A stretch of DNA of 64,000 nt, from contig NZ_JACJOD010000013.1 of assembly GCF_014695385.1 (NCBI RefSeq), positions 124,001 through 188,000 of the forward strand, given 5' to 3'. Origin of the DNA: Trichocoleus sp. FACHB-46 (GTDB taxonomy: Bacteria; Cyanobacteriota; Cyanobacteriia; FACHB-46). The translations under genes and the position numbers were made by a program. Positions within the stretch are counted from its first letter, which is position 1. The number at the start of each line of letters is the position of its first letter. The notes beneath the pieces are model-generated. The model ran no database searches and had not been told where the DNA came from. It saw nothing but the letters and a program-made list of their open reading frames with translations. This document shows positions 1 through 64,000 of this stretch, in pieces.

Positions 1-695
1 GCGTGGAGTGATAAAGGCGTTTTTATCATTCCTCTTTCCAGCCGAACCTTTTGAATTTTAAGAAAGTTAGCTAGGCTTTCTACCTCATCTTTCACATTTT
101 GCATACCAATAAGTTCGCTAAGATGGTTCAAAACCTCATCTAAACTTTCTTCCTCAAGTTCATCAGTAAGACTGACTTCCTCTTCTTGAGTTTCAATATC
201 CTCTTCTTTATTTAATAAGTGCCAAGCCAACTTTAGTGACTCTATTTCCTTTGCTGAAACTGTTCCATCTGCTTTGACGATAACTTGAGCAAATCTGTAC
301 ATGGCATTGACAAACGGATCAAAGAAATCAGTCCCATTATTCTCGTCAATACTTCTGATTACGGAGGGTATATAAAACTTATAATCTTTATCTTCAATTA
401 CTGTCTCAAATAGATCTAATACTGTTTTTTCGTAAAAATTTCTTACTTCTTCTGAGGAATCCCACCAATATAGTTCAGATAGAATATCTTGGCTTTTTCG
501 AACCAATCCTATCATTAGTGAGTAGACGTACAGTTCTTTATGGTCAAAGTCACCATCACTAAACCCACAAATTATGCCTATCTTGGCCAAGTCCAATACT
601 AAAAGGTTTTCAAAATCATCCCCTGTTAGCTCAAGTAATGGAGAAAAAGCGTTATATATAACATTGACCTCTTGCGAAAGCTCATTAGTATTCAC
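1..695 (-). CDS. AAA family ATPase, N-terminal part (truncated by window edge)
   Basis: My own translation of the minus strand is open from a GTG at 695 to the left edge, giving about 231 residues. An AGGAG lies 7 bases before the GTG; the nearby ATG reads into a stop at once, so GTG is the start. The first ~170 residues are acidic and helical, resembling the TerB-like regions that precede some AAA modules. Then comes an acidic linker rich in Glu, followed by ELIGMQNVKDEV and a FLKIQKVRLERGM-like segment. This is typical of the entry to CbbX/SpoVK-type AAA+ domains, whose Walker A motif would lie just beyond the edge. Known of the family: hexameric remodelling ATPases. The substrate is unknown here and no partner gene is visible. 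Confidence 0.7.
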   Translation of the reverse strand, partial: MNTNELSQEVNVIYNAFSPLLELTGDDFENLLVLDLAKIGIICGFSDGDFDHKELYVYSLMIGLVRKSQDILSELYWWDSSEEVRNFYEKTVLDLFETVIEDKDYKFYIPSVIRSIDENNGTDFFDPFVNAMYRFAQVIVKADGTVSAKEIESLKLAWHLLNKEEDIETQEEEVSLTDELEEESLDEVLNHLSELIGMQNVKDEVESLANFLKIQKVRLERGMIKTPLSLH

Positions 696-778
696 AGCAT
701 TTCTCCTCTTGGTTTGGGGGCTAGGAAGCAGGTGAGATTTCTGGCCATGCTACCCCAAGATTGAGCTAGCAATAGTAA

Positions 779-806
779 AGCCTCTTCTACAAAGTGAGAA
801 GAGGCT
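779..806 (-). terminator. Intrinsic terminator downstream of acnB
   Basis: A perfect 10-bp stem (779-788 with 797-806, core GCCTCTTCT / AGAAGAGGC) has an 8-base loop. It starts 38 bases after the acnB stop on the minus strand. Only a short T stretch (TTTACTATT) follows on that strand, so termination may be moderate. Confidence 0.55.
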
Positions 807-843
807 ATTAAGATTATTTTTCCCTTTCAAGAGGCCTTATTAA

Positions 844-3453
844 CTAACGTGTTGTGGCGGTTGGCATACCCAGAATGTCTTCGATTCTAGGCATTTCTTC
901 TAGGGGAATCACACGGCCTTCATCTTCAAAGCCCACAATTTGATCGAAGTTGAGGTAGCGGTAGAGATTATCTGCGAAGGGATTGATCTTGTTCGCTACA
1001 ATGTCGAGATATTCCTGCACCGAGGGAATCCGACCGAGGAGGGCACAAACAGCAGCGAGTTCGGCAGAGCCGAGATAAACCTGTGCTCCTTTACCCATGC
1101 GGTTGTTGAAATTGCGGGTAGAAGTCGAGAAGACCGTTGTGTTGTCGGCCACACGGGCTTGGTTCCCCATGCACAACGAGCAACCGGGCACCTCAGTTCT
1201 GGCCCCTGCTACGCCGAAGGTACTATAAACGCCTTCTTCTTTTAGTTGGTGCTCATCCATGCGAGTGGGAGGCGCGACCCACAGGCGAGTACTCACCGGA
1301 GGCGCACCTTCTAGCACTTTGGCAGCGGCGCGATAGTGACCAATATTGGTCATGCAGGAACCGATGAACACCTCATCAATTTTGTCTCCCGCCACGTCCG
1401 ATAGCAGCTTCACATTGTCGGGGTCGTTGGGAGCAGCGACGATCGGTTCTTTGATTTCGTTGAGGTCGATCTCAATGATGGCGGCGTACTCAGCATCTGC
1501 ATCCGCTTCCATTAGCGTTGGGTTGGCTAGCCACTCTTCCATCTTGGCGACTCGCCGCATAATCGTGCGAGCATCTTGGTATCCACGCGCCGCCATGTTT
1601 TTCAGCAGCGCCACGTTCGACCGCAAGTACTCAGCCACGGTATCAGTACCAAGCTTAATCGTGCATCCAGCACAGGAGCGCTCCGCACTAGCATCCGTCA
1701 GTTCAAAGGCCTGTTCCACTTTAAGATCAGGCAATCCTTCGATTTCCATGATCCGCCCGGAGAAGATGTTCTTCTTGTTCTCCTTGGACACCGTCAACAA
1801 TCCTTGTTGGATCGCCACATAAGGAATCGCATTCACCAAGTCGCGCAGCGTCACGCCGGGTTGCAGTTCACCCTTGAAGCGCACCAACACGGACTCAGGC
1901 ATATCTAAGGGCATCACACCCAAAGCCGCAGCAAAGGCCACCAAGCCAGAACCCGCCGGGAAAGAAATGCCGAGGGGGAAACGGGTATGGGAATCACCCC
2001 CAGTACCCACGGTGTCAGGCAGCAGCATCCGGTTCAGCCACGAGTGAATGATGCCATCACCAGGACGCAGCGCTACCCCACCACGGGAAGAAATAAAGTC
2101 AGGTAAGTCGTGGTGAGTTTTGATATCGGCAGGCTTGGGATAGGCCGCAGTATGGCAGAAGCTTTGCATCACCAAATCAGCGCTGAAACCTAGACAAGCC
2201 AATTCTTTTAGCTCGTCACGAGTCATCGGGCCAGTCGTATCTTGCGATCCAACGCTGGTCATCAGGGGTTCGCAGGAAGTACCGGGACGCACACCAGGTA
2301 GACCACAAGCCTTACCAACCATCTTTTGGGCCAAGGTATAACCTTTTCCGGTATCGACTGGCGCATTAGGCCGCACAAAAACTGTGCTGGGTTCAAGACC
2401 TAGAGCGGTGCGCGTTTTGTCGGTGAGCGATCGCCCAATAATCAGCGGAATTCGTCCCCCTGCCCTCACTTCATCCAAAATCGTGTCAGGTTGCAGCGTG
2501 AAGGTAGAAATCACTTCGCCTGCTTCGTTGGTGATCTCTCCTTTATAAGGATGAATCGTGATCACCATGCCAGTTTCCATCTGAGTGACATCGCACTGGA
2601 TGGGCAGGGCACCGGAGTCTTCAGCCGTATTAAAGAAAATGGGCGCGATCGCACTTCCTAAGACAAATCCGCCACTGCGCTTGTTGGGCACAAACGGAAT
2701 ATCTTGACCAATGTGCCATAGTACTGAGTTGATCGCAGACTTCCGGGAAGAGCCAGTGCCGACTACATCTCCCACATAGGCCAGAGGATAGCCCTTTTTC
2801 TTAAGTTCCACGATCGTTTCTAGCGATCCAGGCTGCCGCGTTTCCAGCATCGCCAAAGCGTGCAGCGGAATGTCAGGACGAGTTGCCGCATGAGTCGCGG
2901 GAGACAAGTCATCCGTGTTAGTTTCTCCGGGCACCTTAAACACCGTCACCTGAATTGCTTCTGGCAAAGTGGGACGACTAGTGAACCACTCCGCATTCGC
3001 CCAGGCTTCCATCACTTGCTTAGCGTAAGCGTTGGTGACGGCTAATTCTTGGATGTCGTGGAAGGCATCGAAAACGAGCAGAGTTTTGCTCAAAGCTGCT
3101 GTAGCTGCCGTTGCCAACTCGGCACTGTCCACCTGCAACAACTCGATCAAGGAGTGCACATTGTAGCCGCCCATCATTGTGCCTAACAGCTTCACAGCTT
3201 CCACAGGCGTTATCAGAGGACTGGTGGCTTCTCCCTTAGCGATCGCCGTCAAAAATCCCGCTTTGACATAAGCCGCTTGATCGACACCCGGAGGAACGCG
3301 ATCGCGCAGCAGCTCTAGTAATACCTCTTCTTCTCCAGCGGGAGGGTGTTTTAGAAGGTCACACAGCTCAGAGGTTTGCTGGGGGGTGAGGGGTAAAGGT
3401 GGAATACCGAGGGCAGCTCGCTCAGCGACATGTTGGCGATAGGATTCAAGCAT
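844..3453 (-). CDS. acnB: Bifunctional aconitate hydratase 2 / 2-methylisocitrate dehydratase AcnB
   Basis: This 869-residue protein has the usual AcnB length and order: N-terminal HEAT-like domain (about 1-160), swivelling domain (about 165-380), then the three catalytic aconitase domains. The 4Fe-4S ligands are visible as GSCMTN near residue 700 and PGCSLCMGN near residue 754, matching the three ligand cysteines of the family. AcnB interconverts citrate and isocitrate in the cytoplasmic TCA cycle; cyanobacteria typically use AcnB as their aconitase. The start ATG is preceded by TGGAG about 10 bases upstream. The gene stands alone, with a hairpin terminator after it. No frameshift or missing ligand was seen. 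Confidence 0.97.
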
Positions 3454-3879
3454 TGCAGTAGTCTCCAGGCATCAGCAAAATTTTGAGGATGTGCAAGGTC
3501 AAAGAGATGATCGAGAGCGTAACCCAACTCACAATTCCTAATGGTTGGCAGGAATACGGTCAGCAAGTCTCAAGTCCCAGTGATCGGGCAGTTACAACTG
3601 GCAGCAGCCAAATATTGAAATGGGCAGCACACACTTTCGCTACCGTTCTATCAGCATAGAAGTTTACGTAGCGAAAACAAATGTTGCAATCGGCCCACAG
3701 GTCACTCCAACAAATTGGTGACAGGCGATCGCACTCATCACTGACCAAGCGTTGCAGCAGGCCCACTAACTTCACATTTAGTTTCACAGTCAGGTCAAAG
3801 TGTATCGCTCAAGTCTTGACCTGTACTTCAACCATAGCAAAGCTGACTTGGTAACCGTTGGGGACTAAATACTTGCAGC
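3454..3879. other. Intergenic, acnB upstream region
   Basis: About 426 bases between acnB and the TPR gene. Short reading frames here (for example minus 3560-3787) have no recognisable protein character. It presumably holds the acnB promoter, but no convincing -35/-10 pair was identified. Confidence 0.5.
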
Positions 3880-4902
3880 TTATAGACTGATATCTAAACT
3901 TTCAATTAAACTCCGCAACCATTCTGTGAGGGTTTGATTGCCTAGTTGGTCTGCTAGCCCCCAAGCTTTTGCATAAAATGCCAGAGCGCGGCTTTTTTTG
4001 CCTAACTCAACATAGACAGTGCCAATGTTCGCCGTCGTATTAATTTCGCCCAAGCGATCGCCTGCTTCGCGTCGGATAAGCAGTGCTTGCTGGTAAAATC
4101 CCAAAGCTTTCTCTAACTGGCCCAGCGAGCGATGAACTGCCCCCGTATTCGACAGAGTCACAGCTTGACCTAAGCGATCGTCCATCTCCTGCTGTAGCAA
4201 CAAAATCTGGTTATAGAACAGCAGGGCTTGATTGGATTGACCTAAGTTGGCATAGGTTAAGGCCAAATTATTCATAGTGATGGCTGCGCCAGAAGTATCT
4301 CCCGCCTGCTGCCTCACCAACAACACTTGCTGATAATGCAGCCATGCCTGAGCCAGCTCACCCAAGTCGTTATAAATGGATCCAATATTGTTCAGAGTGG
4401 TGGCTTCGCCCGTGCGATCGCCCAGCTCACGTTGAATTAAAAGCGCTTGCTGAAAATGCTCTAGAGCAGTTTGGGATTGACCAAAGGCACTATAAGCAAA
4501 GCCCATATTGTTGAGAGTGGTGGCCTCAGCAGCGCGATCGCCCAGTTGCTGCCGAATGGCCAAAATTTGGTTGTAAAGCAGCAAAGCGCGTTTGGGTTGT
4601 CCCAGTTTGGCATAGACTAAGGCAGTGTTGCTCAAAGCAGCGGTTTCACTGGCTCGATCCCCTAAAACCTGAAAAATCAACCTAGCTTGATCGAAACAGT
4701 GCAAGGCTCTTTGGAGTTGACTGAGGCGAGAGTGAGCTAAACCCAGGTCATTGAGGGAAGCGGCTTCTCTGACCTGATCTTGCAAGCCTCTAGCCAATTC
4801 CAAATTAGCTTCAGAAAGGGTTAAAGATTCACGAAATTTGCTGCCTTTATACAGTTCGATCGCCCGAAGGCGGCATTGATCCCATTTCTGTTGCACAAGC
4901 AC
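3880..4902 (-). CDS. Tetratricopeptide repeat protein
   Basis: The 340-residue protein is almost entirely tandem 40-residue TPR units, with repeated motifs such as ALxxYQQxLxIRxxxGDR and ATTLNNxGxxYxxLG. The slightly long 40-residue period is characteristic of the kinesin-light-chain-like TPR_12 type. I count about seven repeats from residue 40 to 325. There is no signal peptide or membrane segment, so it is probably a cytoplasmic scaffold. Repeats are similar enough at DNA level that GCGATCGCC-type octamers recur at the same place in several units. Function and partners are unknown; the next gene upstream is tRNA-Glu on the same strand, separated by its terminator. Confidence 0.85.
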   Translation of the reverse strand: MLVQQKWDQCRLRAIELYKGSKFRESLTLSEANLELARGLQDQVREAASLNDLGLAHSRLSQLQRALHCFDQARLIFQVLGDRASETAALSNTALVYAKLGQPKRALLLYNQILAIRQQLGDRAAEATTLNNMGFAYSAFGQSQTALEHFQQALLIQRELGDRTGEATTLNNIGSIYNDLGELAQAWLHYQQVLLVRQQAGDTSGAAITMNNLALTYANLGQSNQALLFYNQILLLQQEMDDRLGQAVTLSNTGAVHRSLGQLEKALGFYQQALLIRREAGDRLGEINTTANIGTVYVELGKKSRALAFYAKAWGLADQLGNQTLTEWLRSLIESLDISL

Positions 4903-5029
4903 AATCCCTAAAAACTGCTGGCTTACTTGCGATGGCCTATTACTCTCAGAGTGCCCGATCGCTTGCCAAGAAGAACAGGCTACGAGGCAGAGTCAGCATA
5001 GGATTGGCAATAGCTAACCGCCGTCAGGT

Positions 5030-5078
5030 CATAAACAAAAATCCGCTCAATACCAAATCTTGGAATCGAACGGATTTT
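5030..5078 (-). terminator. Intrinsic terminator after tRNA-Glu
   Basis: Arms at 5068-5078 and 5037-5047 pair over 11 bases including one G-U, with a roughly 20-base loop. On the minus strand the stem is followed by TTTTGTTT. It starts 10 bases after the 3' end of the tRNA. Confidence 0.65.
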
Positions 5079-5087
5079 TAGTTGTTA

Positions 5088-5160
5088 TACCCCCAGGGGA
5101 ATTCGAATCCCCGTCGCCTCCGTGAAAGGGAGGTGTCCTAGGCCTCTAGACGATGGGGGC
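5088..5160 (-). tRNA. tRNA-Glu (UUC anticodon)
   Basis: On the minus strand a 73-base cloverleaf begins GCCCCCATCG. The acceptor stem is 7 bp, with a terminal G-U. The anticodon loop is CTTTCAC with anticodon TTC. The T arm is GGGGATTCGAATTCCCC and the discriminator base is A. CCA is not encoded. In cyanobacteria the charged tRNA-Glu also feeds tetrapyrrole synthesis through glutamyl-tRNA reductase, besides translation. Confidence 0.96.
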
Positions 5161-5455
5161 CTGTTTTTGATTTGGCCAACCGATTTACCTCGGTTTATCG
5201 CCGCGCCTTTATTAACTTAATCAATCTCCCTGAATCTGTCAATACCTGGTTTAGATTTTGCTTAATTTTTCAGTAACTGAGTGGTGAGGCTACGAGAAAC
5301 CAAATGCAGTGGCCACCAGTATGAAGCACTCAGCTAGTTGCTTGAGTCAAGCATTCTATAAGCTTGGAGCAAGGAACTATAAAGGTTATGAGCTGTAGGA
5401 TAAAACTAAAGGAGCGACAGATACAGGGATGCCCAGATTGAAAAGACATGAGCCG

Positions 5456-5734
5456 CTAGGCTAGTTCGTTGGAGTTGCGTAGGCGGATGAGTTGACGACG
5501 CAGTTCGGGAGAAGCCGACATTTCGGAAACTTCTTCAGCTTTCACTAAAACTTGCAACGGCTCCAGGTACTCGTCGGTACCACAGGTAAAAGCATCAATC
5601 AGTTGCTCTAGCAGTTGATCGCGATCGCTGAGCCCACCTTTCTCTTCAATCAAACGAAACTTCAGATGGACTTCGCACTCATAAACACTGACTTCAAATG
5701 CAGCGGGCTGGCGATCCAGAGAATCCTGTTTCAT
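5456..5734 (-). CDS. Small conserved cyanobacterial protein, Npun_R1517-like regulator family
   Basis: The reading frame gives 92 residues from the ATG at 5734; a GTG five codons upstream is also possible. The core runs VYECEVHLKFRLIEEK, then SDRDQLLEQLIDAF and ASPELRRQLIRLRN. I recognise this as resembling a small family that databases name after Npun_R1517 and associate with heterocyst differentiation regulation. The family also occurs in cyanobacteria that make no heterocysts, so the name should not be read as evidence for heterocysts here. There is no membrane segment. It stands alone, with over 1 kb of gene-free DNA upstream on its strand. The family call is from memory, not a search. 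Confidence 0.6.
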   Translation of the reverse strand: MKQDSLDRQPAAFEVSVYECEVHLKFRLIEEKGGLSDRDQLLEQLIDAFTCGTDEYLEPLQVLVKAEEVSEMSASPELRRQLIRLRNSNELA

Positions 5735-6786
5735 TTCAGTAAGCAGCACTTAACTATGCTGTGAGTAAAGGAATGTTTAGAGCTAGACCTCGAAGAATTT
5801 CAACGCTGGTATTCATAAATATTGAGTTGGTTGAAACCTTAGCAACTTGACTTAAGCCAAACCTAAATCTGCTGCTGTCATTGCTTACTATCAAAATTAA
5901 TATGCCCTCTATAAAGTTAGAATCCGCTAATTAGCTGAACTTAAATCAGCAACCTAATTAGTTCAAGGAATCTTAAAATCAACTTCGCTGTTTCTTCATA
6001 AAATACTTTCTTCTCACCCCCACTCACTAAAGCCAATAAACTAACTGCTACCTACCATTCAAGTGGAGGAATACACCCCCAATCCAGGCGTCATCGGAGA
6101 TTTGAAAAGGCTTCATGAGAGCTTTATCGACGCTGAGTGCATCAGTATATTGAATTTTCAAAGCTATAAAAATACTCAAACTTTACCCGTATGAATGCAA
6201 TTATGTTTCAATCTAGTTAGCGTTCATTACTGATAAAATGCTTCTCTCACTGAGGTCATTTAATTAAAATTTGATACTTTGAGTCACTGAGATAAACAGG
6301 AACACAAAGACAGGAAGCAGTGATAGATAGCAGAACGTACCCAACCAGTCTCTGGCAATCATAGGCTTAAGTTGGCTCCTCGTTCATCTACTCTTTTAGC
6401 TTTAAAGCGAGTTAAGTTAATTTTTTTTTAGAAGTAAAGATGGACACAAGTAACTTTAACCCTGTCCATAGTTGCTTACTCCTGACGCCAATATCTAAAA
6501 TTTTGAAAATAGTTACCTTAGAGCACTCAGTAGTTTATATAACCTTTAGGATGACAATATTCTTAACAAGTAGCTTGAGCTTTGAAGTCCTAACTTAACA
6601 ATTGCTAACGTCAAAAATACAGAGTTCTTATTAACCCCAGGATTAAGTAACAAATCAATCTAGTAGCTTCACGGATGCAGTTTAGAAGAATCAGAACGCT
6701 AAGGATAGCAGCCCTGAATCGCAGTTCAATCCTTCATAACCATTCGGTTATAAGCAAGCACGTCTTTTAGTTCTGAGAGGCTTCAA
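5735..6786. other. Long AT-rich gene-free stretch
   Basis: About 1.05 kb, clearly more AT-rich than its surroundings, lies between the small regulator gene and the 3' end of sasA. I see no reading frame with protein character on either strand and no hairpin with a T-run. A small palindrome (AACC ATTC GGTT) near 6738-6750 follows the sasA stop but lacks a T tract. It could hold regulatory RNA or a decayed gene; nothing specific is supported. Confidence 0.45.
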
Positions 6787-7962
6787 CTAAGGACGGTAAA
6801 CTGGCAGGGTGAAGTGGAAACAGCTACCTTGGTTGGGGACGGAGTCAACCCAAATTTGGCCGTAGTGCGCTCGCACAATGCGCTGGCACAATGCTAGACC
6901 AATACCGTATCCTTCCTGAGCTTCGTCGCGCTTGAGCCGAAAATGCTCTTCAAAAATTCGTTCATGATTTTCTTCTGGGATACCAGGCCCATCATCACAG
7001 ATGCTTACCTGCACTTTTTGAGTGGTGCGGTGCAAGACTGAAAAGGCAATGGTGCCTTTTGCAGGAGCGTACTTGATGGCATTGTCTAACAAATTAATCA
7101 GAACTTGGCGGACGCGCTCTGGGTCCGCGTAGATCAACGGCAAGTCACTCGGAATATCGTGGGTAATCTGCTGCTCTTTGGGTTGAAAGCGATCGCGCAG
7201 ATATACCAAAACTTCTTGGCAAAGCGACCCTAAATCTAGTTTCTGCGGCTGGATCTGAAAGTCTCCGCTAGTACCACGAGCTGCTTGCAAAATATCTGTG
7301 ATCATCCGGTCGATCGCTCGCGTTTGAGTTTTAGCGTGCTTGAGCAATTGAGCTGTGACAGCAGGCTTAAGGCGAGTGTTCAACCCTTCCTTGGGGCTGT
7401 AGCTGAGTTCTAGCGTTTCGATCGCGATTGAGGCCGCCGTTAGAGGGTTACGTAGGTCATGAGCCAACATGGCAATAATGCGGTCTTTGAACCGCAATTG
7501 CTCTTGTAGGTCTTCTTGATCTTGTTGTAGGCGAAAAATTTCGTCTGAAAGCCGCATCAACTCGGCTGAATAGGCTACTGAGTCAATGGTTGAGTTGGGG
7601 CGTTCCGGGCTAGACGAATCTGTTTGTGACTCTAAGGTTGCTAGATATTCCTCAACAGAACGTTGCCACCGGGGCCAGCAATTTTCTAATTGAGTCACTA
7701 GAGTACTGCCCGCCAGCGTTTGTCGCGGTTCTGGCTGAATTTTGATTAAAGCGGGGGTTGCTACCAGCTTAAAGTGCTCGGCTAGATAGGGCTGTTCTCC
7801 TACGTCAATAACTTGTAGATCGAACGAATACTGAGCTTTGAGATTTTTTAGATAATTACGGATGTGCCGAATCTGTTCCCCTGAATTCGGGCGCTTGTCT
7901 ACAAATAAAAGTAGTTGTAGCGGAGTTTCAGGGTCGATTGGCTTATCAGGAGATGCTTTCAT
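6787..7962 (-). CDS. sasA: Adaptive-response sensory histidine kinase SasA
   Basis: About 391 residues from ATG 7962 (an in-frame GTG at 7980 would add six). Residues ~12-105 form a KaiB-like thioredoxin-fold sensor ([23 protein letters not shown]). A coiled segment follows, then the dimerisation/phosphoacceptor box [12 protein letters not shown] with the His, and a HATPase domain with N box ([12 protein letters not shown]) and G boxes ([18 protein letters not shown]). SasA binds KaiC through its KaiB-like domain and phosphorylates RpaA, passing circadian phase to transcription. Response regulator and kai genes are not in the window. It follows a universal stress protein gene on the same strand by about 100 bases and may be cotranscribed with it. 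Confidence 0.93.
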
Positions 7963-8059
7963 GCCATCTCTCGTCAGCACCTAGGATAGGCAAAATAGGT
8001 TGGATTTGGTTCAAACAAGACTAGGTAGAACTGCCACCATCTATATAGACTATCGTGTT

Positions 8060-9142
8060 CTAGGCCTCCTCGCGCGAAATCTCAGCCTCAGATCCTAGGT
8101 TGGTTTCCGTTTCCAATCGCGCTGTGCGGCAAAGCAGAATCGGACAAGGCGCATGATGCAGGACGTAGTCGCCTGTAGCAGTGAGGCGAATATTACGAAA
8201 AGCTGGATGGCGATCGCTCCCCAAAATAATCACATCGGCTTGCTGCTGTTGAGCAATTTGGCAAATAATCGGCCCTGGCTCTCCAGTCTGGATCAAGCTG
8301 GTGATTGCTACATTTGCTCCTGCTAGCTTCTCTTGCGCCTTTTGAATGATTTGCTCACTTTGCTCTTTTTGGGCTTGTTGCAAGGATTGCGTGAGTTGCC
8401 AATTAGGGGTGGGAGTGGCGAACGGTCCAAACAAGTAGTGAGGATTGAGGGGTGTTTGGGCACAGAGGATGGTGACTCGCTGGATACCTGCAGGAATTAA
8501 CTGGCGCGTCAGGGCGATCGCTTGCTTGGTGGATTGAGAGCCATTCACAGCCAAGAGGACGTGGTGCCACTTTGGTTGTAGCGTTGGTGCTTCAGGTAAA
8601 CCTCGCGCGACTAAGACGTGACAGGTGGCATAACGCGCGATCGCTGAAGAAACGCTACCCAGCAACAACTCCCGCGATCCACCAACACCCCGATGACCTA
8701 CTGCAATCAATCCAGCCTGAATTGTCCGCGCATGGTTCAAAATTTCAGTCGCAGGTCGCCCCTCTCGGCTCTGGTAAGCAATTTTTCTGTCTAGCGGCAT
8801 TTCAGCTTTAATTTGAGCGAACAAATCATTCGGGTTCAAATCAGCCCGATGCCCATTCTCTACTTCAGGTAGTGGCAAGGGTGAGGTCAGTTCTGGCTCT
8901 GCTTCAGGCGTCCGGGTTTCAGCCGTTGGTTTCCTAGATAGGGCCGGGAGTCTTGGGCGCATTCCCGCAGGCCAAGGCTGTACAGTGAGAATGTCTAGCC
9001 AGGTTTGTCGGTCTGCCTCAGGTGGCAGCTGGGAGAAAAGCTGGATTACCGGAAGCAAAAGCCGCTGTGCCGTGCCAGCACTTGTAGAACCATCCGTAGC
9101 CAGTAGCAGCGGTGGCAGCAAAGGAGAAGTAGTAGACGGCAT
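8060..9142 (-). CDS. Tandem universal stress protein (two UspA domains)
   Basis: About 360 residues from ATG 9142, preceded by GGAG at 9 bases; a longer start at 9205 is possible. The first UspA domain begins PLLLATDGSTSAG and ends near LGSVSSAIARYATCHVLVARG. The second begins VLLAVNGSQSTKQAIAL and ends with VIILGSDRHPAF and YVLHHAPCPILLC. The first domain carries an insertion of roughly 50 residues rich in Pro and Glu before its second half. ATP-binding GxxGxxx-GSxS/ST signatures are present (GHRGVGGSRELLLGSVSS). It probably acts as a cytoplasmic stress-responsive nucleotide-binding protein. It sits directly upstream of sasA. Confidence 0.88.
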   Translation of the reverse strand: MPSTTSPLLPPLLLATDGSTSAGTAQRLLLPVIQLFSQLPPEADRQTWLDILTVQPWPAGMRPRLPALSRKPTAETRTPEAEPELTSPLPLPEVENGHRADLNPNDLFAQIKAEMPLDRKIAYQSREGRPATEILNHARTIQAGLIAVGHRGVGGSRELLLGSVSSAIARYATCHVLVARGLPEAPTLQPKWHHVLLAVNGSQSTKQAIALTRQLIPAGIQRVTILCAQTPLNPHYLFGPFATPTPNWQLTQSLQQAQKEQSEQIIQKAQEKLAGANVAITSLIQTGEPGPIICQIAQQQQADVIILGSDRHPAFRNIRLTATGDYVLHHAPCPILLCRTARLETETNLGSEAEISREEA

Positions 9143-9341
9143 GATCGACAGCTCCAGTCCCGAATAGAACTTAGGCAGGGCATTTCTTACCCCTAACATA
9201 GGCAAAACCTGAGCAAAAATTGGTGTCTTGTCTGGAAATATTCATGAAACTCTAGGCGATCGCGGAAATTTTGGGGAATAGGTTGAGCCAAGGCCGACAA
9301 CATGAGAGCGTTAAGGCTGTAGCGAAGAGAGTCATCTAATC

Positions 9342-10973
9342 ATGTTGCAGCAGTGGCAGAAACAGCCGGAGTTGCGGTGGGTGGGGGGTATGGCGATCGC
9401 TTTTTTTGTCGTGTTGTCCGCGATCGCGCTGCATCGGTATTACAACTTCTACCCAACCTATGTGGCCTTCGACCAAGGCATTTTTAATCAAGTGTTTTGG
9501 AATGGCTTGCACGGTCGCTTCTTCCAAAGCTCACTCTCTTCGACGCTGTCGGCAGCGGTGACTCAAGACGGTCAAGTGCCGGAAGTGTTTTACCATCGGC
9601 TGGGCCAGCACTTCACGCCTGCTTTGCTGATCTGGTTGCCAATTTATGCCCTGTTTCCCTCTCCTGCACTGCTGTCAGTGCTGCAAGTGGCACTGATGAC
9701 GGCGGCTGGCTTGGTGCTATATGCCTTGGCGCGGCAATATCACAACCCACCCTTAGCCGGGATGATTACTGCTAGTTTCTATGGGGCGGCAGCAGTGATT
9801 GGGCCAACGGTAGCTAACTTCCATGATTTGTGTCAAATTCCGTTGTTTATTTTTGGGATGCTGCTGGCAATGGAGAAGCGCTGGTGGTGGCTGTTCTGGC
9901 TGCTGGCAGGACTGACGCTGCTAGTACGAGAAGATGCAGGTGTCGTCTTATTTAGTGTGGGATTTTATCTGGGGGTGAGTCGGCGGCACCTCCGAGCGGG
10001 GTTGGGTGTCTGTGCGCTGAGTGTGGCTTACATACTGCTGGTGACTAACTGGGCTATGCCGCTGTTTTCGCCTGATATTTCTCGGCGGTTTATGGTGGAG
10101 CAGTTCGGCCACTTTGTGGGCAATCAGGAAGCGTCTTCGTTGCAAGTGATTGGGGCGATCGCCACTCAGCCGCTGCGGTTAATTCAGGAAATCATCACAC
10201 CTGTCGATCGCACGATTAGCTATTTACTGGCGCATTGGCTACCTTTGGCTTTTGTGCCTGCGGTGGCTCCGGCGGCTTGGCTAGTGGCGGGTTTTCCGCT
10301 ACTACAAAATTTTATGCGGCAAGACCCAACTGCTCTGTCGATTGATCTGCGCTATGCCCTCACGGTGATTCCTGGGTTCTTTTATGGAGCGGTGCTGTGG
10401 TGGGCCAAGCATCCAGGGGCGTTTACTCGGCGGTTTCGGCGCTTTTGGATTTTCTGCCTCAGTATGTCGCTAATTTTGACGATTGTCTCGAATCCCAACC
10501 GAGCTTTGTCTTTTTTAATCCCCGATTCTTTCCGGCCTTGGGTTTACTCAGCACCTCAAGCTCAATGGCAACGTGCGGCAGCAATTCGCGGCTTGATGGC
10601 TCAAATCCCAACGGATGCCAGCGTTTCAGCCACAACCCATATCGTGCCGCACCTCTCGAATCGGCGGGAGATTGTGCGTTTTCCAGCCCTACAAGTGAGA
10701 AATGATGCGCGGGCTGTGGTTTCGGTGGACTATGTGATTCTGGACTTTCAACAGTTACGGCAGTACCAAGTTGTGTTTGATGACGATCGCTTGCTGCTGA
10801 AGACAATGGTGCCTGTCGTTGATCGGCTTTTGGGCGATCGCTCCTACGGGTTGATTGGCTTCCGAGATGGCGTGTTGTTGATGCAGCGTAATGCTAGTTC
10901 TGACGCAATCGCGACTACGGCTTGGTCTAGTTTTCGGCAAGAGCTGGAACCCATTTTGCGACAGCCCGACTAG
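9342..10973 (+). CDS. DUF2079 domain-containing membrane protein
   Basis: The 543-residue protein has about ten hydrophobic membrane helices, starting near residue 15. Between the first two is the motif YYNFYPTYVAFDQGIFNQVF, typical of DUF2079. These proteins resemble the GT-C type, membrane-embedded glycosyltransferases or mannosyltransferases, with an early periplasmic Asp (here in AFDQG). The C-terminal ~130 residues are soluble and would face the outside. Its neighbour is a GT4 glycosyltransferase on the same strand about 120 bases downstream, consistent with surface polysaccharide or glycolipid work, but no substrate can be named. Confidence 0.85.
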   Translation: MLQQWQKQPELRWVGGMAIAFFVVLSAIALHRYYNFYPTYVAFDQGIFNQVFWNGLHGRFFQSSLSSTLSAAVTQDGQVPEVFYHRLGQHFTPALLIWLPIYALFPSPALLSVLQVALMTAAGLVLYALARQYHNPPLAGMITASFYGAAAVIGPTVANFHDLCQIPLFIFGMLLAMEKRWWWLFWLLAGLTLLVREDAGVVLFSVGFYLGVSRRHLRAGLGVCALSVAYILLVTNWAMPLFSPDISRRFMVEQFGHFVGNQEASSLQVIGAIATQPLRLIQEIITPVDRTISYLLAHWLPLAFVPAVAPAAWLVAGFPLLQNFMRQDPTALSIDLRYALTVIPGFFYGAVLWWAKHPGAFTRRFRRFWIFCLSMSLILTIVSNPNRALSFLIPDSFRPWVYSAPQAQWQRAAAIRGLMAQIPTDASVSATTHIVPHLSNRREIVRFPALQVRNDARAVVSVDYVILDFQQLRQYQVVFDDDRLLLKTMVPVVDRLLGDRSYGLIGFRDGVLLMQRNASSDAIATTAWSSFRQELEPILRQPD

Positions 10974-11095
10974 CCAAGCAACGCTTTGTGAAGATTTAGG
11001 AATCATGCCTGCATTCCTTCGTAGCAATTACAGTCGCCGCTACACTGATATGTGAAGTTCTTAGGACTTATGTGAAGGTGCAGGAGTAGCGTTTG

Positions 11096-12283
11096 ATGAA
11101 AATTCTGGTATTAGCTTGGGAATTTCCGCCTCGCATTGTGGGCGGCATTGCCCGACATGTGGCCGAGCTATATCCAGAACTCGTCAAGCTGGGCCATGAA
11201 GTGCATCTAATTACCGTCGAATTTGGGCAAGCCCCCAGTTATGAAGTGGTCGATGGGGTCAAAGTGCATCGAGTGCCTGTGGGCTATAGCCACGACTTTT
11301 TCCACTGGGTCGTGAATATGAACGAGAGCATGGGCCGTCATGGTGGCAAGTTGATTCTAGAAGATGGCCCCTTCGACCTGATCCATGCTCACGATTGGCT
11401 GGTCGGAGATGCGGCGATCGCCCTCAAGCACACGTTCAAAACTCCGCTCATTGCAACCATTCACGCCACCGAATATGGCCGCCATAACGGCATTCATACC
11501 GATACTCATCGGTACATCAGTAGTAAAGAAACTCATCTAGCCTACAATGCTTGGCGAGTCATCGTTTGTACTGATTACATGCGCTCTGAGGCTGCGCGGG
11601 CATTGGGCAGTCCTGAAGCAAAAGTGGATGTCATCTACAACGGCATCCGCCCCGAAAAGAAGCGACGGCACCCAGATTTTGACTTTGCTAGTTTCCGTCG
11701 CCAGTTTGCCGAGGATGCCGAAAAGATTGTTTATTATGTGGGCCGCATGACTCACGAAAAAGGCGTGGCAGTTCTACTCAATGCCATGCCCAAGGTGCTG
11801 TGGGAAATGGGCGGCTATGCCAAGCTGGTGGTCATCGGCGGCGGCAATACAGACCACTTGAAACAGCAGGCTTGGAACCTCGGCATTGCCCACAAGACCT
11901 ACTTCACTGGGTTTATGTCTGAAGAAGACTTGAACAAGTTTCAAACCATTGCCAACTGTGCGGTTTTCCCTAGTCTCTACGAACCTTTTGGCATTGTGGC
12001 TTTAGAAAGTTTTGCGGCCCGAGTACCTGTCGTGGTCTCGGATACAGGTGGCTTTCCGGAAGTGGTGCGTCATACCAAAACAGGCATTGTGACTTGGGCC
12101 AATAATTCGGAGTCACTGGCTTGGGGTATTTTAGAAGTCTTGAAGAATCCGGGTTATGCCCAGTGGCTGATAGACAACGCTTATGAAGACCTAGAACGGC
12201 GCTTCAGTTGGGCCAAAATTGCCCAGCAAACAGAAGTGGTTTACAAACGGGTGGTACAAGAGCGATCGCTAGTCGATTGGTAA
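11096..12283 (+). CDS. Glycosyltransferase family 4 (GT-B fold)
   Basis: The start is ATG 11096; an in-frame TTG sits just before it. The protein has about 395 residues. N-terminal Rossmann half begins MKILVLAWEFPPRIVGGIARHVAEL; the donor-binding half has VYYVGRMTHEKGVAVLL and the EX7E signature EPFGIVALESFA. It lacks a signal peptide, so it is cytoplasmic or membrane-peripheral, using a nucleotide sugar donor. Acceptor unknown. A long GT4 family of this type, sometimes annotated near glycogen synthases, is widespread in cyanobacteria. The stop is 62 bases before the large AAA/ferredoxin fusion gene, so cotranscription is possible. Confidence 0.9.
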   Translation: MKILVLAWEFPPRIVGGIARHVAELYPELVKLGHEVHLITVEFGQAPSYEVVDGVKVHRVPVGYSHDFFHWVVNMNESMGRHGGKLILEDGPFDLIHAHDWLVGDAAIALKHTFKTPLIATIHATEYGRHNGIHTDTHRYISSKETHLAYNAWRVIVCTDYMRSEAARALGSPEAKVDVIYNGIRPEKKRRHPDFDFASFRRQFAEDAEKIVYYVGRMTHEKGVAVLLNAMPKVLWEMGGYAKLVVIGGGNTDHLKQQAWNLGIAHKTYFTGFMSEEDLNKFQTIANCAVFPSLYEPFGIVALESFAARVPVVVSDTGGFPEVVRHTKTGIVTWANNSESLAWGILEVLKNPGYAQWLIDNAYEDLERRFSWAKIAQQTEVVYKRVVQERSLVDW

Positions 12284-12344
12284 GGTGGATTGGTAAGACG
12301 ATTTAGACATATCGGGTTCAAACCACAATACAGGGGGCGAGCAT

Positions 12345-15300
12345 ATGGATGGGGCTGAGCGGATTCAATGGTTAAAAGAGCATACCCAGTTGGTATCACT
12401 CTCCGATGAAGCCCTAGAGGCGATCGCGGCTGTTATTGTCGAAGAACCGTTACAAGAAAATCGCCGTCTGGTTTTAGAAGATACCCATCCAGACGTACTT
12501 TACATCCTGAAAGCAGGACATTTAGAGAGTTACCATACCAGCCCCAATGGTCCTGCTAAAGCGGTGAGCTTGCTGCCTGGAAGCATCATTCATCTCAAGG
12601 AACTGTTGCTAGAGCAGCCGACTGAGCGAACCGTCATTACGCTTGACGATGGTTTGTTGTGGCGGATCACTAAAGAACAGTTTCTAGAGTTAGCGCAACA
12701 ATATCCAGAGATTAGCCGTACCTTCTCGCGCCAACTTGCAGCGGAGCTGAACCAGGTCACCTCTCAACTTGCCTATGAACAAGAGCGCCAATCAGCATTA
12801 CGACCCTATGTGATTCCTAAACTGAAGCGGGGGGTGATTGGCAGTAGTGAAGTGGCGATCAGGCTCCGCAAACAAGTGAGAGAGGCCGCTCGCGATCGCA
12901 CCCCCGTTTTACTGACAGGAGAAGCGGGGGTTGGCAAAGTCAACCTAGCGGCGTTGATTCACTTTACGTCTGCGGCGCGGCACGAATCCTTAATTCGGCT
13001 CAACTGTGGCACGCTCTCTAGCAGTGGGGTAGAACTGTTTGGTCGCAGCACCCCAGGCTCAGGTAGCAAACTGGGGGTACTTGCTTACCTAGGCACCGGA
13101 ACTTTAGTGCTGGATCACTTGCAAGACCTCCTGCCAGAACTGCAAGCCAAAGTAATTCAACTCCTCCAAACTGGAGAATATCGCCCGGTGAGCCGTGACG
13201 GCGAGCCGATGGCTGAATTGCAGCAGTGTGAAGCGCGCATCATCCTGACCGCAGAGCGATCGCTAGATCAGGTCAATGAGCAACTGAGCCTTGAACCTGG
13301 GCAAGCTTTGTGGAGTCACTGGATAGAAGTTCCACCCCTGCGCGATCGCAAAGCTGATATCAAAGCCAAAGCTGAATATCACATCAGTTGTTTTGCTCGT
13401 GCGGAAGGCATCCCCAGACCCAGACTGACACCCGAAGCTGCCGAAGTCTTAGCCGGTTACGACTTGCCTGGTAATTTGCCAGAGCTAGAGAGCCTACTGG
13501 AGCAAGCGATTAGCCAATCGAATGGCGCGGCTAAACTCAACGCCGATCTATTCCGCTCCGCTCAACAACTTGCTGTCCAGCTAGATCAAGTAGCCTCCCA
13601 ACTCGCCTTCGAGCAAGAACGCCAAACTGCATTGCGTCCTTATTTGGTGCCAAAAGTGCGGCGGGGAATTGTTGGTTCTAGTCGCTATGCGGTGCGATTG
13701 CGTCAGGAAATTAAAAAGGCGGCGGGCGATCGCAAATCTGTATTGGTGTTTGGTGAACCAGGACTGGGCAAAGACAACACCGCAGCGCTGATTCATTTTG
13801 GCTCTCGCGATCGCCACCAGCCGATGATCAAAATCAACTGCAACACGCTGCAAGCCAGCGGCGCGGAATTGTTTGGTCGTGTAGGCGGCAAGGCAGGGCT
13901 ACTAGAGTGGATCGGACAGGGCACGCTCCTGCTTAACAACATTCAAGAGTTACCCCCCGCGCTGCTAGAAAAAATTCTGCTCTTACTAGAAACCGGAACC
14001 TACACCCCAATTAGCCGAGAAGGAGAACCAACACCAGAACCTAAACGCAGCCACGCTCGGATCATGATGGTGTCAGAAAAAACGCTGCCGCAGCTAGAAC
14101 GGAAGCATTGCGTTCCCCATGTGATCAAGGTGCCACCGCTGCGGGTGCGAAAGGCGGATATTGCCGCCCAAGCCGAGTACTACATCAGCTTGACCTGTCG
14201 AACTAAAAACATTGCTCGCCCCCACGTCACCCCAGAAGCCTTACGCCGCCTCCAAGGCTATGACTTCCCAGGCAACTTCACGGAACTAGAAGGACTGATC
14301 GAGCGGGCGATCGCGCAATCGAATGGCGCACCCGAACTCACGGAAGAAGTCTTCTGGGCCGTGAGCAATAAAACCCGACGCTTCCGAGTGAACCTGCTCA
14401 ACGCCTATCCCAAGTTGCGGCAGTTTCTGCGGAGTGATTGGTGGCCTGATCGCATCAACTTTGGTTTCACCTTGGGCATGTTTGCTGTCATCGTTGCCAT
14501 CTTGATGTTCGGCCCCCAAACTCGCGACTCCAACATTGGCCTCAATTTGTTTTGGGCTTGGTGGTGGCCGCTGATGCTCTTTGCCTTTCCCTTTGTGGGG
14601 CGGTTGTGGTGCTCAGTTTGCCCCTTCATGATCTACGGTGAGTTAGCTCAGAAGCTTTCCTTACAAATCTTTCCGCGCGAATTACTGCCTTGGCCCCGCC
14701 AGCAAGCGGAGAAGTGGGGGGGCTGGTTCTTGTTCGGCTTATTCACGCTGATTTTGCTCTGGGAAGAACTCTGGAACCTAGAAGACACCGCTTATCTGGC
14801 GGGTTGTCTCTTACTGCTGATTACGGCTGGGGCGGTAATCTTTTCACTGTTGTTTGAGCGCCGCTTTTGGTGCCGCTATCTCTGCCCCATTGGGGGCATG
14901 AATGGCTTGTTTGCCAAGCTTTCCATGACTGAGTTGCGGGCACAGCAAGGCATTTGTTCTGCCACTTGCACGACCTACCAATGCTACAAAGGCGGCCCTG
15001 AAAAAGGCGAAGGACAAGAAAGCCTCGGTTGCCCGCTCTACTCGCACCCCGCCCAACTGGAAGACAACCGCGACTGCGTGCTGTGTATGACCTGCCTCAA
15101 AGCTTGCCCCCACCGCTCAGTGGAGGTGAATCTGCGGCCTCCAGGCATTGAACTTTGGACGACCCATCAGCCGACTTATGCGGAAGTAGCGCTGCTATTT
15201 TTATTATTCGGAGCAATTTTTCTGCATCGCCTACCTGAGATTGAAAATCAGTTGGGCTGGAATTTACATCTAGAGAATTTTGGCTGGCATGCTGCCGTTT

Positions 15301-15710
15301 CTGCTGTGGCGTTGTTGGCGCCTGTGGCGATCGCGCTCTTGGCTCAAGGCTTAGTCCGAGTTTCTAGCCGCACCCTCAAGCCGCGCCCATTCTTAGAGTT
15401 GGCCTACGGCTATCTTCCATTGGTGCTGGGCGGCAGCTTAGCTCATTATCTGCGCTTGGGTTTAACAGAAGCAGGCCGAGTCTTGCCGATTACGCTAGCC
15501 ACCTTTGGTTATAGCGGTGTGAATGTGCCGATCGCCGTGGCTGAACCCGCAGTGATCGCATTCTTGCAAGCAGTGACGCTGATTATCTCAGTCTGGTTGA
15601 GTGTGATTTTGACTCAGAAGATTGCCCGCCAACCTTTGGTCAGCTTGCTACCCCAACACCTAGCCACGATCGCGATCGGCTCACTGTTGTGGAAGTTGAT
15701 CGTCAGTTGA
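12345..15710 (+). CDS. Fusion: cNMP-binding-like / two sigma-54-activator-type AAA domains / NosR-NapH-like polyferredoxin
   Basis: The protein has 1121 residues. Residues ~1-140 resemble a cyclic-nucleotide-binding fold (LYILKAGHLESY, PGSIIHLKELL). Two AAA domains of the bacterial enhancer-binding type follow at about 165-400 and 435-670, each preceded by the same linker (QLAYEQERQSALRPY / QLAFEQERQTALRPY), so the unit was duplicated. Walker A reads GEAGVGKVN and GEPGLGKDN, both lacking the usual Thr/Ser. Walker B is LVLDHLQDL and LLLNNIQEL, both altered. The GAFTGA loop is absent. From ~690 on there are membrane helices with CSVCPF, CRYLCPIGG, CSATC and CVLCMTCLKACPH, typical of NosR/NapH/CcoG polyferredoxins. 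Cyanobacteria lack sigma-54, so I infer a redox- or ligand-responsive membrane protein, not a transcription activator. Confidence 0.85.
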   Translation: MDGAERIQWLKEHTQLVSLSDEALEAIAAVIVEEPLQENRRLVLEDTHPDVLYILKAGHLESYHTSPNGPAKAVSLLPGSIIHLKELLLEQPTERTVITLDDGLLWRITKEQFLELAQQYPEISRTFSRQLAAELNQVTSQLAYEQERQSALRPYVIPKLKRGVIGSSEVAIRLRKQVREAARDRTPVLLTGEAGVGKVNLAALIHFTSAARHESLIRLNCGTLSSSGVELFGRSTPGSGSKLGVLAYLGTGTLVLDHLQDLLPELQAKVIQLLQTGEYRPVSRDGEPMAELQQCEARIILTAERSLDQVNEQLSLEPGQALWSHWIEVPPLRDRKADIKAKAEYHISCFARAEGIPRPRLTPEAAEVLAGYDLPGNLPELESLLEQAISQSNGAAKLNADLFRSAQQLAVQLDQVASQLAFEQERQTALRPYLVPKVRRGIVGSSRYAVRLRQEIKKAAGDRKSVLVFGEPGLGKDNTAALIHFGSRDRHQPMIKINCNTLQASGAELFGRVGGKAGLLEWIGQGTLLLNNIQELPPALLEKILLLLETGTYTPISREGEPTPEPKRSHARIMMVSEKTLPQLERKHCVPHVIKVPPLRVRKADIAAQAEYYISLTCRTKNIARPHVTPEALRRLQGYDFPGNFTELEGLIERAIAQSNGAPELTEEVFWAVSNKTRRFRVNLLNAYPKLRQFLRSDWWPDRINFGFTLGMFAVIVAILMFGPQTRDSNIGLNLFWAWWWPLMLFAFPFVGRLWCSVCPFMIYGELAQKLSLQIFPRELLPWPRQQAEKWGGWFLFGLFTLILLWEELWNLEDTAYLAGCLLLLITAGAVIFSLLFERRFWCRYLCPIGGMNGLFAKLSMTELRAQQGICSATCTTYQCYKGGPEKGEGQESLGCPLYSHPAQLEDNRDCVLCMTCLKACPHRSVEVNLRPPGIELWTTHQPTYAEVALLFLLFGAIFLHRLPEIENQLGWNLHLENFGWHAAVSAVALLAPVAIALLAQGLVRVSSRTLKPRPFLELAYGYLPLVLGGSLAHYLRLGLTEAGRVLPITLATFGYSGVNVPIAVAEPAVIAFLQAVTLIISVWLSVILTQKIARQPLVSLLPQHLATIAIGSLLWKLIVS

Positions 15711-15738
15711 TCAGGTTTGCTGCTCTAGCAGTTGGAAC

Positions 15739-15942
15739 TCAATCCACTACTTTCAGGAGTCCCATATCCAAGTGGTCAGAAATCCGCCGAATTTGACTCA
15801 ACTCCTCAGCACTCAACACTGCGTCTGAAGCGATCGCCATAAAAAATCCGCATTCATCCGCTTGGGTAATTTTTCCAGAAGTAAAAATGCGCTGGATGAT
15901 TGGCCCAATGGCAGAACCAAGACTGCTATTGTCAGTATTCAT
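15739..15942 (-). CDS. Small conserved cyanobacterial protein
   Basis: This protein of 67 residues contains IIQRIFTSGKITQADE, then LSAEELSQIRRISDHLDMGLLKVVD. Short proteins with the same layout (an RIFxxGKI segment and a C-terminal LxxGLLKVVD) are, from memory, common in cyanobacteria, usually as orphan genes of unknown function. The pattern looks helical and might be a fragmentary TerB- or EF-like helical fold. It is divergent from the RNase III gene, about 96 bases away. Confidence 0.7.
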   Translation of the reverse strand: MNTDNSSLGSAIGPIIQRIFTSGKITQADECGFFMAIASDAVLSAEELSQIRRISDHLDMGLLKVVD

Positions 15943-16038
15943 GAGGACGATTCTTTAAGGAAAATATGAAGAAGCTCTAGTGATATGTATATTCCCTGAA
16001 TCGTTGACCTCTCCACTCCCTCCAGTCGGCTTATCTAG

Positions 16039-16737
16039 GTGGGTGAGCCTGAACCATACAACGTAGAGATGCAAAAACTGCCCATCTTTCAAGACAACGC
16101 TCTGTTACAACGATCACTGACCCACAGTTCCTACATCAACGAACATCCCGACGCTGGAGAAGACAACGAACGCTTAGAGTTCTTAGGCGATGCTGTGCTG
16201 AACTTTCTCAGCGGTGAATTTCTCTACAAGCGCTACCCTGAGGAGCCCGAAGGAGAATTAACGCCCCTGCGCTCTGCCTTAGTCGATGAGCAACAGCTCG
16301 CCAAATTTGCGATCGCCCTTAACCTCGGTAGTCTCATGCGTCTAGGGCGAGGTGCAGAAATCAATGGTGGACGAGAAAATCCCAACTTACTTAGCAGCAC
16401 GTTTGAGGCATTAATCGGGGCTTATTTCCTTGATACTGACTCCATCGAGGCAGTCCGCAGCTATGTAGAACCGCTGTTTCAAGCGATCGCCGATACTTCA
16501 GTGGACACCGCACCACAAATCAACTTCAAAAGTCGGTTCCAAGCTTGGGCCTTGGCACATGTGGGTCAGAACCCCAAGTACATCATCATTGCCCAATCTG
16601 GCCCAGATCATGCGCGAGAGTTTACGGCTGAGGTGCGAGTTGCCGATCACAAGTACGGAGAAGGTAAGGGGCGCAGAAAACAAGATGCCGAAAAGAGTGC
16701 AGCCAAACAAGCCCTAGAAGCCTTAGGACTGCTCTAG
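16039..16737 (+). CDS. rnc: Ribonuclease III
   Basis: 232 residues from GTG 16039; ATG 16069 is an alternative start. The catalytic signature ERLEFLGDAVL lies at about 44-54, with the Glu/Asp metal ligands, and the later FEALIGAYFLD supplies the second pair. A C-terminal dsRNA-binding domain starts near residue 155 and ends with AEKSAAKQALEALG. RNase III cuts double-stranded RNA in rRNA processing and antisense regulation in the cytoplasm. Its length fits the family. Cyanobacteria often carry more than one RNase III-like gene; this is a full-length version. Confidence 0.95.
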   Translation: MGEPEPYNVEMQKLPIFQDNALLQRSLTHSSYINEHPDAGEDNERLEFLGDAVLNFLSGEFLYKRYPEEPEGELTPLRSALVDEQQLAKFAIALNLGSLMRLGRGAEINGGRENPNLLSSTFEALIGAYFLDTDSIEAVRSYVEPLFQAIADTSVDTAPQINFKSRFQAWALAHVGQNPKYIIIAQSGPDHAREFTAEVRVADHKYGEGKGRRKQDAEKSAAKQALEALGLL

Positions 16738-16753
16738 AAAACGGGTCAACTCG

Positions 16754-17932
16754 CTAAGCTGGGCTAGAAACTGCCACACCCCGCAAAGATTGGATAGTTG
16801 CGATCGCCTGTTCTGCTACTTGGTCAATCTCAGCCTCTGTATTGAACCGCCCAATGCCAAACCGCAGTGAAGCATAAGCCAATTCTGGCGATCGCCCTAA
16901 AGCAGTCAACACATGAGAGGGTTTGATTTCAGCCGAGGTACAAGCAGAGCCCGAAGAAACTGCAACTACAGGCTGTAACCCCAACAACAACGCTTGCCCA
17001 TCCACCCCTGCCACACTGACATTGAGATTGCCAGGAAGCCGTTGGGTGGGATGACCATTGAGGTAGATATTGCCCACAGTGCTGAGCTGTTGCCACAGGC
17101 GATCGCGTAGTTGCATAAGCCGTTGAGTTTCTGTCGCTTGTTCGGCCAGTGCCAACTCTACTGCTTTAGCAAATCCGACAATCTGCGGTGTGTAAAGCGT
17201 CCCCGATCGCATCCCTCGCTCATGTCCCCCGCCATGTAGTTGAGGTGCCACCTGGACTCTAGGGTTCCGTCGCCGCACATATAACGCGCCAATCCCCTTC
17301 GGCCCATAAACCTTGTGAGCGGTGAGCGACATCAAATCGATCCGCATCGCTGCCACATCTAAGGGGATTTTGGCGATCGCTTGAGCCGCGTCGGTGTGGA
17401 AGAGAACTTGATGCTGACGACAAAGCGCCCCAATTTCAGTCAGTGGCTGCAACACTCCGATCTCATTATTGGCCGCCATCACCGAAACCAAAATCGTGTC
17501 AGGCCGAAAAGATCGCTCCAGTTCTGCGAGGTCGATCAAGCCATCGGGCTGTACAGGTAAATAAGTGACTTCAAAACCTAAAGACTCTAAATAGCGGCAG
17601 GGGTCGAGAACCGCACTATGCTCAGTGCTTACCGTAATGATGTGCCGCCCCTTGCTGATGTAAGCTTCCGCCACTCCTTTGATCGCCAGGTTATTCGCTT
17701 CTGTCGCGCCACTGGTAAAAACGATTTCTTCTGGCCCGCAGCTGATTGCCGTTGCTAAAATCTCCCGCGCTTTTTTGACAGCTGCTTCCGCTTCCCAACC
17801 ATAGGCATGAGTCACACTCGCCGGATTGCCAAAATGCTCCGTAAAGTAAGGCACCATCGCGTCTAGCACTCTGGGGTCTACCGGAGTTGTAGCGTGGCAA
17901 TCCAGATAAATTGGACGATAAAGGCTGGGCAT
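16754..17932 (-). CDS. Cysteine desulfurase (NifS/IscS family)
   Basis: The chosen start is ATG 17932 (MPSLYRPIYLDCHATTP), which matches the family; the frame is open 19 codons further but that extension is Cys-rich and atypical. The PLP lysine lies in SLTAHKVYGPKG, and the catalytic cysteine in SSGSACTSAEIKPSHVL. The enzyme takes sulfur from cysteine for iron-sulfur clusters, thiolated tRNA and thiocofactors. About 392 residues is normal for group I NifS/IscS. No scaffold gene is adjacent; a SufU-type scaffold is found 23 kb away in the window. It converges with rnc, with 16 bases between. Confidence 0.94.
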   Translation of the reverse strand: MPSLYRPIYLDCHATTPVDPRVLDAMVPYFTEHFGNPASVTHAYGWEAEAAVKKAREILATAISCGPEEIVFTSGATEANNLAIKGVAEAYISKGRHIITVSTEHSAVLDPCRYLESLGFEVTYLPVQPDGLIDLAELERSFRPDTILVSVMAANNEIGVLQPLTEIGALCRQHQVLFHTDAAQAIAKIPLDVAAMRIDLMSLTAHKVYGPKGIGALYVRRRNPRVQVAPQLHGGGHERGMRSGTLYTPQIVGFAKAVELALAEQATETQRLMQLRDRLWQQLSTVGNIYLNGHPTQRLPGNLNVSVAGVDGQALLLGLQPVVAVSSGSACTSAEIKPSHVLTALGRSPELAYASLRFGIGRFNTEAEIDQVAEQAIATIQSLRGVAVSSPA

Positions 17933-18075
17933 TTTAAGGAGAAAACGAATGGATTCGTTGGGTGTTTGAATGTTACAGCAACACTTCAACTTGTTGTGCG
18001 ATTCACAAATCAGCCAAGGAGGGAATGTAAGGCACAGGCGATCGCGCTACTGTTGAGAAAATTTGCTTCCCTGGT

Positions 18076-18705
18076 ATGGAATTCCTTAGCTTAGCCAAAA
18101 CATTTATAGATGTTCCAGTTCTGGTCAAAACCTTTGTGGCGGTCTTCGTCTTAGCTGATGCTTTGGGGAATGCCCCTATTTTCTTAGTTTTGACCAAGGG
18201 CATGGAAATAGAGCAGAAAAATAGCGTAGTCGATCGCGCTAGTCTTGTTGGCACTGCGGTAATTCTAGCCTTTGCCTTTGGTGGTCAAACAGTCTTGGAT
18301 TACTTGCACATCAGCATGGGTTCCTTGGAGATAGCTGGCGGCTTACTGTTGCTGATGATCGCCTTAAAGATGCTGGAAGGACATACAGAGACTCCCGTTA
18401 TGGAGCAAGGTCGAGACGTAGCCATTACCCCGTTGGCATTTCCGCTCTTGGCAGGACCAGGCACCTTAACCAGTGTGATGTTGTTGATGTCTGACGCGGA
18501 CTCCGCGATCGGTCATTTTAGCGTTGCGATCGGGATTGTGGGCGCTATGTTTGTCACTTGGTTTATTGTGCGGCAGTCTTCTCGGATTGATCATTGGCTA
18601 GGGGCAGAAGGCGCGATCATCATCACGCAACTTTTAGGGTTCCTGTTGGCGGCGTTGGCGATCGAAATTAGCAGTTCGGGAATTCGAGAGTTATTTCTGA
18701 AGTGA
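18076..18705 (+). CDS. MarC family integral membrane protein
   Basis: The protein has 209 residues and six hydrophobic helices. Motifs of the MarC/UPF0056 family are seen: ADALGNAPIFLVLTKGM in the first half, and TPLAFPLLAGPGTLTSVMLL in the second, repeated in an inverted sense. The family was named from the E. coli marC locus but is not an established drug transporter; the substrate is unknown. It lies in the cytoplasmic membrane. Divergently placed from the cysteine desulfurase gene with about 140 bases between. Confidence 0.9.
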   Translation: MEFLSLAKTFIDVPVLVKTFVAVFVLADALGNAPIFLVLTKGMEIEQKNSVVDRASLVGTAVILAFAFGGQTVLDYLHISMGSLEIAGGLLLLMIALKMLEGHTETPVMEQGRDVAITPLAFPLLAGPGTLTSVMLLMSDADSAIGHFSVAIGIVGAMFVTWFIVRQSSRIDHWLGAEGAIIITQLLGFLLAALAIEISSSGIRELFLK

Positions 18706-18712
18706 ACTGCAA

Positions 18713-19108
18713 TTAATAAGACTTGCCATCACTGCCAAAGTACTCGCGGTAAGCGCAAATTTTGTCTCCGCGCACATCAAAAGCGATCGCCACCCGATTT
18801 TTGTAGGGTTGCCCCCGCATCATCCCCTCATCCCGAAACTCAAACACCACTGTGGTGTCGTTGCTCATGACGCGATCGAGCGTCACAGTCAGGCCATCCT
18901 CAAACGTATCAGAGACATACTGCAAGAACGCCTCAGTCCTAGCTTTTCCGATATTGAGTCCGTGATACGGCCCGATCGGAAACCAGAAGCTAAAGTCCTC
19001 GGTGAGCATGTCCAAAAACGCTTGCCATTCTCCTGTTGCTAAACCGTGGGTAAAGTAGTCAAACGCTTGATGGGCAGTTTTTAGGGTGTCAGTCTGAGCT
19101 GTATTCAT
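18713..19108 (-). CDS. SnoaL/NTF2-like protein (ketosteroid-isomerase-related)
   Basis: The 131-residue single-domain protein has the cone-shaped NTF2 pattern: an N-terminal helix pair (AHQAFDYFTHGLATGEW), LTEDFSFWFPIGPYHG, then strands including TTVVFEFRDEG and VAIAFDVRGDKICAYREYFG. The C-terminal REYFG is typical of SnoaL-like family members, which bind small hydrophobic ligands or catalyse isomerisation and hydrolysis. No operon partner shows its role. It converges with marC, with only 7 bases between stops. Confidence 0.8.
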   Translation of the reverse strand: MNTAQTDTLKTAHQAFDYFTHGLATGEWQAFLDMLTEDFSFWFPIGPYHGLNIGKARTEAFLQYVSDTFEDGLTVTLDRVMSNDTTVVFEFRDEGMMRGQPYKNRVAIAFDVRGDKICAYREYFGSDGKSY

Positions 19109-19365
19109 CTTGATAATCTTGGCTCGATCTCACCTAAAAAGTAGTACTCAGAGATTACTCCTGCACCCCAGCAAATTTGCTTCTTCTAGCGAAATCTCAA
19201 TAATCTAAATCCGCAATTATACGCATAGGGTAGTAGGTAATTCCAGCAGTCTGGGTAAACCTGCGATCGCATCTCTGAAGATTCCCAGTTACAACCAAGA
19301 AGCTAGAGCGCGATCGCTCCTGAGTTGGTTCAAGTTTGTGTCAATGACGCTGGAGAAAAGTTGCA

Positions 19366-19638
19366 ATGGAATTTACCACCACGCTAGGACTAATTGCAGG
19401 CAGTTTAACCACGATCGCCTACTTGCCCCAACTGATCAAAACTTGGAAATCTAAATCAGCCGATGACCTTTCTTGGAGCATGCTGATCACGCTTTGCGTT
19501 GGGATTGTACTGTGGTTGGTTTACGGCAGTTATGTCCACGATATTCCAGTCATTTGCGCCAATGTCGTGACCCTAATTCTTTCCTCAATCATTTTGGGCC
19601 TCAAAATTCGTTACAAGCGGAGTGGGGAGTTGGGGTGA
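19366..19638 (+). CDS. SemiSWEET-type PQ-loop transporter
   Basis: At 90 residues with three membrane helices this is one triple-helix bundle, the SemiSWEET size. The PQ motif sits in LTTIAYLPQLIKTWKSKSAD near residues 16-32. Family members dimerise in the cytoplasmic membrane to move sugars. Its 3' end overlaps the 3' end of the opposite-strand gene at 19611 by 28 bases. Confidence 0.88.
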   Translation: MEFTTTLGLIAGSLTTIAYLPQLIKTWKSKSADDLSWSMLITLCVGIVLWLVYGSYVHDIPVICANVVTLILSSIILGLKIRYKRSGELG

Positions 19639-20438
19639 GGAGCGAGGGAACCAAGCACTCTCGCAGCTAACGCTTGGTTGTCTTTTTGAGAGGGATGAAA
19701 AGAAGGCCGAGCATAGTGCAATCCACTGATGATTGCCCTGAACAAAAGCTTCTCTTTGAAGAACCAAAATTGCATTAGGTTTTGCCAAACTTGGCGATCG
19801 CTCCACTTTTTGTCTTGCTGCAACAGCAGGATTATGCCCCAGTTCATCAGACCCAGCATTAAAAGATTTGAGATTACTAAACCCAATAGGCGCACTCCAT
19901 AATTGCGAGTTGCAGATTGCAACACCTCAAAGGCCACTACTTGGTGTTCTATTTCTTCAGCGGCGTGCCATTCAAACAACGCTTTGAGATTGGGTTCTGC
20001 TGGATCGAGGAAGCGTTTAGTCAAAATGACCTCGGCCATCAGCGAGGTCAGGTGCTCTCCCCCAGCCACGATCGCTAGATTCAGGATCAAACTCCCATGT
20101 TGCGTCAGCCGTCGCCAAATCCCCTGGGCATAACGGACATATCCATCAAAGCAATACCCCTGTTGTTGGAGATTTTTCCAAAAATGGGTGTGCTGGCTGG
20201 CATGTTGGGACTCTTGGGCAACAAACGCTCGCACCTGTGGCTGAAGTTGGGAGTCAGTAATGTGAGGCAATTGCTGCTTAATGATGTGATTCATATAGCG
20301 CTCGATATCAGGGAGCAGCAACGTCAAGCTATTGAGCAGATGAGTATTGTAAGCACTGTCACCGAGCCAATAGCGCTCAATGGTATCGGGAAAACGGAAG
20401 TGAATCGGGCGTACCTGAATCTTGGAGATTGCCATCAT
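19611..20438 (-). CDS. Metal-dependent hydrolase family protein (PF10118-like)
   Basis: 275 residues, starting from the first of two adjacent Met codons. The central part is rich in Glu and His in helix-spaced pairs: AQESQHASQHTHFW, then EWHAAEEIEHQVVAFEVL. These resemble a diiron or other metal site in an all-helical bundle, which is the hallmark of the family databases call putative metal-dependent hydrolase. A hydrophobic stretch (about 185-205, LLGLVISNLLMLGLMNWGII) suggests membrane contact. Substrate unknown. Its tail overlaps the SemiSWEET gene in convergent orientation. Confidence 0.8.
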   Translation of the reverse strand: MMAISKIQVRPIHFRFPDTIERYWLGDSAYNTHLLNSLTLLLPDIERYMNHIIKQQLPHITDSQLQPQVRAFVAQESQHASQHTHFWKNLQQQGYCFDGYVRYAQGIWRRLTQHGSLILNLAIVAGGEHLTSLMAEVILTKRFLDPAEPNLKALFEWHAAEEIEHQVVAFEVLQSATRNYGVRLLGLVISNLLMLGLMNWGIILLLQQDKKWSDRQVWQNLMQFWFFKEKLLFRAIISGLHYARPSFHPSQKDNQALAARVLGSLAPHPNSPLRL

Positions 20439-20516
20439 GGGTACGGGGCACCGAGTTGCTTCGAGAGATATCTTTTCTATTACCTTGTAAGAGCGATCGC
20501 GGCGGAGTAACTCTAT

Positions 20517-20546
20517 CCCTAGGAATGAAGAGCCCTAGGAATGAAG
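20517..20546. repeat. Short tandem direct repeat
   Basis: The 14-mer CCCTAGGAATGAAG occurs twice, at 20517-20530 and 20533-20546, two bases apart. It lies in the divergent intergenic region between the metal-hydrolase and site-2 protease genes. Confidence 0.8.
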
Positions 20547-20601
20547 GTTCCTATAACCGAACGCTAAAGTGCGGCTTCCGCCCTAGTGAAAGCTGAGAGA
20601 A

Positions 20602-20634
20602 TTGTTTACATTTGTTTACAGTAAAAGTAAACAA
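20602..20634. promoter_or_regulatory. Possible operator upstream of the site-2 protease gene
   Basis: TTGTTTACA occurs at 20602 and again at 20612, exactly 10 bases apart (one helical turn). An inverted copy GTAAACAA is at 20627-20634, 18 bases before the ATG. The second and third copies form an 8-bp palindrome with a 7-base spacer. The phasing fits binding by a dimeric regulator, but it could also be a hairpin in the 5' leader. Confidence 0.5.
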
Positions 20635-20652
20635 TTTTTAGAGGTGCCCCGT

Positions 20653-21777
20653 ATGAACGGCACTCTGCGCGTCGGTAATCTGTTTGGTATTCCGTTTTAT
20701 CTCCACCCGTCTTGGTTCATAGTGCTCGCACTGGTAACTTGGAGTTACGGCAGTGGGCTGGCGGCTCAGTTTCCTAGCTTGGGTGGCTTGCTTCCCCTCG
20801 GACTTGGTTTAGTCACAGCCTTATTGCTCTTTGCTTCAGTGTTGGCGCACGAGCTGGGTCATAGCTTTGTGGCATTGCGGCAAGGGATTGGCGTGAAATC
20901 GATTACGCTGTTTCTCTTTGGCGGACTCGCCCAATTAGAAAAAGAATCGGAGACTCCGGCTGAGGCATTCTGGGTGGCCGTTGCGGGTCCCGCAGTTAGT
21001 CTCATAATTTCTGGACTTCTGACCGCGATCGCTCTAGTTAGCCCTGTCTCAGGTCCACTGGCCGCTATTTTAGGATTGGTTGCCTCCATTAACTTAGCCT
21101 TGGCCCTCTTTAACCTAATCCCAGGCTTGCCGCTCGATGGCGGAAACATCCTCAAGGCGCTGGTGTGGAAGCTTACCGGAAATCCTTACAAAGGAGTCGC
21201 CTTCGCCAGCCGAGCGGGTCAAGTTTTGGGTTGGGCCGCGATCGCCTCTGGCTTAATTCCTCTCTTGATCTTTGGCAGCACTGCTAACTTCTGGAACTTG
21301 CTGATTGGGTGGTTCTTGCTCCAGAATGCAGGCCGAACGGCTCAATATGCCACAGTGCAATCCAAGTTGTCAGGATTTACAGCAGCTGATGCGGTGACTC
21401 CCAATGGCCCAGTCGTACAAGCTGACTGGACCCTACGAGAATTTGCCGACTGGTCTTTATTCCACCAGATGGCTTGGCAACGCTTTTTAGTCACCGATAC
21501 TACAGGACAGTTGATGGGAGCGATCGCGCTGGCTGACCTGCAACAGTTACCAGTAGAGCGTTGGGCTACAACTCAAGTCTGGAATGTGATGCAACCCATT
21601 AACCCAGAAACCACAATTCAGGCAGACCAACCGCTGAGCGATGTAGTGAATTTGCTAGAGCAACAACAACTGACAGCGTTACCTGTAGTTCGGACTAATG
21701 GCATTTTGGTCGGGCTTTTAGAAAAAACGGCCATTCTGCGCCTACTTCAAGGCAATCTCCAAGCTACGCCTGCCTAA
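20653..21777 (+). CDS. Site-2 protease family (M50) with CBS domains
   Basis: About 374 residues from ATG 20653 (MNGTLRVGNLFGIPFYLH); a TTG 51 bases upstream falls inside the repeat block and is unlikely. The zinc motif HELGH is near residue 76 in the second helix, and the third ligand in NLIPGLPLDGGN near residue 165, in the order of M50B proteases. About six membrane helices precede a cytoplasmic tail with a CBS pair (AADAVTPNGP; QVWNVMQPINPETTIQ). Such enzymes cut within the membrane, for example anti-sigma factors; the CBS part likely senses adenine nucleotides. Substrate unknown. Confidence 0.93.
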   Translation: MNGTLRVGNLFGIPFYLHPSWFIVLALVTWSYGSGLAAQFPSLGGLLPLGLGLVTALLLFASVLAHELGHSFVALRQGIGVKSITLFLFGGLAQLEKESETPAEAFWVAVAGPAVSLIISGLLTAIALVSPVSGPLAAILGLVASINLALALFNLIPGLPLDGGNILKALVWKLTGNPYKGVAFASRAGQVLGWAAIASGLIPLLIFGSTANFWNLLIGWFLLQNAGRTAQYATVQSKLSGFTAADAVTPNGPVVQADWTLREFADWSLFHQMAWQRFLVTDTTGQLMGAIALADLQQLPVERWATTQVWNVMQPINPETTIQADQPLSDVVNLLEQQQLTALPVVRTNGILVGLLEKTAILRLLQGNLQATPA

Positions 21778-21819
21778 CTGGTTAGTTTTCCTCCCCTAGA
21801 TTTCATAATTCCTACCCCG

Positions 21820-21855
21820 TTCCCTGGAGCCACCAATGGCCTAGGGAATTTTTTT
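21820..21855 (+). terminator. Intrinsic terminator after the site-2 protease gene
   Basis: The hairpin TTCCCT..GCC / GGC..AGGGAA has a small internal loop and is followed by seven T residues (21849-21855). It is 43 bases after the stop. Confidence 0.75.
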
Positions 21856-21880
21856 GGCTGAACTTTTCTTTTTGATTCAA

Positions 21881-22306
21881 CTAATATCCAAGCGCTCTAA
21901 CGGTCGTGAGTTTGAGTAAAAATGCACACACCAGGATGTTGCGGAGTAGGGTTTGGGATAAAAATTGCGGTAGCCACATAGGGACTGTCGTGAGCCAACC
22001 CAGAATGCTGCCAAAGATCAGGAGGGCGATCGCCATTTCACAAAGGTTGGTCATGGCTCGTTCGCTAGTTTGAGCTGGCTCCCCAGACAACTTCGCAGTT
22101 GTAGGAGCGGTTGCAGGGACAAGTCGTTCCTCAGCTTGGGAGTTGTTATGAATCGATGACTCAGCAGGATCAGGAGAAGCGATCGCTTCTCCCACCACAC
22201 CCCCGCAAAGTGGCAACACGATGTAGGTCAGCGGTGTTCTTAGGAAAGCTGAAGGGTGAGTTACAAAAGGCTGATCCTTTGCAAACTCCCGCTGTTTATT
22301 TGTCAT
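21881..22306 (-). CDS. Hypothetical protein with C-terminal membrane segment
   Basis: The frame encodes 141 residues. I do not recognise it. A hydrophobic stretch near residues 28-42 (IVLPLCGGVVGEAIA) may be a membrane anchor. A polar linker follows, then a long hydrophobic region from about 90 to 138 (MAIALLIFGSILGWL; FLSQTLLRNILVCAFLLKL) with two probable helices. It looks like a small inner-membrane protein. It reads away from a region rich in perfect hairpins. Its reality rests on length and membrane pattern only. Confidence 0.5.
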   Translation of the reverse strand: MTNKQREFAKDQPFVTHPSAFLRTPLTYIVLPLCGGVVGEAIASPDPAESSIHNNSQAEERLVPATAPTTAKLSGEPAQTSERAMTNLCEMAIALLIFGSILGWLTTVPMWLPQFLSQTLLRNILVCAFLLKLTTVRALGY

Positions 22307-22346
22307 GATAAAAAGTAGCTCCTAAGTAATACGGACTTGGGAGAAC

Positions 22347-22382
22347 AACCAGGGTTGAGTGTGGTAGCTGGACCCTGGTTGC
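22347..22382. repeat. Perfect inverted repeat, 10-bp arms
   Basis: CAACCAGGGT (22347-22356) pairs with ACCCTGGTTG (22373-22382) across a 16-base loop. No T-run follows on either strand. Confidence 0.8.
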
Positions 22383-22411
22383 CACCTAGAACAAATGCGA
22401 TAAGTTCAGTA

Positions 22412-22455
22412 CCAGGAGTATTCACCAACCTAACCAGATTGGTGAATACTCCTGG
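22412..22455. repeat. Perfect inverted repeat, 17-bp arms
   Basis: CCAGGAGTATTCACCAA (22412-22428) is exactly complementary to 22439-22455 across a 10-base spacer. A 17-bp perfect palindrome without a T-run is unlikely to be an ordinary terminator. It may be a MITE- or REP-like element or a regulatory RNA stem. Confidence 0.9.
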
Positions 22456-22741
22456 ATCAACACAGCTAGTTTCAGTGTTATTACTGTTTTCCTACTGTGA
22501 TCTATTTTTTCGTTCGCTCGGGTGATGACACGCCTATAAACCTGTGACTGTAATCGTCCGGAGACGTGATAAAGATTGGGTAAAGATGTGACTGACCTCA
22601 CCCCGCCAAGCAAATTAGGCGTTAATTCAGTCACGAGATGATTGGAACCTGAGCGGGTCTGAGGTAAATTTTGAATAATTCCAACGTCGTCCATCTGAGC
22701 CAGTCACAAAGATCCAGCCACAAAGATAGGGAGAGCCGCCG

Positions 22742-23149
22742 ATGAGCAGTAACCAAAATAACGAGCAAACTCCCACCACACCCCTGTTGGCAAACCAGTT
22801 GGCCAATACTGCCACCACCCGCATGCGGAATTGGGGTACAGTCACCGCCCTAGAAGAAGGCAAGTGCTACCGCATCAATCGGATTGAGCTACAGCCAGGG
22901 CACCACATCAGCACCCAAATGCACTACCACCGCAGCGAGCACTGGATCGTGGTTTCTGGGACGGCCAAGGTAATCTGTGACGGCCAAGAAAAAATTCTGA
23001 TTGAAAAGCAATCCACTTATGTGCCGATGTGCATGCCGCACCGAGTTGAGAATCCAGGCGTGATTCCGCTGGTGATGATTGAAGTGCAGAATGGCGAATA
23101 CTTAGGAGAAGACGACATTATCCGCTTTGGGGATGCCGAAGAAGGATAA
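22742..23149 (+). CDS. Cupin protein, mannose-6-phosphate isomerase type II C-terminal-like
   Basis: 135 residues. A single cupin barrel has the metal motif around HHISTQMHYHRSEHWIVVSG near residues 56-75, followed by GTAKVICDGQ and YVPMCMPHRVENPG. This is the C-terminal isomerase domain pattern of bifunctional GDP-mannose pyrophosphorylase/phosphomannose isomerase, here free-standing. It may isomerise fructose-6-phosphate and mannose-6-phosphate, or be a related sugar-phosphate isomerase. ATG 22742 follows GGGAGAG. Confidence 0.85.
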   Translation: MSSNQNNEQTPTTPLLANQLANTATTRMRNWGTVTALEEGKCYRINRIELQPGHHISTQMHYHRSEHWIVVSGTAKVICDGQEKILIEKQSTYVPMCMPHRVENPGVIPLVMIEVQNGEYLGEDDIIRFGDAEEG

Positions 23150-23234
23150 ACGTTAGCAATCATCAGGCTTCTAGCGATTTGTTAGACTGAAACCAATAGG
23201 CTTGTCAGTCAACTTTCTGTAAGGACGCCCGCAG

Positions 23235-24719
23235 ATGACGTTATCGATGCCTCCAAAGACTTTGTTGCTCTCTAAAGAATTACCCACCCTCCAATACAAC
23301 TCCACCCGCGATCGCTTTGATGAAACCTGGCAAGCTCCCCTCTCCACACTGTTAGGGCTAGGACGAGCAGCGGGCGCTGATTTTATCGAATTTTTCTTGG
23401 AGCGCACCAACTACATCAGTTGCTTGGCAGAAGATGACGGCATCAGCAGCATTGCCCCGCGCTTATCCACAGGGGCAGGCGTGCGTGTGTTTCGAGGTAA
23501 AGCAGACTGTTACGTCAGCACCAACGATCTCACTTTTGCTGGACTGAAAGCGGCTCTGGAAAAAGGCTTATCTATTCTGGGTTTGCACTTGCCTGCCCCT
23601 AGTGCCTTTGTCCCCGAAATCAACTTAGAGCTACTGCGCGACTACGCCACCAAAAAAGGCAAAGAAGATTGGCTCAGTGGTTGCAGCTCCATGAGAGAGA
23701 TGGGCGACATTCTCTTAGCGGCTAATGCTCAATTGCAAACCAAAGCTACTCACGTCCAGTCTCGACGGGCCGCTTACTTCCGCGATTGGCAAGAAGTGTT
23801 AGTTGCAGCTAGTGACGGCACTTTCGCGCGAGACATCCGCCTGACTCAATCGGTGGGTTACAGTTTGCTCTGTGCCGATGGCGCTAACCGTTCTTCTATC
23901 AGCCAGCGAGTCGGAGACACCAGCAACCCTGACTTCCTACGAGGTTGGGACTACGCCGCTACCGCCGCAGATGTCGCAGAATCCGCAGGCAAGATGCTCT
24001 ACGCCGACTATGTAGAATCGGGCACCTACCCAATCATCATGGCGAACAAGTTTGGCGGCGTGATCTTCCACGAAGCTTGCGGCCACTTGCTAGAGACCAC
24101 TCAGATTGAGCGAAAGACCACGCCCTTTATCGACAAAAAAGGCGAAAAGATTGCCCACGAAAGCTTGACCGCTTGGGACGAAGGGCTGTCTACCGATGAG
24201 TTCGGCACCATCGACATGGATGACGAAGGCATGCCTGCTCAACGGACGCTGTTGATTGAAAACGGCATCCTGAAGAACTTCTTGAGCGATCGCACAGGTT
24301 CTATCCGCACAGGCCATCCCCGCACAGGCAGCGGTCGTCGCCAAAGCTATACTCACGCGGCGGCATCCCGGATGCGGAACACTTACATCGCCCCTGGTGA
24401 GCACTCCGTTGAAGATCTATTTGCCTCGATCGACAAAGGGATCTATTGCAAGAAGATGGGCGGCGGTAGCGTCGGCCCCACCGGACAATTCAACTTTTCA
24501 GTAGATGAAGCCTACTTAATTGAAAATGGCAAAGTCACCAAGCCTCTTAAGGGCGCAACTCTGATTGGTGAAGCCAAGGAAATCATGAACAAGATCTCCA
24601 TGTGCTCTCAAGATTTAGGCTTGGCAGCAGGCTTCTGCGGTTCGGTCAGTGGCAGCATCTACGTCACCGTCGGCCAACCCCACATCAAGGTGGATTCGAT
24701 CACGGTGGGTGGTCGTTAG
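23235..24719 (+). CDS. tldD: TldD-type metalloprotease (TldD/PmbA family)
   Basis: 494 residues. The zinc motif HEACGHLLE (HExxxH) is near residue 278, and the C-terminal half carries the conserved [11 protein letters not shown] and [12 protein letters not shown] elements. In bacteria TldD is the catalytic subunit paired with TldE; together they degrade unfolded or small peptides and mature some ribosomal peptides. The partner gene follows about 160 bases downstream on the same strand. The protein is cytoplasmic. No precursor peptide gene was found nearby. Confidence 0.92.
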
Positions 24720-24746
24720 GAGATCCCCTGAAGACCTAACCCCCAG

Positions 24747-24810
24747 CCCCTTCCCTGGTAGGGAAGGGGAGCTAGATTTAAAGCCCCTCGCCTCGCAGGA
24801 GAGGGTTTTT
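24747..24810 (+). repeat. Palindromic repeat pair with terminator-like second hairpin, between tldD and tldE
   Basis: CCCCTTCCCT (24747-24756) pairs with AGGGAAGGGG (24760-24769) over 10 bp with a 3-base loop. A second hairpin, 24785-24805, has one mismatch and is followed by TTTTT. Sequences of the CCAGCCCCTTCCCT / GGGAAGGGG type are, from memory, dispersed repeats in filamentous cyanobacteria. It may reduce readthrough into tldE. Confidence 0.65.
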
Positions 24811-24878
24811 GGGAGAGGTCTACGAGGACTCAATACAAGATTTTTGCAAAGACATACATTAGCCAGTAAGACTGCAAT

Positions 24879-26219
24879 ATGCCGAATATTCAAGAACTAG
24901 CGACTTACGCCAAAGAAAGCGCCACAAAACTTGGTATCCAAAAATTTGATATTTATGGTTCCTCAGTGGATGAAACCAGCGCTCAGGTAGACCAGGGAGA
25001 ACCGAAGCAGGTTAAGGCATCGAATCGTTCTAGTGTCACGGTGCGGGTGTGGAATGAAGAACACCGAGTGGGAATTACCTCTACCACGGATGTTGATCCG
25101 GCGGGTGTGGAGTTGGCGCTGAAAACCGCTTACGAAGCTAGTTTCTTTGGCGCTAAAGAGCATGTGCCTGACTTTAGCCCTGAAGCGACCGCTCCAATTC
25201 CCGAAACCTCTCACGAGAAGACTCCCCAAGCTCCAGTTTCAACGCTGATTGAGACGTTAGTGAAGGCGGAAAAAGAATTACTGGAGGCCCATCCGGCGAT
25301 CGCTGGGGTTCCCTACAATGGTATGGCCCAGCGAGATTTCGATCGCTTCTACCTCAACAGTGAAGGAGCACAGCGGTATGAGGGCGGCTCCTATGCCTCG
25401 GTGTATCTCTACAGCAAAACCGAGGAAGAAGGCAGAAAGCCACGTAGTGCCGGGGCGTTTAGGGTAGGTCATGGTTTCCCAGAGTTAGATGTGCAAGCTT
25501 GCGTGCAGGAAGCTGCCGAGAAAACCATCAGCCACTTGAACTACAACAAAATTCAGTCGGGTAAATACTTGGTAGCGTTCTCTCCAGAAGCGTTTTTGAG
25601 CTTGTTGGGAGCGTTCTCCAACCTGTACAACGCCCAAAGTATCCTCGACAAACAAAGTCTTTCTACTCCCGAATCTCTGGGCACCCAAATTGCTTCACCC
25701 TTACTATCGGTCTGTGATGACCCACATCATCCCGGCAACATTGGCGCGGAGATGTTTGATGGCGAAGGCACCCCAACTCGTAAAGTCTCCCTAATTACCG
25801 AAGGTGTTTTGAGTGGTTTCCTCCACAGCGCCGGAACTGCCAAGCGCATGAATGCTCAGCCCACAGGCAACGCCAACATGGGCGCGAAAATTACGGTGGG
25901 GCCACACTATTACCACGTTGCTGCTGGTCAATCAACGGACAATACCTATAACCTCGACACTGTAGAAAACGTTGTTTTGATTGATGATTTGCAAGCCCTC
26001 CATGCAGGAGTACAATCCTTGCAAGGCTCATTCTCACTACCATTCGACGGTTGGGTTGTGAACAAAGGCGATCGCGTCAGTGTGGAATCGGCCACCGTAG
26101 CTGGAGATTTCTTGGAACTGCTCAAGGCAATCGCTTATGTGGAGCCAGAAGCCGAAGTGACTCCCGGTGGGATCTCTCCTCGGATTTGGGTCGATGGTCT
26201 CGCGATTACAGGCGAATAG
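24879..26219 (+). CDS. tldE: TldE/PmbA-type partner protein
   Basis: 446 residues. It has the TldD/PmbA fold but lacks the HExxxH zinc motif, as TldE subunits do. Family motifs seen are GVPYNGMAQRDF, TPTRKVSLITEGVLSGF near residue 307 and MNAQPTGNANMG. It should form the heterodimeric or heteromultimeric TldD-TldE protease with the upstream gene product, supplying substrate-shaping surface and not catalysis. The two genes are separated by a repeat-derived hairpin pair. Confidence 0.9.
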   Translation: MPNIQELATYAKESATKLGIQKFDIYGSSVDETSAQVDQGEPKQVKASNRSSVTVRVWNEEHRVGITSTTDVDPAGVELALKTAYEASFFGAKEHVPDFSPEATAPIPETSHEKTPQAPVSTLIETLVKAEKELLEAHPAIAGVPYNGMAQRDFDRFYLNSEGAQRYEGGSYASVYLYSKTEEEGRKPRSAGAFRVGHGFPELDVQACVQEAAEKTISHLNYNKIQSGKYLVAFSPEAFLSLLGAFSNLYNAQSILDKQSLSTPESLGTQIASPLLSVCDDPHHPGNIGAEMFDGEGTPTRKVSLITEGVLSGFLHSAGTAKRMNAQPTGNANMGAKITVGPHYYHVAAGQSTDNTYNLDTVENVVLIDDLQALHAGVQSLQGSFSLPFDGWVVNKGDRVSVESATVAGDFLELLKAIAYVEPEAEVTPGGISPRIWVDGLAITGE

Positions 26220-26232
26220 CCACAACACTTGA

Positions 26233-26294
26233 GGGCGAAGTATTCGTATAAAAACACAGGTTGGCTGATGAGCCTGTTTACGAATGCTTCGCCC
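26233..26294. repeat. Long palindromic element (dispersed-repeat type)
   Basis: The arms 26233-26248 (GGGCGAAGTATTCGTA) and 26279-26294 pair over 16 bases with one G-U. Inside, ACAGG/CCTGT forms a second stem. It fills the space between the convergent tldE and prfB genes. Its outer sequence resembles the GGGCGAAGCATTCG-type repeats I recall from several cyanobacterial genomes. Confidence 0.75.
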
Positions 26295-26331
26295 TGACAA
26301 ACAGCTAGCTCCCTGCCCCCGGCATGGAACT

Positions 26332-27454
26332 CTAAGCGGACTGGCTCTCAACAAGTTGATTGTCTTGGCGTAGACAAGCTTGGATGAAAAAGTCTAACTC
26401 GCCATTCATCACATCTGCGATCGCCGTAGTCTCCACCCCAGTTCGCAGATCTTTCACCAACTGGTAGGGATGGAAGACATAGTTACGAATTTGGTTGCCC
26501 CAAGCAGCTTCCACCATATCTCCGCGAATGTCAGCAATCTCTTTAGCTCGTTGCTCTTGAGCAATAATCAGCAATTTCGCCTTCAAGATTACCAAGGCTT
26601 TTTCTTTGTTCTGGAGCTGCGATCGCTCCTGAGTACAGCGCACTGCAATGCCCGTAGGAATATGGGTAATCCGAACCGCCGTTTCTACCTTGTTGACGTT
26701 TTGCCCGCCCTTACCCCCTGCTCGTGAGGTCGTAATTTCCAGGTCTTTCTCTGGAATCTCTAGGTTTACAGAGCTGTCAATCATCGGCATTACTTCCACC
26801 CCAGCAAAACTGGTTTGCCGCTTGTCATTAGCATTAAAGGGAGAAATACGAACGAGGCGATGGGTTCCCTTCTCGACTTTGAGGTAGCCGTAGGCGTATT
26901 TGCCATCCACTTCTAGCGTGACTGACTTAATCCCCGCTTCATCCCCTTCCGAGATTTCTGCCAGATGTACTTTATAGCCGTGGTCTTCGCCCCAACGGGT
27001 ATACATCCTTAACAGCATTTCAGCCCAGTCTTGAGCATCCGTACCTCCAGCTCCCGCATTGATTGTCAAGACGGCACCCTTGGAGTCGTAGGGGCCAGAG
27101 AGCAACTGTTGCAACTCCCACTGATCGAGTTCGCGGCTCAGTTGGGAAACATTGGTCTGGGCCTCTTGCAGTAATGCTTCATCTGCCTCTAACTCCAGCA
27201 ACTCCAAGATGGCTCTCGTATCTTCTAAGCTAGTTTTCCACTGTCCTAGCTGATCTAAATGAGATTTGAGGTCGTTTAACTCTTGCAGGGTTTTTTGCGC
27301 CTGAGTTTGGTCATCCCAAAAGTCTGATTGGGCCGCAATTTGTTCTAAATCTTGAATTTTGGCATTTAAGGCTGGAACGTCAAAGATAGTCCTGGGTTTT
27401 ACCCAGGCGCTCAGACAACGTTTCAACTTCGCGTTTAATCTCTAGTGCATCCAT
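26332..27454 (-). CDS. prfB: Peptide chain release factor 2, with programmed +1 frameshift
   Basis: The true start is ATG 27454, giving 24 codons (MDALEIKREV...TQDYL) up to an in-frame TGA at 27382-27380. A +1 slip on CTT TGA C joins them to the main frame (DVPALNAKI...), giving about 373 residues. The slip site TATCTTTGAC is the same as in E. coli prfB, and an AGGA lies just upstream as a weak internal SD. RF2 features in the main frame: RLVRISPF (stop-codon-reading SPF) and SRAGGKGGQNVNK (GGQ for peptide release). It recognises UGA and UAA. Low RF2 slows UGA termination and favours the slip, so the gene is autoregulated. Confidence 0.95.
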
Positions 27455-27576
27455 AGACAGTAACTGTTAGCTCCTAAGCCACAAAAGGTTGCATAGTTCA
27501 TCTTAGCGAGAGTCAGCGATCGCATTCATTGTTTAGCTCTGATTCCACTCCACTATGCCCCAATTCATATGATGCT

Positions 27577-27611
27577 TAAAAAAAAGCTGTGGCCCGAAAG
27601 ACCACAGCTTT
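27577..27611 (-). terminator. Intrinsic terminator after the Bax-inhibitor-1 gene
   Basis: The stem 27583-27592 / 27602-27611 (core AAGCTGTGG / CCACAGCTT) has a 9-base loop. On the minus strand it runs into an unbroken T tract of about eight. Confidence 0.85.
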
Positions 27612-27661
27612 GCATAATTTAGACAATTGATTTTGCCAACGCTCTCAGAAGCACCGCAGTC

Positions 27662-28390
27662 TTAATTGCGGCTGTTGATCGCAATTAGCAATCTCAGAAT
27701 GAAAACAAACAAGTTGATGTAGGTCAGATACATCGACAAAGCTGCGGGCAAATACTGATCATCCCGGTAGGTGCGGGGTAGAACATAGAAGTCTACAACT
27801 GCCACCCCAGCAAACAGCAACACGCCAAGCCCAGAAATAGCGATTTCGAGCCAAGTTGGCGTATAGATACCGAAGAAGCTACAAAGCAGCTGCCCCACTA
27901 AAACTACCAGCAAAGCGATAACGCCAAGGCGGACAGTTTGAGCTAGGGCCATGCCATCCTGCTCGGACAAGTTGGAGCCAATTTGCCGAGCCGCGATAAA
28001 GGTAACCCCACAGCCTAACGCCGCAAAGCCCATGCCTGGCAAACCAACACCAGGTGTCCCTAAGGCCACCGCTACCAACCCAGTCAAGGTATAACCTGAC
28101 AGCAAGCTGTAGGTTGCGAGTAGTGGCAAGGCAACACCATTCTGCCCCCTCTCTGCAACTCCACTCGCAACGAAAAATAGAATCAGCTCCAGGATCAGAG
28201 CGCCCCAAAAGGTCGGGAAGAAGAGACCTGGATTGGCACTGAAGACCTGTAAGCCCCCATAAGTACCTAGCGCTGTTAAGAGCAACCCTGCCCCTAGGTA
28301 AGGCAGAGCATTAGCAATGACATTGGGACCAATTAACGCTTGCGTCTTGGCCTCACGAATGGCATTGCGGAAGTTACTGGTATTGCTCAT
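27662..28390 (-). CDS. Bax inhibitor-1 family membrane protein
   Basis: 242 residues with seven hydrophobic helices and the C-terminal pattern AVVDFYVLPRTYRDDQYLPAA followed by LYLTYINLFVFILRLL-like sequence. In the BI-1/YccA family, conserved acidic residues in this region form a pH-sensitive di-aspartyl site. Members conduct or regulate calcium leak in eukaryotes and bacteria; the cyanobacterial role is not established. It is divergent from sigF, with about 290 bases between the starts. Confidence 0.87.
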   Translation of the reverse strand: MSNTSNFRNAIREAKTQALIGPNVIANALPYLGAGLLLTALGTYGGLQVFSANPGLFFPTFWGALILELILFFVASGVAERGQNGVALPLLATYSLLSGYTLTGLVAVALGTPGVGLPGMGFAALGCGVTFIAARQIGSNLSEQDGMALAQTVRLGVIALLVVLVGQLLCSFFGIYTPTWLEIAISGLGVLLFAGVAVVDFYVLPRTYRDDQYLPAALSMYLTYINLFVFILRLLIAINSRN

Positions 28391-28679
28391 AAGACTTCCT
28401 TGTTATCCACCAACAATAGAGCCCAACTACGCCCATTGTGACGTAGATCTTGGTTTCCCGCAGTTCCTCAGCTTTCAAAGTTAAAAATTTTCTTTGAAGG
28501 AAATTAGAAGCAGCCGTACCACAGACTGGGAAAGGAGCACCCTCAAATTTGCGGGGTGACACTTACGTATTTCCGCCGACACCCTCGGGAGCAGCCCCAA
28601 GGAGTACCGTGAAACAACGATAGTTCGAGTTGGCTGCTGTAGGGAGAATGAGTTCAACTCTGATGCAAGGCTCTGTGTG

Positions 28680-29462
28680 ATGACTACTCAATCTTCTCCC
28701 CGCTCTCAAGTCATGGAACTCCTGGTTGCTTACCACCAGAACCCCTCCGTCTCGCGTCGCAACCAACTCGTCCGCCTTAACGCTGGACTCGTGCGGAAGA
28801 TTGCTCACCAAGTCAGCCATCAGTGTGCAGAACCCTACGAAGACCTGGAGCAAATCGGCCACCTCGGTCTCATCCGCGCCATCGAGCGCTTCAACCCGTC
28901 CCAAGGTTGTGCCTTCAGCTCCTTCGCCGTTCCCTACATTCGCGGTGAAATGCTCCACTTCCTCCGCGATCGCGGCAACACGGTAAAGATTCCCCGTCGC
29001 TGGCAAGACTTGCAGAAGGAAGGCCAAAAGGTACGCGAAGCGTTGATGAAAGACTTGGGACGGCAACCCCAGGACGCAGAAGTCGCCACTGAGCTAGGCG
29101 TCTCGGTCAACGAGTGGAGAGAAATCAAACTTGCAGGCAAAAATCGCTCCTTACTGAGCTTGGATGCCACGGTTTCGCAGCAAGTAGACTCAACCGTAAC
29201 ATTGGGCGACATGCTCCCCGATGCCCACTACCAAACCTTGCAGTTACTCGAAGAAGACCGTCAGCAGTTACAGAGAGCGCTGAGCCAGCTAGAGGACAAG
29301 ACAAGAGCCGCGATCGAGCTTGTTTACTTCAGCGACTTGTCCCGCAAAGAAGTTGCAGAGCGGATTGAGGTCAGCCCGATGACAGTGACCCGCCGCATTC
29401 AGAGAGGCATCCAGCAGATGGTGGCCTATCTCCAGCCTCAAGAATTACAAAGCGATCTTTAA
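28680..29462 (+). CDS. sigF: RNA polymerase sigma factor SigF (group 3)
   Basis: About 260 residues from ATG 28680 (GTG 28677 directly precedes it). Regions visible: region 2 (EDLEQIGHLGLIRAIERFNP, FSSFAVPYIRGEMLHFLRDR), region 3 (VKIPRRWQDLQKEG, LGRQPQDAEVATELGVS) and region 4 helix-turn-helix (LSRKEVAERIEVSPMTVTRRIQRG). It lacks the group 1/2 region 1.2, so it is a group 3 factor. In Synechocystis SigF controls type IV pilus genes and stress responses. No anti-sigma factor gene is adjacent. It converges tightly with the next gene. Confidence 0.92.
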   Translation: MTTQSSPRSQVMELLVAYHQNPSVSRRNQLVRLNAGLVRKIAHQVSHQCAEPYEDLEQIGHLGLIRAIERFNPSQGCAFSSFAVPYIRGEMLHFLRDRGNTVKIPRRWQDLQKEGQKVREALMKDLGRQPQDAEVATELGVSVNEWREIKLAGKNRSLLSLDATVSQQVDSTVTLGDMLPDAHYQTLQLLEEDRQQLQRALSQLEDKTRAAIELVYFSDLSRKEVAERIEVSPMTVTRRIQRGIQQMVAYLQPQELQSDL

Positions 29463-29471
29463 CTTCAGGAT

Positions 29472-29753
29472 TTAGTAGAAGCAGGTCAAGCTCCAATATT
29501 CATCGCAGCTAATTTTCTCGTCTTCTAGTAGGGTACCTAGCACATCTAGTAAGGCTTGAATCGCGACTTCGCGGTCAATAAAGTGACGTCCTGCTACCAA
29601 GGCAGCCGCAAAGCTGTTATAGGTCTCTCCTTCATTCATGCCACCCGGTACACTGGGGTGATGGGCATCGAACCTGAAGGAATCACCATAAGGGATGACC
29701 TCAAGGAGCCAGCCATGATAAGGCATCCGGTTCGGCTCGCTCTTCAACATCAT
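29472..29753 (-). CDS. Conserved hypothetical protein
   Basis: 93 residues from ATG 29753, which has GGAG at 6 bases; a TTG five codons upstream is less likely. Hydrophilic protein with motifs NRMPYHGWLLEVIPYGDSF and DREVAIQALLDVLGTLLEDEKIS, ending in an aromatic SLTCFY. I recognise its general type as a small cyanobacterial orphan of unknown function. Nine bases separate its stop from that of sigF. Confidence 0.68.
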   Translation of the reverse strand: MMLKSEPNRMPYHGWLLEVIPYGDSFRFDAHHPSVPGGMNEGETYNSFAAALVAGRHFIDREVAIQALLDVLGTLLEDEKISCDEYWSLTCFY

Positions 29754-29916
29754 AATCGTCTCCAGCAATCTCGTTATTCAGTACCAGGTGTTCAGCCGTA
29801 AATTTTGGCTGATGGTGTCATTATTCCCACCTGAACTGCCAGAAGAACCAGTCAAACCTGGAGTTGAACCTAGATTGCTAAACCTACAGGAATAGGCTAG
29901 TCTGTGAACAAAAAAG

Positions 29917-31959
29917 GTGGAGAGAACTTTGCTACATCGTTTCGCATTACCACTTCTTGCACTTCTAGCAACGAGTCCAAGTTATGTAATCGCGCAACCC
30001 AGTTCCCCATCTAACGTTGCTAAATCTTCCTCACTCACTGCTACGTTGCCAGCTAATGTTGCGGGTGTAGTATTTGTCAACACCAATACTGAGGCTTGGA
30101 CCACACTGACACAGTTTCAGTTGTTTTCCCAAGCTAGACCTTTTCTAGCCGGACTGCCCGCTCTTTTTCTAGGTCTAGACTTAACCACAGATGTACAGCC
30201 TTGGCTAGGTGAGCGAGTGGCGATCGCTCTCATGCCCTTTACGGGTTCAGAAAAGAACTCCGACGACCGCTTAGAAAATAGCTCGGGACTTCTTAACGCA
30301 AACCATGCGCTTTTGTTAGCCCCAGTTAAAGACACTCAGCTTTTGAATGCTTTTTTGACAAAGCTCAAGGCATCCCGAAGCCAGCCTCCGATCGAGCGTC
30401 AATATAAAGGAGTTACCGTTTGGGAGTGGCCTGCGGAAAAGCCAGCGCAGTGCGACAGTGCCTCACCAAACCAGCCAGGCTGCGAGTCAGCTCCAGAAAC
30501 TGAATCAGAGCCTGAAACCACACCTCAAGCACCCTCTGAAGAAGAAATTCAGCCGACTGAACCAACGACTCAGACTTCGATAGGCAAGCCACAGGCATTT
30601 TCCAAACTCAAAGCTGTCGGTTCTACGCCTACTTTACCTTTACCTCCCATTCCCGGAGGGGGACTCTCGGTTCCCTCCATTCCTAGTCCTCAGGCAGGTT
30701 TAGCGATCGCTGTCTTGCCTGGTTACTTGGTGACAGCTACCACTCCAGGCCCCATCGAACAATTAATTGATGCCCGCCGCAGCAAGAGCCCAGCGTTAGC
30801 AGCGAATCCGCAGTTTCAGCGCACAATGCAGCATCCCCAGTTTCAGCGATCGCTGCTGGTAGCTTACGGCAACATCGCCGAGATTGCTCGCTTCCCTCAA
30901 CCCCAATTTCCGATTCCCACAACGCCTCCCCCTGAAGAACCTACTTCTCCCCAGCCGCAAACTTCTCTGCCTCGTAAATTAAAAGCAGATTCTCAGCCAC
31001 CCAGCCCAGTGCCAATGGAAAGCCTGACGGTTGGCCTAGAACGCTTAGCCCAAGATTACAGCACCGTTGATGGCTATGTATGGTTGCAGCCAGAAGGCAT
31101 TCACACCCAAATTAGTACCTACTACAAAACGCCACAACCCACCAAGGCTGATGTTTTGACTCCCAATGCCGAGCAGATTCTAACGCGGATGCCAGGGGCC
31201 ACTTATCTCGCCAGCACTAGCCGGAATCTCAAGCAGCAATGGCAATCCTTCGTAGACATTACTCAAGCGGAACCAACCCTACAACCAGCTTTACAACTCA
31301 TTCGCGATGGAATTCGGACCTTTAGTGGTTTGAATTTGGAACGCGATTGGTTGCCCTGGATGGATGGGGAATATGCAGCGTTTTTGTTCCCCGACAATCA
31401 AGGCCCCTTCAGCCGCCTCTATCCCAACTTGGACCTGGGCTTGGGTTTGGTGATGCAAACCAGCGATCGCCCTGCCGCTGAAGCCGCTCTGACAAAGTTT
31501 GACCAGTTCATCAAATCGCAGTCTGGTGGCGCTTTGAACATTGCGACCCGTAGCATTCAAGGCCAACCCGTCACCAGTTGGGAATTTGCAGAAGCAGGCG
31601 ATCGCCAAAGTTTCTTCGCCCATAGTTGGGTGGATCAAGATACGTTAGTGGTCACAACTGGACTCGGTCCCATGAAGGCGCTCAACCCTAAACCGTACCT
31701 ACCACTTAACCAAAATCGCACCTTCAAAACCGCTACCGACTCTTTTTTACGTCCCAACCAAGGCTATTTTTATACGAACATGGGAGCTTCCCTATCGTTT
31801 ATCTACGGCCTATTTCAGCCTTATAGCAACGCCCCAGAGATGAGAGAAGTCAAGCGCTGGCTCGGCACAGTTTATAGCATTAGTGCTTCTAATTCTGCTA
31901 CACCAGAAAAGCAACAGTTTGATAGTCTACTCGTTCTGGCACCAACCAGAAAGCCATAG
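29917..31959 (+). CDS. DUF3352 domain-containing exported protein
   Basis: 680 residues from GTG 29917. The N-terminus has a signal-peptide-like hydrophobic run (FALPLLALLATSPSYVIA) with a likely cleavage after Ala. The mature part has the DUF3352 pattern: LPANVAGVVFVNTNTEAW, ATYLASTSRNLKQQW and WVDQDTLVVTTGLGPMKAL. Two Pro/Glu-rich low-complexity insertions lie near residues 170-250 and 330-365. The domain is common in cyanobacteria and is thought to be extracytoplasmic; no function is established. The M20 amidohydrolase gene starts 15 bases downstream, so the two are probably one operon. Confidence 0.85.
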   Translation: MERTLLHRFALPLLALLATSPSYVIAQPSSPSNVAKSSSLTATLPANVAGVVFVNTNTEAWTTLTQFQLFSQARPFLAGLPALFLGLDLTTDVQPWLGERVAIALMPFTGSEKNSDDRLENSSGLLNANHALLLAPVKDTQLLNAFLTKLKASRSQPPIERQYKGVTVWEWPAEKPAQCDSASPNQPGCESAPETESEPETTPQAPSEEEIQPTEPTTQTSIGKPQAFSKLKAVGSTPTLPLPPIPGGGLSVPSIPSPQAGLAIAVLPGYLVTATTPGPIEQLIDARRSKSPALAANPQFQRTMQHPQFQRSLLVAYGNIAEIARFPQPQFPIPTTPPPEEPTSPQPQTSLPRKLKADSQPPSPVPMESLTVGLERLAQDYSTVDGYVWLQPEGIHTQISTYYKTPQPTKADVLTPNAEQILTRMPGATYLASTSRNLKQQWQSFVDITQAEPTLQPALQLIRDGIRTFSGLNLERDWLPWMDGEYAAFLFPDNQGPFSRLYPNLDLGLGLVMQTSDRPAAEAALTKFDQFIKSQSGGALNIATRSIQGQPVTSWEFAEAGDRQSFFAHSWVDQDTLVVTTGLGPMKALNPKPYLPLNQNRTFKTATDSFLRPNQGYFYTNMGASLSFIYGLFQPYSNAPEMREVKRWLGTVYSISASNSATPEKQQFDSLLVLAPTRKP

Positions 31960-31973
31960 CAGCGCCCATTGTC

Positions 31974-33158
31974 ATGCTTAGTCAGATTAAAGAGATCGCT
32001 CATACCCTTGCCCCACGTTTAATTGAAATTCGTCGCCATCTGCACAGTCATCCAGAACTAAGCGGCCAGGAATATCAAACGGCTGCTTATGTAGCGGGTG
32101 TCCTTTCCTCCTGCGGGTTGCATGTGCAAGAAGCAGTAGGCAAAGTTGGAGTCGTAGGTGAACTGCCAAATCAAGGCACCGACCCACGGTTGCTCGCGAT
32201 CCGGACAGATATGGATGCCCTGCCAATCCAGGAGCGAACTGGTCTAGAATTTGCTTCGCGACAGCCTGGGATTATGCACGCCTGCGGCCATGATATCCAC
32301 ACCACGGTGGGTTTGGGTACAGCCATGGTGTTATCCCAACTCAACGGCGCTTTACCAGGCCCGGTGCGTTTTCTGTTCCAGCCCGCCGAAGAAATTGCCC
32401 AAGGGGCAGGTTGGATGGTAGCAGATGGCGTCATGGATCAAGTCACAGCGATTTTATCCGTTCATGTCTTTCCGTCGATTCCCGCTGGTTCTGTCGGCAT
32501 CCGCTATGGAGCCCTGACTGCGGCGGCTGATGATTTAGAAATTTTGATTGTGGGTGAGTCGGGTCATGGGGCGCGCCCCCACGAAGCGATCGATGCGGTT
32601 TGGATTGCGGCTCAAGTCGTGACTAACTTGCAACAAGCCATTAGCCGTACCCAAAATCCCCTCCGTCCCGTGGTTTTGACGTTTGGGCAGATTAATGGGG
32701 GACGGGCTCCTAATGTGATTGCTGACCAAGTGCGTCTTCAAGGAACTGTGCGATCGCTCCATCCTGAAACTCGCAGCAATCTGCCCGAATGGATTGAGCA
32801 AATTGTCGCCAATGTTTGCCAAACCTATGGTGCCAAATACGAGCTGCACTATCGTCGGGGAGTGCCTTCAGTCCAGAATGATCCAGCCTTGACCCAGTTG
32901 CTAGAAGCAGCGGCTCATGAAGCTTGGGGGAGCGATCGCGTACAGATTTTACTAGAGCCTTCCTTAGGCTCCGAAGATTTCTCTCTTTATTTAGAACATG
33001 CTCCTGGCAGCATGTTTCGCTTGGGTGTGGGCTATCCCGATAAATTCAATTACCCATTACACCATCCTCAATTTGAGGTGGATGAGTCGGCAATTTTAAC
33101 CGGAGTTGTTACTCTAGCCCATGCTGTTTACAAGTACTGGCAACGAGAGCATCGTTAG
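31974..33158 (+). CDS. M20 family amidohydrolase
   Basis: The 394-residue protein has metal-binding segments MHACGHDIHTTVG near residue 102 and PAEEIAQGAGWMVADG near residue 140, with a C-terminal LGSEDFSLYLEHAPG. The layout (catalytic domain interrupted by a lid dimerisation domain, about 185-300) matches N-acyl-amino-acid, hippurate or IAA-amino-acid hydrolases. It would free an amino acid from an N-acyl conjugate. The exact substrate cannot be told from sequence. It begins 15 bases after the DUF3352 gene. Confidence 0.93.
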   Translation: MLSQIKEIAHTLAPRLIEIRRHLHSHPELSGQEYQTAAYVAGVLSSCGLHVQEAVGKVGVVGELPNQGTDPRLLAIRTDMDALPIQERTGLEFASRQPGIMHACGHDIHTTVGLGTAMVLSQLNGALPGPVRFLFQPAEEIAQGAGWMVADGVMDQVTAILSVHVFPSIPAGSVGIRYGALTAAADDLEILIVGESGHGARPHEAIDAVWIAAQVVTNLQQAISRTQNPLRPVVLTFGQINGGRAPNVIADQVRLQGTVRSLHPETRSNLPEWIEQIVANVCQTYGAKYELHYRRGVPSVQNDPALTQLLEAAAHEAWGSDRVQILLEPSLGSEDFSLYLEHAPGSMFRLGVGYPDKFNYPLHHPQFEVDESAILTGVVTLAHAVYKYWQREHR

Positions 33159-33297
33159 GACGGGAACGGCCTTGGCTAACACTCCAACCATGCTCAACCA
33201 ACCTCAATCAGGTGAGCATTCTGCCCTACGAGAGATCAACTAGGAGAAAAGCTTAGCTAAATTGGCTGGTAAGGCAGAATTGAGAAGAATTAAATTC

Positions 33298-33552
33298 ATG
33301 GCTTCACCTACACCCTTAAAAGGTACAGATCTGATTGACTGTGCCAAAGCGAATGCCAAACAAGGAGTTGAAACTGCTGCTTATTTCTGCGGCTATGGCA
33401 GTGATTTGAATACATTTGAACAGGAATTGCACCAAGCCTGCCAAGACATTGGGGTGAATATTAACGAGCTGAGCGATCTGATTACAGATCAACAACAGCT
33501 AATCCAGTTCGCAGGCACTGAGGTCTCCCCTGATAGTCCCTCATCTTTATAA
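33298..33552 (+). CDS. Conserved hypothetical protein
   Basis: 84 residues from ATG 33298; the frame is open 12 codons upstream from a TTG but those residues look non-coding. Motifs: DLIDCAKANAKQGVETAAYFCGYG and FEQELHQACQDIGVNINELSDLI. It appears to be an all-helical soluble protein of a small cyanobacterial family of unknown function. Confidence 0.68.
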   Translation: MASPTPLKGTDLIDCAKANAKQGVETAAYFCGYGSDLNTFEQELHQACQDIGVNINELSDLITDQQQLIQFAGTEVSPDSPSSL

Positions 33553-33617
33553 AGTACTAGGCTGTCTGATTTAGGTCTTGCAACAGCCCTCTCTGTTAGA
33601 TTGAGCACAACACAATT

Positions 33618-33644
33618 GTAGGGGTACCTCCGGTAGGTGCCCTT
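33618..33644 (+). repeat. 27-base palindromic repeat, copy 1
   Basis: The element begins GTAGGGGTACCTC and ends GTAGGTGCCCTT, an imperfect palindrome. An opposite-orientation copy at 52191-52217 matches it at 24 of 27 positions, so this is a dispersed element. Confidence 0.8.
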
Positions 33645-33755
33645 TTGTATTGAGTAGGGCCAAGATAGGTTCCTTGCAATTCTCTACTTGGGGCGCTGAT
33701 AGAGAAATCTATAATAAAGGTCAGTACAACGAAGCAACCTTTATGAGCGCCTGCT

Positions 33756-34160
33756 GTGAAAAAACGGGTAACTCTGACCTTTCCTAAACGTTCTGTGCAA
33801 ATGCCTGTCACTTATCGGCTGGCCAAAGACTTTAATGTTGCCGCTAATATTATCCGCGCTCAAGTTGCCCCTAATCAGATTGGCAAGCTCGTTGTGGAGT
33901 TGTCTGGGGATATTGATCAGTTGGATGCAGCCATTGACTGGATGCGATCGCAAGACATTGGCGTTTCCTTAGCAAGTCGAGAACTGCTGATTGACGAAGA
34001 TGTTTGTGTGCATTGTGGTCTCTGCACTGGCATTTGTCCCACCGAAGCCTTGACCCTCGATCCGCAATCTTTCCGACTTACTTTCACTCGATCGCGCTGC
34101 ATTGTTTGCGAGCAGTGCATTCCAACGTGCCCAGTTCAAGCGATCTCAACTAATCTGTAA
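33756..34160 (+). CDS. NIL-domain 4Fe-4S ferredoxin-type protein
   Basis: 134 residues from GTG 33756. Residues ~3-75 form a NIL domain (FNVAANIIRAQVAPNQIGKL). The C-terminal part has two CxxCxxCxxxC motifs, CVHCGLCTGICP and CIVCEQCIPTCP, for two 4Fe-4S clusters. NIL domains normally occur at the end of methionine ABC transporter ATPases and bind ligand; fused to ferredoxin modules they occur in proteins associated with sulfur amino acid metabolism. It probably carries electrons in the cytoplasm to an unidentified partner. Confidence 0.9.
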   Translation: MKKRVTLTFPKRSVQMPVTYRLAKDFNVAANIIRAQVAPNQIGKLVVELSGDIDQLDAAIDWMRSQDIGVSLASRELLIDEDVCVHCGLCTGICPTEALTLDPQSFRLTFTRSRCIVCEQCIPTCPVQAISTNL

Positions 34161-34188
34161 ACTAAATGGATGGCAATAAATCGCGTGA

Positions 34189-34614
34189 ATGGCATTGCTG
34201 AAAAAACTTCCTTGGCTCTCTCTAGCACTTTTAGTAGTTGCCTACTGTACATGGGGCTGGTTCCTTTACCCATCCCGCAGTTCGGGGTTTGATTGGTTGT
34301 TTGCCGCTGCCTTCGCCATCATTGTGGCAGGATTATTGACCGCGCCTGAAAAAAGCCTGCGATCGCGATTTTTCACTTGGTCTGTTTCTAGCATTGGTAG
34401 ATTTATCCTAGTGCTTTGCGGCTCTGCGCTAACAGCCGTAGTTCTCTACATGGCTAATGTTTTTGTTCATATTTTAGTTACAATTTCTGCTTGTATGTTG
34501 GCAAGGCTAGACTTACAAACTGCCGGATTCAAGCAGTTAACCGCCTTCTGGGTCTTATCAGCATTTTCTCTAGTTGGCTTGGGACTGGGCTGGACCTTTC
34601 ACTATTTCGCGTAA
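34189..34614 (+). CDS. Hypothetical membrane protein
   Basis: 141 residues with four hydrophobic helices (about 10-28, 36-52, 68-95 and 118-136). I recognise no domain. Motif YCTWGWFLYPSRSSGFDW lies after the first helix. Small four-helix membrane proteins of this length are common in cyanobacteria. It starts 28 bases after the ferredoxin gene and may be in the same transcript. Confidence 0.75.
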   Translation: MALLKKLPWLSLALLVVAYCTWGWFLYPSRSSGFDWLFAAAFAIIVAGLLTAPEKSLRSRFFTWSVSSIGRFILVLCGSALTAVVLYMANVFVHILVTISACMLARLDLQTAGFKQLTAFWVLSAFSLVGLGLGWTFHYFA

Positions 34615-34633
34615 AGTCAAGCAATAGAGCAAG

Positions 34634-34711
34634 AAAAAAGCAGCCCTTGTAGGCTGCTGGTGTGGTGTGTGAGGAGTAGTTAGCTCCAGATTAAGGGAGT
34701 TCGATGGCAAC
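34634..34711 (-). ncRNA. yfr1: Yfr1-like small regulatory RNA
   Basis: On the minus strand the core ACTCCTCACAC (34667-34677) is unpaired. It lies between a 5' hairpin (CTCC / GGAG, 34684-34699) and a 3' terminator (AGCAGCC / GGCTGCT, 34639-34658) ending in six T. That is the architecture of Yfr1: two stem-loops around a conserved single-stranded ACUCCUCACAC. Yfr1 is an abundant cyanobacterial RNA that base-pairs with targets such as porin mRNAs and is needed under stress. The 5' end is approximate. No minus-strand gene lies upstream that would otherwise need this terminator. Confidence 0.8.
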
Positions 34712-34890
34712 TGCAATTCAGTTACAGTTTTCGATACAATCGCCTGAAACGCCCACAGCTTAAACTTTTCAAAAATTTTGCCTCACAAAACTCTCTCCAG
34801 TCACCGGATGGACAATGTAGAAAGCGTCACACGGTACCCCAAGATTAGAGTTGAATTTAACGACACTATGAAAAGCGCTTAACTGTCCTC

Positions 34891-34931
34891 TTGCCCTACA
34901 GCATTCTACGCAGTGGGGCAATTTTGTTTTT
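34891..34931 (+). terminator. Orphan intrinsic terminator on the plus strand
   Basis: TTGCCCTAC (34891-34899) pairs with GTGGGGCAA (34913-34921) over 9 bp including one G-U, followed by TTTTGTTTTT. It is 277 bases after the nearest plus-strand gene, so it may end a small RNA lying between or a long 3' UTR. The rest of 34615-35037 holds the Yfr1-like RNA and a weak minus-strand reading frame (34769-34924). Confidence 0.7.
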
Positions 34932-35037
34932 AAAGTAGATTGTCAGGTTCCTAGCTGAACCAGATCACACATGAGATAAACTCAGGGGAGTCTGGCATGC
35001 GATCGCATGTCACTGAGTTGACAGAGGAGTGAGGTCA

Positions 35038-35889
35038 ATGAAAAGCAGCCTGGATCGAGGCTTAGCGACTCCCAGCATCATTTACACTCCGCTTGTTCGC
35101 TGGAGCATCATCAGCCTACTAACGGCTAGCTCAGTCGGTCCCTTCGCATGGATGGCTGAAGCTCAAGAAGCTGCCAACCAAACGCCAACTGGCAGTACAT
35201 TAACTAGATCTCCAGGGAGCTTGATTAATCGAGCCACCTTAAAACTAGGCACTCAAGGTCGAGACGTTTCTGAGCTACAGGCAACTTTAAGGTTATTGGG
35301 CTTCTACGCTGGGGCAGTAGACGGCTTTTATCGCGAAAGTACTGCGATCGCGGTCTCTCGCTTTCAAACAGCAGCAGGGCTTCCTGCGGATGGCATTGTT
35401 GGGCCTGCCACCTGGGATCAACTCTTTCCACCAACCGCTAACCTACGTTCGTCTACCATCAACACTATCTCTGCGGCCAATCTTTCCCCTACTACCAACT
35501 CTGCTGCGGCCTTTCCCACTCCTAATATCACTAATTCCAGCAACCCAAATCCTGATCGCTCCCCAGCTCTAGCTACTACCAGTCTCAGCAACGCGAAACC
35601 CAGTAGCGACTTAGCAGGTAGTAATAGTTCTGCAAGGTCAGTTGTCCCTTCGATCTCCACTGAACCTGAAGCCTCTACGGTAGAGTTACCAGTTTTAAGA
35701 TTAGGCATGCAAGGCTCCGCAGTTTCTAGACTGCAAGAGCGCTTACAAGCCGCCGGATTTTTTCAAGGAGCCATAGATGGTGCCTTTGGACCAGAAACCC
35801 AAAGTGCAGTTCAAGCAGCTCAGCGCCAGTACCAGTTAGAAGCAGATGGTATCGTTGGGCCTGCAACTTGGAGTGCCTTGCTGCGTTAG
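35038..35889 (+). CDS. Exported protein with two peptidoglycan-binding domains
   Basis: 283 residues from ATG 35038, with GAGGAG at 8 bases; a GTG at 35029 overlaps the SD and is less likely. There is a signal-like hydrophobic run (SIISLLTASSVGPFAWMAEA). PG_binding_1 domains are at about 60-120 (LGTQGRDVSELQATLRLLGF, DGIVGPATWDQLF) and 220-283 (LGMQGSAVSRLQERLQAAGF, DGIVGPATWSALL), joined by a Ser/Asn/Pro-rich linker. No catalytic domain is present. It probably attaches to the cell wall in the periplasm. Confidence 0.9.
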   Translation: MKSSLDRGLATPSIIYTPLVRWSIISLLTASSVGPFAWMAEAQEAANQTPTGSTLTRSPGSLINRATLKLGTQGRDVSELQATLRLLGFYAGAVDGFYRESTAIAVSRFQTAAGLPADGIVGPATWDQLFPPTANLRSSTINTISAANLSPTTNSAAAFPTPNITNSSNPNPDRSPALATTSLSNAKPSSDLAGSNSSARSVVPSISTEPEASTVELPVLRLGMQGSAVSRLQERLQAAGFFQGAIDGAFGPETQSAVQAAQRQYQLEADGIVGPATWSALLR

Positions 35890-36251
35890 CTAGTTTTTAC
35901 TCAAAAGAAACTTGAGCTTTGAAGAAGTAGGGTAACTTTTGTTTCCTACTCTTTCAGCGATCGCGCTATAAAAATCTTCTTTAAAAAGTTAAATAAGCAA
36001 GTCAGCCTGGAGGTAGAGCAAATAATCCACTCTTCCGATAGAACTGTTTGTTATTGCAAACCAAGTATCTTTTGTATACAGAGCTCACGTAGAGCTAGTA
36101 CAAAATACAGACTCAAAAACTTTAGAAGTCATTGTTGAAATCTACTGATTTTAGAGTTCACCCATTAGGTTCTAGTAGTCTCTAGCGATTCAAATATTTC
36201 TTTGCTCTTTTTTCTAAAAACCTTTTTTTTGAAAGCGTTCTGGCAATAAAA
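35890..36251. other. AT-rich intergenic region
   Basis: 362 bases. A weak hairpin (AGTAGG / CCTACT, 35926-35950) follows the peptidoglycan-binding gene, without a T-run. Nothing else recognisable was seen. Confidence 0.45.
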
Positions 36252-37010
36252 ATGTACAACAGAGATAACCGCGAAACCCACAATTCAGAAGTTCGTCAAG
36301 AGACTTATCAAGACGCTCAAGGAAATACTCATACTCGTGTCACTCGCAACGCTGACACCGTTAATACCCGTACACCCACGACAGACGAGGTGTCTTATCG
36401 CGATGGCTACGTAAGCGGTCAGGTCACCGAACGGGAATTGCGAGACGGAAATCAGATTGCTCGTGATAACGACAATGCAGCTCGTGGGCTCCTGATCGGC
36501 ATTATTCTGACCTCTTTGTTGGGCTTAGTTCTTGGCACACTATTTTTCTTGAATCGACGCGAAACTCCTGCGCCTGTAGCACCCATTATTGTGCCGAATC
36601 GCTCAGTTGCTCCAGCAGCCAAGCCATCGCCTAGCCCGGTGACCAAAACCGAAACTCGAATCATTGAGCGAGACAGAGTGGTACCTGTTCCTCAGCCACA
36701 GGCTCCAGCACCTCAAGCACCTGCTCCCGCTCCCGCTCCAGCACCTACGGTGAACGTAGCACCCGCTCCCGCTCCTGACGTAAACATTACAGTACCCAGC
36801 AATCCTGCGCCTGCGCCTACTCAGCCTCAAACTGGAAATGACGCAACATCTACTCAGGGCAGCAGTGGCAGTACAACTGATACCGCACCTAGCACCAACG
36901 ATCTGAATACGGGAGATCAGTCAGATACTGCACCAACTACAGAGGGCACAAGTACAACTGGCAATGACACAACTAACACTGGTGGCACCTCTGGAACCAC
37001 TGGCCGTTAA
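36252..37010 (+). CDS. Single-pass membrane protein with Pro/Ala- and Thr/Ser-rich tail
   Basis: 252 residues. Residues 1-75 are highly polar (RDNRETHNSEVRQETYQ), followed by one membrane helix (LLIGIILTSLLGLVLGTLFFL, about 80-100). The rest is low complexity: Pro-Ala repeats (about 145-190) then a Thr/Ser/Gly/Asp-rich tail. It is probably anchored in the cytoplasmic membrane with an extended outer part. No domain is recognised. A strong terminator follows. Confidence 0.75.
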   Translation: MYNRDNRETHNSEVRQETYQDAQGNTHTRVTRNADTVNTRTPTTDEVSYRDGYVSGQVTERELRDGNQIARDNDNAARGLLIGIILTSLLGLVLGTLFFLNRRETPAPVAPIIVPNRSVAPAAKPSPSPVTKTETRIIERDRVVPVPQPQAPAPQAPAPAPAPAPTVNVAPAPAPDVNITVPSNPAPAPTQPQTGNDATSTQGSSGSTTDTAPSTNDLNTGDQSDTAPTTEGTSTTGNDTTNTGGTSGTTGR

Positions 37011-37051
37011 ATAGCAAAGCTGAGTTTCAGCGACTAAATTAGTCAATTTTC

Positions 37052-37092
37052 CGTGGGTCTAGTGAATACTTACTAGACCCACGATTATTTTT
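37052..37092 (+). terminator. Strong intrinsic terminator
   Basis: A perfect 12-bp stem CGTGGGTCTAGT (37052-37063) / ACTAGACCCACG (37072-37083) with an 8-base loop is followed by ATTATTTTT. It ends the Pro/Thr-rich membrane protein transcript, 42 bases after its stop. Confidence 0.88.
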
Positions 37093-37103
37093 GAAGGTAA
37101 TAA

Positions 37104-38315
37104 TTATTCGGAGTGAGACCCAACGGCTTCGGCTTGATAACGAATGTTAGCTTGTTTCAATCGTTGCAAGGCTTCACCTAGGCGATCGCAATCTGCAATT
37201 AAGCTAATGCGAACATATCCTTCGCCGCCAGGACCAAAGGCATTACCTGGGGTCACAACCACACCTGTTTGTTGCAGTACCGACAGAGCAAAGTCAGTAG
37301 AGTTTTGCCCTGGTGGACAAGGTACCCAGAGATACATGGTGGCGCGAGTCTTCGGAATGCTCCAACCCAGCTCTTCCAATCCTTGGATCAAGAAATCTCG
37401 ACGGGTGCGGTAGCGAGCTTGAACTTCGTGCAAGTAAACATCGGGCAGTTGCAAGGCAGTTTCAGCCGCAGATTGTAAGGCCGCAAAGATGCCGTAATCC
37501 AGATTGGTTTTTAGCGTTCGCAGTCCTTGAATAATGTGGCGATTGCCCACCACAAAACCAACCCGCCAACCCGCCATATTATAGGTTTTGGACATGGTGT
37601 GGAACTCTACCCCAATGTCCTTAGCCCCCGGAATCTCTAGCAAACTGGTGGGCTGATAACCATCAAAGGCGAGTTCCGCATAGCAAAGATCATGGATCAG
37701 CAGAATTTCATGCTTGCGGGCGAAAGCGACAATGTCTTCAAAGAACTCACGGGGGGCTGTGGCCGCTGTTGGATTACTGGGGTAGTTGAAGTAAAGGATT
37801 TTGGCTTGCTTGGCTACATCATCGGGAATCGCAGCCAAATCGATCAGCCAATCATTTTCTGGCTTCAAGATCAGGTTGTGAATCTTACCCCCAGCAATGA
37901 GCGGTCCCCGGAAATGAGCTGGATAAGCCGGGCTGGGAACTAAAACAACATCACCGGGATTGACATAGGCGATCGCTAAGTGAGTCAACCCTTCTTTGGA
38001 CCCCAGCAACGGCAAAGCTTCTCCGTCGGGGTCAAGGCTAACACCATAACGACGGTGGTACCAGCTGGTGATGGCGCGGCGGAAACTGGCAGTGCCTTCA
38101 AAAGGAGGATAACCATGATTGGCTGGGTCCTGTAGAGCCGCGATCGCTGCATCCACGACAGGTTGAGGTGTAGGGCCATCTGGGTTGCCCATTCCCAAAT
38201 CAATCAAGTCCAGACCCTGTTCGCGAGCACGAGCTTTCAACTCATCTAAGCGGGCAAATACATAGGGAGGGAGCGCACGCAGACGTTCGGCAGGGGTAAT
38301 CCAATCCAGTTCCAT
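37104..38315 (-). CDS. PLP-dependent class I/II aminotransferase
   Basis: The 403-residue protein has fold type I features: LGMGNPDGPTP near the N-terminus, YFNYPSNPTAATAP with the cofactor Asn, DLCYAELAF, and the PLP lysine in TMSKTYNMAGWRVGF near residue 244. The C-terminal Arg for substrate carboxylate is in GEGYVRISLI. It is related to aspartate, alanine and LL-diaminopimelate aminotransferases; AlaC-type is the nearest impression, so substrate remains open. The stop of the upstream dehydrogenase gene is 3 bases before this start, so the pair is one operon. Confidence 0.9.
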   Translation of the reverse strand: MELDWITPAERLRALPPYVFARLDELKARAREQGLDLIDLGMGNPDGPTPQPVVDAAIAALQDPANHGYPPFEGTASFRRAITSWYHRRYGVSLDPDGEALPLLGSKEGLTHLAIAYVNPGDVVLVPSPAYPAHFRGPLIAGGKIHNLILKPENDWLIDLAAIPDDVAKQAKILYFNYPSNPTAATAPREFFEDIVAFARKHEILLIHDLCYAELAFDGYQPTSLLEIPGAKDIGVEFHTMSKTYNMAGWRVGFVVGNRHIIQGLRTLKTNLDYGIFAALQSAAETALQLPDVYLHEVQARYRTRRDFLIQGLEELGWSIPKTRATMYLWVPCPPGQNSTDFALSVLQQTGVVVTPGNAFGPGGEGYVRISLIADCDRLGEALQRLKQANIRYQAEAVGSHSE

Positions 38316-38318
38316 TCC

Positions 38319-39530
38319 TTACACCTCGTTGCTGGTTGCCTGAGTCAGAGTGGTACGACTGACTTCAACCGGAGCCATTGTCGAAACCATAGCTGCCATG
38401 AGTTGTGCAGGCACAACCGAGAATGGCAGACGGTGAATGTCCGAGCCTTGAGCACAGGCTACTTCAGCAGCATGTTGTAAATCTGCCAGCGAAATCTGCT
38501 CTAAACCCAGATCTCCTAAGGTTTGGGGTAAACCGATTTCAGCATAGAACTTTAAGAGCTGCTGTCGTGCTGTCGCTGCTAGTTGATTTCCTTGCAGCAT
38601 TTCTTCTAGGCGCAGTTGGACCAGAATGCCATAAGCTACCTTCTCGCCATGCAAAGCATCGTGGCTAGCCAACAGATGCGTGAGGCCATTATGCACCGCA
38701 TGAGCAGCAACTGTACGGCATTGGGCTCCACCCAAACCGCCAATCACTCCTGCCAACAACACGGAAGCATCTACTACTTCCCGCCAAGCGTCACCCCCTG
38801 GTTCTTGCAAAGCGGCCACAGACTTTTGAAACAGAATGTCGCGCAAAACGCGGGCTTGCTGGACTGCGGCAATCAGTAAGGTTTGCTCAGAGTGACCGCT
38901 GCTGACGGAAGCTTCATACCATTTCGCCAAGGCATCGCCAATACCTGCGACCAAAGTTCGCTGATCAGCCGTCCGAATCAAGCTATAGTCAAGCACCAAC
39001 AAATCTGGACAGCGGGGCAAACCCACGTCGTACAGAAAGGCTCCTTGATCGGAATAGATATTGGAGAGGGCTGTCCAAGCCGCACAAGTGGCTGCTGAAG
39101 TGGGCACAGTCACAATCGGCAACTGGGACTGATGAGCAATCAATTTAGCCGCATCTAAAGCTTTACCACCACCAACACCAATGATCACATCGGCTTGGTG
39201 AGTCGCAACTGCTTCTCGGAGTGTTGCCAATCCTGCCTCGCTGCAATCTAAACCATAGGCAGCTTGAGCGAATGATAATTTTTCCTGTTGTAACACAGGT
39301 TCCAGCCAAGGTCGCACCACCGCTAAGGTGCGATCGCCCCCTACAATTAAAGGCCGCTGTCCTAAGCGACCAATTGCCTCCCCTACCTGGGCCAACGCTT
39401 GCTCGCCTCGGATCACTTGAGCGGGCGCGACCATCAGCGAGAGCAGTGCAGTCGTGGTTTTAGTTTGGGTTGATGATGAATCCGGCAGAGAGGGATGAGG
39501 CATAGGGCACGATCGCGAGGTCGTTGACAT
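38319..39530 (-). CDS. Iron-containing alcohol/glycerol dehydrogenase family protein
   Basis: 403 residues. The N-terminal 35 are a Ser/Thr-rich extension; a later start is possible. The NAD-binding half has VIIGVGGGKALDAAKLIA (GGGxxxD motif) and PTSAATCAAWTALS. The metal-binding half has His residues in AAHAVHNGLTHLL and DALHGEKVAYGIL. The pattern is that of glycerol dehydrogenase-like enzymes, which reduce or oxidise small polyols or carbonyls using Zn or Fe. It forms an operon with the aminotransferase downstream, hinting at a small pathway that oxidises and then aminates a substrate. Confidence 0.88.
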   Translation of the reverse strand: MSTTSRSCPMPHPSLPDSSSTQTKTTTALLSLMVAPAQVIRGEQALAQVGEAIGRLGQRPLIVGGDRTLAVVRPWLEPVLQQEKLSFAQAAYGLDCSEAGLATLREAVATHQADVIIGVGGGKALDAAKLIAHQSQLPIVTVPTSAATCAAWTALSNIYSDQGAFLYDVGLPRCPDLLVLDYSLIRTADQRTLVAGIGDALAKWYEASVSSGHSEQTLLIAAVQQARVLRDILFQKSVAALQEPGGDAWREVVDASVLLAGVIGGLGGAQCRTVAAHAVHNGLTHLLASHDALHGEKVAYGILVQLRLEEMLQGNQLAATARQQLLKFYAEIGLPQTLGDLGLEQISLADLQHAAEVACAQGSDIHRLPFSVVPAQLMAAMVSTMAPVEVSRTTLTQATSNEV

Positions 39531-39629
39531 TTACGTAGGGTAAGGACAACTTTACTACTATTTCCAGGTTAGTTTGCACTGAAACTAAGGCGTAAAGATC
39601 ACCCAGTTTCTAACTAACCGATGGAAGTT

Positions 39630-40163
39630 TTAGGATGGGCGAGATGCGGTCTCTAGCTGAGGCAAACGAGCAAAATTTTGGTCATAGATCGTTACCGCCA
39701 AATTGGTGTCATCTCGCGATGCCAGCGATCGCTTGACTTCACCTAAATAGAGAGGCACCGATTGCCCCGCTTCTGGGTGAATAATGGTTCGCGCCCGAAT
39801 CGTGAGTTTCTCGTCTGCTCCTCCCAAGCGACCAAAGGAGAACAAATCGGAAGCTGCCTGGCGCAGAGTGGCATCTAACTCAGATTGCTTGATCTTGGGT
39901 GAAACCGAAATAACAGCCTGACTGGCTCCAGAGTCATAGATGAGTGAGAAAGGAGCGGCACCCGGGATGATGGTATGGGTCAGAGGCACCAAACCGAGAG
40001 CAAAAAAGCCAACGGTTAAAACCCCCATAAAGCCTGTGACTCCTACAAAGCGGAACCGCACGCCCCACTGGAACACAAACATTAAAACGGTTAAAGCAGC
40101 GCAAACTAAGGTCAGAATGCCTGACCACTTAGTAGCAATTAAAAAATCAGCAGTTGTAGGCAT
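39630..40163 (-). CDS. ycf51: Ycf51 family protein
   Basis: 177 residues. Two membrane helices lie near 13-32 (GILTLVCAALTVLMFVFQW) and 38-60 (FVGVTGFMGVLTVGFFALGL), followed by a soluble domain beginning ISVSPKIKQSELDATLRQA. This is the Ycf51 layout found in cyanobacteria and some red algal plastids. Function is not established; it is thought to be a thylakoid or plasma membrane protein. It stands between the dehydrogenase and the Fe-S scaffold genes on the same strand. Confidence 0.9.
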   Translation of the reverse strand: MPTTADFLIATKWSGILTLVCAALTVLMFVFQWGVRFRFVGVTGFMGVLTVGFFALGLVPLTHTIIPGAAPFSLIYDSGASQAVISVSPKIKQSELDATLRQAASDLFSFGRLGGADEKLTIRARTIIHPEAGQSVPLYLGEVKRSLASRDDTNLAVTIYDQNFARLPQLETASRPS

Positions 40164-40218
40164 GACGGTGGCAAACTAAGACTAACGACAGATCAATAAA
40201 GCTGAGGCAATTCCTCGG

Positions 40219-40689
40219 TTATTCGTTGCTGACAAAGCCCGCAGGCTGAGACGCTTCAGAGTGCTCTAAGGCTGCCTTCAAGGTATGCCAGGAAAGATTG
40301 GCACATTTAATCCGCACAGGAAACTGAGAAACCCCTTGCATTACGTTTAACTTCCGCAATTCTTGGGGGAACTCTGCTTCTCCTTTCATCATGGTTTGGA
40401 AGCGTTGCACCATTTCTAGCGCTTCGGCAACAGTGCGACCTCGCAAGGCCTCAGCCATCAGATCTGTAGAGGCGATCGCGATCGCGCAGCCTTCCCCTTC
40501 AAATTTGACATCTTCAATCCGGTCGCTGTTCTCGTTGAGTTGCAGGGTCAGTTCGATCGTGTCACCACAAGAGGGATTATGGCCTTTTTGATAGCGATGG
40601 ACTGGAGAGGTTGTACCCTTGTTACGAGGTTTTTTATAACGCTCCAGAATCACTTGTTGATATAGATCACGTAAGTTGCCCAGAGTCAT
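40219..40689 (-). CDS. sufU: SufU/IscU-type iron-sulfur cluster assembly scaffold
   Basis: 156 residues. The three cluster or zinc cysteines are seen: NPSCGDTIEL (Cys41), GEGCAIAIASTDLM, and RIKCANLSWHTLKAAL. The insertion between the second and third Cys (MVQRFQTMMKGEAEFP) is the SufU hallmark versus IscU. SufU accepts sulfur from SufS-type desulfurases, as a sulfur-transfer protein or scaffold. No suf operon genes are adjacent. The C-terminus extends about 15 residues past the family core. Confidence 0.93.
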   Translation of the reverse strand: MTLGNLRDLYQQVILERYKKPRNKGTTSPVHRYQKGHNPSCGDTIELTLQLNENSDRIEDVKFEGEGCAIAIASTDLMAEALRGRTVAEALEMVQRFQTMMKGEAEFPQELRKLNVMQGVSQFPVRIKCANLSWHTLKAALEHSEASQPAGFVSNE

Positions 40690-40850
40690 GATGGGTTGAT
40701 GATGTGTGTCTCCGTCTATTCTCGATCCTATCAGGGTCTTCCAGCTTGATAGGGGTGCGATCGCATTATTACCTAGAGAATTTCCAGCATATCAACTGCT
40801 AGCTCGATCCGCGATCGGTTTGCCGTAGCGCTCAGACCAGAAATTCTGAA

Positions 40851-43034
40851 TCAATTTCCAGGCAAAACCTTGCCAGCTTTTGATAATTGGCGTTGATGCT
40901 GCGGATGAGGACTAAGTTGGCGAGCGCGGCAATGATATTGCTGAGTTAGCAGGGTGGTGATGACAGCAGCAGACACAGGTTTAGAGAACAGGTAACCCTG
41001 CCCGTACTCACATCCCATCTGGTTTAGTTGAGTATGTTGAACTGCCGTTTCTACGCCCTCGGCAATTACTTGCATCCCCAAATTGTGGGCTAGCGTGATG
41101 ATCGTCTGAACAATTGCTGAATTCTTACTATTCGTGTCTATCGTGGTGATAAAAGAGCGATCGATTTTGAGGACATCAATCGGAAAGCGGTGTAAATAGC
41201 TCAAAGATGAATATCCAGTGCCAAAATCATCCATGTATAGCTGAATATTCAGAGTTTTCAGGGCTAGTAGCATAGCGATCGCAGGTTCCGAATTTTCCAT
41301 CAACACAGTTTCAGTAATTTCCAGTTTCAAGCTCCCAGGCGCTAGCTGGGTGGTCTGCAAAATTTGACTAACTTGGGTCATCAAATCCGTCTGGGAGAAC
41401 TGCCGCCCCGAAATATTGACACTGATCGTCAGGGGTTGGCAGAAGGGAAAGCGTACTTGCCAGTTCGCTACCTGTTGGCAAGCTTCCTGCAACACCCAAT
41501 GCCCCAGTGGCACAATCAAGCCTGTTTCTTCAGCAACTGCAATAAACTCCGTCGGAGCAACCAAGCCGCGCTGAGGATGGTGCCAACGCACTAAAGCTTC
41601 AAACCCCACAATTGCACCTGTGGCTAAGACCACAATGGGTTGATAACGAACCTGAAACTCTTGGCGATCGATGGCTCGTCGCAGATCCGTCTCCAGTTGC
41701 AATCGCTCCACCGCGTGAGCATGCATACTCAGGTTAAAGACTTCATAACAAGCCTTCCCTACAGCTTTGGCGCGATACAAAGCGATATCAGCATCTCGCA
41801 ACAAATTTTCTGGTTGAACGTAGCTGCGGGTATATAGCGCAATCCCGATACTAGCTGTGGTGAACACTTCGTAGCCGTTGAGGTTGAAGGGTAGGGTCAG
41901 AGCCTGCTTGATGCGCTCAGCAATTTGGGTGGCACCGCTTAAATCTGAAATGTCTTCTAGTAAGACGGCAAACTCATCCCCGCCTAGCCGCGCCACTGTA
42001 TCGCCTAACTTTAGGCAGGCTTCTAGACGGCGAGCAATCGCAACTAACAGTTGATCCCCAACTAAGTGCCCCAAGCTATCGTTAATTAGTTTGAAGCGAT
42101 CTAAATCGATAAATAAGACTGCAAACAAATCCCCTGTGGAACGCTTGGCCCGCTGCATGGCATGTTCTAAGCGATCCATAAACAAAGTTCGATTGGGTAG
42201 ATGCGTCAGTGCATCATGTATCGCGCTGTGCAACAACTGTTCTTCTGCCCACTTGCGCTCCGTTACATCCTGAGCCAGCGAGGCAATGCCAATCAGGTTA
42301 CCGTTTTGATCAATCAGAGGTGTGTTGTACCACTCACAGAAAATAGTTCTGCCGTCTTTCGTCTGGTTGGCATTGGTGCTCCGCATGCCTCCTCTTTGGG
42401 CCAAGAGTTCTACCCAAACCTGCTTGACCTGCTCTCTGGCGGTGTGGGGCACAATTAACTCTAAAGCGTGACAGCCTACCACCTCGCTTTGGGCATAACC
42501 AAAAATCTTTTCTGCGGCTGGGTTCCAGTCCACCACTTCAAAATCTAGGTTCCACTCAATGACAGCTAGGGGAGTTTGCTGCACATGGAGTGAGAGCTTT
42601 TGCTTGGATTGCTTCAGTTCGGCATCCAGGCGATCGCGCTCTGTTAGGTCTCGAATTGCCAAGACAGCATTAGTTCCCTGACCCTTAAATTGGATGCAAG
42701 TGGCATAAATCTCTAAAACCTGCCTGGTTTCAGCCTGTTGAAATTCATAAATGCCAGTCACATTCAGTCGTTCGTGTAACACTCGATTGACTGGGTGTTC
42801 CTCCGGCGTAAGTGGTTGATTCTGTTGCTCTAGGCACAATAAATCTAGAAGTGGTGTACCCAACACTTCAAAGCGTTGCCGATTCACTAAACGGTCGAAC
42901 GTAGTATTAGACCATTGAATTCTGCCATCCTCGTCCGTCCAAACGATGGAATCGACAATGGCCCCTAAAGCCACTTCCATTTTGCCTAGTGTGGAGCGCA
43001 GTTGATTGAGCAGGATGGTGGGATCGCCTAGCAT
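40851..43034 (-). CDS. PAS-PAS-GGDEF-EAL cyclic-di-GMP enzyme
   Basis: About 727 residues from ATG 43034, which has GGAG about 10 bases upstream; the frame is open to 43154 but that overlaps the gene before it. Domains: PAS (about 15-130, DSIVWTDEDGRIQWSN), PAS with PAC (about 150-270), GGDEF (RLGGDEFAVLLEDI near 372) and EAL (IVGFEALVRWHHP near 498). The diguanylate cyclase motif GGDEF is intact. EAL residues are also intact: SVNISGRQF, LEITET, MDDFGTGYSSL, LKIDRSFI, VIAEGVET. Both synthesis and breakdown are possible. It probably senses a signal through PAS. A single-PAS gene lies 25 bases upstream. Confidence 0.93.
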   Translation of the reverse strand: MLGDPTILLNQLRSTLGKMEVALGAIVDSIVWTDEDGRIQWSNTTFDRLVNRQRFEVLGTPLLDLLCLEQQNQPLTPEEHPVNRVLHERLNVTGIYEFQQAETRQVLEIYATCIQFKGQGTNAVLAIRDLTERDRLDAELKQSKQKLSLHVQQTPLAVIEWNLDFEVVDWNPAAEKIFGYAQSEVVGCHALELIVPHTAREQVKQVWVELLAQRGGMRSTNANQTKDGRTIFCEWYNTPLIDQNGNLIGIASLAQDVTERKWAEEQLLHSAIHDALTHLPNRTLFMDRLEHAMQRAKRSTGDLFAVLFIDLDRFKLINDSLGHLVGDQLLVAIARRLEACLKLGDTVARLGGDEFAVLLEDISDLSGATQIAERIKQALTLPFNLNGYEVFTTASIGIALYTRSYVQPENLLRDADIALYRAKAVGKACYEVFNLSMHAHAVERLQLETDLRRAIDRQEFQVRYQPIVVLATGAIVGFEALVRWHHPQRGLVAPTEFIAVAEETGLIVPLGHWVLQEACQQVANWQVRFPFCQPLTISVNISGRQFSQTDLMTQVSQILQTTQLAPGSLKLEITETVLMENSEPAIAMLLALKTLNIQLYMDDFGTGYSSLSYLHRFPIDVLKIDRSFITTIDTNSKNSAIVQTIITLAHNLGMQVIAEGVETAVQHTQLNQMGCEYGQGYLFSKPVSAAVITTLLTQQYHCRARQLSPHPQHQRQLSKAGKVLPGN

Positions 43035-43059
43035 TAGGGCTTTGCTCCGTGAGGGGTTG

Positions 43060-43413
43060 TTACGACTCCAAAGGCCGTAAGATGGCACCAAACATCCATT
43101 GGCCAAGCTGCTGCTCTGCGGTAATAAAATGCTCGGATAGAATTTCTCTGCCATCCTGAGTGACTGCCATTAATCGCAGAGGATGGTTCATGATCGTCGG
43201 TTGCTCAGTTAGGGTAAAGCGAGCAAATCCGAGGTGATGGGAATCGTGATAGCTCGTAGGAATGACTACTGTGAGCGGTTGACCGAGAATCTCCTCACTC
43301 TGCCAGCCAAAAGTGGCTTGAAAGGCAGAATTGACAAAGGTAATGAAGCCTTGATGATCTGTGATTAGCACAGGCACGTCGGTTGTAGTCGTCAGTTCCT
43401 GAAGCGTCATCAT
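43060..43413 (-). CDS. PAS domain protein
   Basis: 117 residues from ATG 43413 (MMTLQELTTTTDVPVLITD); an upstream start at 43545 would add a Lys-rich, non-conserved stretch. A single PAS domain (ITDHQGFITFVNSAFQATFGW, GQPLTVVIPTSYHDSH) ends with the usual PAC-like strands. It has no output domain. It overlaps in a different frame with the upstream extension of the PAS-GGDEF-EAL gene and is surely cotranscribed, so it may be a detached sensor module of the same protein. Confidence 0.8.
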   Translation of the reverse strand: MMTLQELTTTTDVPVLITDHQGFITFVNSAFQATFGWQSEEILGQPLTVVIPTSYHDSHHLGFARFTLTEQPTIMNHPLRLMAVTQDGREILSEHFITAEQQLGQWMFGAILRPLES

Positions 43414-43621
43414 AATGGTCAGCTTCTCTTGATTTGCTTTTTTGGTTTGCTTCTGGGATGGGTCGCGATCGCAGCAATAATTAACAGTAATTAAAAAAGT
43501 TGTTTTTTTGAGTAGGCCATAGTTGTGTAGAAACTCTCTGCACAACTCCGAGAAAAACGCCTAAGTTCTAAGCGATTAAAAATGCTGTAATAGAGTCTAG
43601 TTTGGCAGTAACTAGAGCGGC

Positions 43622-43661
43622 AAAAATCCGCAAGTTGAGCTAAAAACATCCGCCACTTGCG
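43622..43661 (-). terminator. Probable terminator of the dnaK-dnaJ unit
   Basis: On the minus strand CGCAAGT (43655-43661) pairs with ACTTGCG (43629-43635) across a 19-base loop, followed by GATTTTTG. A further hairpin, AGCACTT / AAGTGCT (43670-43689), lies between it and dnaJ. Confidence 0.5.
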
Positions 43662-43717
43662 CAAACTAGAGCACTTTTCTTCAAGTGCTAAAAATAAAGG
43701 CTAGAAACTGAAGTGAT

Positions 43718-44704
43718 TTAGATGGGCAAGTCAGCGCGGGGATAGAAACTTTCAATTTGACGGAGTTTTTCGTAGAGATTGCGTTCTTCCGCAGTCAGGT
43801 CTCTAGGCACCGCAATTTGGATTTCGACAATCTGGTCCCCGCGCACTCCCTGATCATTGGGATATCCTTTGCCAGCTAAGCGGAGGCGTTGACCCGGACG
43901 CACGGCTGGGGGAATTCGCATTTTCACCAATCCATCTAGAGTTGGCACCTCAATCTGCCCCCCTAAAACTGCCTCTACTGGCGTGATCGGGAGCTGGCAG
44001 AGAATATCAGTCCCTTCTAACTTGAAGTAAGGGTGAGAGGTGACTTCAATTTTTAGGTACAGGTCACCCCCGTTAACGCCTTGACCCTTGAGCCGAATCC
44101 GCTGCCCAGAAAACATGCCACCGGGCATATTCACTTCTAGCGATCGCCCATCTTCCAGCCGCACTCGTTCGCGACCGCCTGTATAAGCTTTATCGAGGGG
44201 GACGCTCAGTTTAGCTTCGGCGTCTCGGCGACCTGTCCGTACCGTATAGGTGGTCTTGGTGGTGCCTGGGCGGTAATATTCTTGAGTGGCAGTGGTAGTG
44301 CGGGAATTTGTGCCAGCGGTCGCCGTTTTAGCGGTGGTGCGCCGATTGAGCAGCTGATCTACAAAGCTGTTGAAATCTGGGAAGGAGCCGAAATCTAGGT
44401 CATCGTTCGCCCGACCATTGTTACGATCGCTCCATGCCGCTGCCCCCCGCGCCGCATTCGCCCCTTGAAAGCCTTTCTGCTTCCAAAAGAGACTGAACTG
44501 GTCGTACTGCGCTCTCTTGGTCGTGTCGGAAAGCACTTCATAGGCTTCTCCCACATCTTTGAATTTTTCCTCAGCTTCTTTATTCCCCGGATTCAGGTCG
44601 GGGTGATATTGCCTTGCCAGCCGCCGATAAACTTTTTTGATCTCTTCTATAGAAGCATCTCTGGAAACTCCCAGAATTTCGTAGTAGTTCCGAAAGTTTT
44701 GCAT
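43718..44704 (-). CDS. DnaJ-type co-chaperone without zinc finger (DnaJ3-like)
   Basis: 328 residues from ATG 44704 ([13 protein letters not shown]). The J domain (about 1-72) holds the HPD motif in [14 protein letters not shown]-rich linker follows, then C-terminal peptide-binding domains ([37 protein letters not shown]). The central CxxCxGxG zinc domain is absent, as in type II J proteins. Its position right after a dnaK gene matches the dnaK3-dnaJ3 order in Synechocystis (sll1932-sll1933). It stimulates the partner's ATPase. Confidence 0.93.
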
Positions 44705-44798
44705 AAGGAAGTTAACACTCAATGATTGATTGTCCGTTGTTGGTTGTGAGGAACTAGTAATCGGCGTTCAAACCTAACCCCCCGCACCCAAAAACTGT

Positions 44799-46826
44799 CT
44801 AGAGCCAGTCATCGTCATCCTCGTCCCAGTTGTCATTCTGGTAATTCGGGCCAGAACGGCCTGCACCCACGCCATAGGCAGAGCCAGAACCAGGTCTGCG
44901 GTATGGCGTATCAAAGCTGTCATCGTAATCACGGCGGGAATCACGAGGTGAGTCACCCGTAATTGTCCGGCGGATCGACCCAAAGAAGTCGTCTTCTTCC
45001 TCCTCGGCCTGGGCGTACTGATACGCTTCTCGCTTGAGATTGTACAGTGCATCTTGCAGATTCGCCTGGGCCAAATCCACGCTGCGCTCGTCGTTAGATT
45101 CCAGAGCTTCCCGCAGTTCTTGGATCAAGACTTCGATGCGGCGGCGCTTGTCGCTGGCAAAGTACATGCCATAGTCGAGCGCGACTTGCCGCAACTCTCG
45201 CTCTGCTTCAAAGGTGAGCGCTTCTGAACGGGTTCGCTTCTCGACGCGATCGCGGCGTTGGCGATCAGCATCGGCAAATTGCTCCGCTTCCCGAATCATT
45301 TTCTGCACTTCGGCTTCGCTAAGATTTGAGGCTTCTTGAATAACGATGGTTTGCTCTCGGCCTGTGGTGCGATCGAGCGCGGTCACTTGCAAAATCCCGT
45401 TGGCATCAATATCAAACGATACCTGTACTTGGGGAAGTCCTCTAGGAGCTGGGGGAATGCCATTCAGCTTGAACCGCCCTAGAGATTTGTTATCCGAGGC
45501 CATCTCACGCTCGCCTTGCAGCACATGGATTTCCACCACCGTTTGGTTGTTCTCAGCGGTGGAGAAAATGTCAGACTTGCGAACTGGGATGGTGGTGTTG
45601 CGAGGAATTAGCTTCTTCATCGCTCCAGAAATGGTTTCCAGACCGAGAGAGAGCGGAGTCACATCCAGTAGCAGAATGTCTTTGACTTCTCCCGCCAAGA
45701 TACCTGCTTGAATTGCCGCTCCGACTGCGACTACTTCATCGGGGTTGACGTTCTGGTTGGGTTCGCGATCGATCAAGCCCCGCACCAGTTGTTGCACCAT
45801 CGGAATGCGAGTGGAGCCACCGACTAAAATCACTTCGTCAATATCGCCCGGAGACATGGTGGCATCGGAAAGCGCCCGCTTCACGGGAATTCGTAAGCGA
45901 CTGACTAAATCGCCACACAGTCCCTCAAACAGCGATCGCGTCAGTTTGGTTTCTAGATGCTTAGGGCCATCGGCAGTAGCGGTGATAAAAGGCAAATTGA
46001 TTTCGGTGACGGTAACACCAGACAGTTCAATCTTGGCTTTTTCTGCCGCTTCGGTGAGGCGTTGCAGGGCTTGGCGATCGCGACGTAAATCTACGCCTTC
46101 TTCTTCTAGAAACTGCTCTGCTAGCCAATCGACAATTTTTTTATCAAAGTCATTGCCGCCCAGTTGGGTATCGCCACTGGTGGATTTAACTTCAAACACA
46201 CCCTCCCCAACTTCCAAAATAGATACGTCAAACGTGCCGCCACCCAAATCAAACACCAATACCGTTTGGCTTTGTTGGCGATCTAAACCGTAGGCGAGGG
46301 CTGCAGCGGTGGGTTCGTTGAGAATTCGCAGCACTTCTAAACCCGCAATGCGTCCCGCATCACGAGTGGCTTGGCGTTGGGAGTCGTTGAAGTAAGCGGG
46401 AACGGTAATCACCGCACCCGTCACAGACTCACCCAAGTAGCGTCCTGCATCATCGGCCAACTTCCGCAAAACTTTTGCTGAGATTTCTTCAGCCGCAAAG
46501 TCTTTATCCAGTCGGGGACATTTGATTTTGACGTTGCCGCGATCGTCCTTGCGAATGGTGTAGGGAACTCGCTTAGACTCTGGGCTTAGCTCGGCATATT
46601 GCCGCCCAATGAATCGCTTGACTCCATAAAAGGTGTTTTGTGGATTCAGGACAGCTTGCCGCCGAGCCATTTGCCCGACTAACAATTCGCCTTCTTTGCT
46701 GAAGCCAACCACTGAGGGGGTAGTCCGCATGCCTTCGGCATTAGCAATGACCACTGGCTTTCCGCCCTCCATGACGGCGACCACTGAGTTTGTCGTACCC
46801 AGGTCAATGCCGACTACTTTACCCAT
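44799..46826 (-). CDS. dnaK: Molecular chaperone DnaK (DnaK3-like)
   Basis: 675 residues. The ATPase domain begins [18 protein letters not shown] and includes [14 protein letters not shown] and [15 protein letters not shown]. The substrate-binding domain starts after [13 protein letters not shown]. The C-terminus differs from DnaK2: the lid is followed by an acidic, Asp/Gly/Tyr-rich tail ending in a run of Asp before WL, with no EEVD-like end. Adjacent dnaJ and the tail suggest the cyanobacterial DnaK3 type, which in Synechocystis and Synechococcus is essential and partly membrane-associated. No CIRCE operator was found upstream. Confidence 0.94.
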
Positions 46827-47093
46827 GCGTTGAAATTCTCCCCGCGTATCTTAACTATTGTTGAGATCATTTGCTGGATTCATTCTATCTTGCTAGCGAG
46901 GCTGCTCAGTGCTAGGGTACCCATCAATCCGTCGATAGACTAGGTTCGGGTTTCCGCCCTATTTCCCCCTCTCTAGGATCGGCTATTTGCGATCGCGTTA
47001 GCTGCCAATCTAAATACAACAAAACAATCTGAAGTTTCAGGACATTATATAGACGCTCCAGGTTGCAAAGTTGCTCAACCACAAGTTGCAACG

Positions 47094-47288
47094 TTAATTA
47101 TTCACTTGTCGTGGATCGTTTGATGGTGGATGGCAGCCTATTTCTTAATCGGTTGCCCGAATGTTAAGCACGCGATCGCGGTTGAGGTCTAACCCTGCCA
47201 CTGTTGAGGCGTGGCAATACTTACATAAATAACTTGCTCGTTGACGTACTTGTTCTTGGACAGCTTCAGGTATTTTGCTGCGAGACAC
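47094..47288 (-). pseudogene. HNH endonuclease remnant (internal deletion plus stop)
   Basis: From GTG 47288 the minus strand reads VSRSKIPEAVQEQVRQRASY, then LCKYCHAS, the entry to an HNH endonuclease with its CxxC pair. The sequence then jumps to AGLDLNRDRVLNIRATD, which resembles the C-terminal end of the same family. A TAA stop follows (47147-47145), and in the same frame EIGCHPPSNDPRQVNN up to TAA at 47094. The whole catalytic middle (about 80-100 residues with the HNH histidines) is missing. The gene is dead as a nuclease. The intact small gene at 47300 is the partner usually found just upstream of such HNH genes. Confidence 0.75.
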
Positions 47289-47299
47289 CCTAGCAGACC

Positions 47300-47569
47300 T
47301 TATTGATTTTGAGTGAGAAAAATGTTGCGAACGGCACGGTTCCCCAAGCTCAAATAGTCATCAATTTTTTCGTAGCAGTCTAACTCCTGCCCTTCTTCGA
47401 CACTGAGTGGAGACTGTTGCTGCTTTACCAACAATTCTTCAATCCAAGTTTGAACGGTCTCAGTAGCTCGAAAAATCGGAATCCCTTCTTCTAACCCAAT
47501 GCGTACAGCTCCGTTTATGGGGAGACTTGCAGGTAGTCGATCGAGTTTTGGCAATAAGGGGATAGTCAC
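47300..47569 (-). CDS. Small protein, usual neighbour of HNH endonuclease genes
   Basis: 89 residues beginning MTIPLLPKLDRLPASLPING, then VRIGLEEGIPIFRATETVQTWIEELL, then EEGQELDCYEKIDDYLSLGNRAVRN. I recall this family of about 90 residues sitting directly upstream of HNH endonuclease genes in many cyanobacteria, in a toxin-antitoxin-like layout; that role is unproven. Here the HNH gene 12 bases downstream is degraded, while this gene is full length with good coding character. Confidence 0.75.
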   Translation of the reverse strand: MTIPLLPKLDRLPASLPINGAVRIGLEEGIPIFRATETVQTWIEELLVKQQQSPLSVEEGQELDCYEKIDDYLSLGNRAVRNIFLTQNQ

Positions 47570-47786
47570 GGCAAGTACGAGTGTCAGGCTGTAGAGCGAT
47601 TATATCGTTGGCCAAAGTAAGGTAAGCGATCACTCATCCCAGCCCTCTGAGGGATAGCCTGCCTGTGCAGCGATCAGCGACCAGAGGGTAGAAAACAGCA
47701 ATCGTGGTCATTAACTTTACTGAGACTTCAAAATGTAACGGTTTGCAACGTATAATGAGGAGCGGGAAACCGTTAAAAAATTCTGA

Positions 47787-49229
<1,443 letters not shown>

Positions 49230-49260
49230 CCTGCGACGTTAGCGAAGCGCCCCGAAGGAC

Positions 49261-50187
49261 ATGCTGCAACTGCCTGATTCCCCTCGTGTGAGAACTCTGG
49301 CCTCTTTAGAGGAGTCCTACGAATTTTGCCGCCAAATTACGGCAAAGTATTCTAAAACCTTTTACCTCGGCACGCTCTTGATGCCAGAGGCAAAGCGTCG
49401 TGCAATCTGGGCAATTTATGTCTGGTGCCGTCGCACTGACGAGCTAGTCGATGGGCCACAGGCAGCCCAGACGACGCCAGAAACGCTTGATCGCTGGGAG
49501 CAGCAATTAGAGTCAGTTTTTGCGGGACATCCGTTGGAAGACCCCGATGTCGCCTTAGTGGATACCTTAGAGCGGTTTCCCCAGGATATTCAGCCGTTCC
49601 GCGACATGATTGCGGGGCAGCAGATGGATTTGTATCGCAGCCGCTATGAGACGTTTGAAGAGCTAAATCTTTATTGCTATCGAGTCGCAGGTACAGTTGG
49701 GCTGATGTCTACAGCGGTGATGGGCGTAGACACCACCTATCGCACCGCTCCTTGGGACCGCAACACGCCTCAAGGACCGATTGAAGAAGCGATCGCCCTA
49801 GGGGTAGCAAACCAGCTCACCAATATTCTGCGTGATGTGGGTGAAGATGCACGGCGCGGCAGAATCTATTTGCCTTTAGAAGACTTAGCCTTATTCAACT
49901 ACACCGAGCAAGATCTATTTAATGGGGTCGTAGATGAGCGCTGGCGAGGATTGATGCGCTTCCAGATTCAGCGGGCCCGCAAGTTTTATGCCCAAGCAGA
50001 AAGAGGCATTAGTCGGCTCAGTCCTGATGCTCGCTGGCCAGTTTGGGCAGCCACAGGACTCTATAGCCAAATTCTCAACGCGATCGAAAGTAACCAGTAC
50101 GATGTGTTTCAGCAGCGGGCTTACGTTAGAGGCCCTCGGAAACTAATGTGCCTGCCAGTTGCTTGGTTACGCTCTAAGGCGCTCTAA
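49261..50187 (+). CDS. crtB: 15-cis-phytoene synthase
   Basis: 308 residues. The two Asp-rich substrate motifs are visible: YVWCRRTDELVDGP near residue 60 and NILRDVGEDARRGRIYLP near residue 185. These bind the Mg-diphosphates of two geranylgeranyl-PP molecules, which are joined to phytoene, the first carotenoid step. It is cotranscribed with pds upstream. A terminator hairpin follows. Confidence 0.97.
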   Translation: MLQLPDSPRVRTLASLEESYEFCRQITAKYSKTFYLGTLLMPEAKRRAIWAIYVWCRRTDELVDGPQAAQTTPETLDRWEQQLESVFAGHPLEDPDVALVDTLERFPQDIQPFRDMIAGQQMDLYRSRYETFEELNLYCYRVAGTVGLMSTAVMGVDTTYRTAPWDRNTPQGPIEEAIALGVANQLTNILRDVGEDARRGRIYLPLEDLALFNYTEQDLFNGVVDERWRGLMRFQIQRARKFYAQAERGISRLSPDARWPVWAATGLYSQILNAIESNQYDVFQQRAYVRGPRKLMCLPVAWLRSKAL

Positions 50188-50207
50188 ATTATTCTTTTTC
50201 TGTGCTT

Positions 50208-50242
50208 TAGATCACACTACAGTTGTGATCTACTTTTGTTTT
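50208..50242 (+). terminator. Terminator of the pds-crtB operon
   Basis: TAGATCACA (50208-50216) pairs with TGTGATCTA (50224-50232) over 9 bp, followed by CTTTTGTTTT. It is 21 bases after the crtB stop. The remaining bases to 50491 hold nothing recognisable beyond the presumed EAL gene promoter. Confidence 0.85.
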
Positions 50243-50491
50243 CACGGTTTACAGGCTCGTGATTCTGGCTATGATGGGGATGTCTGTGCGAGAGGCAGAA
50301 CTAGCAACGGCAGGCTAGAGCTTTCCTGAAGTAGTGACGTTGGCGATTTCTGCCGTTTTCCTCAAAAAGCGTCTTTATTGTTTGTTAATTGTGTTTTTTA
50401 ACACTCTTCAAAAGCAATTGATTCGCTTACGTTAAAGGACGATTGTTGCCTCATACAAGGATAGTGCGTAACGCAAGGGAAGATCCGAGTA

Positions 50492-51640
50492 GTGCGTGAT
50501 ACCAGCCTACTAACCGAAGTGCTCCACCTGGTGGTTCAACCGAATGACACAGAAGCGCATGCCTTCTTCTGTGAGCTAGGCTTGCAACCGATTCCTGATG
50601 TTCCACAACTGCTCTGCTTGGTGCTCGATGAAAGCCAACTCCGAGGAGTTTTTTGCCAAATCAGCCAGAGGCTCTCGGAAACTGGACAAGCCGATTCTCG
50701 CTTTATTCTGACGCGATCGCCCCTCCAGTCGAAAGCACTATTGATTGAATTTCTGCACGCTCAACCGCTGAGCAGTGTTACGGTGCCGATCAAGCATCAA
50801 TGGTTTTTTCAAGCCTTAGCCGATCGCGCTTTTGTCTTTAAGTATCAGCCCATTTATAACTTGGCTTCCGGCGAGGTGCTGGCTTATGAATGTTTGGCGC
50901 GGGCGGTGCAGGGTCAAGGTCAATACTTCAATGGCAAACAGATTTTAGATGCGGCCCTCTCAACTCATTGCACCCATGAATTTGATGAGCTGGCTCGTGA
51001 AACTTGCATCAATGCGATCGCGCAGGTAAGCAATGGCCAAACCTTTTTTATCAACGTGCTCCCCAACGCCATTTTGCAAGGGCCTAAATCTTTAGAGCGC
51101 AATTTGCAACAAGTTCTGGCTCTAGGGTTGCAACCACAGCAGATTGTTTTCGAGTTAACCGAAGTAGAAGCGCTGATTCAACATCCAGACCTCTCACGCT
51201 TAATTCATCAAATTCGAGACTACGGGTTTGGAGTCGCCATTGATGACTTAGGGGGGCAAGTTGCGATCGATCATTATTTCATGGCTCTCCACCCGGATGT
51301 GATCAAGCTAGATCGTCAGCTCGTGCAAGGTTGCAGCCGCCATCCAGTCCAGCAAATTCTGCTCAAGAGCCTTCTTTACTCAGCCCACGAAATGGGCATT
51401 TTAGTCGTGGCCGAGGGTTTGGAAACGGCTGAAGATATTGCTTTTTGTCGGGATCTAGGCGTTGATTTTGGTCAAGGCTTTGGGCTAGCTAAACCCGAAG
51501 TGACACTGCAACAGCAGAGATTGGATATTTCTAGTTTTTGTCCTCTGATCAATCGCCGACCCGCGATCGCGCCTCTATTTGCTGCTAAGCTAGCCGCATT
51601 TAACAGCCGCCAACCCCGCCTTACCCATGCCATTAGCTAA
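50492..51640 (+). CDS. EAL domain protein (c-di-GMP phosphodiesterase-like)
   Basis: 382 residues from GTG 50492. The first ~110 residues are an unassigned N-terminal domain. The EAL domain runs from about 110 to 345: LAYECLAR in place of the EALLR motif, FINVLPNAIL, FELTEVEAL, AIDDLGG, VIKLDRQLV, VVAEGLETAED and GQGFGLAKP. Metal and catalytic residues (E, N, ELTE, DD, K, EGLE, Q) are all present, so hydrolysis of c-di-GMP is plausible. There is no GGDEF domain. It is likely cotranscribed with the gene 21 bases downstream. Confidence 0.88.
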   Translation: MRDTSLLTEVLHLVVQPNDTEAHAFFCELGLQPIPDVPQLLCLVLDESQLRGVFCQISQRLSETGQADSRFILTRSPLQSKALLIEFLHAQPLSSVTVPIKHQWFFQALADRAFVFKYQPIYNLASGEVLAYECLARAVQGQGQYFNGKQILDAALSTHCTHEFDELARETCINAIAQVSNGQTFFINVLPNAILQGPKSLERNLQQVLALGLQPQQIVFELTEVEALIQHPDLSRLIHQIRDYGFGVAIDDLGGQVAIDHYFMALHPDVIKLDRQLVQGCSRHPVQQILLKSLLYSAHEMGILVVAEGLETAEDIAFCRDLGVDFGQGFGLAKPEVTLQQQRLDISSFCPLINRRPAIAPLFAAKLAAFNSRQPRLTHAIS

Positions 51641-51660
51641 TTGGTAACTGGCAGCTCTAG

Positions 51661-52122
51661 ATGGCCCTCCGAGGTTGCATTAAGGCCCCTCCAGCTTGCA
51701 TAGTAGATGGAGTCCAAGCCCTGCGACGATTCATGCAACTCGAATTTGTGCCTGTTGAAGATTTTTATTTCGCTCTCACCTTAGCGGTTCGTACTCTCGA
51801 GGATATCCCCGATCCAGGGCTCATTGAGCAAATGCGATCGCGCCTTCAGGAAAAGTTTGGTCAGCCTTCGACCGTTGCCGCAGCGAAACAAAATACGTTT
51901 AACTACGTGTTTCGAGTGCATAACTACGACAACAGTCCTGCCAATCAACTAATCGTCTCTGTGGCAGACTGGCAAGATAAATTACGTCTCAGCAGCGACT
52001 ATGGCTGGACCTTAGATGCCGAGCGCAAACCGATCCGCACCGAATGGTTTGACCGCCGTCCAGAATTTTGTCAACAACTGCGATCGCACCTACAAGAGTG
52101 GCTAAAGGTACCCATTGGTTGA
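51661..52122 (+). CDS. Conserved hypothetical protein
   Basis: 153 residues at the first ATG; an internal ATG at 51736 (MQLEFVPVEDFYFALTLAV) may be the true start, since residues 1-25 look unlike a conserved region. Later motifs: RSRLQEKFGQPSTVAAA, FNYVFRVHNYDNSPANQLIVSV, and WFDRRPEFCQQLRSHLQEWL. The soluble alpha/beta pattern is not one I can assign. It follows the EAL gene closely. Confidence 0.6.
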   Translation: MALRGCIKAPPACIVDGVQALRRFMQLEFVPVEDFYFALTLAVRTLEDIPDPGLIEQMRSRLQEKFGQPSTVAAAKQNTFNYVFRVHNYDNSPANQLIVSVADWQDKLRLSSDYGWTLDAERKPIRTEWFDRRPEFCQQLRSHLQEWLKVPIG

Positions 52123-52190
52123 AATCAACTGCTGGTAAGCCTCAAAACCAGGGCGATCGGTAGGGGTAGATTGTCTGCCCTCGAAAATGA

Positions 52191-52217
52191 AAGGGCACCT
52201 ACAAGAGGTGCCCCTAC
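52191..52217 (-). repeat. 27-base palindromic repeat, copy 2
   Basis: Read on the minus strand it begins GTAGGGGCACCTC and ends GTAGGTGCCCTT, matching the copy at 33618-33644 at 24 of 27 positions. The 8-bp perfect stem GGGCACCT / AGGTGCCC is inside. It lies between the 51661 gene and the opposite-strand SLH gene and may also act as a terminator stem. Confidence 0.8.
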
Positions 52218-52259
52218 TAGCTTCATTCTTTCAATCGGCAGTTCTTAGCCAGAACTTAT

Positions 52260-54080
52260 TTAGCGAGAGGGAGCCTGACCAGGGGTGCGGCCACCTTCGT
52301 CATTGCTGCCACCACGGGGGCTAGAGTTGCCTGGATCGCAACCCTCGGCACCGTTACCAATGCCTTGGTTACAGTTTTGCTTGCCCTCTTTCTCGTCGTC
52401 TTGCTCTTGAGTCTGAGTTTCTTGCTCAGTTTCGGTCTCTTGCTCAGTTTCGGTCTCTTGCTCGGTTTGAGTTTCAGTTTGGGTGGTGCCCTGCTGAATC
52501 ACATAGGGAGAAGAGAAGCTTTGAGCTTTACCTGTGCTAACCAAAGCTTGGTACAAGAACGCACAAACTTCTGCGCGAGTTGCTACGCGGTTGAGTTCTA
52601 AGCGATTGGTGTTGGGATAGTTGATCACGATTCCCCGCTCGGTCAGGGCCGCGATTAGCGTCCGGACATCAGCAGGAATAGTAGCTGCATCCCCATAACC
52701 TTGCAGCAAGGTTGCAACAGTGCTGGTGCTGCTGACGGAGGTGTAGTTTAAGCCTCTGGCTAAGGCTACCAACACATCCAGACGAGTCAGACGAGCAGTG
52801 GGGTTGAAGAGGCGATCGCTATCAGCACCAAAGAAGCCCATCGAGTAAGCTTCGCGAACAGCGGTGTAACCCCAATAACTAGTGGAGACATCACGAAACT
52901 CAATGGCTTCGCGAACGGCTCTTTGGTCAAAGGCTTTGCGCAACACTGCGGCAAATTGAGCCTTAGTAACTGCTTCGCTAGGACGGAAGGTATTGTCCGG
53001 GAAGCCCTCAACAATATTCTGTTGAGCCAAGCGAGCGATGAACTCATAGGCCCAGTAGCTACGAGAAACATCCGTAAAGCTACCTTGGGTAGTGCTGGTC
53101 GTGGTTTGCTGACCACCGGTTTGCTGGCCAGTAGAAGTAGTACCTTGGCCAGTAGTAGATTGGCTGGTTAGGCGAGCCATTAGAGTTTGGGTGGCAGCTT
53201 GGTCGAATGCCAATACTGAGCCAGTCGCGTTGGTACGATATACCCAAACTTCCTCGGAGCTGGCTACAACTACTCGGAAACCAGGAACATCACCAGGAGT
53301 GCAGGTAGATGCAGTGCCAGGAACACCTAAGCAGCTATCAGACCAAGTCTCTTGTTGGACGGAAACCACCCGCAGTTGAGTCGCTTGGACTTGGCTACGA
53401 GCCGTGATCGCTTGGTATACAGAGGTGGCGATCGCTTGAGTAAATCTAACTTGGCTGCTGCTAGATTGCGTAGTTGTGGTGGTTTGACGAGTTTCAGTAG
53501 TTTGAGTGGAACTGGTAGTCTGACTCGCAACGGTCCGAGTTGCAGCCTCGTCATACACAACTTGAGAGCCAGTGGCATTGGTGCGGAAGACCCAAGTTTT
53601 GTTATCACCTTCTACAAAAACCCGGTAGCCTGGAACGATCGCCTGGGTGCAACCAACACCAGCACCCCCCAGACCCAAACAACCATCGGACCACTCTACT
53701 CTCTCTGCTCTAGCGATTCGCAGGCTAGCAAGTGATATCTTCTGGCTGGTAGAGATTTGTTGGAGGATAGTTCTGGAAGCGCCTTCAGATAGTTCGACTT
53801 CCTCGCCACCATCGTCATCGCCATCATCGTCGTCGCTATCGTCGTCTCCACCATCATCGTCGCTGTCATCGTCACCATCATCACTATCGTCGTCGTCATC
53901 GTCTGACTGACTGATGAGCAACTCGCCAGACTGCTCTGTGGAAAGCTGTTGGCTAGTAACAGGTGAATTCGTGGCCTCAGCTTCCGAAGTTACAGCATTT
54001 GCTGGAGCAAAAGCAGTCATCGACAAAATCGTGGCAGCCAAAAATAGCTTGCCCAAAGAGGCCAAAATGCCTTGATTCAT
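52260..54080 (-). CDS. Exported SLH-domain protein with Asp-rich segment and duplicated domain
   Basis: 606 residues. Signal-like N-terminus (LFLAATILSMTAFAPANAV). Residues ~60-100 are almost only Asp, Ser and Gly with Glu at the end. Two copies of a ~90-residue unit follow, each ending WSDxCLGxxG..CT...PGxRVxV..W.xRTNATGSxxxxD. S-layer homology repeats lie at about 335-510 (DVSRSYWAYEFIARLAQQNIVEGF, FRPSEAVTKAQFAAVLRKAF). The tail is Thr/Glu/Gln repeats and then a Gly/Arg/Pro-rich end. SLH modules bind peptidoglycan-linked polysaccharide; in cyanobacteria they often anchor outer-membrane proteins. The Asp run could bind calcium. Confidence 0.88.
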   Translation of the reverse strand: MNQGILASLGKLFLAATILSMTAFAPANAVTSEAEATNSPVTSQQLSTEQSGELLISQSDDDDDDSDDGDDDSDDDGGDDDSDDDDGDDDGGEEVELSEGASRTILQQISTSQKISLASLRIARAERVEWSDGCLGLGGAGVGCTQAIVPGYRVFVEGDNKTWVFRTNATGSQVVYDEAATRTVASQTTSSTQTTETRQTTTTTQSSSSQVRFTQAIATSVYQAITARSQVQATQLRVVSVQQETWSDSCLGVPGTASTCTPGDVPGFRVVVASSEEVWVYRTNATGSVLAFDQAATQTLMARLTSQSTTGQGTTSTGQQTGGQQTTTSTTQGSFTDVSRSYWAYEFIARLAQQNIVEGFPDNTFRPSEAVTKAQFAAVLRKAFDQRAVREAIEFRDVSTSYWGYTAVREAYSMGFFGADSDRLFNPTARLTRLDVLVALARGLNYTSVSSTSTVATLLQGYGDAATIPADVRTLIAALTERGIVINYPNTNRLELNRVATRAEVCAFLYQALVSTGKAQSFSSPYVIQQGTTQTETQTEQETETEQETETEQETQTQEQDDEKEGKQNCNQGIGNGAEGCDPGNSSPRGGSNDEGGRTPGQAPSR

Positions 54081-54225
54081 AGATCCTCACACTCACGTAA
54101 ACGGTTAAAGAGACGGTTTTTAATTGGTATATGTTCCCTGATTGATGCCTTAGAGGTCTTTATGGCTGAGCGTAGGCCAAAAAATATATGATGAACGAAG
54201 ACTATTTACAAATCTTAAGAAGATA

Positions 54226-55137
54226 GTGGGAATGACCCAGCAGTTAACAAAGACCAATATTTTTGAAAAACTGACTTGGACTTGGCGCGGCTACCCGATC
54301 CAGTACACCGTCATGGGCACTGGACGCCCACTGGTGCTGATTCATGGTTTCGGAGCCTCCATTGGCCATTGGCGCAACAATATTCCAGTTTTGGCAGCGG
54401 GTGGCTATCGAGTGTTTGCCTTGGATCTACTGGGGTTTGGTGGCTCGGCCAAGCCAGATATTGGATACAACTTAGAACTTTGGCAAGTGCTGCTCAAAGA
54501 CTTTTGGGAAGAGCAGATTCAGCAACCTGCTGTTTTTGTGGGTAACTCCATTGGTGGCTTACTGAGCTTAATGGTGCTGGCTAATCATCCCGAAATTGCT
54601 GCTGGAGGCGTGCTGCTCAATTGTGCGGGAGGGCTAAATCATCGCCCCGATGAACTGGTGCTGCCCTTGCGCTTGATTATGGCTACTTTTACCAAACTGG
54701 TCAGTTCTCCCCAATTTGGTCCGTTTTTGTTTAACCGAGTTCGCCAAAAACATCGCATTCGGAACACGTTGCGTCAGGTTTATCGCAATGCTGAAGCGGT
54801 GACGGATGAACTCGTAGACTTGCTTTATGCCCCATCCTGCGACGAAGGTGCCCAACGGGTCTTTGCGTCTATTCTGACGGCCCCTCCTGGCCCTACTCCC
54901 ACAGAATTGCTGCCCCAAGTCCAGTGCCCCTTGCTGGTGCTCTGGGGAGAACGTGACCCTTGGACTCCGATCAGAGGAGCAGAGGTTTACCGGAAGCTGA
55001 GCGATCGCGAACCTGGGGAAGACGTGCCTCCAGTGCGTTTTGTCGCCATTCCTGACACAGGCCACTGCCCACACGATGAGCGACCAGAAGTGGTGAATGC
55101 TCTAATTTTGGATTGGCTCGCAGAAACGGCTTTGTAA
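54226..55137 (+). CDS. Alpha/beta fold hydrolase
   Basis: About 303 residues (GTG 54226; ATG 54232 is also a good start). Typical hydrolase features: oxyanion loop LVLIHGFGASIGHWRNN, nucleophile in VGNSIGGLL (GxSxG), acid in LVLWGERDPWTPI and histidine in DTGHCPHDERPE near the end. This sub-family resembles cyanobacterial and plant pheophytinase-like or haloalkane-dehalogenase-like hydrolases. The substrate is not determined. Cytoplasmic or membrane-peripheral, no signal peptide. The acetyltransferase gene begins 20 bases downstream. Confidence 0.88.
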   Translation: MGMTQQLTKTNIFEKLTWTWRGYPIQYTVMGTGRPLVLIHGFGASIGHWRNNIPVLAAGGYRVFALDLLGFGGSAKPDIGYNLELWQVLLKDFWEEQIQQPAVFVGNSIGGLLSLMVLANHPEIAAGGVLLNCAGGLNHRPDELVLPLRLIMATFTKLVSSPQFGPFLFNRVRQKHRIRNTLRQVYRNAEAVTDELVDLLYAPSCDEGAQRVFASILTAPPGPTPTELLPQVQCPLLVLWGERDPWTPIRGAEVYRKLSDREPGEDVPPVRFVAIPDTGHCPHDERPEVVNALILDWLAETAL

Positions 55138-55157
55138 ACTCATGCCCTGGAAAACTC

Positions 55158-55670
55158 ATGACGGTCTTTGAAACGCCACGCCTGCTTTTACGACAATTCA
55201 CTCAGGATGACGTGGATGACCTCGCGGCGATGTATGCTGACCCTGCTGTCATGACCTTTCTGGGTGGGGTTCGCTCTTACGAGACCACACAGCAGCATAT
55301 TGAGCGCATCATCCAAAACTATCGGGAATACGGTTTTGGGCTGTGGGCGGCGATCCATAAGGGCGATCGCCGATTAATAGGTCGTTGTGGGCTGATTCCT
55401 CAGACCATTGAGGGACAAGGCCAAGTTGAGATTGGCTATTTGCTTGCCCACGCTTATTGGGGGCAGGGATTGGCGACGGAAGCAGCTACGGCGATTCGAG
55501 ATTATGGGTTCAATACGGTGGGGTGCGATCGCTTGATTTCTCTGATCGATCCTCACAATTTGGCTTCGCAGCAGGTGGCGCTGCGAGTGGGTTTAACGTA
55601 TGAAAAAGATGTGATTTTGTCGGACAAGCCGATTCGGGTTTATGCCATTTATAAGCCTGCTGACTCTTAG
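55158..55670 (+). CDS. GNAT family N-acetyltransferase (RimJ/RimL-like)
   Basis: 170 residues from ATG 55158 (MTVFETPRLLLRQF); the frame is open 15 codons earlier. It has the RimJ-type start TPRLLLRQFTQDDVDDL, and the acetyl-CoA loop in VEIGYLLAHAYWGQGLATEAA (Q/RxxGxG/A type, here QGLA), followed by CDRLISLIDPHNLASQ. It would acetylate an amino group on a protein N-terminus or small molecule. Probably in one transcript with the hydrolase before it. Confidence 0.9.
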   Translation: MTVFETPRLLLRQFTQDDVDDLAAMYADPAVMTFLGGVRSYETTQQHIERIIQNYREYGFGLWAAIHKGDRRLIGRCGLIPQTIEGQGQVEIGYLLAHAYWGQGLATEAATAIRDYGFNTVGCDRLISLIDPHNLASQQVALRVGLTYEKDVILSDKPIRVYAIYKPADS

Positions 55671-55867
55671 CATTGTTTAAGCTAGTTGAAACCGAACCTT
55701 TGGGGGTAAACGCTTCCAAACCCTCGCTGAAGGACGGTTGCGTCCCTCAGGCTCCCTCAAAAAGTGTGCTCGGGTTTTCGCGAACTTCTCTCTGTGATGG
55801 GATGCGGGCGATCGCTTTTGATTGTGTAATGAGGGGCGAGTGGTGACGGTTGCAACAGGAGGGAACG

Positions 55868-56578
55868 ATGGCTAGCGATCGCAAAATTGCTGTGGTGACG
55901 GGTGCAAATCGAGGTTTGGGTTTGGAAACGTCGCGGCAATTAGCTAAGCAAGGCGTTTATATCATTCTCACGAGTCGTGATCAGGCGAAGGGACAGCCTG
56001 TCGTTCAGCAGTTGCAGTCTGAGGGGTTGGAGGTTGGATATCATCCCTTAGATGTGACTGATGCGGTCAGTGTGCAACAACTCGCCCAGTTTGTTCGTGA
56101 CCAATTTGGCCATTTAGAAATTCTGGTCAATAATGCTGGCATTGGCCTTGATTTTGACAATGGCAGTCTCTTTAATCTACAAATTGAGACACTGGCGCAA
56201 ACCTTACAGACCAATCTTTATGGCCCGATTCTGCTCTCCCAGGCACTCATTCCGCTGATGCAAATCCGGGGATATGGCCGAGTGGTGAATGTCTCTTCTG
56301 GAGCGGGGCAATTAAGCGAGATGAACAGCGGCTATCCCAGTTATCGAATGTCGAAAACGGCTCTCAATGCTTTAACTCGCATTCTGGCGAATGAGTTGCA
56401 AGGGAGCAATATCCTAGTGAACTCGGTGTGTCCCGGCTGGGTAAGAACAGATATGGGTGGCCCTGATGCCCCTCGTACGCCAGAGCAAGGAGCAGACACG
56501 ATCGCCTGGTTAGCCACTCTACCGGATGGTGGCCCTACCGGAGGTTTCTTTCGCGATCGCCAACCTATCCCCTGGTAA
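55868..56578 (+). CDS. Short-chain dehydrogenase/reductase
   Basis: 236 residues from ATG 55868, which has AGGAGG at a good distance; an upstream TTG is unlikely. Rossmann motif TGANRGLGLETSRQLA (TGxxxGxG), NNAG in LVNNAGIGLDF, active Ser in VNVSSGAG, and YRMSK carrying the catalytic Tyr and Lys. NADPH is the likely cofactor from the Arg after the glycine motif. It resembles carbonyl-reductase-type SDRs; the C-terminal WLATLPDGGPTGGFFRDRQ is typical of that group. Substrate unknown. Confidence 0.92.
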   Translation: MASDRKIAVVTGANRGLGLETSRQLAKQGVYIILTSRDQAKGQPVVQQLQSEGLEVGYHPLDVTDAVSVQQLAQFVRDQFGHLEILVNNAGIGLDFDNGSLFNLQIETLAQTLQTNLYGPILLSQALIPLMQIRGYGRVVNVSSGAGQLSEMNSGYPSYRMSKTALNALTRILANELQGSNILVNSVCPGWVRTDMGGPDAPRTPEQGADTIAWLATLPDGGPTGGFFRDRQPIPW

Positions 56579-56698
56579 AGCACCTTATAGATGAGATTTA
56601 GCCATTTCTGTGCTCACCCATGATTGCTGGGGCAAACTTAGGACATGGCTGCTTAATGACACTAAGGCGATCGCGGGTTTGGGAGACAGCAATCTAGC

Positions 56699-57535
56699 AT
56701 GTTTAATGCCACAGAGCTTTTAATCGAAAACTTTTTAGAACAACTCAGAAGTGCCTACCAACGTACCTATGGCGGCTGGAAATCCGAATACCAGGAGATT
56801 ATTGCCTGGGTAGGTAGCATGGCGCTAGAGAATATCGCCAACAGTGATGCGCTCTATCACAACGTGGAGCACACGATTCTCGTCACGTTGGTAGGACAGG
56901 AGATCCTACGGGGTAAGCATATCCGGGATGGAGGGGTCTCCTGCGATGATTGGCTGCACTGCATGATTTCTCTGCTCTGTCACGACATTGGCTATATCAA
57001 AGGGGTTTGCCGTCGCGATCGCCCAGGTTTATACGCTACGGGTATGGGTGACACCATGATTTCTCTGCCACCCGGAGCGACCGATGCCAGTCTCACGCCT
57101 TACCACATCGATCGCGGCAAGCTATTTATTGAGGAGCGGTTTGGCGGACACCCACTAATCGACGCCGAAGAAATTAAGCGCAATATTGAACTTACCCGTT
57201 TCCCGGTGCCAAACGATAGCGATCATCAAGACACAATTAACTACCCCGGTTTGCTCAGAGCCGCAGATTTAATTGGTCAACTGAGTGATGTTCGTTATCT
57301 GCAAAAAATTAATGCGCTGTTTTACGAATTTGAAGAAAACGGCACCAACAAACACTTGGGTTATCACCATCCTGGTGACCTACGGCAAGGCTACCCAAAG
57401 TTCTTCTGGAACGTGGTTTACCGCTACGTAGAAAACGCGCTCACTTATCTGCAATTGACGCAACAAGGCCAACAAATCATCGCCAATCTTTACGCCAATG
57501 TTTTTGTTATAGAACACGGTCCAGCAGTAATTTAA
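56699..57535 (+). CDS. HD-domain metalloprotein (Npun_R2479-like family)
   Basis: 278 residues. HD-fold metal ligands: YHNVEHTILVTLVG near residue 52 and SLLCHDIGYIKGVCRRD near residue 97, with a later Asp in LLRAADLIGQLSD. I recognise it as the cyanobacterial family named after Npun_R2479. The family probably has metal-dependent phosphohydrolase activity on nucleotides, but no substrate is assigned. It stands alone upstream of the DAHP synthase leader. Confidence 0.88.
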   Translation: MFNATELLIENFLEQLRSAYQRTYGGWKSEYQEIIAWVGSMALENIANSDALYHNVEHTILVTLVGQEILRGKHIRDGGVSCDDWLHCMISLLCHDIGYIKGVCRRDRPGLYATGMGDTMISLPPGATDASLTPYHIDRGKLFIEERFGGHPLIDAEEIKRNIELTRFPVPNDSDHQDTINYPGLLRAADLIGQLSDVRYLQKINALFYEFEENGTNKHLGYHHPGDLRQGYPKFFWNVVYRYVENALTYLQLTQQGQQIIANLYANVFVIEHGPAVI

Positions 57536-57719
57536 GAAAGGAGTTTAGAAGAGGAGCGATTGCTTTCTCCTCACCAATCTTCTCCAGAATTCCTCCAAGT
57601 GGGGGGTTGACGATGCTGGTTTTTCTCTGTTAGCGTCGTTGCATAAAGCTTGACAACTCGCAAAAGATTTTTTTGCAAATGCTATCTCTTCGCAGCAGCT
57701 ACTTTTATTTTTGGTATAT

Positions 57720-57803
57720 GGAGGTTCACTTGGAGTGAATCCAGCTTCGGCTGAATCTCCAGGTGGACCGCAGAAAACAGGCTCTGCGGTCTTTTGCTTT
57801 TTT
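57720..57803 (+). promoter_or_regulatory. Structured RNA element ending in a terminator (riboswitch-like), upstream of the DAHP synthase leader
   Basis: GGAG (57720-57723) and CTCC (57757-57760) close a junction holding two hairpins: GGTTCACT / AGTGAATCC (57723-57742, one bulge) and AGC-TTCG-GCT (57743-57752). A terminator follows: GACCGCAGA (57766-57774) / TCTGCGGTC (57783-57791), then TTTTGCTTTTTT. GGTTCAC (57723-57729) can instead pair with GTGGACC (57763-57769), which would break both the first hairpin and the terminator. Such mutually exclusive pairing is typical of riboswitches and attenuators. It could also be a stand-alone small RNA. Other bases between 57536 and 57719 hold nothing recognisable. 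No known riboswitch class matched from memory. Confidence 0.55.
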
Positions 57804-57852
57804 AAGGATAGATTTCACTCACACAAAACCAAGACAGGACTGACGACTCGTG

Positions 57853-58011
57853 ATGACTCCCCGCACCAAAGCAATTTCTCAGATGGCCGCAGCTAGCCTG
57901 TGTGCCCTTAACTTTGGTGATTGCCTAAAGACGCAGTGTTCCTACCTGCGTCTTTGTTTTTGGGGAAGCTGGTTTTATAGCTTTTACTTTTGGACCAGGA
58001 GTTCCGGGTAA
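57853..58011 (+). CDS. Candidate leader peptide rich in Trp, Phe and Tyr codons
   Basis: ATG 57853 (GTG 57850 just before; ATG 57883 also possible) opens a 52-codon frame ending at TAA 58009-58011. Residues 29-45 read YLRLCFWGSWFYSFYFW: ten of seventeen are aromatic (three Trp, four Phe, three Tyr). The stop codon overlaps the first arm of the antiterminator described at 57999-58067. Directly downstream is the gene for DAHP synthase, the first step of aromatic amino acid synthesis. I infer that ribosome stalling at these codons reports aromatic aminoacyl-tRNA supply. The SD is weak (GGA some 14 bases upstream), so translation is unproven. Confidence 0.6.
   Translation: MTPRTKAISQMAAASLCALNFGDCLKTQCSYLRLCFWGSWFYSFYFWTRSSG
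57927..57960 (+). terminator. Terminator-like hairpin inside the leader reading frame
   Basis: A perfect 10-bp stem AAAGACGCAG (57927-57936) / CTGCGTCTTT (57946-57955) with a 9-base loop is followed by GTTTTT. It lies inside the putative leader peptide frame. A translating ribosome would melt it, and an untranslated leader might terminate here. Confidence 0.65.
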
Positions 58012-58067
58012 AGTCGCCATGCTGCTCACTGCACGACCCGGAACTCTCACAAAGTTCCGGGTTTTTT
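57999..58067 (+). promoter_or_regulatory. Transcription attenuator (competing antiterminator and terminator) of the DAHP synthase gene
   Basis: Three arms are seen. A is GAGTTCCGGGT (57999-58009), B is ACCCGGAACTC (58036-58046) and C is GTTCCGGGT (58054-58062), followed by T residues to 58067. A:B is a perfect 11-bp antiterminator. B:C is a perfect 9-bp stem with T-run, an intrinsic terminator. They exclude each other because B is shared. The leader peptide stop codon is at the end of arm A, so a ribosome finishing the peptide would cover A and let B:C form. A ribosome stalled at upstream aromatic codons would leave A free, and readthrough follows. DAHP synthase starts 37 bases after the T-run. 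Confidence 0.8.
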
Positions 58068-58104
58068 GTTATCTCTCACTTCCTCACTCTCTCGGAGACC
58101 CATC

Positions 58105-58983
58105 ATGTTAAACGCCAAACTCGCTAGCAAAGCCCACGCCAACCACAAAAGCGTGATTCAACTGTCTGATCACGTGACCGTTGGCGGTAAAGATCTGCTG
58201 ATTGTCGGTGGCCCTTGCACTGTAGAAAACTTAGCCCAAATGGAAGCTGTGGCTAGCCGCTTACTCACAGCCCCGATCCAAGCCTTGCGGGGTGGAGTTT
58301 ACAAGCCTCGTACCTCTCCCTACGCTTTCCAAGGCATGGGTTTGGAGGGCTTGGAGATTTTAGCCACGGTGCGGCAGCGCTACCACTTGCCTGTAGTGAC
58401 TGAAGTGATGGCGATTTCTCAGATTGAGGAAATTGCTGCTCAGGCTGATATGTTGCAGATTGGTAGCCGCAACATGCAGAACTATGACTTGCTCAAAGCA
58501 CTAGGCCAAGCAGGAAAACCGATTTTGCTGAAGCGGGGTCTCTCCGCCACCATTGAAGAATTTGTTTTGGCAGCGGAATACATCCTGGCTCACGGCAACC
58601 CTAATGTAGTGCTGTGTGAGCGGGGAATTCGTAGTTTCGACACCTACACGCGCAACGTCCTCGACTTGGGTGCGGTTGCTGCCCTAAGGCAAATCACCCA
58701 TCTGCCGATCATTGTTGATCCGAGCCATGCCGCTGGGAAGCGCGAACTAGTAGCCGATCTAGCGAGAGCCGCGATCGCCTGTGGTGCTGATGGCCTGATC
58801 ATTGAGTGTCATCCGGAACCAGAGCAATCAGTCTCGGATGCTCGCCAAGCCCTCTCTTTAGAAGAGATGGCGGAACTAGTCGCTAGCTTGAAGCCGATTG
58901 CGGTTGCGGTTGGGCGAGGCATTGCAGAAATGAATACCCGTCCTCTAGTTCCAGTTTTGGCGGGAATGGTGGGCGTCAAGTAA
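58105..58983 (+). CDS. aroF: 3-deoxy-7-phosphoheptulonate (DAHP) synthase, type I-beta
   Basis: 292 residues from ATG 58105, with GGAG at 8 bases; the frame is open 13 codons upstream but that part overlaps the terminator. Motifs: LIVGGPCTVENLAQM, LRGGVYKPRTSPYAFQG, LQIGSRNMQNYDLLKALG, KRGLSATIEEF, and DPSHAAGKRELV. It lacks an ACT or chorismate mutase domain and is the KDO8P-synthase-like I-beta type. It joins phosphoenolpyruvate and erythrose-4-phosphate, the first shikimate step leading to Phe, Tyr and Trp. Expression is likely controlled by the attenuator just upstream. Confidence 0.95.
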   Translation: MLNAKLASKAHANHKSVIQLSDHVTVGGKDLLIVGGPCTVENLAQMEAVASRLLTAPIQALRGGVYKPRTSPYAFQGMGLEGLEILATVRQRYHLPVVTEVMAISQIEEIAAQADMLQIGSRNMQNYDLLKALGQAGKPILLKRGLSATIEEFVLAAEYILAHGNPNVVLCERGIRSFDTYTRNVLDLGAVAALRQITHLPIIVDPSHAAGKRELVADLARAAIACGADGLIIECHPEPEQSVSDARQALSLEEMAELVASLKPIAVAVGRGIAEMNTRPLVPVLAGMVGVK

Positions 58984-59088
58984 CAAACAAGTAGCAAAGC
59001 AGATTCCAAACACTTACTTCAAAGGCTTGCCTCATGATCAGCATATAGAGGAATATGCCTTTATTCCCTGAAATGAGACTTCAGCTTT

Positions 59089-60627
59089 ATGCCTGCCCTC
59101 AGTCAAGCAGCTAGTCTGCCGCTGCTTCCAGAACTGATTGATGGATTGCCCAATATTTCTGGCTGGGAGGCAGAAGTGCGATCGGTGGTGCAGCACGATC
59201 GCCCCATTTTTCTACCCACTACCAATATTCACCTTCAGGATGTCTCCGCTGCTTTTGCGATCGCCCTCCACATGCACCAGCCCATGATTCCCGCTGGGCC
59301 GCAAGGAGAGTTGATCAGCAACTTGCAGTATATGTTTGAGCATCCCTACGAAGGAGATAACCACAATGCTGGTCCCTTTGCCTACTGCTACAGCCGCATT
59401 GCCGACTTCATGATTGATCTGGTGCGGCAAGGTTGCAATCCTCGTATCATGCTGGACTACTCTGGCACTCTTTTGTGGGGACTGCGCCAGATGGGCCGGG
59501 GAGACATTCTAGACAACCTCAAGCGCATCACTTGCGATCGCACCTACCACCCCTATGTGGAGTGGCTCGGCACTTTCTGGGGACATGCGCTAGCCTCGAC
59601 CACCCCAATTCCTGACCTGAAGCTGCACATTCAAGCTTGGCAACATCACTTTGCGGCCATCTTTGGCTGGGATGCTTTAGCGCGAGTGAAGGGATTTTCT
59701 CTGCCAGAGATGCATCTCCCCAATCATCCTGACACGCTATTTGAACTGGTAAAAGCTTTGAAGGAAGCGGGCTATCGTTGGCTTCTCCTACAAGCAGACA
59801 CAGTAGAAACCACCACAGGCCAACCGCTATCGCAGCTCCATCTCCCGCATCAATTAGTCGCTCGCAACGCTGAGGGAGAAACTGTTAGCATCACGGCGCT
59901 GATTAAAACCCAGGGTGCTGACAATCAGCTAGTCGGGCAGATGCAGCCCTATCAAAAAGCTAGAACTCTCAACCCGCAACTCGTGGGTCAAGTCATGATC
60001 CCGCCATTGGTTGCTCAAATGGGTGATGGCGAAAATAGCGGCATTATGATGAATGAGTTTCCCAGCACGTTCAGAAATGCCTGGTATGACATGAGTGCCC
60101 AAAACCAAGGTCACTTTGGTGTTGTCGGCCTCACAGGCACTGAATATCTAGAACTTATAGAGGCAGCAGGTTGCACCCCAGAGGATTATCCGGTTTGTCA
60201 AGCCAAGGGACAGCACCGAATTTGGCAGCGAGTTTCCGAAGCAGATACTCCCAAGGCGATCGCGCGGGCCATTACCGAACTCAAGCGAGAAGATTCTAGT
60301 TTTCAGGTAGAGGGCGTCTCTTCCGCTCATGCTCTGCGCTGGAGTCAAGGTAACGACCCTGTTTTGGCTTCCATGCAGAAACTCAGTGCGTTGTTTCACC
60401 AAACCCTTGATCCCCTCCTGCAAGCTCAATCAAGCAATGGCGAGGCTAACCCTCACACTAATCCGTTAAGTTCTGCTTTGACTCAGCAACCCCGTTATCG
60501 TCAAGCCCTCCTTTACAACCTGTTAATCCAAACCAGTTGTTTTAACTACTGGGGTCAGGGGATGTGGACTGACTATGCCCGTACGCTCTATAGTCGGGGG
60601 AAAGAGAGTATCTCCAGTCATTTCTAG
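59089..60627 (+). CDS. Glycoside hydrolase family 57 protein
   Basis: 512 residues. The N-terminal catalytic barrel begins FAIALHMHQPMIPAG (GH57 region 1, with the metal- or substrate-linked HQP). Later come GNxxEW-like YVEWLGTFWGHAL and FSLPEMHLPNHPDT, where Glu may be the nucleophile. The C-terminal part is helical. GH57 enzymes act on alpha-1,4 and 1,6 glucans such as glycogen. Cyanobacterial members of this length are often annotated only as glycoside hydrolase. It begins about 105 bases after the DAHP synthase gene, with no obvious terminator between. Confidence 0.82.
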   Translation: MPALSQAASLPLLPELIDGLPNISGWEAEVRSVVQHDRPIFLPTTNIHLQDVSAAFAIALHMHQPMIPAGPQGELISNLQYMFEHPYEGDNHNAGPFAYCYSRIADFMIDLVRQGCNPRIMLDYSGTLLWGLRQMGRGDILDNLKRITCDRTYHPYVEWLGTFWGHALASTTPIPDLKLHIQAWQHHFAAIFGWDALARVKGFSLPEMHLPNHPDTLFELVKALKEAGYRWLLLQADTVETTTGQPLSQLHLPHQLVARNAEGETVSITALIKTQGADNQLVGQMQPYQKARTLNPQLVGQVMIPPLVAQMGDGENSGIMMNEFPSTFRNAWYDMSAQNQGHFGVVGLTGTEYLELIEAAGCTPEDYPVCQAKGQHRIWQRVSEADTPKAIARAITELKREDSSFQVEGVSSAHALRWSQGNDPVLASMQKLSALFHQTLDPLLQAQSSNGEANPHTNPLSSALTQQPRYRQALLYNLLIQTSCFNYWGQGMWTDYARTLYSRGKESISSHF

Positions 60628-61066
60628 AGAGTTGCTTAGTTGCGGCTGATTCGATAGAAGTTTGTCGTGGCGATCGCTCTAGCATTTCTTACCCAAAGTT
60701 TCTTTCTCGACGGATAAAAAGTTGCAAGGCTAGGTGTTTAGCACTCCATTAAGCTAATTTTTCTCAGGAAAAAATTAGTTGAAATTAGTGATTAGTCTAG
60801 AAAAATATCAACTTCAATCTTACTTTGAGGCTGAATTCACTAACCGATCAAAATTTCCGTAGGACTGCATTTTTTTGTATTAATTGCAACAAAATTATTG
60901 GACTAATGCAGAGACATTTGAGCGGCTCAAAGTCCTGTTAAATCAAACAATGGTATGGTAAGCTGTACTCGAAGAGTTTTATTCGGTTGTAGGGTTTGTT
61001 TTCTCATTTCGACAGGCATCTCTCCGAATTTAAATCTCTGCAATTTCTTTGATTCTGGAGAGTTTC
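60628..61066. other. AT-rich upstream region of the RRM protein gene
   Basis: 439 bases. No coding region was seen. Cyanobacterial RRM genes are often cold-induced and have long AU-rich untranslated leaders; this stretch, rich in A/T runs (for example GCATTTTTTTGTATTAATTG), is consistent with that. No promoter was firmly located. Confidence 0.45.
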
Positions 61067-61414
61067 ATGTCCATTTACGTTGGTAATCTGTCTTACGATG
61101 TCACGCAAGACGATTTAAATGCCGTTTTTGCAGAGTACGGCACTGTTAAGCGAGTTCAACTCCCTTTAGACCGGGAAACGGGTCGCCCCCGTGGTTTTGG
61201 TTTTGTCGAAATGTCCACAGAAGCAGAAGAAACCGCAGCAATCGAGGCTCTGGATGGAGCTGAGTGGATGGGTCGCGATCTAAGAGTCAACAAAGCTAAG
61301 CCTCGCGAAGAGCGCAGCGGTAGCGGTGGTGGCGGTGGTAGAGGTCGTGACGATCGCAATAGCTGGGGCGGCGGCGGTGGCGGCGGTGGCGGCAGAGGCT
61401 ACTCCCGGTATTAA
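61067..61414 (+). CDS. rbp: Glycine-rich RRM RNA-binding protein (Rbp family)
   Basis: 115 residues from ATG 61067 ([17 protein letters not shown]), with TGGAG nearby. RNP2 is IYVGNL at the start and RNP1 is RGFGFVEM near residue 46. After one RRM (about 1-80) the tail is Gly/Arg rich and ends GRGYSRY. It binds RNA, is commonly cold-inducible in cyanobacteria, and in some species helps target photosystem mRNAs to thylakoids. rpsU follows about 100 bases downstream; in cyanobacteria rbpA and rpsU are typically linked like this. Confidence 0.93.
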
Positions 61415-61518
61415 TCATTTCCTAGAAACTGAAGCACTGGCTTGAGTGGATTGAATTTGCGGTAATCCTGGTAAACAATACTCATCACGATTCAGAGGCA
61501 ACCTGAGGGATATACAGA

Positions 61519-61698
61519 ATGACCCAAATTGTTCTGGGCGAAAACGAAGGAATTGAGTCAGCGCTACGTCGCTTCAAGCGTCAAGTTTCTAAAGCTGGAA
61601 TTCTCGCTGATGTGAAGCGTCAACGCTTCTTTGAAACTCCTCAGGACAAGGAGAAGCGTAAAGCGTTAGCCAGACGTCGCAAACATCGCTTTCACTAA
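61519..61698 (+). CDS. rpsU: 30S ribosomal protein S21
   Basis: 59 residues (my translation): [19 protein letters not shown], then [19 protein letters not shown], ending [14 protein letters not shown]21 is a small basic protein of the 30S platform, involved in mRNA binding at initiation. It follows the RRM gene, a known cyanobacterial linkage, and both are thought to respond to temperature. A hairpin terminator shared with the opposite gene follows. Confidence 0.96.
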
Positions 61699-61717
61699 AC
61701 TAGGGCTAGCTAAAGCT

Positions 61718-61755
61718 AAAGCGAAGAGTTGTCAGTTGGCACTCTTCGCTTTTAG
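61718..61755 (+). terminator. Bidirectional terminator between rpsU and the amidotransferase gene
   Basis: A perfect 11-bp stem AAAGCGAAGAG (61718-61728) / CTCTTCGCTTT (61742-61752) is followed by a short T tract on each strand. Its right arm touches the stop codon of the minus-strand gene. Confidence 0.7.
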
Positions 61756-62519
61756 TTTGAGGCGGGCTGAGGCAGAGCTACGACCTGTGGTTGGCTTGCC
61801 GCTTGGACAAATGCCTTAAAAATCCTTTGTTGCCCAGAATCTTCTGGGGCAAGTTCTGGATGCCACTGCACCGCGATCGCCCAAGGATGATGCTGATGTT
61901 CTAGCGCTTCAATCACACCATCTGGGGCTTGAGCGGCAACGCGCCAACCGGGAGGTGCGCTTCGGGCTGCTTGGTGGTGCCAAGATACTACATTAATTTC
62001 TGTTTCTCGATGGAGCAAAGTTGCAAGTCGCGTTCTGGGCACAAGTTGCACGGGGTGCTTGGCACAGTGAGACTGATCGGCTCGGTGAATGACGGTATTG
62101 CCAAATTCATCAGGAATGTGAGGAACCAACTGGCCACCGCTCACAACCATAAAAATTTCCAGCCCTCGGCAAATTCCCAACATTGGAATTGACGTTTTCA
62201 GAGCTAGGTTAGCAAGTCCAAGTTCAAAGGCATCTCGCTCGGCATTGACGCGATAGATGCTGGGGTGTGATGAACCCTCATACTCGGCTGGGTCAATATC
62301 GCCGCCCCCCGAAAAGAGCAGACCATCGACAAAATCGAGGATTCGAGCCTGATGCATTTCACCAGGAGTTAGGAGTACAGGCACACCTCCAGCACGTCTG
62401 ACCGCATCTATGTAATTGCTGAACAGAGAGTAGTGGCCTGTTTCGTTTTTGCAAGAAGTCGTGATGCCAATAATTGGCGGCTTCGTAATTGAGTTGGGGG
62501 ATGGAAGAGGGAACAACAT
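61752..62519 (-). CDS. Class I glutamine amidotransferase (gamma-glutamyl-GABA hydrolase family)
   Basis: About 255 residues from ATG 62519; an in-frame ATG 9 bases upstream is equally possible. The nucleophile Cys is in LGICRGLEIFMVVSGG and the His-Glu pair in AVQWHPELA near residue 225. LLFSGGGDIDPAEYEG is the family signature of PuuD-like enzymes, which hydrolyse gamma-glutamyl linkages such as gamma-glutamyl-GABA. A polyamine catabolic operon is not seen around it, so the substrate is open. Confidence 0.9.
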   Translation of the reverse strand: MLFPLPSPNSITKPPIIGITTSCKNETGHYSLFSNYIDAVRRAGGVPVLLTPGEMHQARILDFVDGLLFSGGGDIDPAEYEGSSHPSIYRVNAERDAFELGLANLALKTSIPMLGICRGLEIFMVVSGGQLVPHIPDEFGNTVIHRADQSHCAKHPVQLVPRTRLATLLHRETEINVVSWHHQAARSAPPGWRVAAQAPDGVIEALEHQHHPWAIAVQWHPELAPEDSGQQRIFKAFVQAASQPQVVALPQPASN

Positions 62520-62758
62520 GCTGCACAATCATCCTAAGCAAGACAACCAGGAGAGCGCAGTCTTAGAACCAGAGTGCGATCACCCGCTTTATGATCAACC
62601 ACATTGGGATCATTCACTATTACTAAATTTCCCTAATTTGTTCTAGGAGTTGGCACGATCCCAAACATAATCTTAGGGTCGAAATTTAGGATACTTTAGT
62701 TGCCTGAGTTCTAACTGTGTTCAAACTGTCAGACTTGGCTTTAATCTCGCTCTAAACT

Positions 62759-63208
62759 TCAAGATTCTCTGTTAGCTGACGCGGCTGGAGTGGCAAAGTA
62801 GCGATCGCAGGCATTAGAGTCACAGGCAGGATAAGCAGAATGGTAAACAGCCGTGCGCTGCCCAAACAGGGTATAGCGGTTGTCGCGCACTTGTTCGTAG
62901 ATGCGATCGCCGCTCCACTTTAGACCAGGGAGAGCACGATAGGCAGCCACAAATACATTGCCTAGAGGAAATAATTGACCAATTTCTTCAGCGGCATCAC
63001 TTCCTTGCCAGCGGCGTTCTGGGGCTTCTGCATCAATTAAGATCATGCCTAGTTCGCAGTCCTGAGGGGTGACGTTCCAGCGCTGCAATGTTTCTGGATC
63101 TTGCATGGGAATGTACTGAAAGCGATCGCCTTGGTCTAAGCTTTCTAGAAGTTGTACCAGGGTAACGCAGAGGTTGCATTTGCCGTCATAGATTACGGTG
63201 TAGGGCAT
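62759..63208 (-). CDS. DCC family thiol-disulfide oxidoreductase-like protein (DUF393)
   Basis: 149 residues beginning MPYTVIYDGKCNLCVTLVQLL, with the CxxC of the DCC family (YDGxCxLC). The rest has a thioredoxin-like pattern (FQYIPMQDPETL, FPLGNVFVAAYRALPGLKW). The C-terminal ~30 residues hold two extra Cys (ACDSNACDRYF). It may act as a redox-active or chaperone-like protein; a specific partner is unknown. Confidence 0.9.
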   Translation of the reverse strand: MPYTVIYDGKCNLCVTLVQLLESLDQGDRFQYIPMQDPETLQRWNVTPQDCELGMILIDAEAPERRWQGSDAAEEIGQLFPLGNVFVAAYRALPGLKWSGDRIYEQVRDNRYTLFGQRTAVYHSAYPACDSNACDRYFATPAASANRES

Positions 63209-63387
63209 CAGTTTTTTAGAGAGTTGCCTTTCTATTGTGAATTATTCTCCTCCGTAGAGCAGAAGGCACCTGTACCTAAGAGTTCGGGGATGTCCGGAAA
63301 TCCAGCCTGTCATCGCTTGCTCAAAATTGACTAGAGTGAGAGAGCTAATCCTTGTTCAATTCGCCTAGATCCGAGCGATCGCCCTTC

Positions 63388-64000
63388 TGTGACTAATTCG
63401 CCCTTTGCTGCCGAACGCCTCCTCTTTACTCCCGCTACACCCAACCCTGACGCGATTCCCACGATCTTTGCCTTCCCTAACGAGTACAACGTCGGCATCA
63501 CCAGCTTGGGTTATCAAGTCGTTTGGGCCACCTTAGCCGCTCGCTCGGATCTGCAAGTCAGCCGCTTATTTACCGATGTTCACGAACCCCTCCCCTCCCA
63601 ACCAGAGCTGCTCGGCTTTTCGGTGTCTTGGGAACTGGACTATGTAAATATTTTGAACTTGCTAGAATCCCTCGATATTCCGATTCGGGCTAGCGATCGC
63701 ACCAACACTCACCCGCTCGTTTTCGGAGGCGGCCCTGTCCTGACGGCAAACCCCGAACCCTTCGCCGACTTCTTTGACGTAGTGCTGCTCGGAGATGGCG
63801 AAATTCTGCTGAATACGCTGGTCGCAGCCTACAAAGAAGTGCGAGATAGCGATCGCCCAACTCAACTACGGCACTTGGCCCAAGTTCCAGGGATCTACAT
63901 TCCTAGCTTGTACGAAGTCACCTACCACAGCCCAGACGGAGCGATCGCCACGATTCAACCCGTTGACTCCACCATTCCTGCTCAGGTCGAAAAGCAAACC
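63388..64000 (+). CDS. B12-binding domain radical SAM protein, N-terminal part (truncated by window edge)
   Basis: My own translation from GTG 63388 is open to the right edge (204 residues); an upstream TTG at 63352 is the only other in-frame start before a stop. It begins with AERLLFTPATPNPDAIPTIF, then FPNEYNVGITSLGYQVVWA and HPLVFGGGPVLTANPEPFAD with VVLLGDGE. This is the cobalamin-binding-like Rossmann domain that precedes a radical SAM core in a widespread cyanobacterial family; the CxxxCxxC would be beyond the edge. Substrate unknown. Confidence 0.85.

Follow-up and report, generated by a model that had tools for sequence, protein, structure and literature searches.

Two Predicted Aromatic Leader-Peptide Attenuators in Series Upstream of a Cyanobacterial DAHP Synthase Gene

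The DAHP Synthase Gene and Its Upstream Region

The window, i.e., the whole stretch of 64,000 nucleotides from Trichocoleus sp. FACHB-46 that was analysed, contains on its forward strand a DAHP synthase gene at 58105–58983 (292 aa, DAHP_synth_1, PF00793, E = 5e-75), whose product catalyses the opening step in the synthesis of aromatic amino acids. In the domain search, the N-terminal ferredoxin-like domain PF18152 was absent from this protein while PF00793 was present, and the match to NCBIfam PRK08673 starts at profile position 69. The ferredoxin-like domain PF18152 mediates feedback inhibition in DAHP synthases of this kind. The second DAHP synthase (paralog) of the same genome has PF18152, and a check of its upstream region found neither a leader peptide nor a terminator of the kind described below, which suggests a division of labour between a DAHP synthase that carries the regulatory domain and has no leader and one that lacks the domain and has two leaders.

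The region upstream of the gene at 58105 is more stably folded than all but one of 200 shuffles (z = −3.4), and the terminator scan reported two terminators in it, one at 57765–57792 and one at site 2, compared with 0.9 expected. Judged from its sequence, this region is made up of a predicted promoter followed by two serial leader-peptide attenuators, both complete, here called site 1 and site 2, the latter being nearest the gene. The predicted promoter (57607–57636, + strand) consists of a −35 element TTGACG at 57607–57612, an 18-nt spacer and an extended −10 element TGTTAGCGT, with TG at 57628–57629 and the hexamer at 57631–57636. Its pattern is conserved: TTGAC-N(17–20)-TANNNT, a looser form in which the TG is not demanded, precedes leader 1 at 92 of 98 loci, compared with 1.8% of dinucleotide shuffles, and the tighter form TTGAC-N17/18-TGNTANNNT is found there in most loci. 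In the loci of relatives, the stops of leader 1 and leader 2 lie at a median distance of 149 nt.

An initial annotation of the region had proposed a single ribosome-mediated attenuator immediately before the gene; this proposal was supported at site 2 and was incomplete, as a second complete attenuator at 57679–57802 (site 1) had been missed. Site 1 begins with leader peptide 1, MLSLRSSYFYFWYMEVHLE followed by a stop codon (57679–57738, + strand), which has six aromatic codons in a row (Y F Y F W Y) and is kept in 98 loci. Measured from the nearest ATG, leader 1 is usually 18 codons long in these loci, its form in relatives is approximately S-Y-F-Y-F-W-F-x-x-V-H-R/L-E before the stop, and its stop is TGA in 96 of the 98, while the stops of leader 2 are mixed. 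Arm A of site 1, GGTTCACTTGGAG (57723–57735, +), occupies the end of leader 1 immediately 5′ of the stop codon and pairs with arm B, CTCCAGGTGGACC (57757–57769, +), which is identified by covariation and folding; the terminator (57765–57802, +), identified by the terminator scan and covariation, consists of the hairpin GGACCGCAGA/TCTGCGGTCT and a T-rich tail, so that antiterminator and terminator together span 57723–57802. In addition, a candidate protector hairpin at 57725–57739 (+), which includes the UGA stop, could be formed by TTCAC at 57725–57729 and GTGAA at 57735–57739. Its cells are paired in 96.4% of cases and nearly invariant, hence they do not covary, and GTGAA is kept in both loci whose leader 1 stop is TAG; these observations are suggestive of a hairpin that may shut arm A once the ribosome is released.

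At site 2, leader peptide 2 (+ strand) is the 52-codon frame that the initial annotation had pointed out, running from the ATG at 57853 to the TAA at 58009–58011, and a GTG at 57850 is also in frame with it. Its core, CFWGSWFYSFYFWTRSSG before the stop, is conserved in 95 loci as W-F-Y-G-F-Y-F-W-P/T-R-x-x-S-G followed by a stop. The last 17 codons, FWGSWFYSFYFWTRSSG, contain nine Phe/Tyr/Trp codons and not ten as first counted, since ten is reached only over the last 23. The length of 52 codons is likewise peculiar to the genus of the window, as the N-terminal extension occurs only in this genus (L001–L003) and in most relatives the nearest in-frame ATG gives a leader 2 of about 20 codons; leader 2 of the window's genus is without this nearby ATG, which counts against the switch reading.

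Arm A of site 2, GAGTTCCGGGT (57999–58009, +), covaries with arm B, ACCCGGAACTC (58036–58046, +), which covariation assigns to both the antiterminator and the terminator. The two arms are perfectly complementary over 11 bp, in agreement with the antiterminator first described, and the stop codon, which had been placed on arm A, contributes its first base as the last base of the arm, with its other two bases outside. The terminator ACCCGGAACT/AGTTCCGGGT (58036–58062, with arm C at 58053–58062, +) and its T-run together occupy 58036–58067 (+); it was recovered by the terminator scan, is supported by covariation, and ends 37 bases before the DAHP synthase ATG at 58105, as had been noted. For leader 2, CTGG/CCAG was also considered as a 1:2 hairpin of the classical type, and its pairing is hardly better than that of shuffles.

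Two side observations concern leader 2. Within its frame, at 57927–57961 (+), a strong hairpin AAAGACGCAG/CTGCGTCTTT with the T-run GTTTTT resembles a third terminator inside translated sequence; it is confined to the window's genus (L001–L003) and might terminate transcription if leader 2 is not translated. In two related Calothrix loci (L096 and L101), the stop of leader 2 near arm A has been lost and the frame continues through the terminator.

Conservation of the Aromatic Codons and of the Alternative Hairpins

The mean aromatic fractions in the leader frames are 0.407 and 0.427, compared with 0.12–0.25 in the other frames and 0.15 in shuffles, these values being partly a selection effect because leaders were chosen by aromatic content; the covariance-model searches used sequence and structure and were not confined to aromatic frames. 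Trp, Phe and Tyr are all present in 55 of 59 non-redundant leaders 2 and 47 of 50 leaders 1. At positions 5′ of arm A that are aromatic in 84–100% of sequences, Phe and Tyr exchange freely, and TTT/TTC and TAT/TAC are also variable; Trp predominates at one position of leader 1 and two positions of leader 2. The composition of the leaders thus supports, at the level of sequence, the earlier suggestion that all three aromatic amino acids are sensed.

An alignment of upstream regions from related cyanobacteria had been proposed as a check on arms A, B and C, and covariation was found at site 2 and also at site 1, in alignments of 50 non-redundant site 1 sequences and 53 site 2 sequences compared with 500 shuffles. 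The structures were taken from one member per alignment, so the paired percentages given here are biased towards them, and the covariation measures less so. At site 1, the 11 aligned pairs of A:B are 94.9% paired, with 6 pairs changed on both sides, and their covariation lies above all 500 shuffles; taken together with the inner terminator stem (5 pairs), 94.6% of cells are paired and 56 are doubly changed, compared with 16.6 in shuffles. The site 1 terminator alone has 96.4% of its cells paired and 24 doubly changed, compared with 4.6 in shuffles; 7 of its 9 pairs are changed on both sides, with 0/500 shuffles as high, and B:C exceeds 500/500 shuffles on every measure except pair types (16/500).

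Similarly, A:B of site 2 has 86.4% of cells paired and 38 doubly changed, compared with 14.9 in shuffles, and lies above all 500 shuffles for paired cells, doubly changed cells and score; in these 53 sequences, its count of doubly changed pairs (4) and its pair types were not above shuffles. For B:C of site 2, 89.6% of cells are paired and 48 doubly changed, compared with 10.7 in shuffles, and 8 of 11 pairs are changed on both sides, with 0/500 shuffles as high on all measures. Shifting the pairing partners abolishes the covariation signal at sites 1 and 2. The antiterminator and terminator are mutually exclusive, arm B being shared or overlapping, and both helices covary at both sites. Homologous loci were found to do the opposite of keeping the terminator while losing arm A or the aromatic codons: in dozens of divergent loci these codons are kept together with arms A, B and C, and the arms covary, which supports ribosome-mediated attenuation.

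Distribution Among Cyanobacterial Genomes

In a survey of 291 cyanobacterial genomes with covariance models of both sites and a DAHP synthase cut-off bit score of at least 328, DAHP synthase of this type was found in 107 genomes, site 1 in 106, site 2 in 102 and both in 101. Each site normally has one confident place per genome, where sites 1 and 2 adjoin, and site 1 is spread over 17 families. Site 2 is missing from five genomes, all of one family, in which L021–L023 keep only site 1, and one genome (G229) is without site 1 and keeps a single leader, that of site 2; two gates are therefore not strictly needed. Four genomes (G127, G108, G260 and G115) have the element with no listed gene: the element of G127 is at a contig end, and the matches of G108 and G260 are near a contig start. 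At the G115 locus (L178), site 1 stands directly before a truncated DAHP synthase remnant, that is, a decayed locus. A weak site 1 match in G434, a genome of another class, was judged to be due to chance, as no DAHP synthase follows it.

Both leaders are present in five loci labelled Melainabacteria or Obscuribacterales, and the DAHP synthases of these loci cluster together (99/88) within the cyanobacterial sequences, which suggests that the gene and its control region were transferred together. In our reading of the sequences, a chorismate mutase-like frame comes next in at least three of these five loci, and the double attenuator may there control a longer operon. The Obscuribacterales/Melainabacteria loci concerned are L094, L099, L108 and L109, and the chorismate mutase-like gene is perhaps of PheA type. 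A separate case is L182 (G022:C15:366300-368300), where one aromatic leader, MKNSQFWYSFTFRSATGVRHRSG, and a terminator stand before a different DAHP synthase that has an N-terminal domain; no convincing arm A and no clear three-arm switch were found around this leader, which is possibly an independent attenuator.

Proposed Mechanism and Alternative Explanations

The anatomy of the two elements, their conservation and covariation, their association with the gene and their spacing can be read directly from the genomes. Transcription, translation, stalling and regulation are what we infer, and ribosome-mediated attenuation, acting twice and sensing all three aromatic tRNAs, is very probably the explanation. 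A single transcript would start about 35 nt upstream of leader 1, at a position predicted near 57643, and RNA polymerase would have to clear two serial intrinsic terminators before reaching the DAHP synthase gene. At both sites, a short leader containing a stretch of Phe, Tyr and Trp codons would be translated close behind the polymerase. When charged aromatic tRNAs are ample, the ribosome would reach the stop codon and cover arm A, B:C would form and transcription would terminate; when any aromatic tRNA is scarce, the ribosome would stall, arm A would be left free, and A:B would form first and allow read-through. Two gates in series would act multiplicatively, which would make repression tight and the response to a general lack of aromatics steep, and the target of the double gate would be the isoenzyme without the allosteric domain.

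This scheme was examined in a folding scan in which a mask of assumed footprint covered the RNA as far as 12 nt beyond the first base of the A-site codon, and the part transcribed before arm C was folded. At site 1, the probability of A:B was 0.99–1.00 for a stall at Y, F, Y and F, 0.81 at W and 0.60 at the last Y; beyond the aromatic codons it was 0.25 at the next Met and then 0. At site 2, it stayed at 0.97 through the last Y, dropped to 0.86 for a stall at F and to 0.56 for the final W, and was 0 one codon later. The switch point thus falls at the last aromatic codons of both leaders, and in this model arm A would pair only with a ribosome positioned on or close to the aromatic codons. The antiterminator is the more stable of the two hairpins in 50/50 sequences of site 1 and 44/53 of site 2; when arm C is included, equilibrium folding often favours the terminator even if arm A is free, so the switch must be kinetic. 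Attenuators generally act kinetically.

Other explanations assign a different role to the leaders or to one of the sites. Arrest of the nascent peptide in the exit tunnel, perhaps with a free aromatic amino acid as co-effector (TnaC-like) in place of tRNA shortage, would agree with the conservation of non-aromatic residues in leader 2, namely the Gly/Ser in the middle and Pro/Thr-Arg after the last Trp; however, most positions accept more than one aromatic residue, a freedom that a specific arrest sequence would seldom leave, and base pairing of arm A accounts for the Ser-Gly and Val-His ends, so that arrest is considered quite improbable. The loss of site 2 in one family (L021–L023) and of site 1 in one genome (G229) could point to a single working attenuator, with the other element a constitutive terminator or an evolutionary remnant, but both elements occur in 101 of the 107 genomes and covariation is found at each, and this explanation is judged very improbable.

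It could also be supposed that a ligand riboswitch or T-box-like element runs the terminators and that T-rich RNA yields the aromatic codons incidentally, as the upstream region is strongly structured and some riboswitches have a tandem architecture. Against this, the aromatic codons are concentrated in one frame, no conserved aptamer-like core was seen beyond the arms, and in Rfam searches of the window and four relatives, run with both gathering and permissive thresholds, no match exceeded the threshold of its family. A T-box riboswitch in particular was rejected: there was no Rfam T-box match, and the core AGGGTGGNACCGCG was not above chance, with one two-mismatch occurrence elsewhere in the window compared with 1.05 expected. 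Control by either kind of element is extremely improbable.

Within ribosome-mediated attenuation, a more specific version is favoured only slightly. According to it, the two elements would act as an AND gate in series, each sensing all three tRNAs, with read-through multiplying; the gate would give a steep response to general aromatic starvation and replace the allosteric domain, and the whole would be one cassette that was passed into Obscuribacterales.

The conserved double attenuator would imply that ribosomes closely follow RNA polymerase in cyanobacteria, at least at the start of the DAHP synthase mRNA. It could serve as a simple reporter for transcription–translation coupling in cyanobacteria, including its proposed dependence on the clock (PMC13378304). 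When cyanobacterial aromatic products are engineered, both terminators are possible bottlenecks at the entrance of the pathway.

Comparison with Known Attenuation Systems

Attenuation by leader peptides is a classical mode of control for aromatic genes. The E. coli systems trpL-trpEDCBA, pheL-pheA and pheST likewise combine a leader that carries codons for what the pathway makes, an antiterminator and a terminator that exclude each other, and intrinsic termination; these E. coli attenuators are single and respond to one amino acid each. For the 1:2 pause/protector hairpin of E. coli, no counterpart supported by covariation was found at site 1 or site 2. The ilvGMEDA and thr leaders of E. coli bring about multivalent control by a single peptide whose codons call for several amino acids; the peptides described here would be multivalent in the same way, and the E. 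coli systems differ by their branched-chain or Thr/Ile codons and by a single attenuator.

A 2016 survey stated that reliable data on attenuation were missing for cyanobacteria (PMC4833913). In agreement with the initial annotation, our search of the open-access literature found no cyanobacterial leader-peptide attenuator, whereas one is known for DAHP synthase outside this phylum: Corynebacterium glutamicum aroR-aroF is described as a ribosome-mediated attenuator of DAHP synthase with aromatic codons, Phe-Tyr-Phe, in its leader (Neshat et al. 2014; PMC11802643, PMC4046766). The principle of attenuation is therefore not new for DAHP synthase, and the actinobacterial system has one described attenuator with a reported response to Phe and not to Tyr; unlike it, the cyanobacterial leaders are two in series and carry runs of Phe, Tyr and Trp. 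Tandem leader ORFs have been reported for Salmonella mgtCBR, where two short ORFs of one leader mRNA are each linked to an attenuator and respond to different signals (ATP and proline), an arrangement that its authors called a singular example (PMC3641672). Unlike in mgtCBR, both cyanobacterial leaders use the same codon class and each has its own covarying terminator, and this tandem three-amino-acid arrangement, together with its occurrence in cyanobacteria, looks new.
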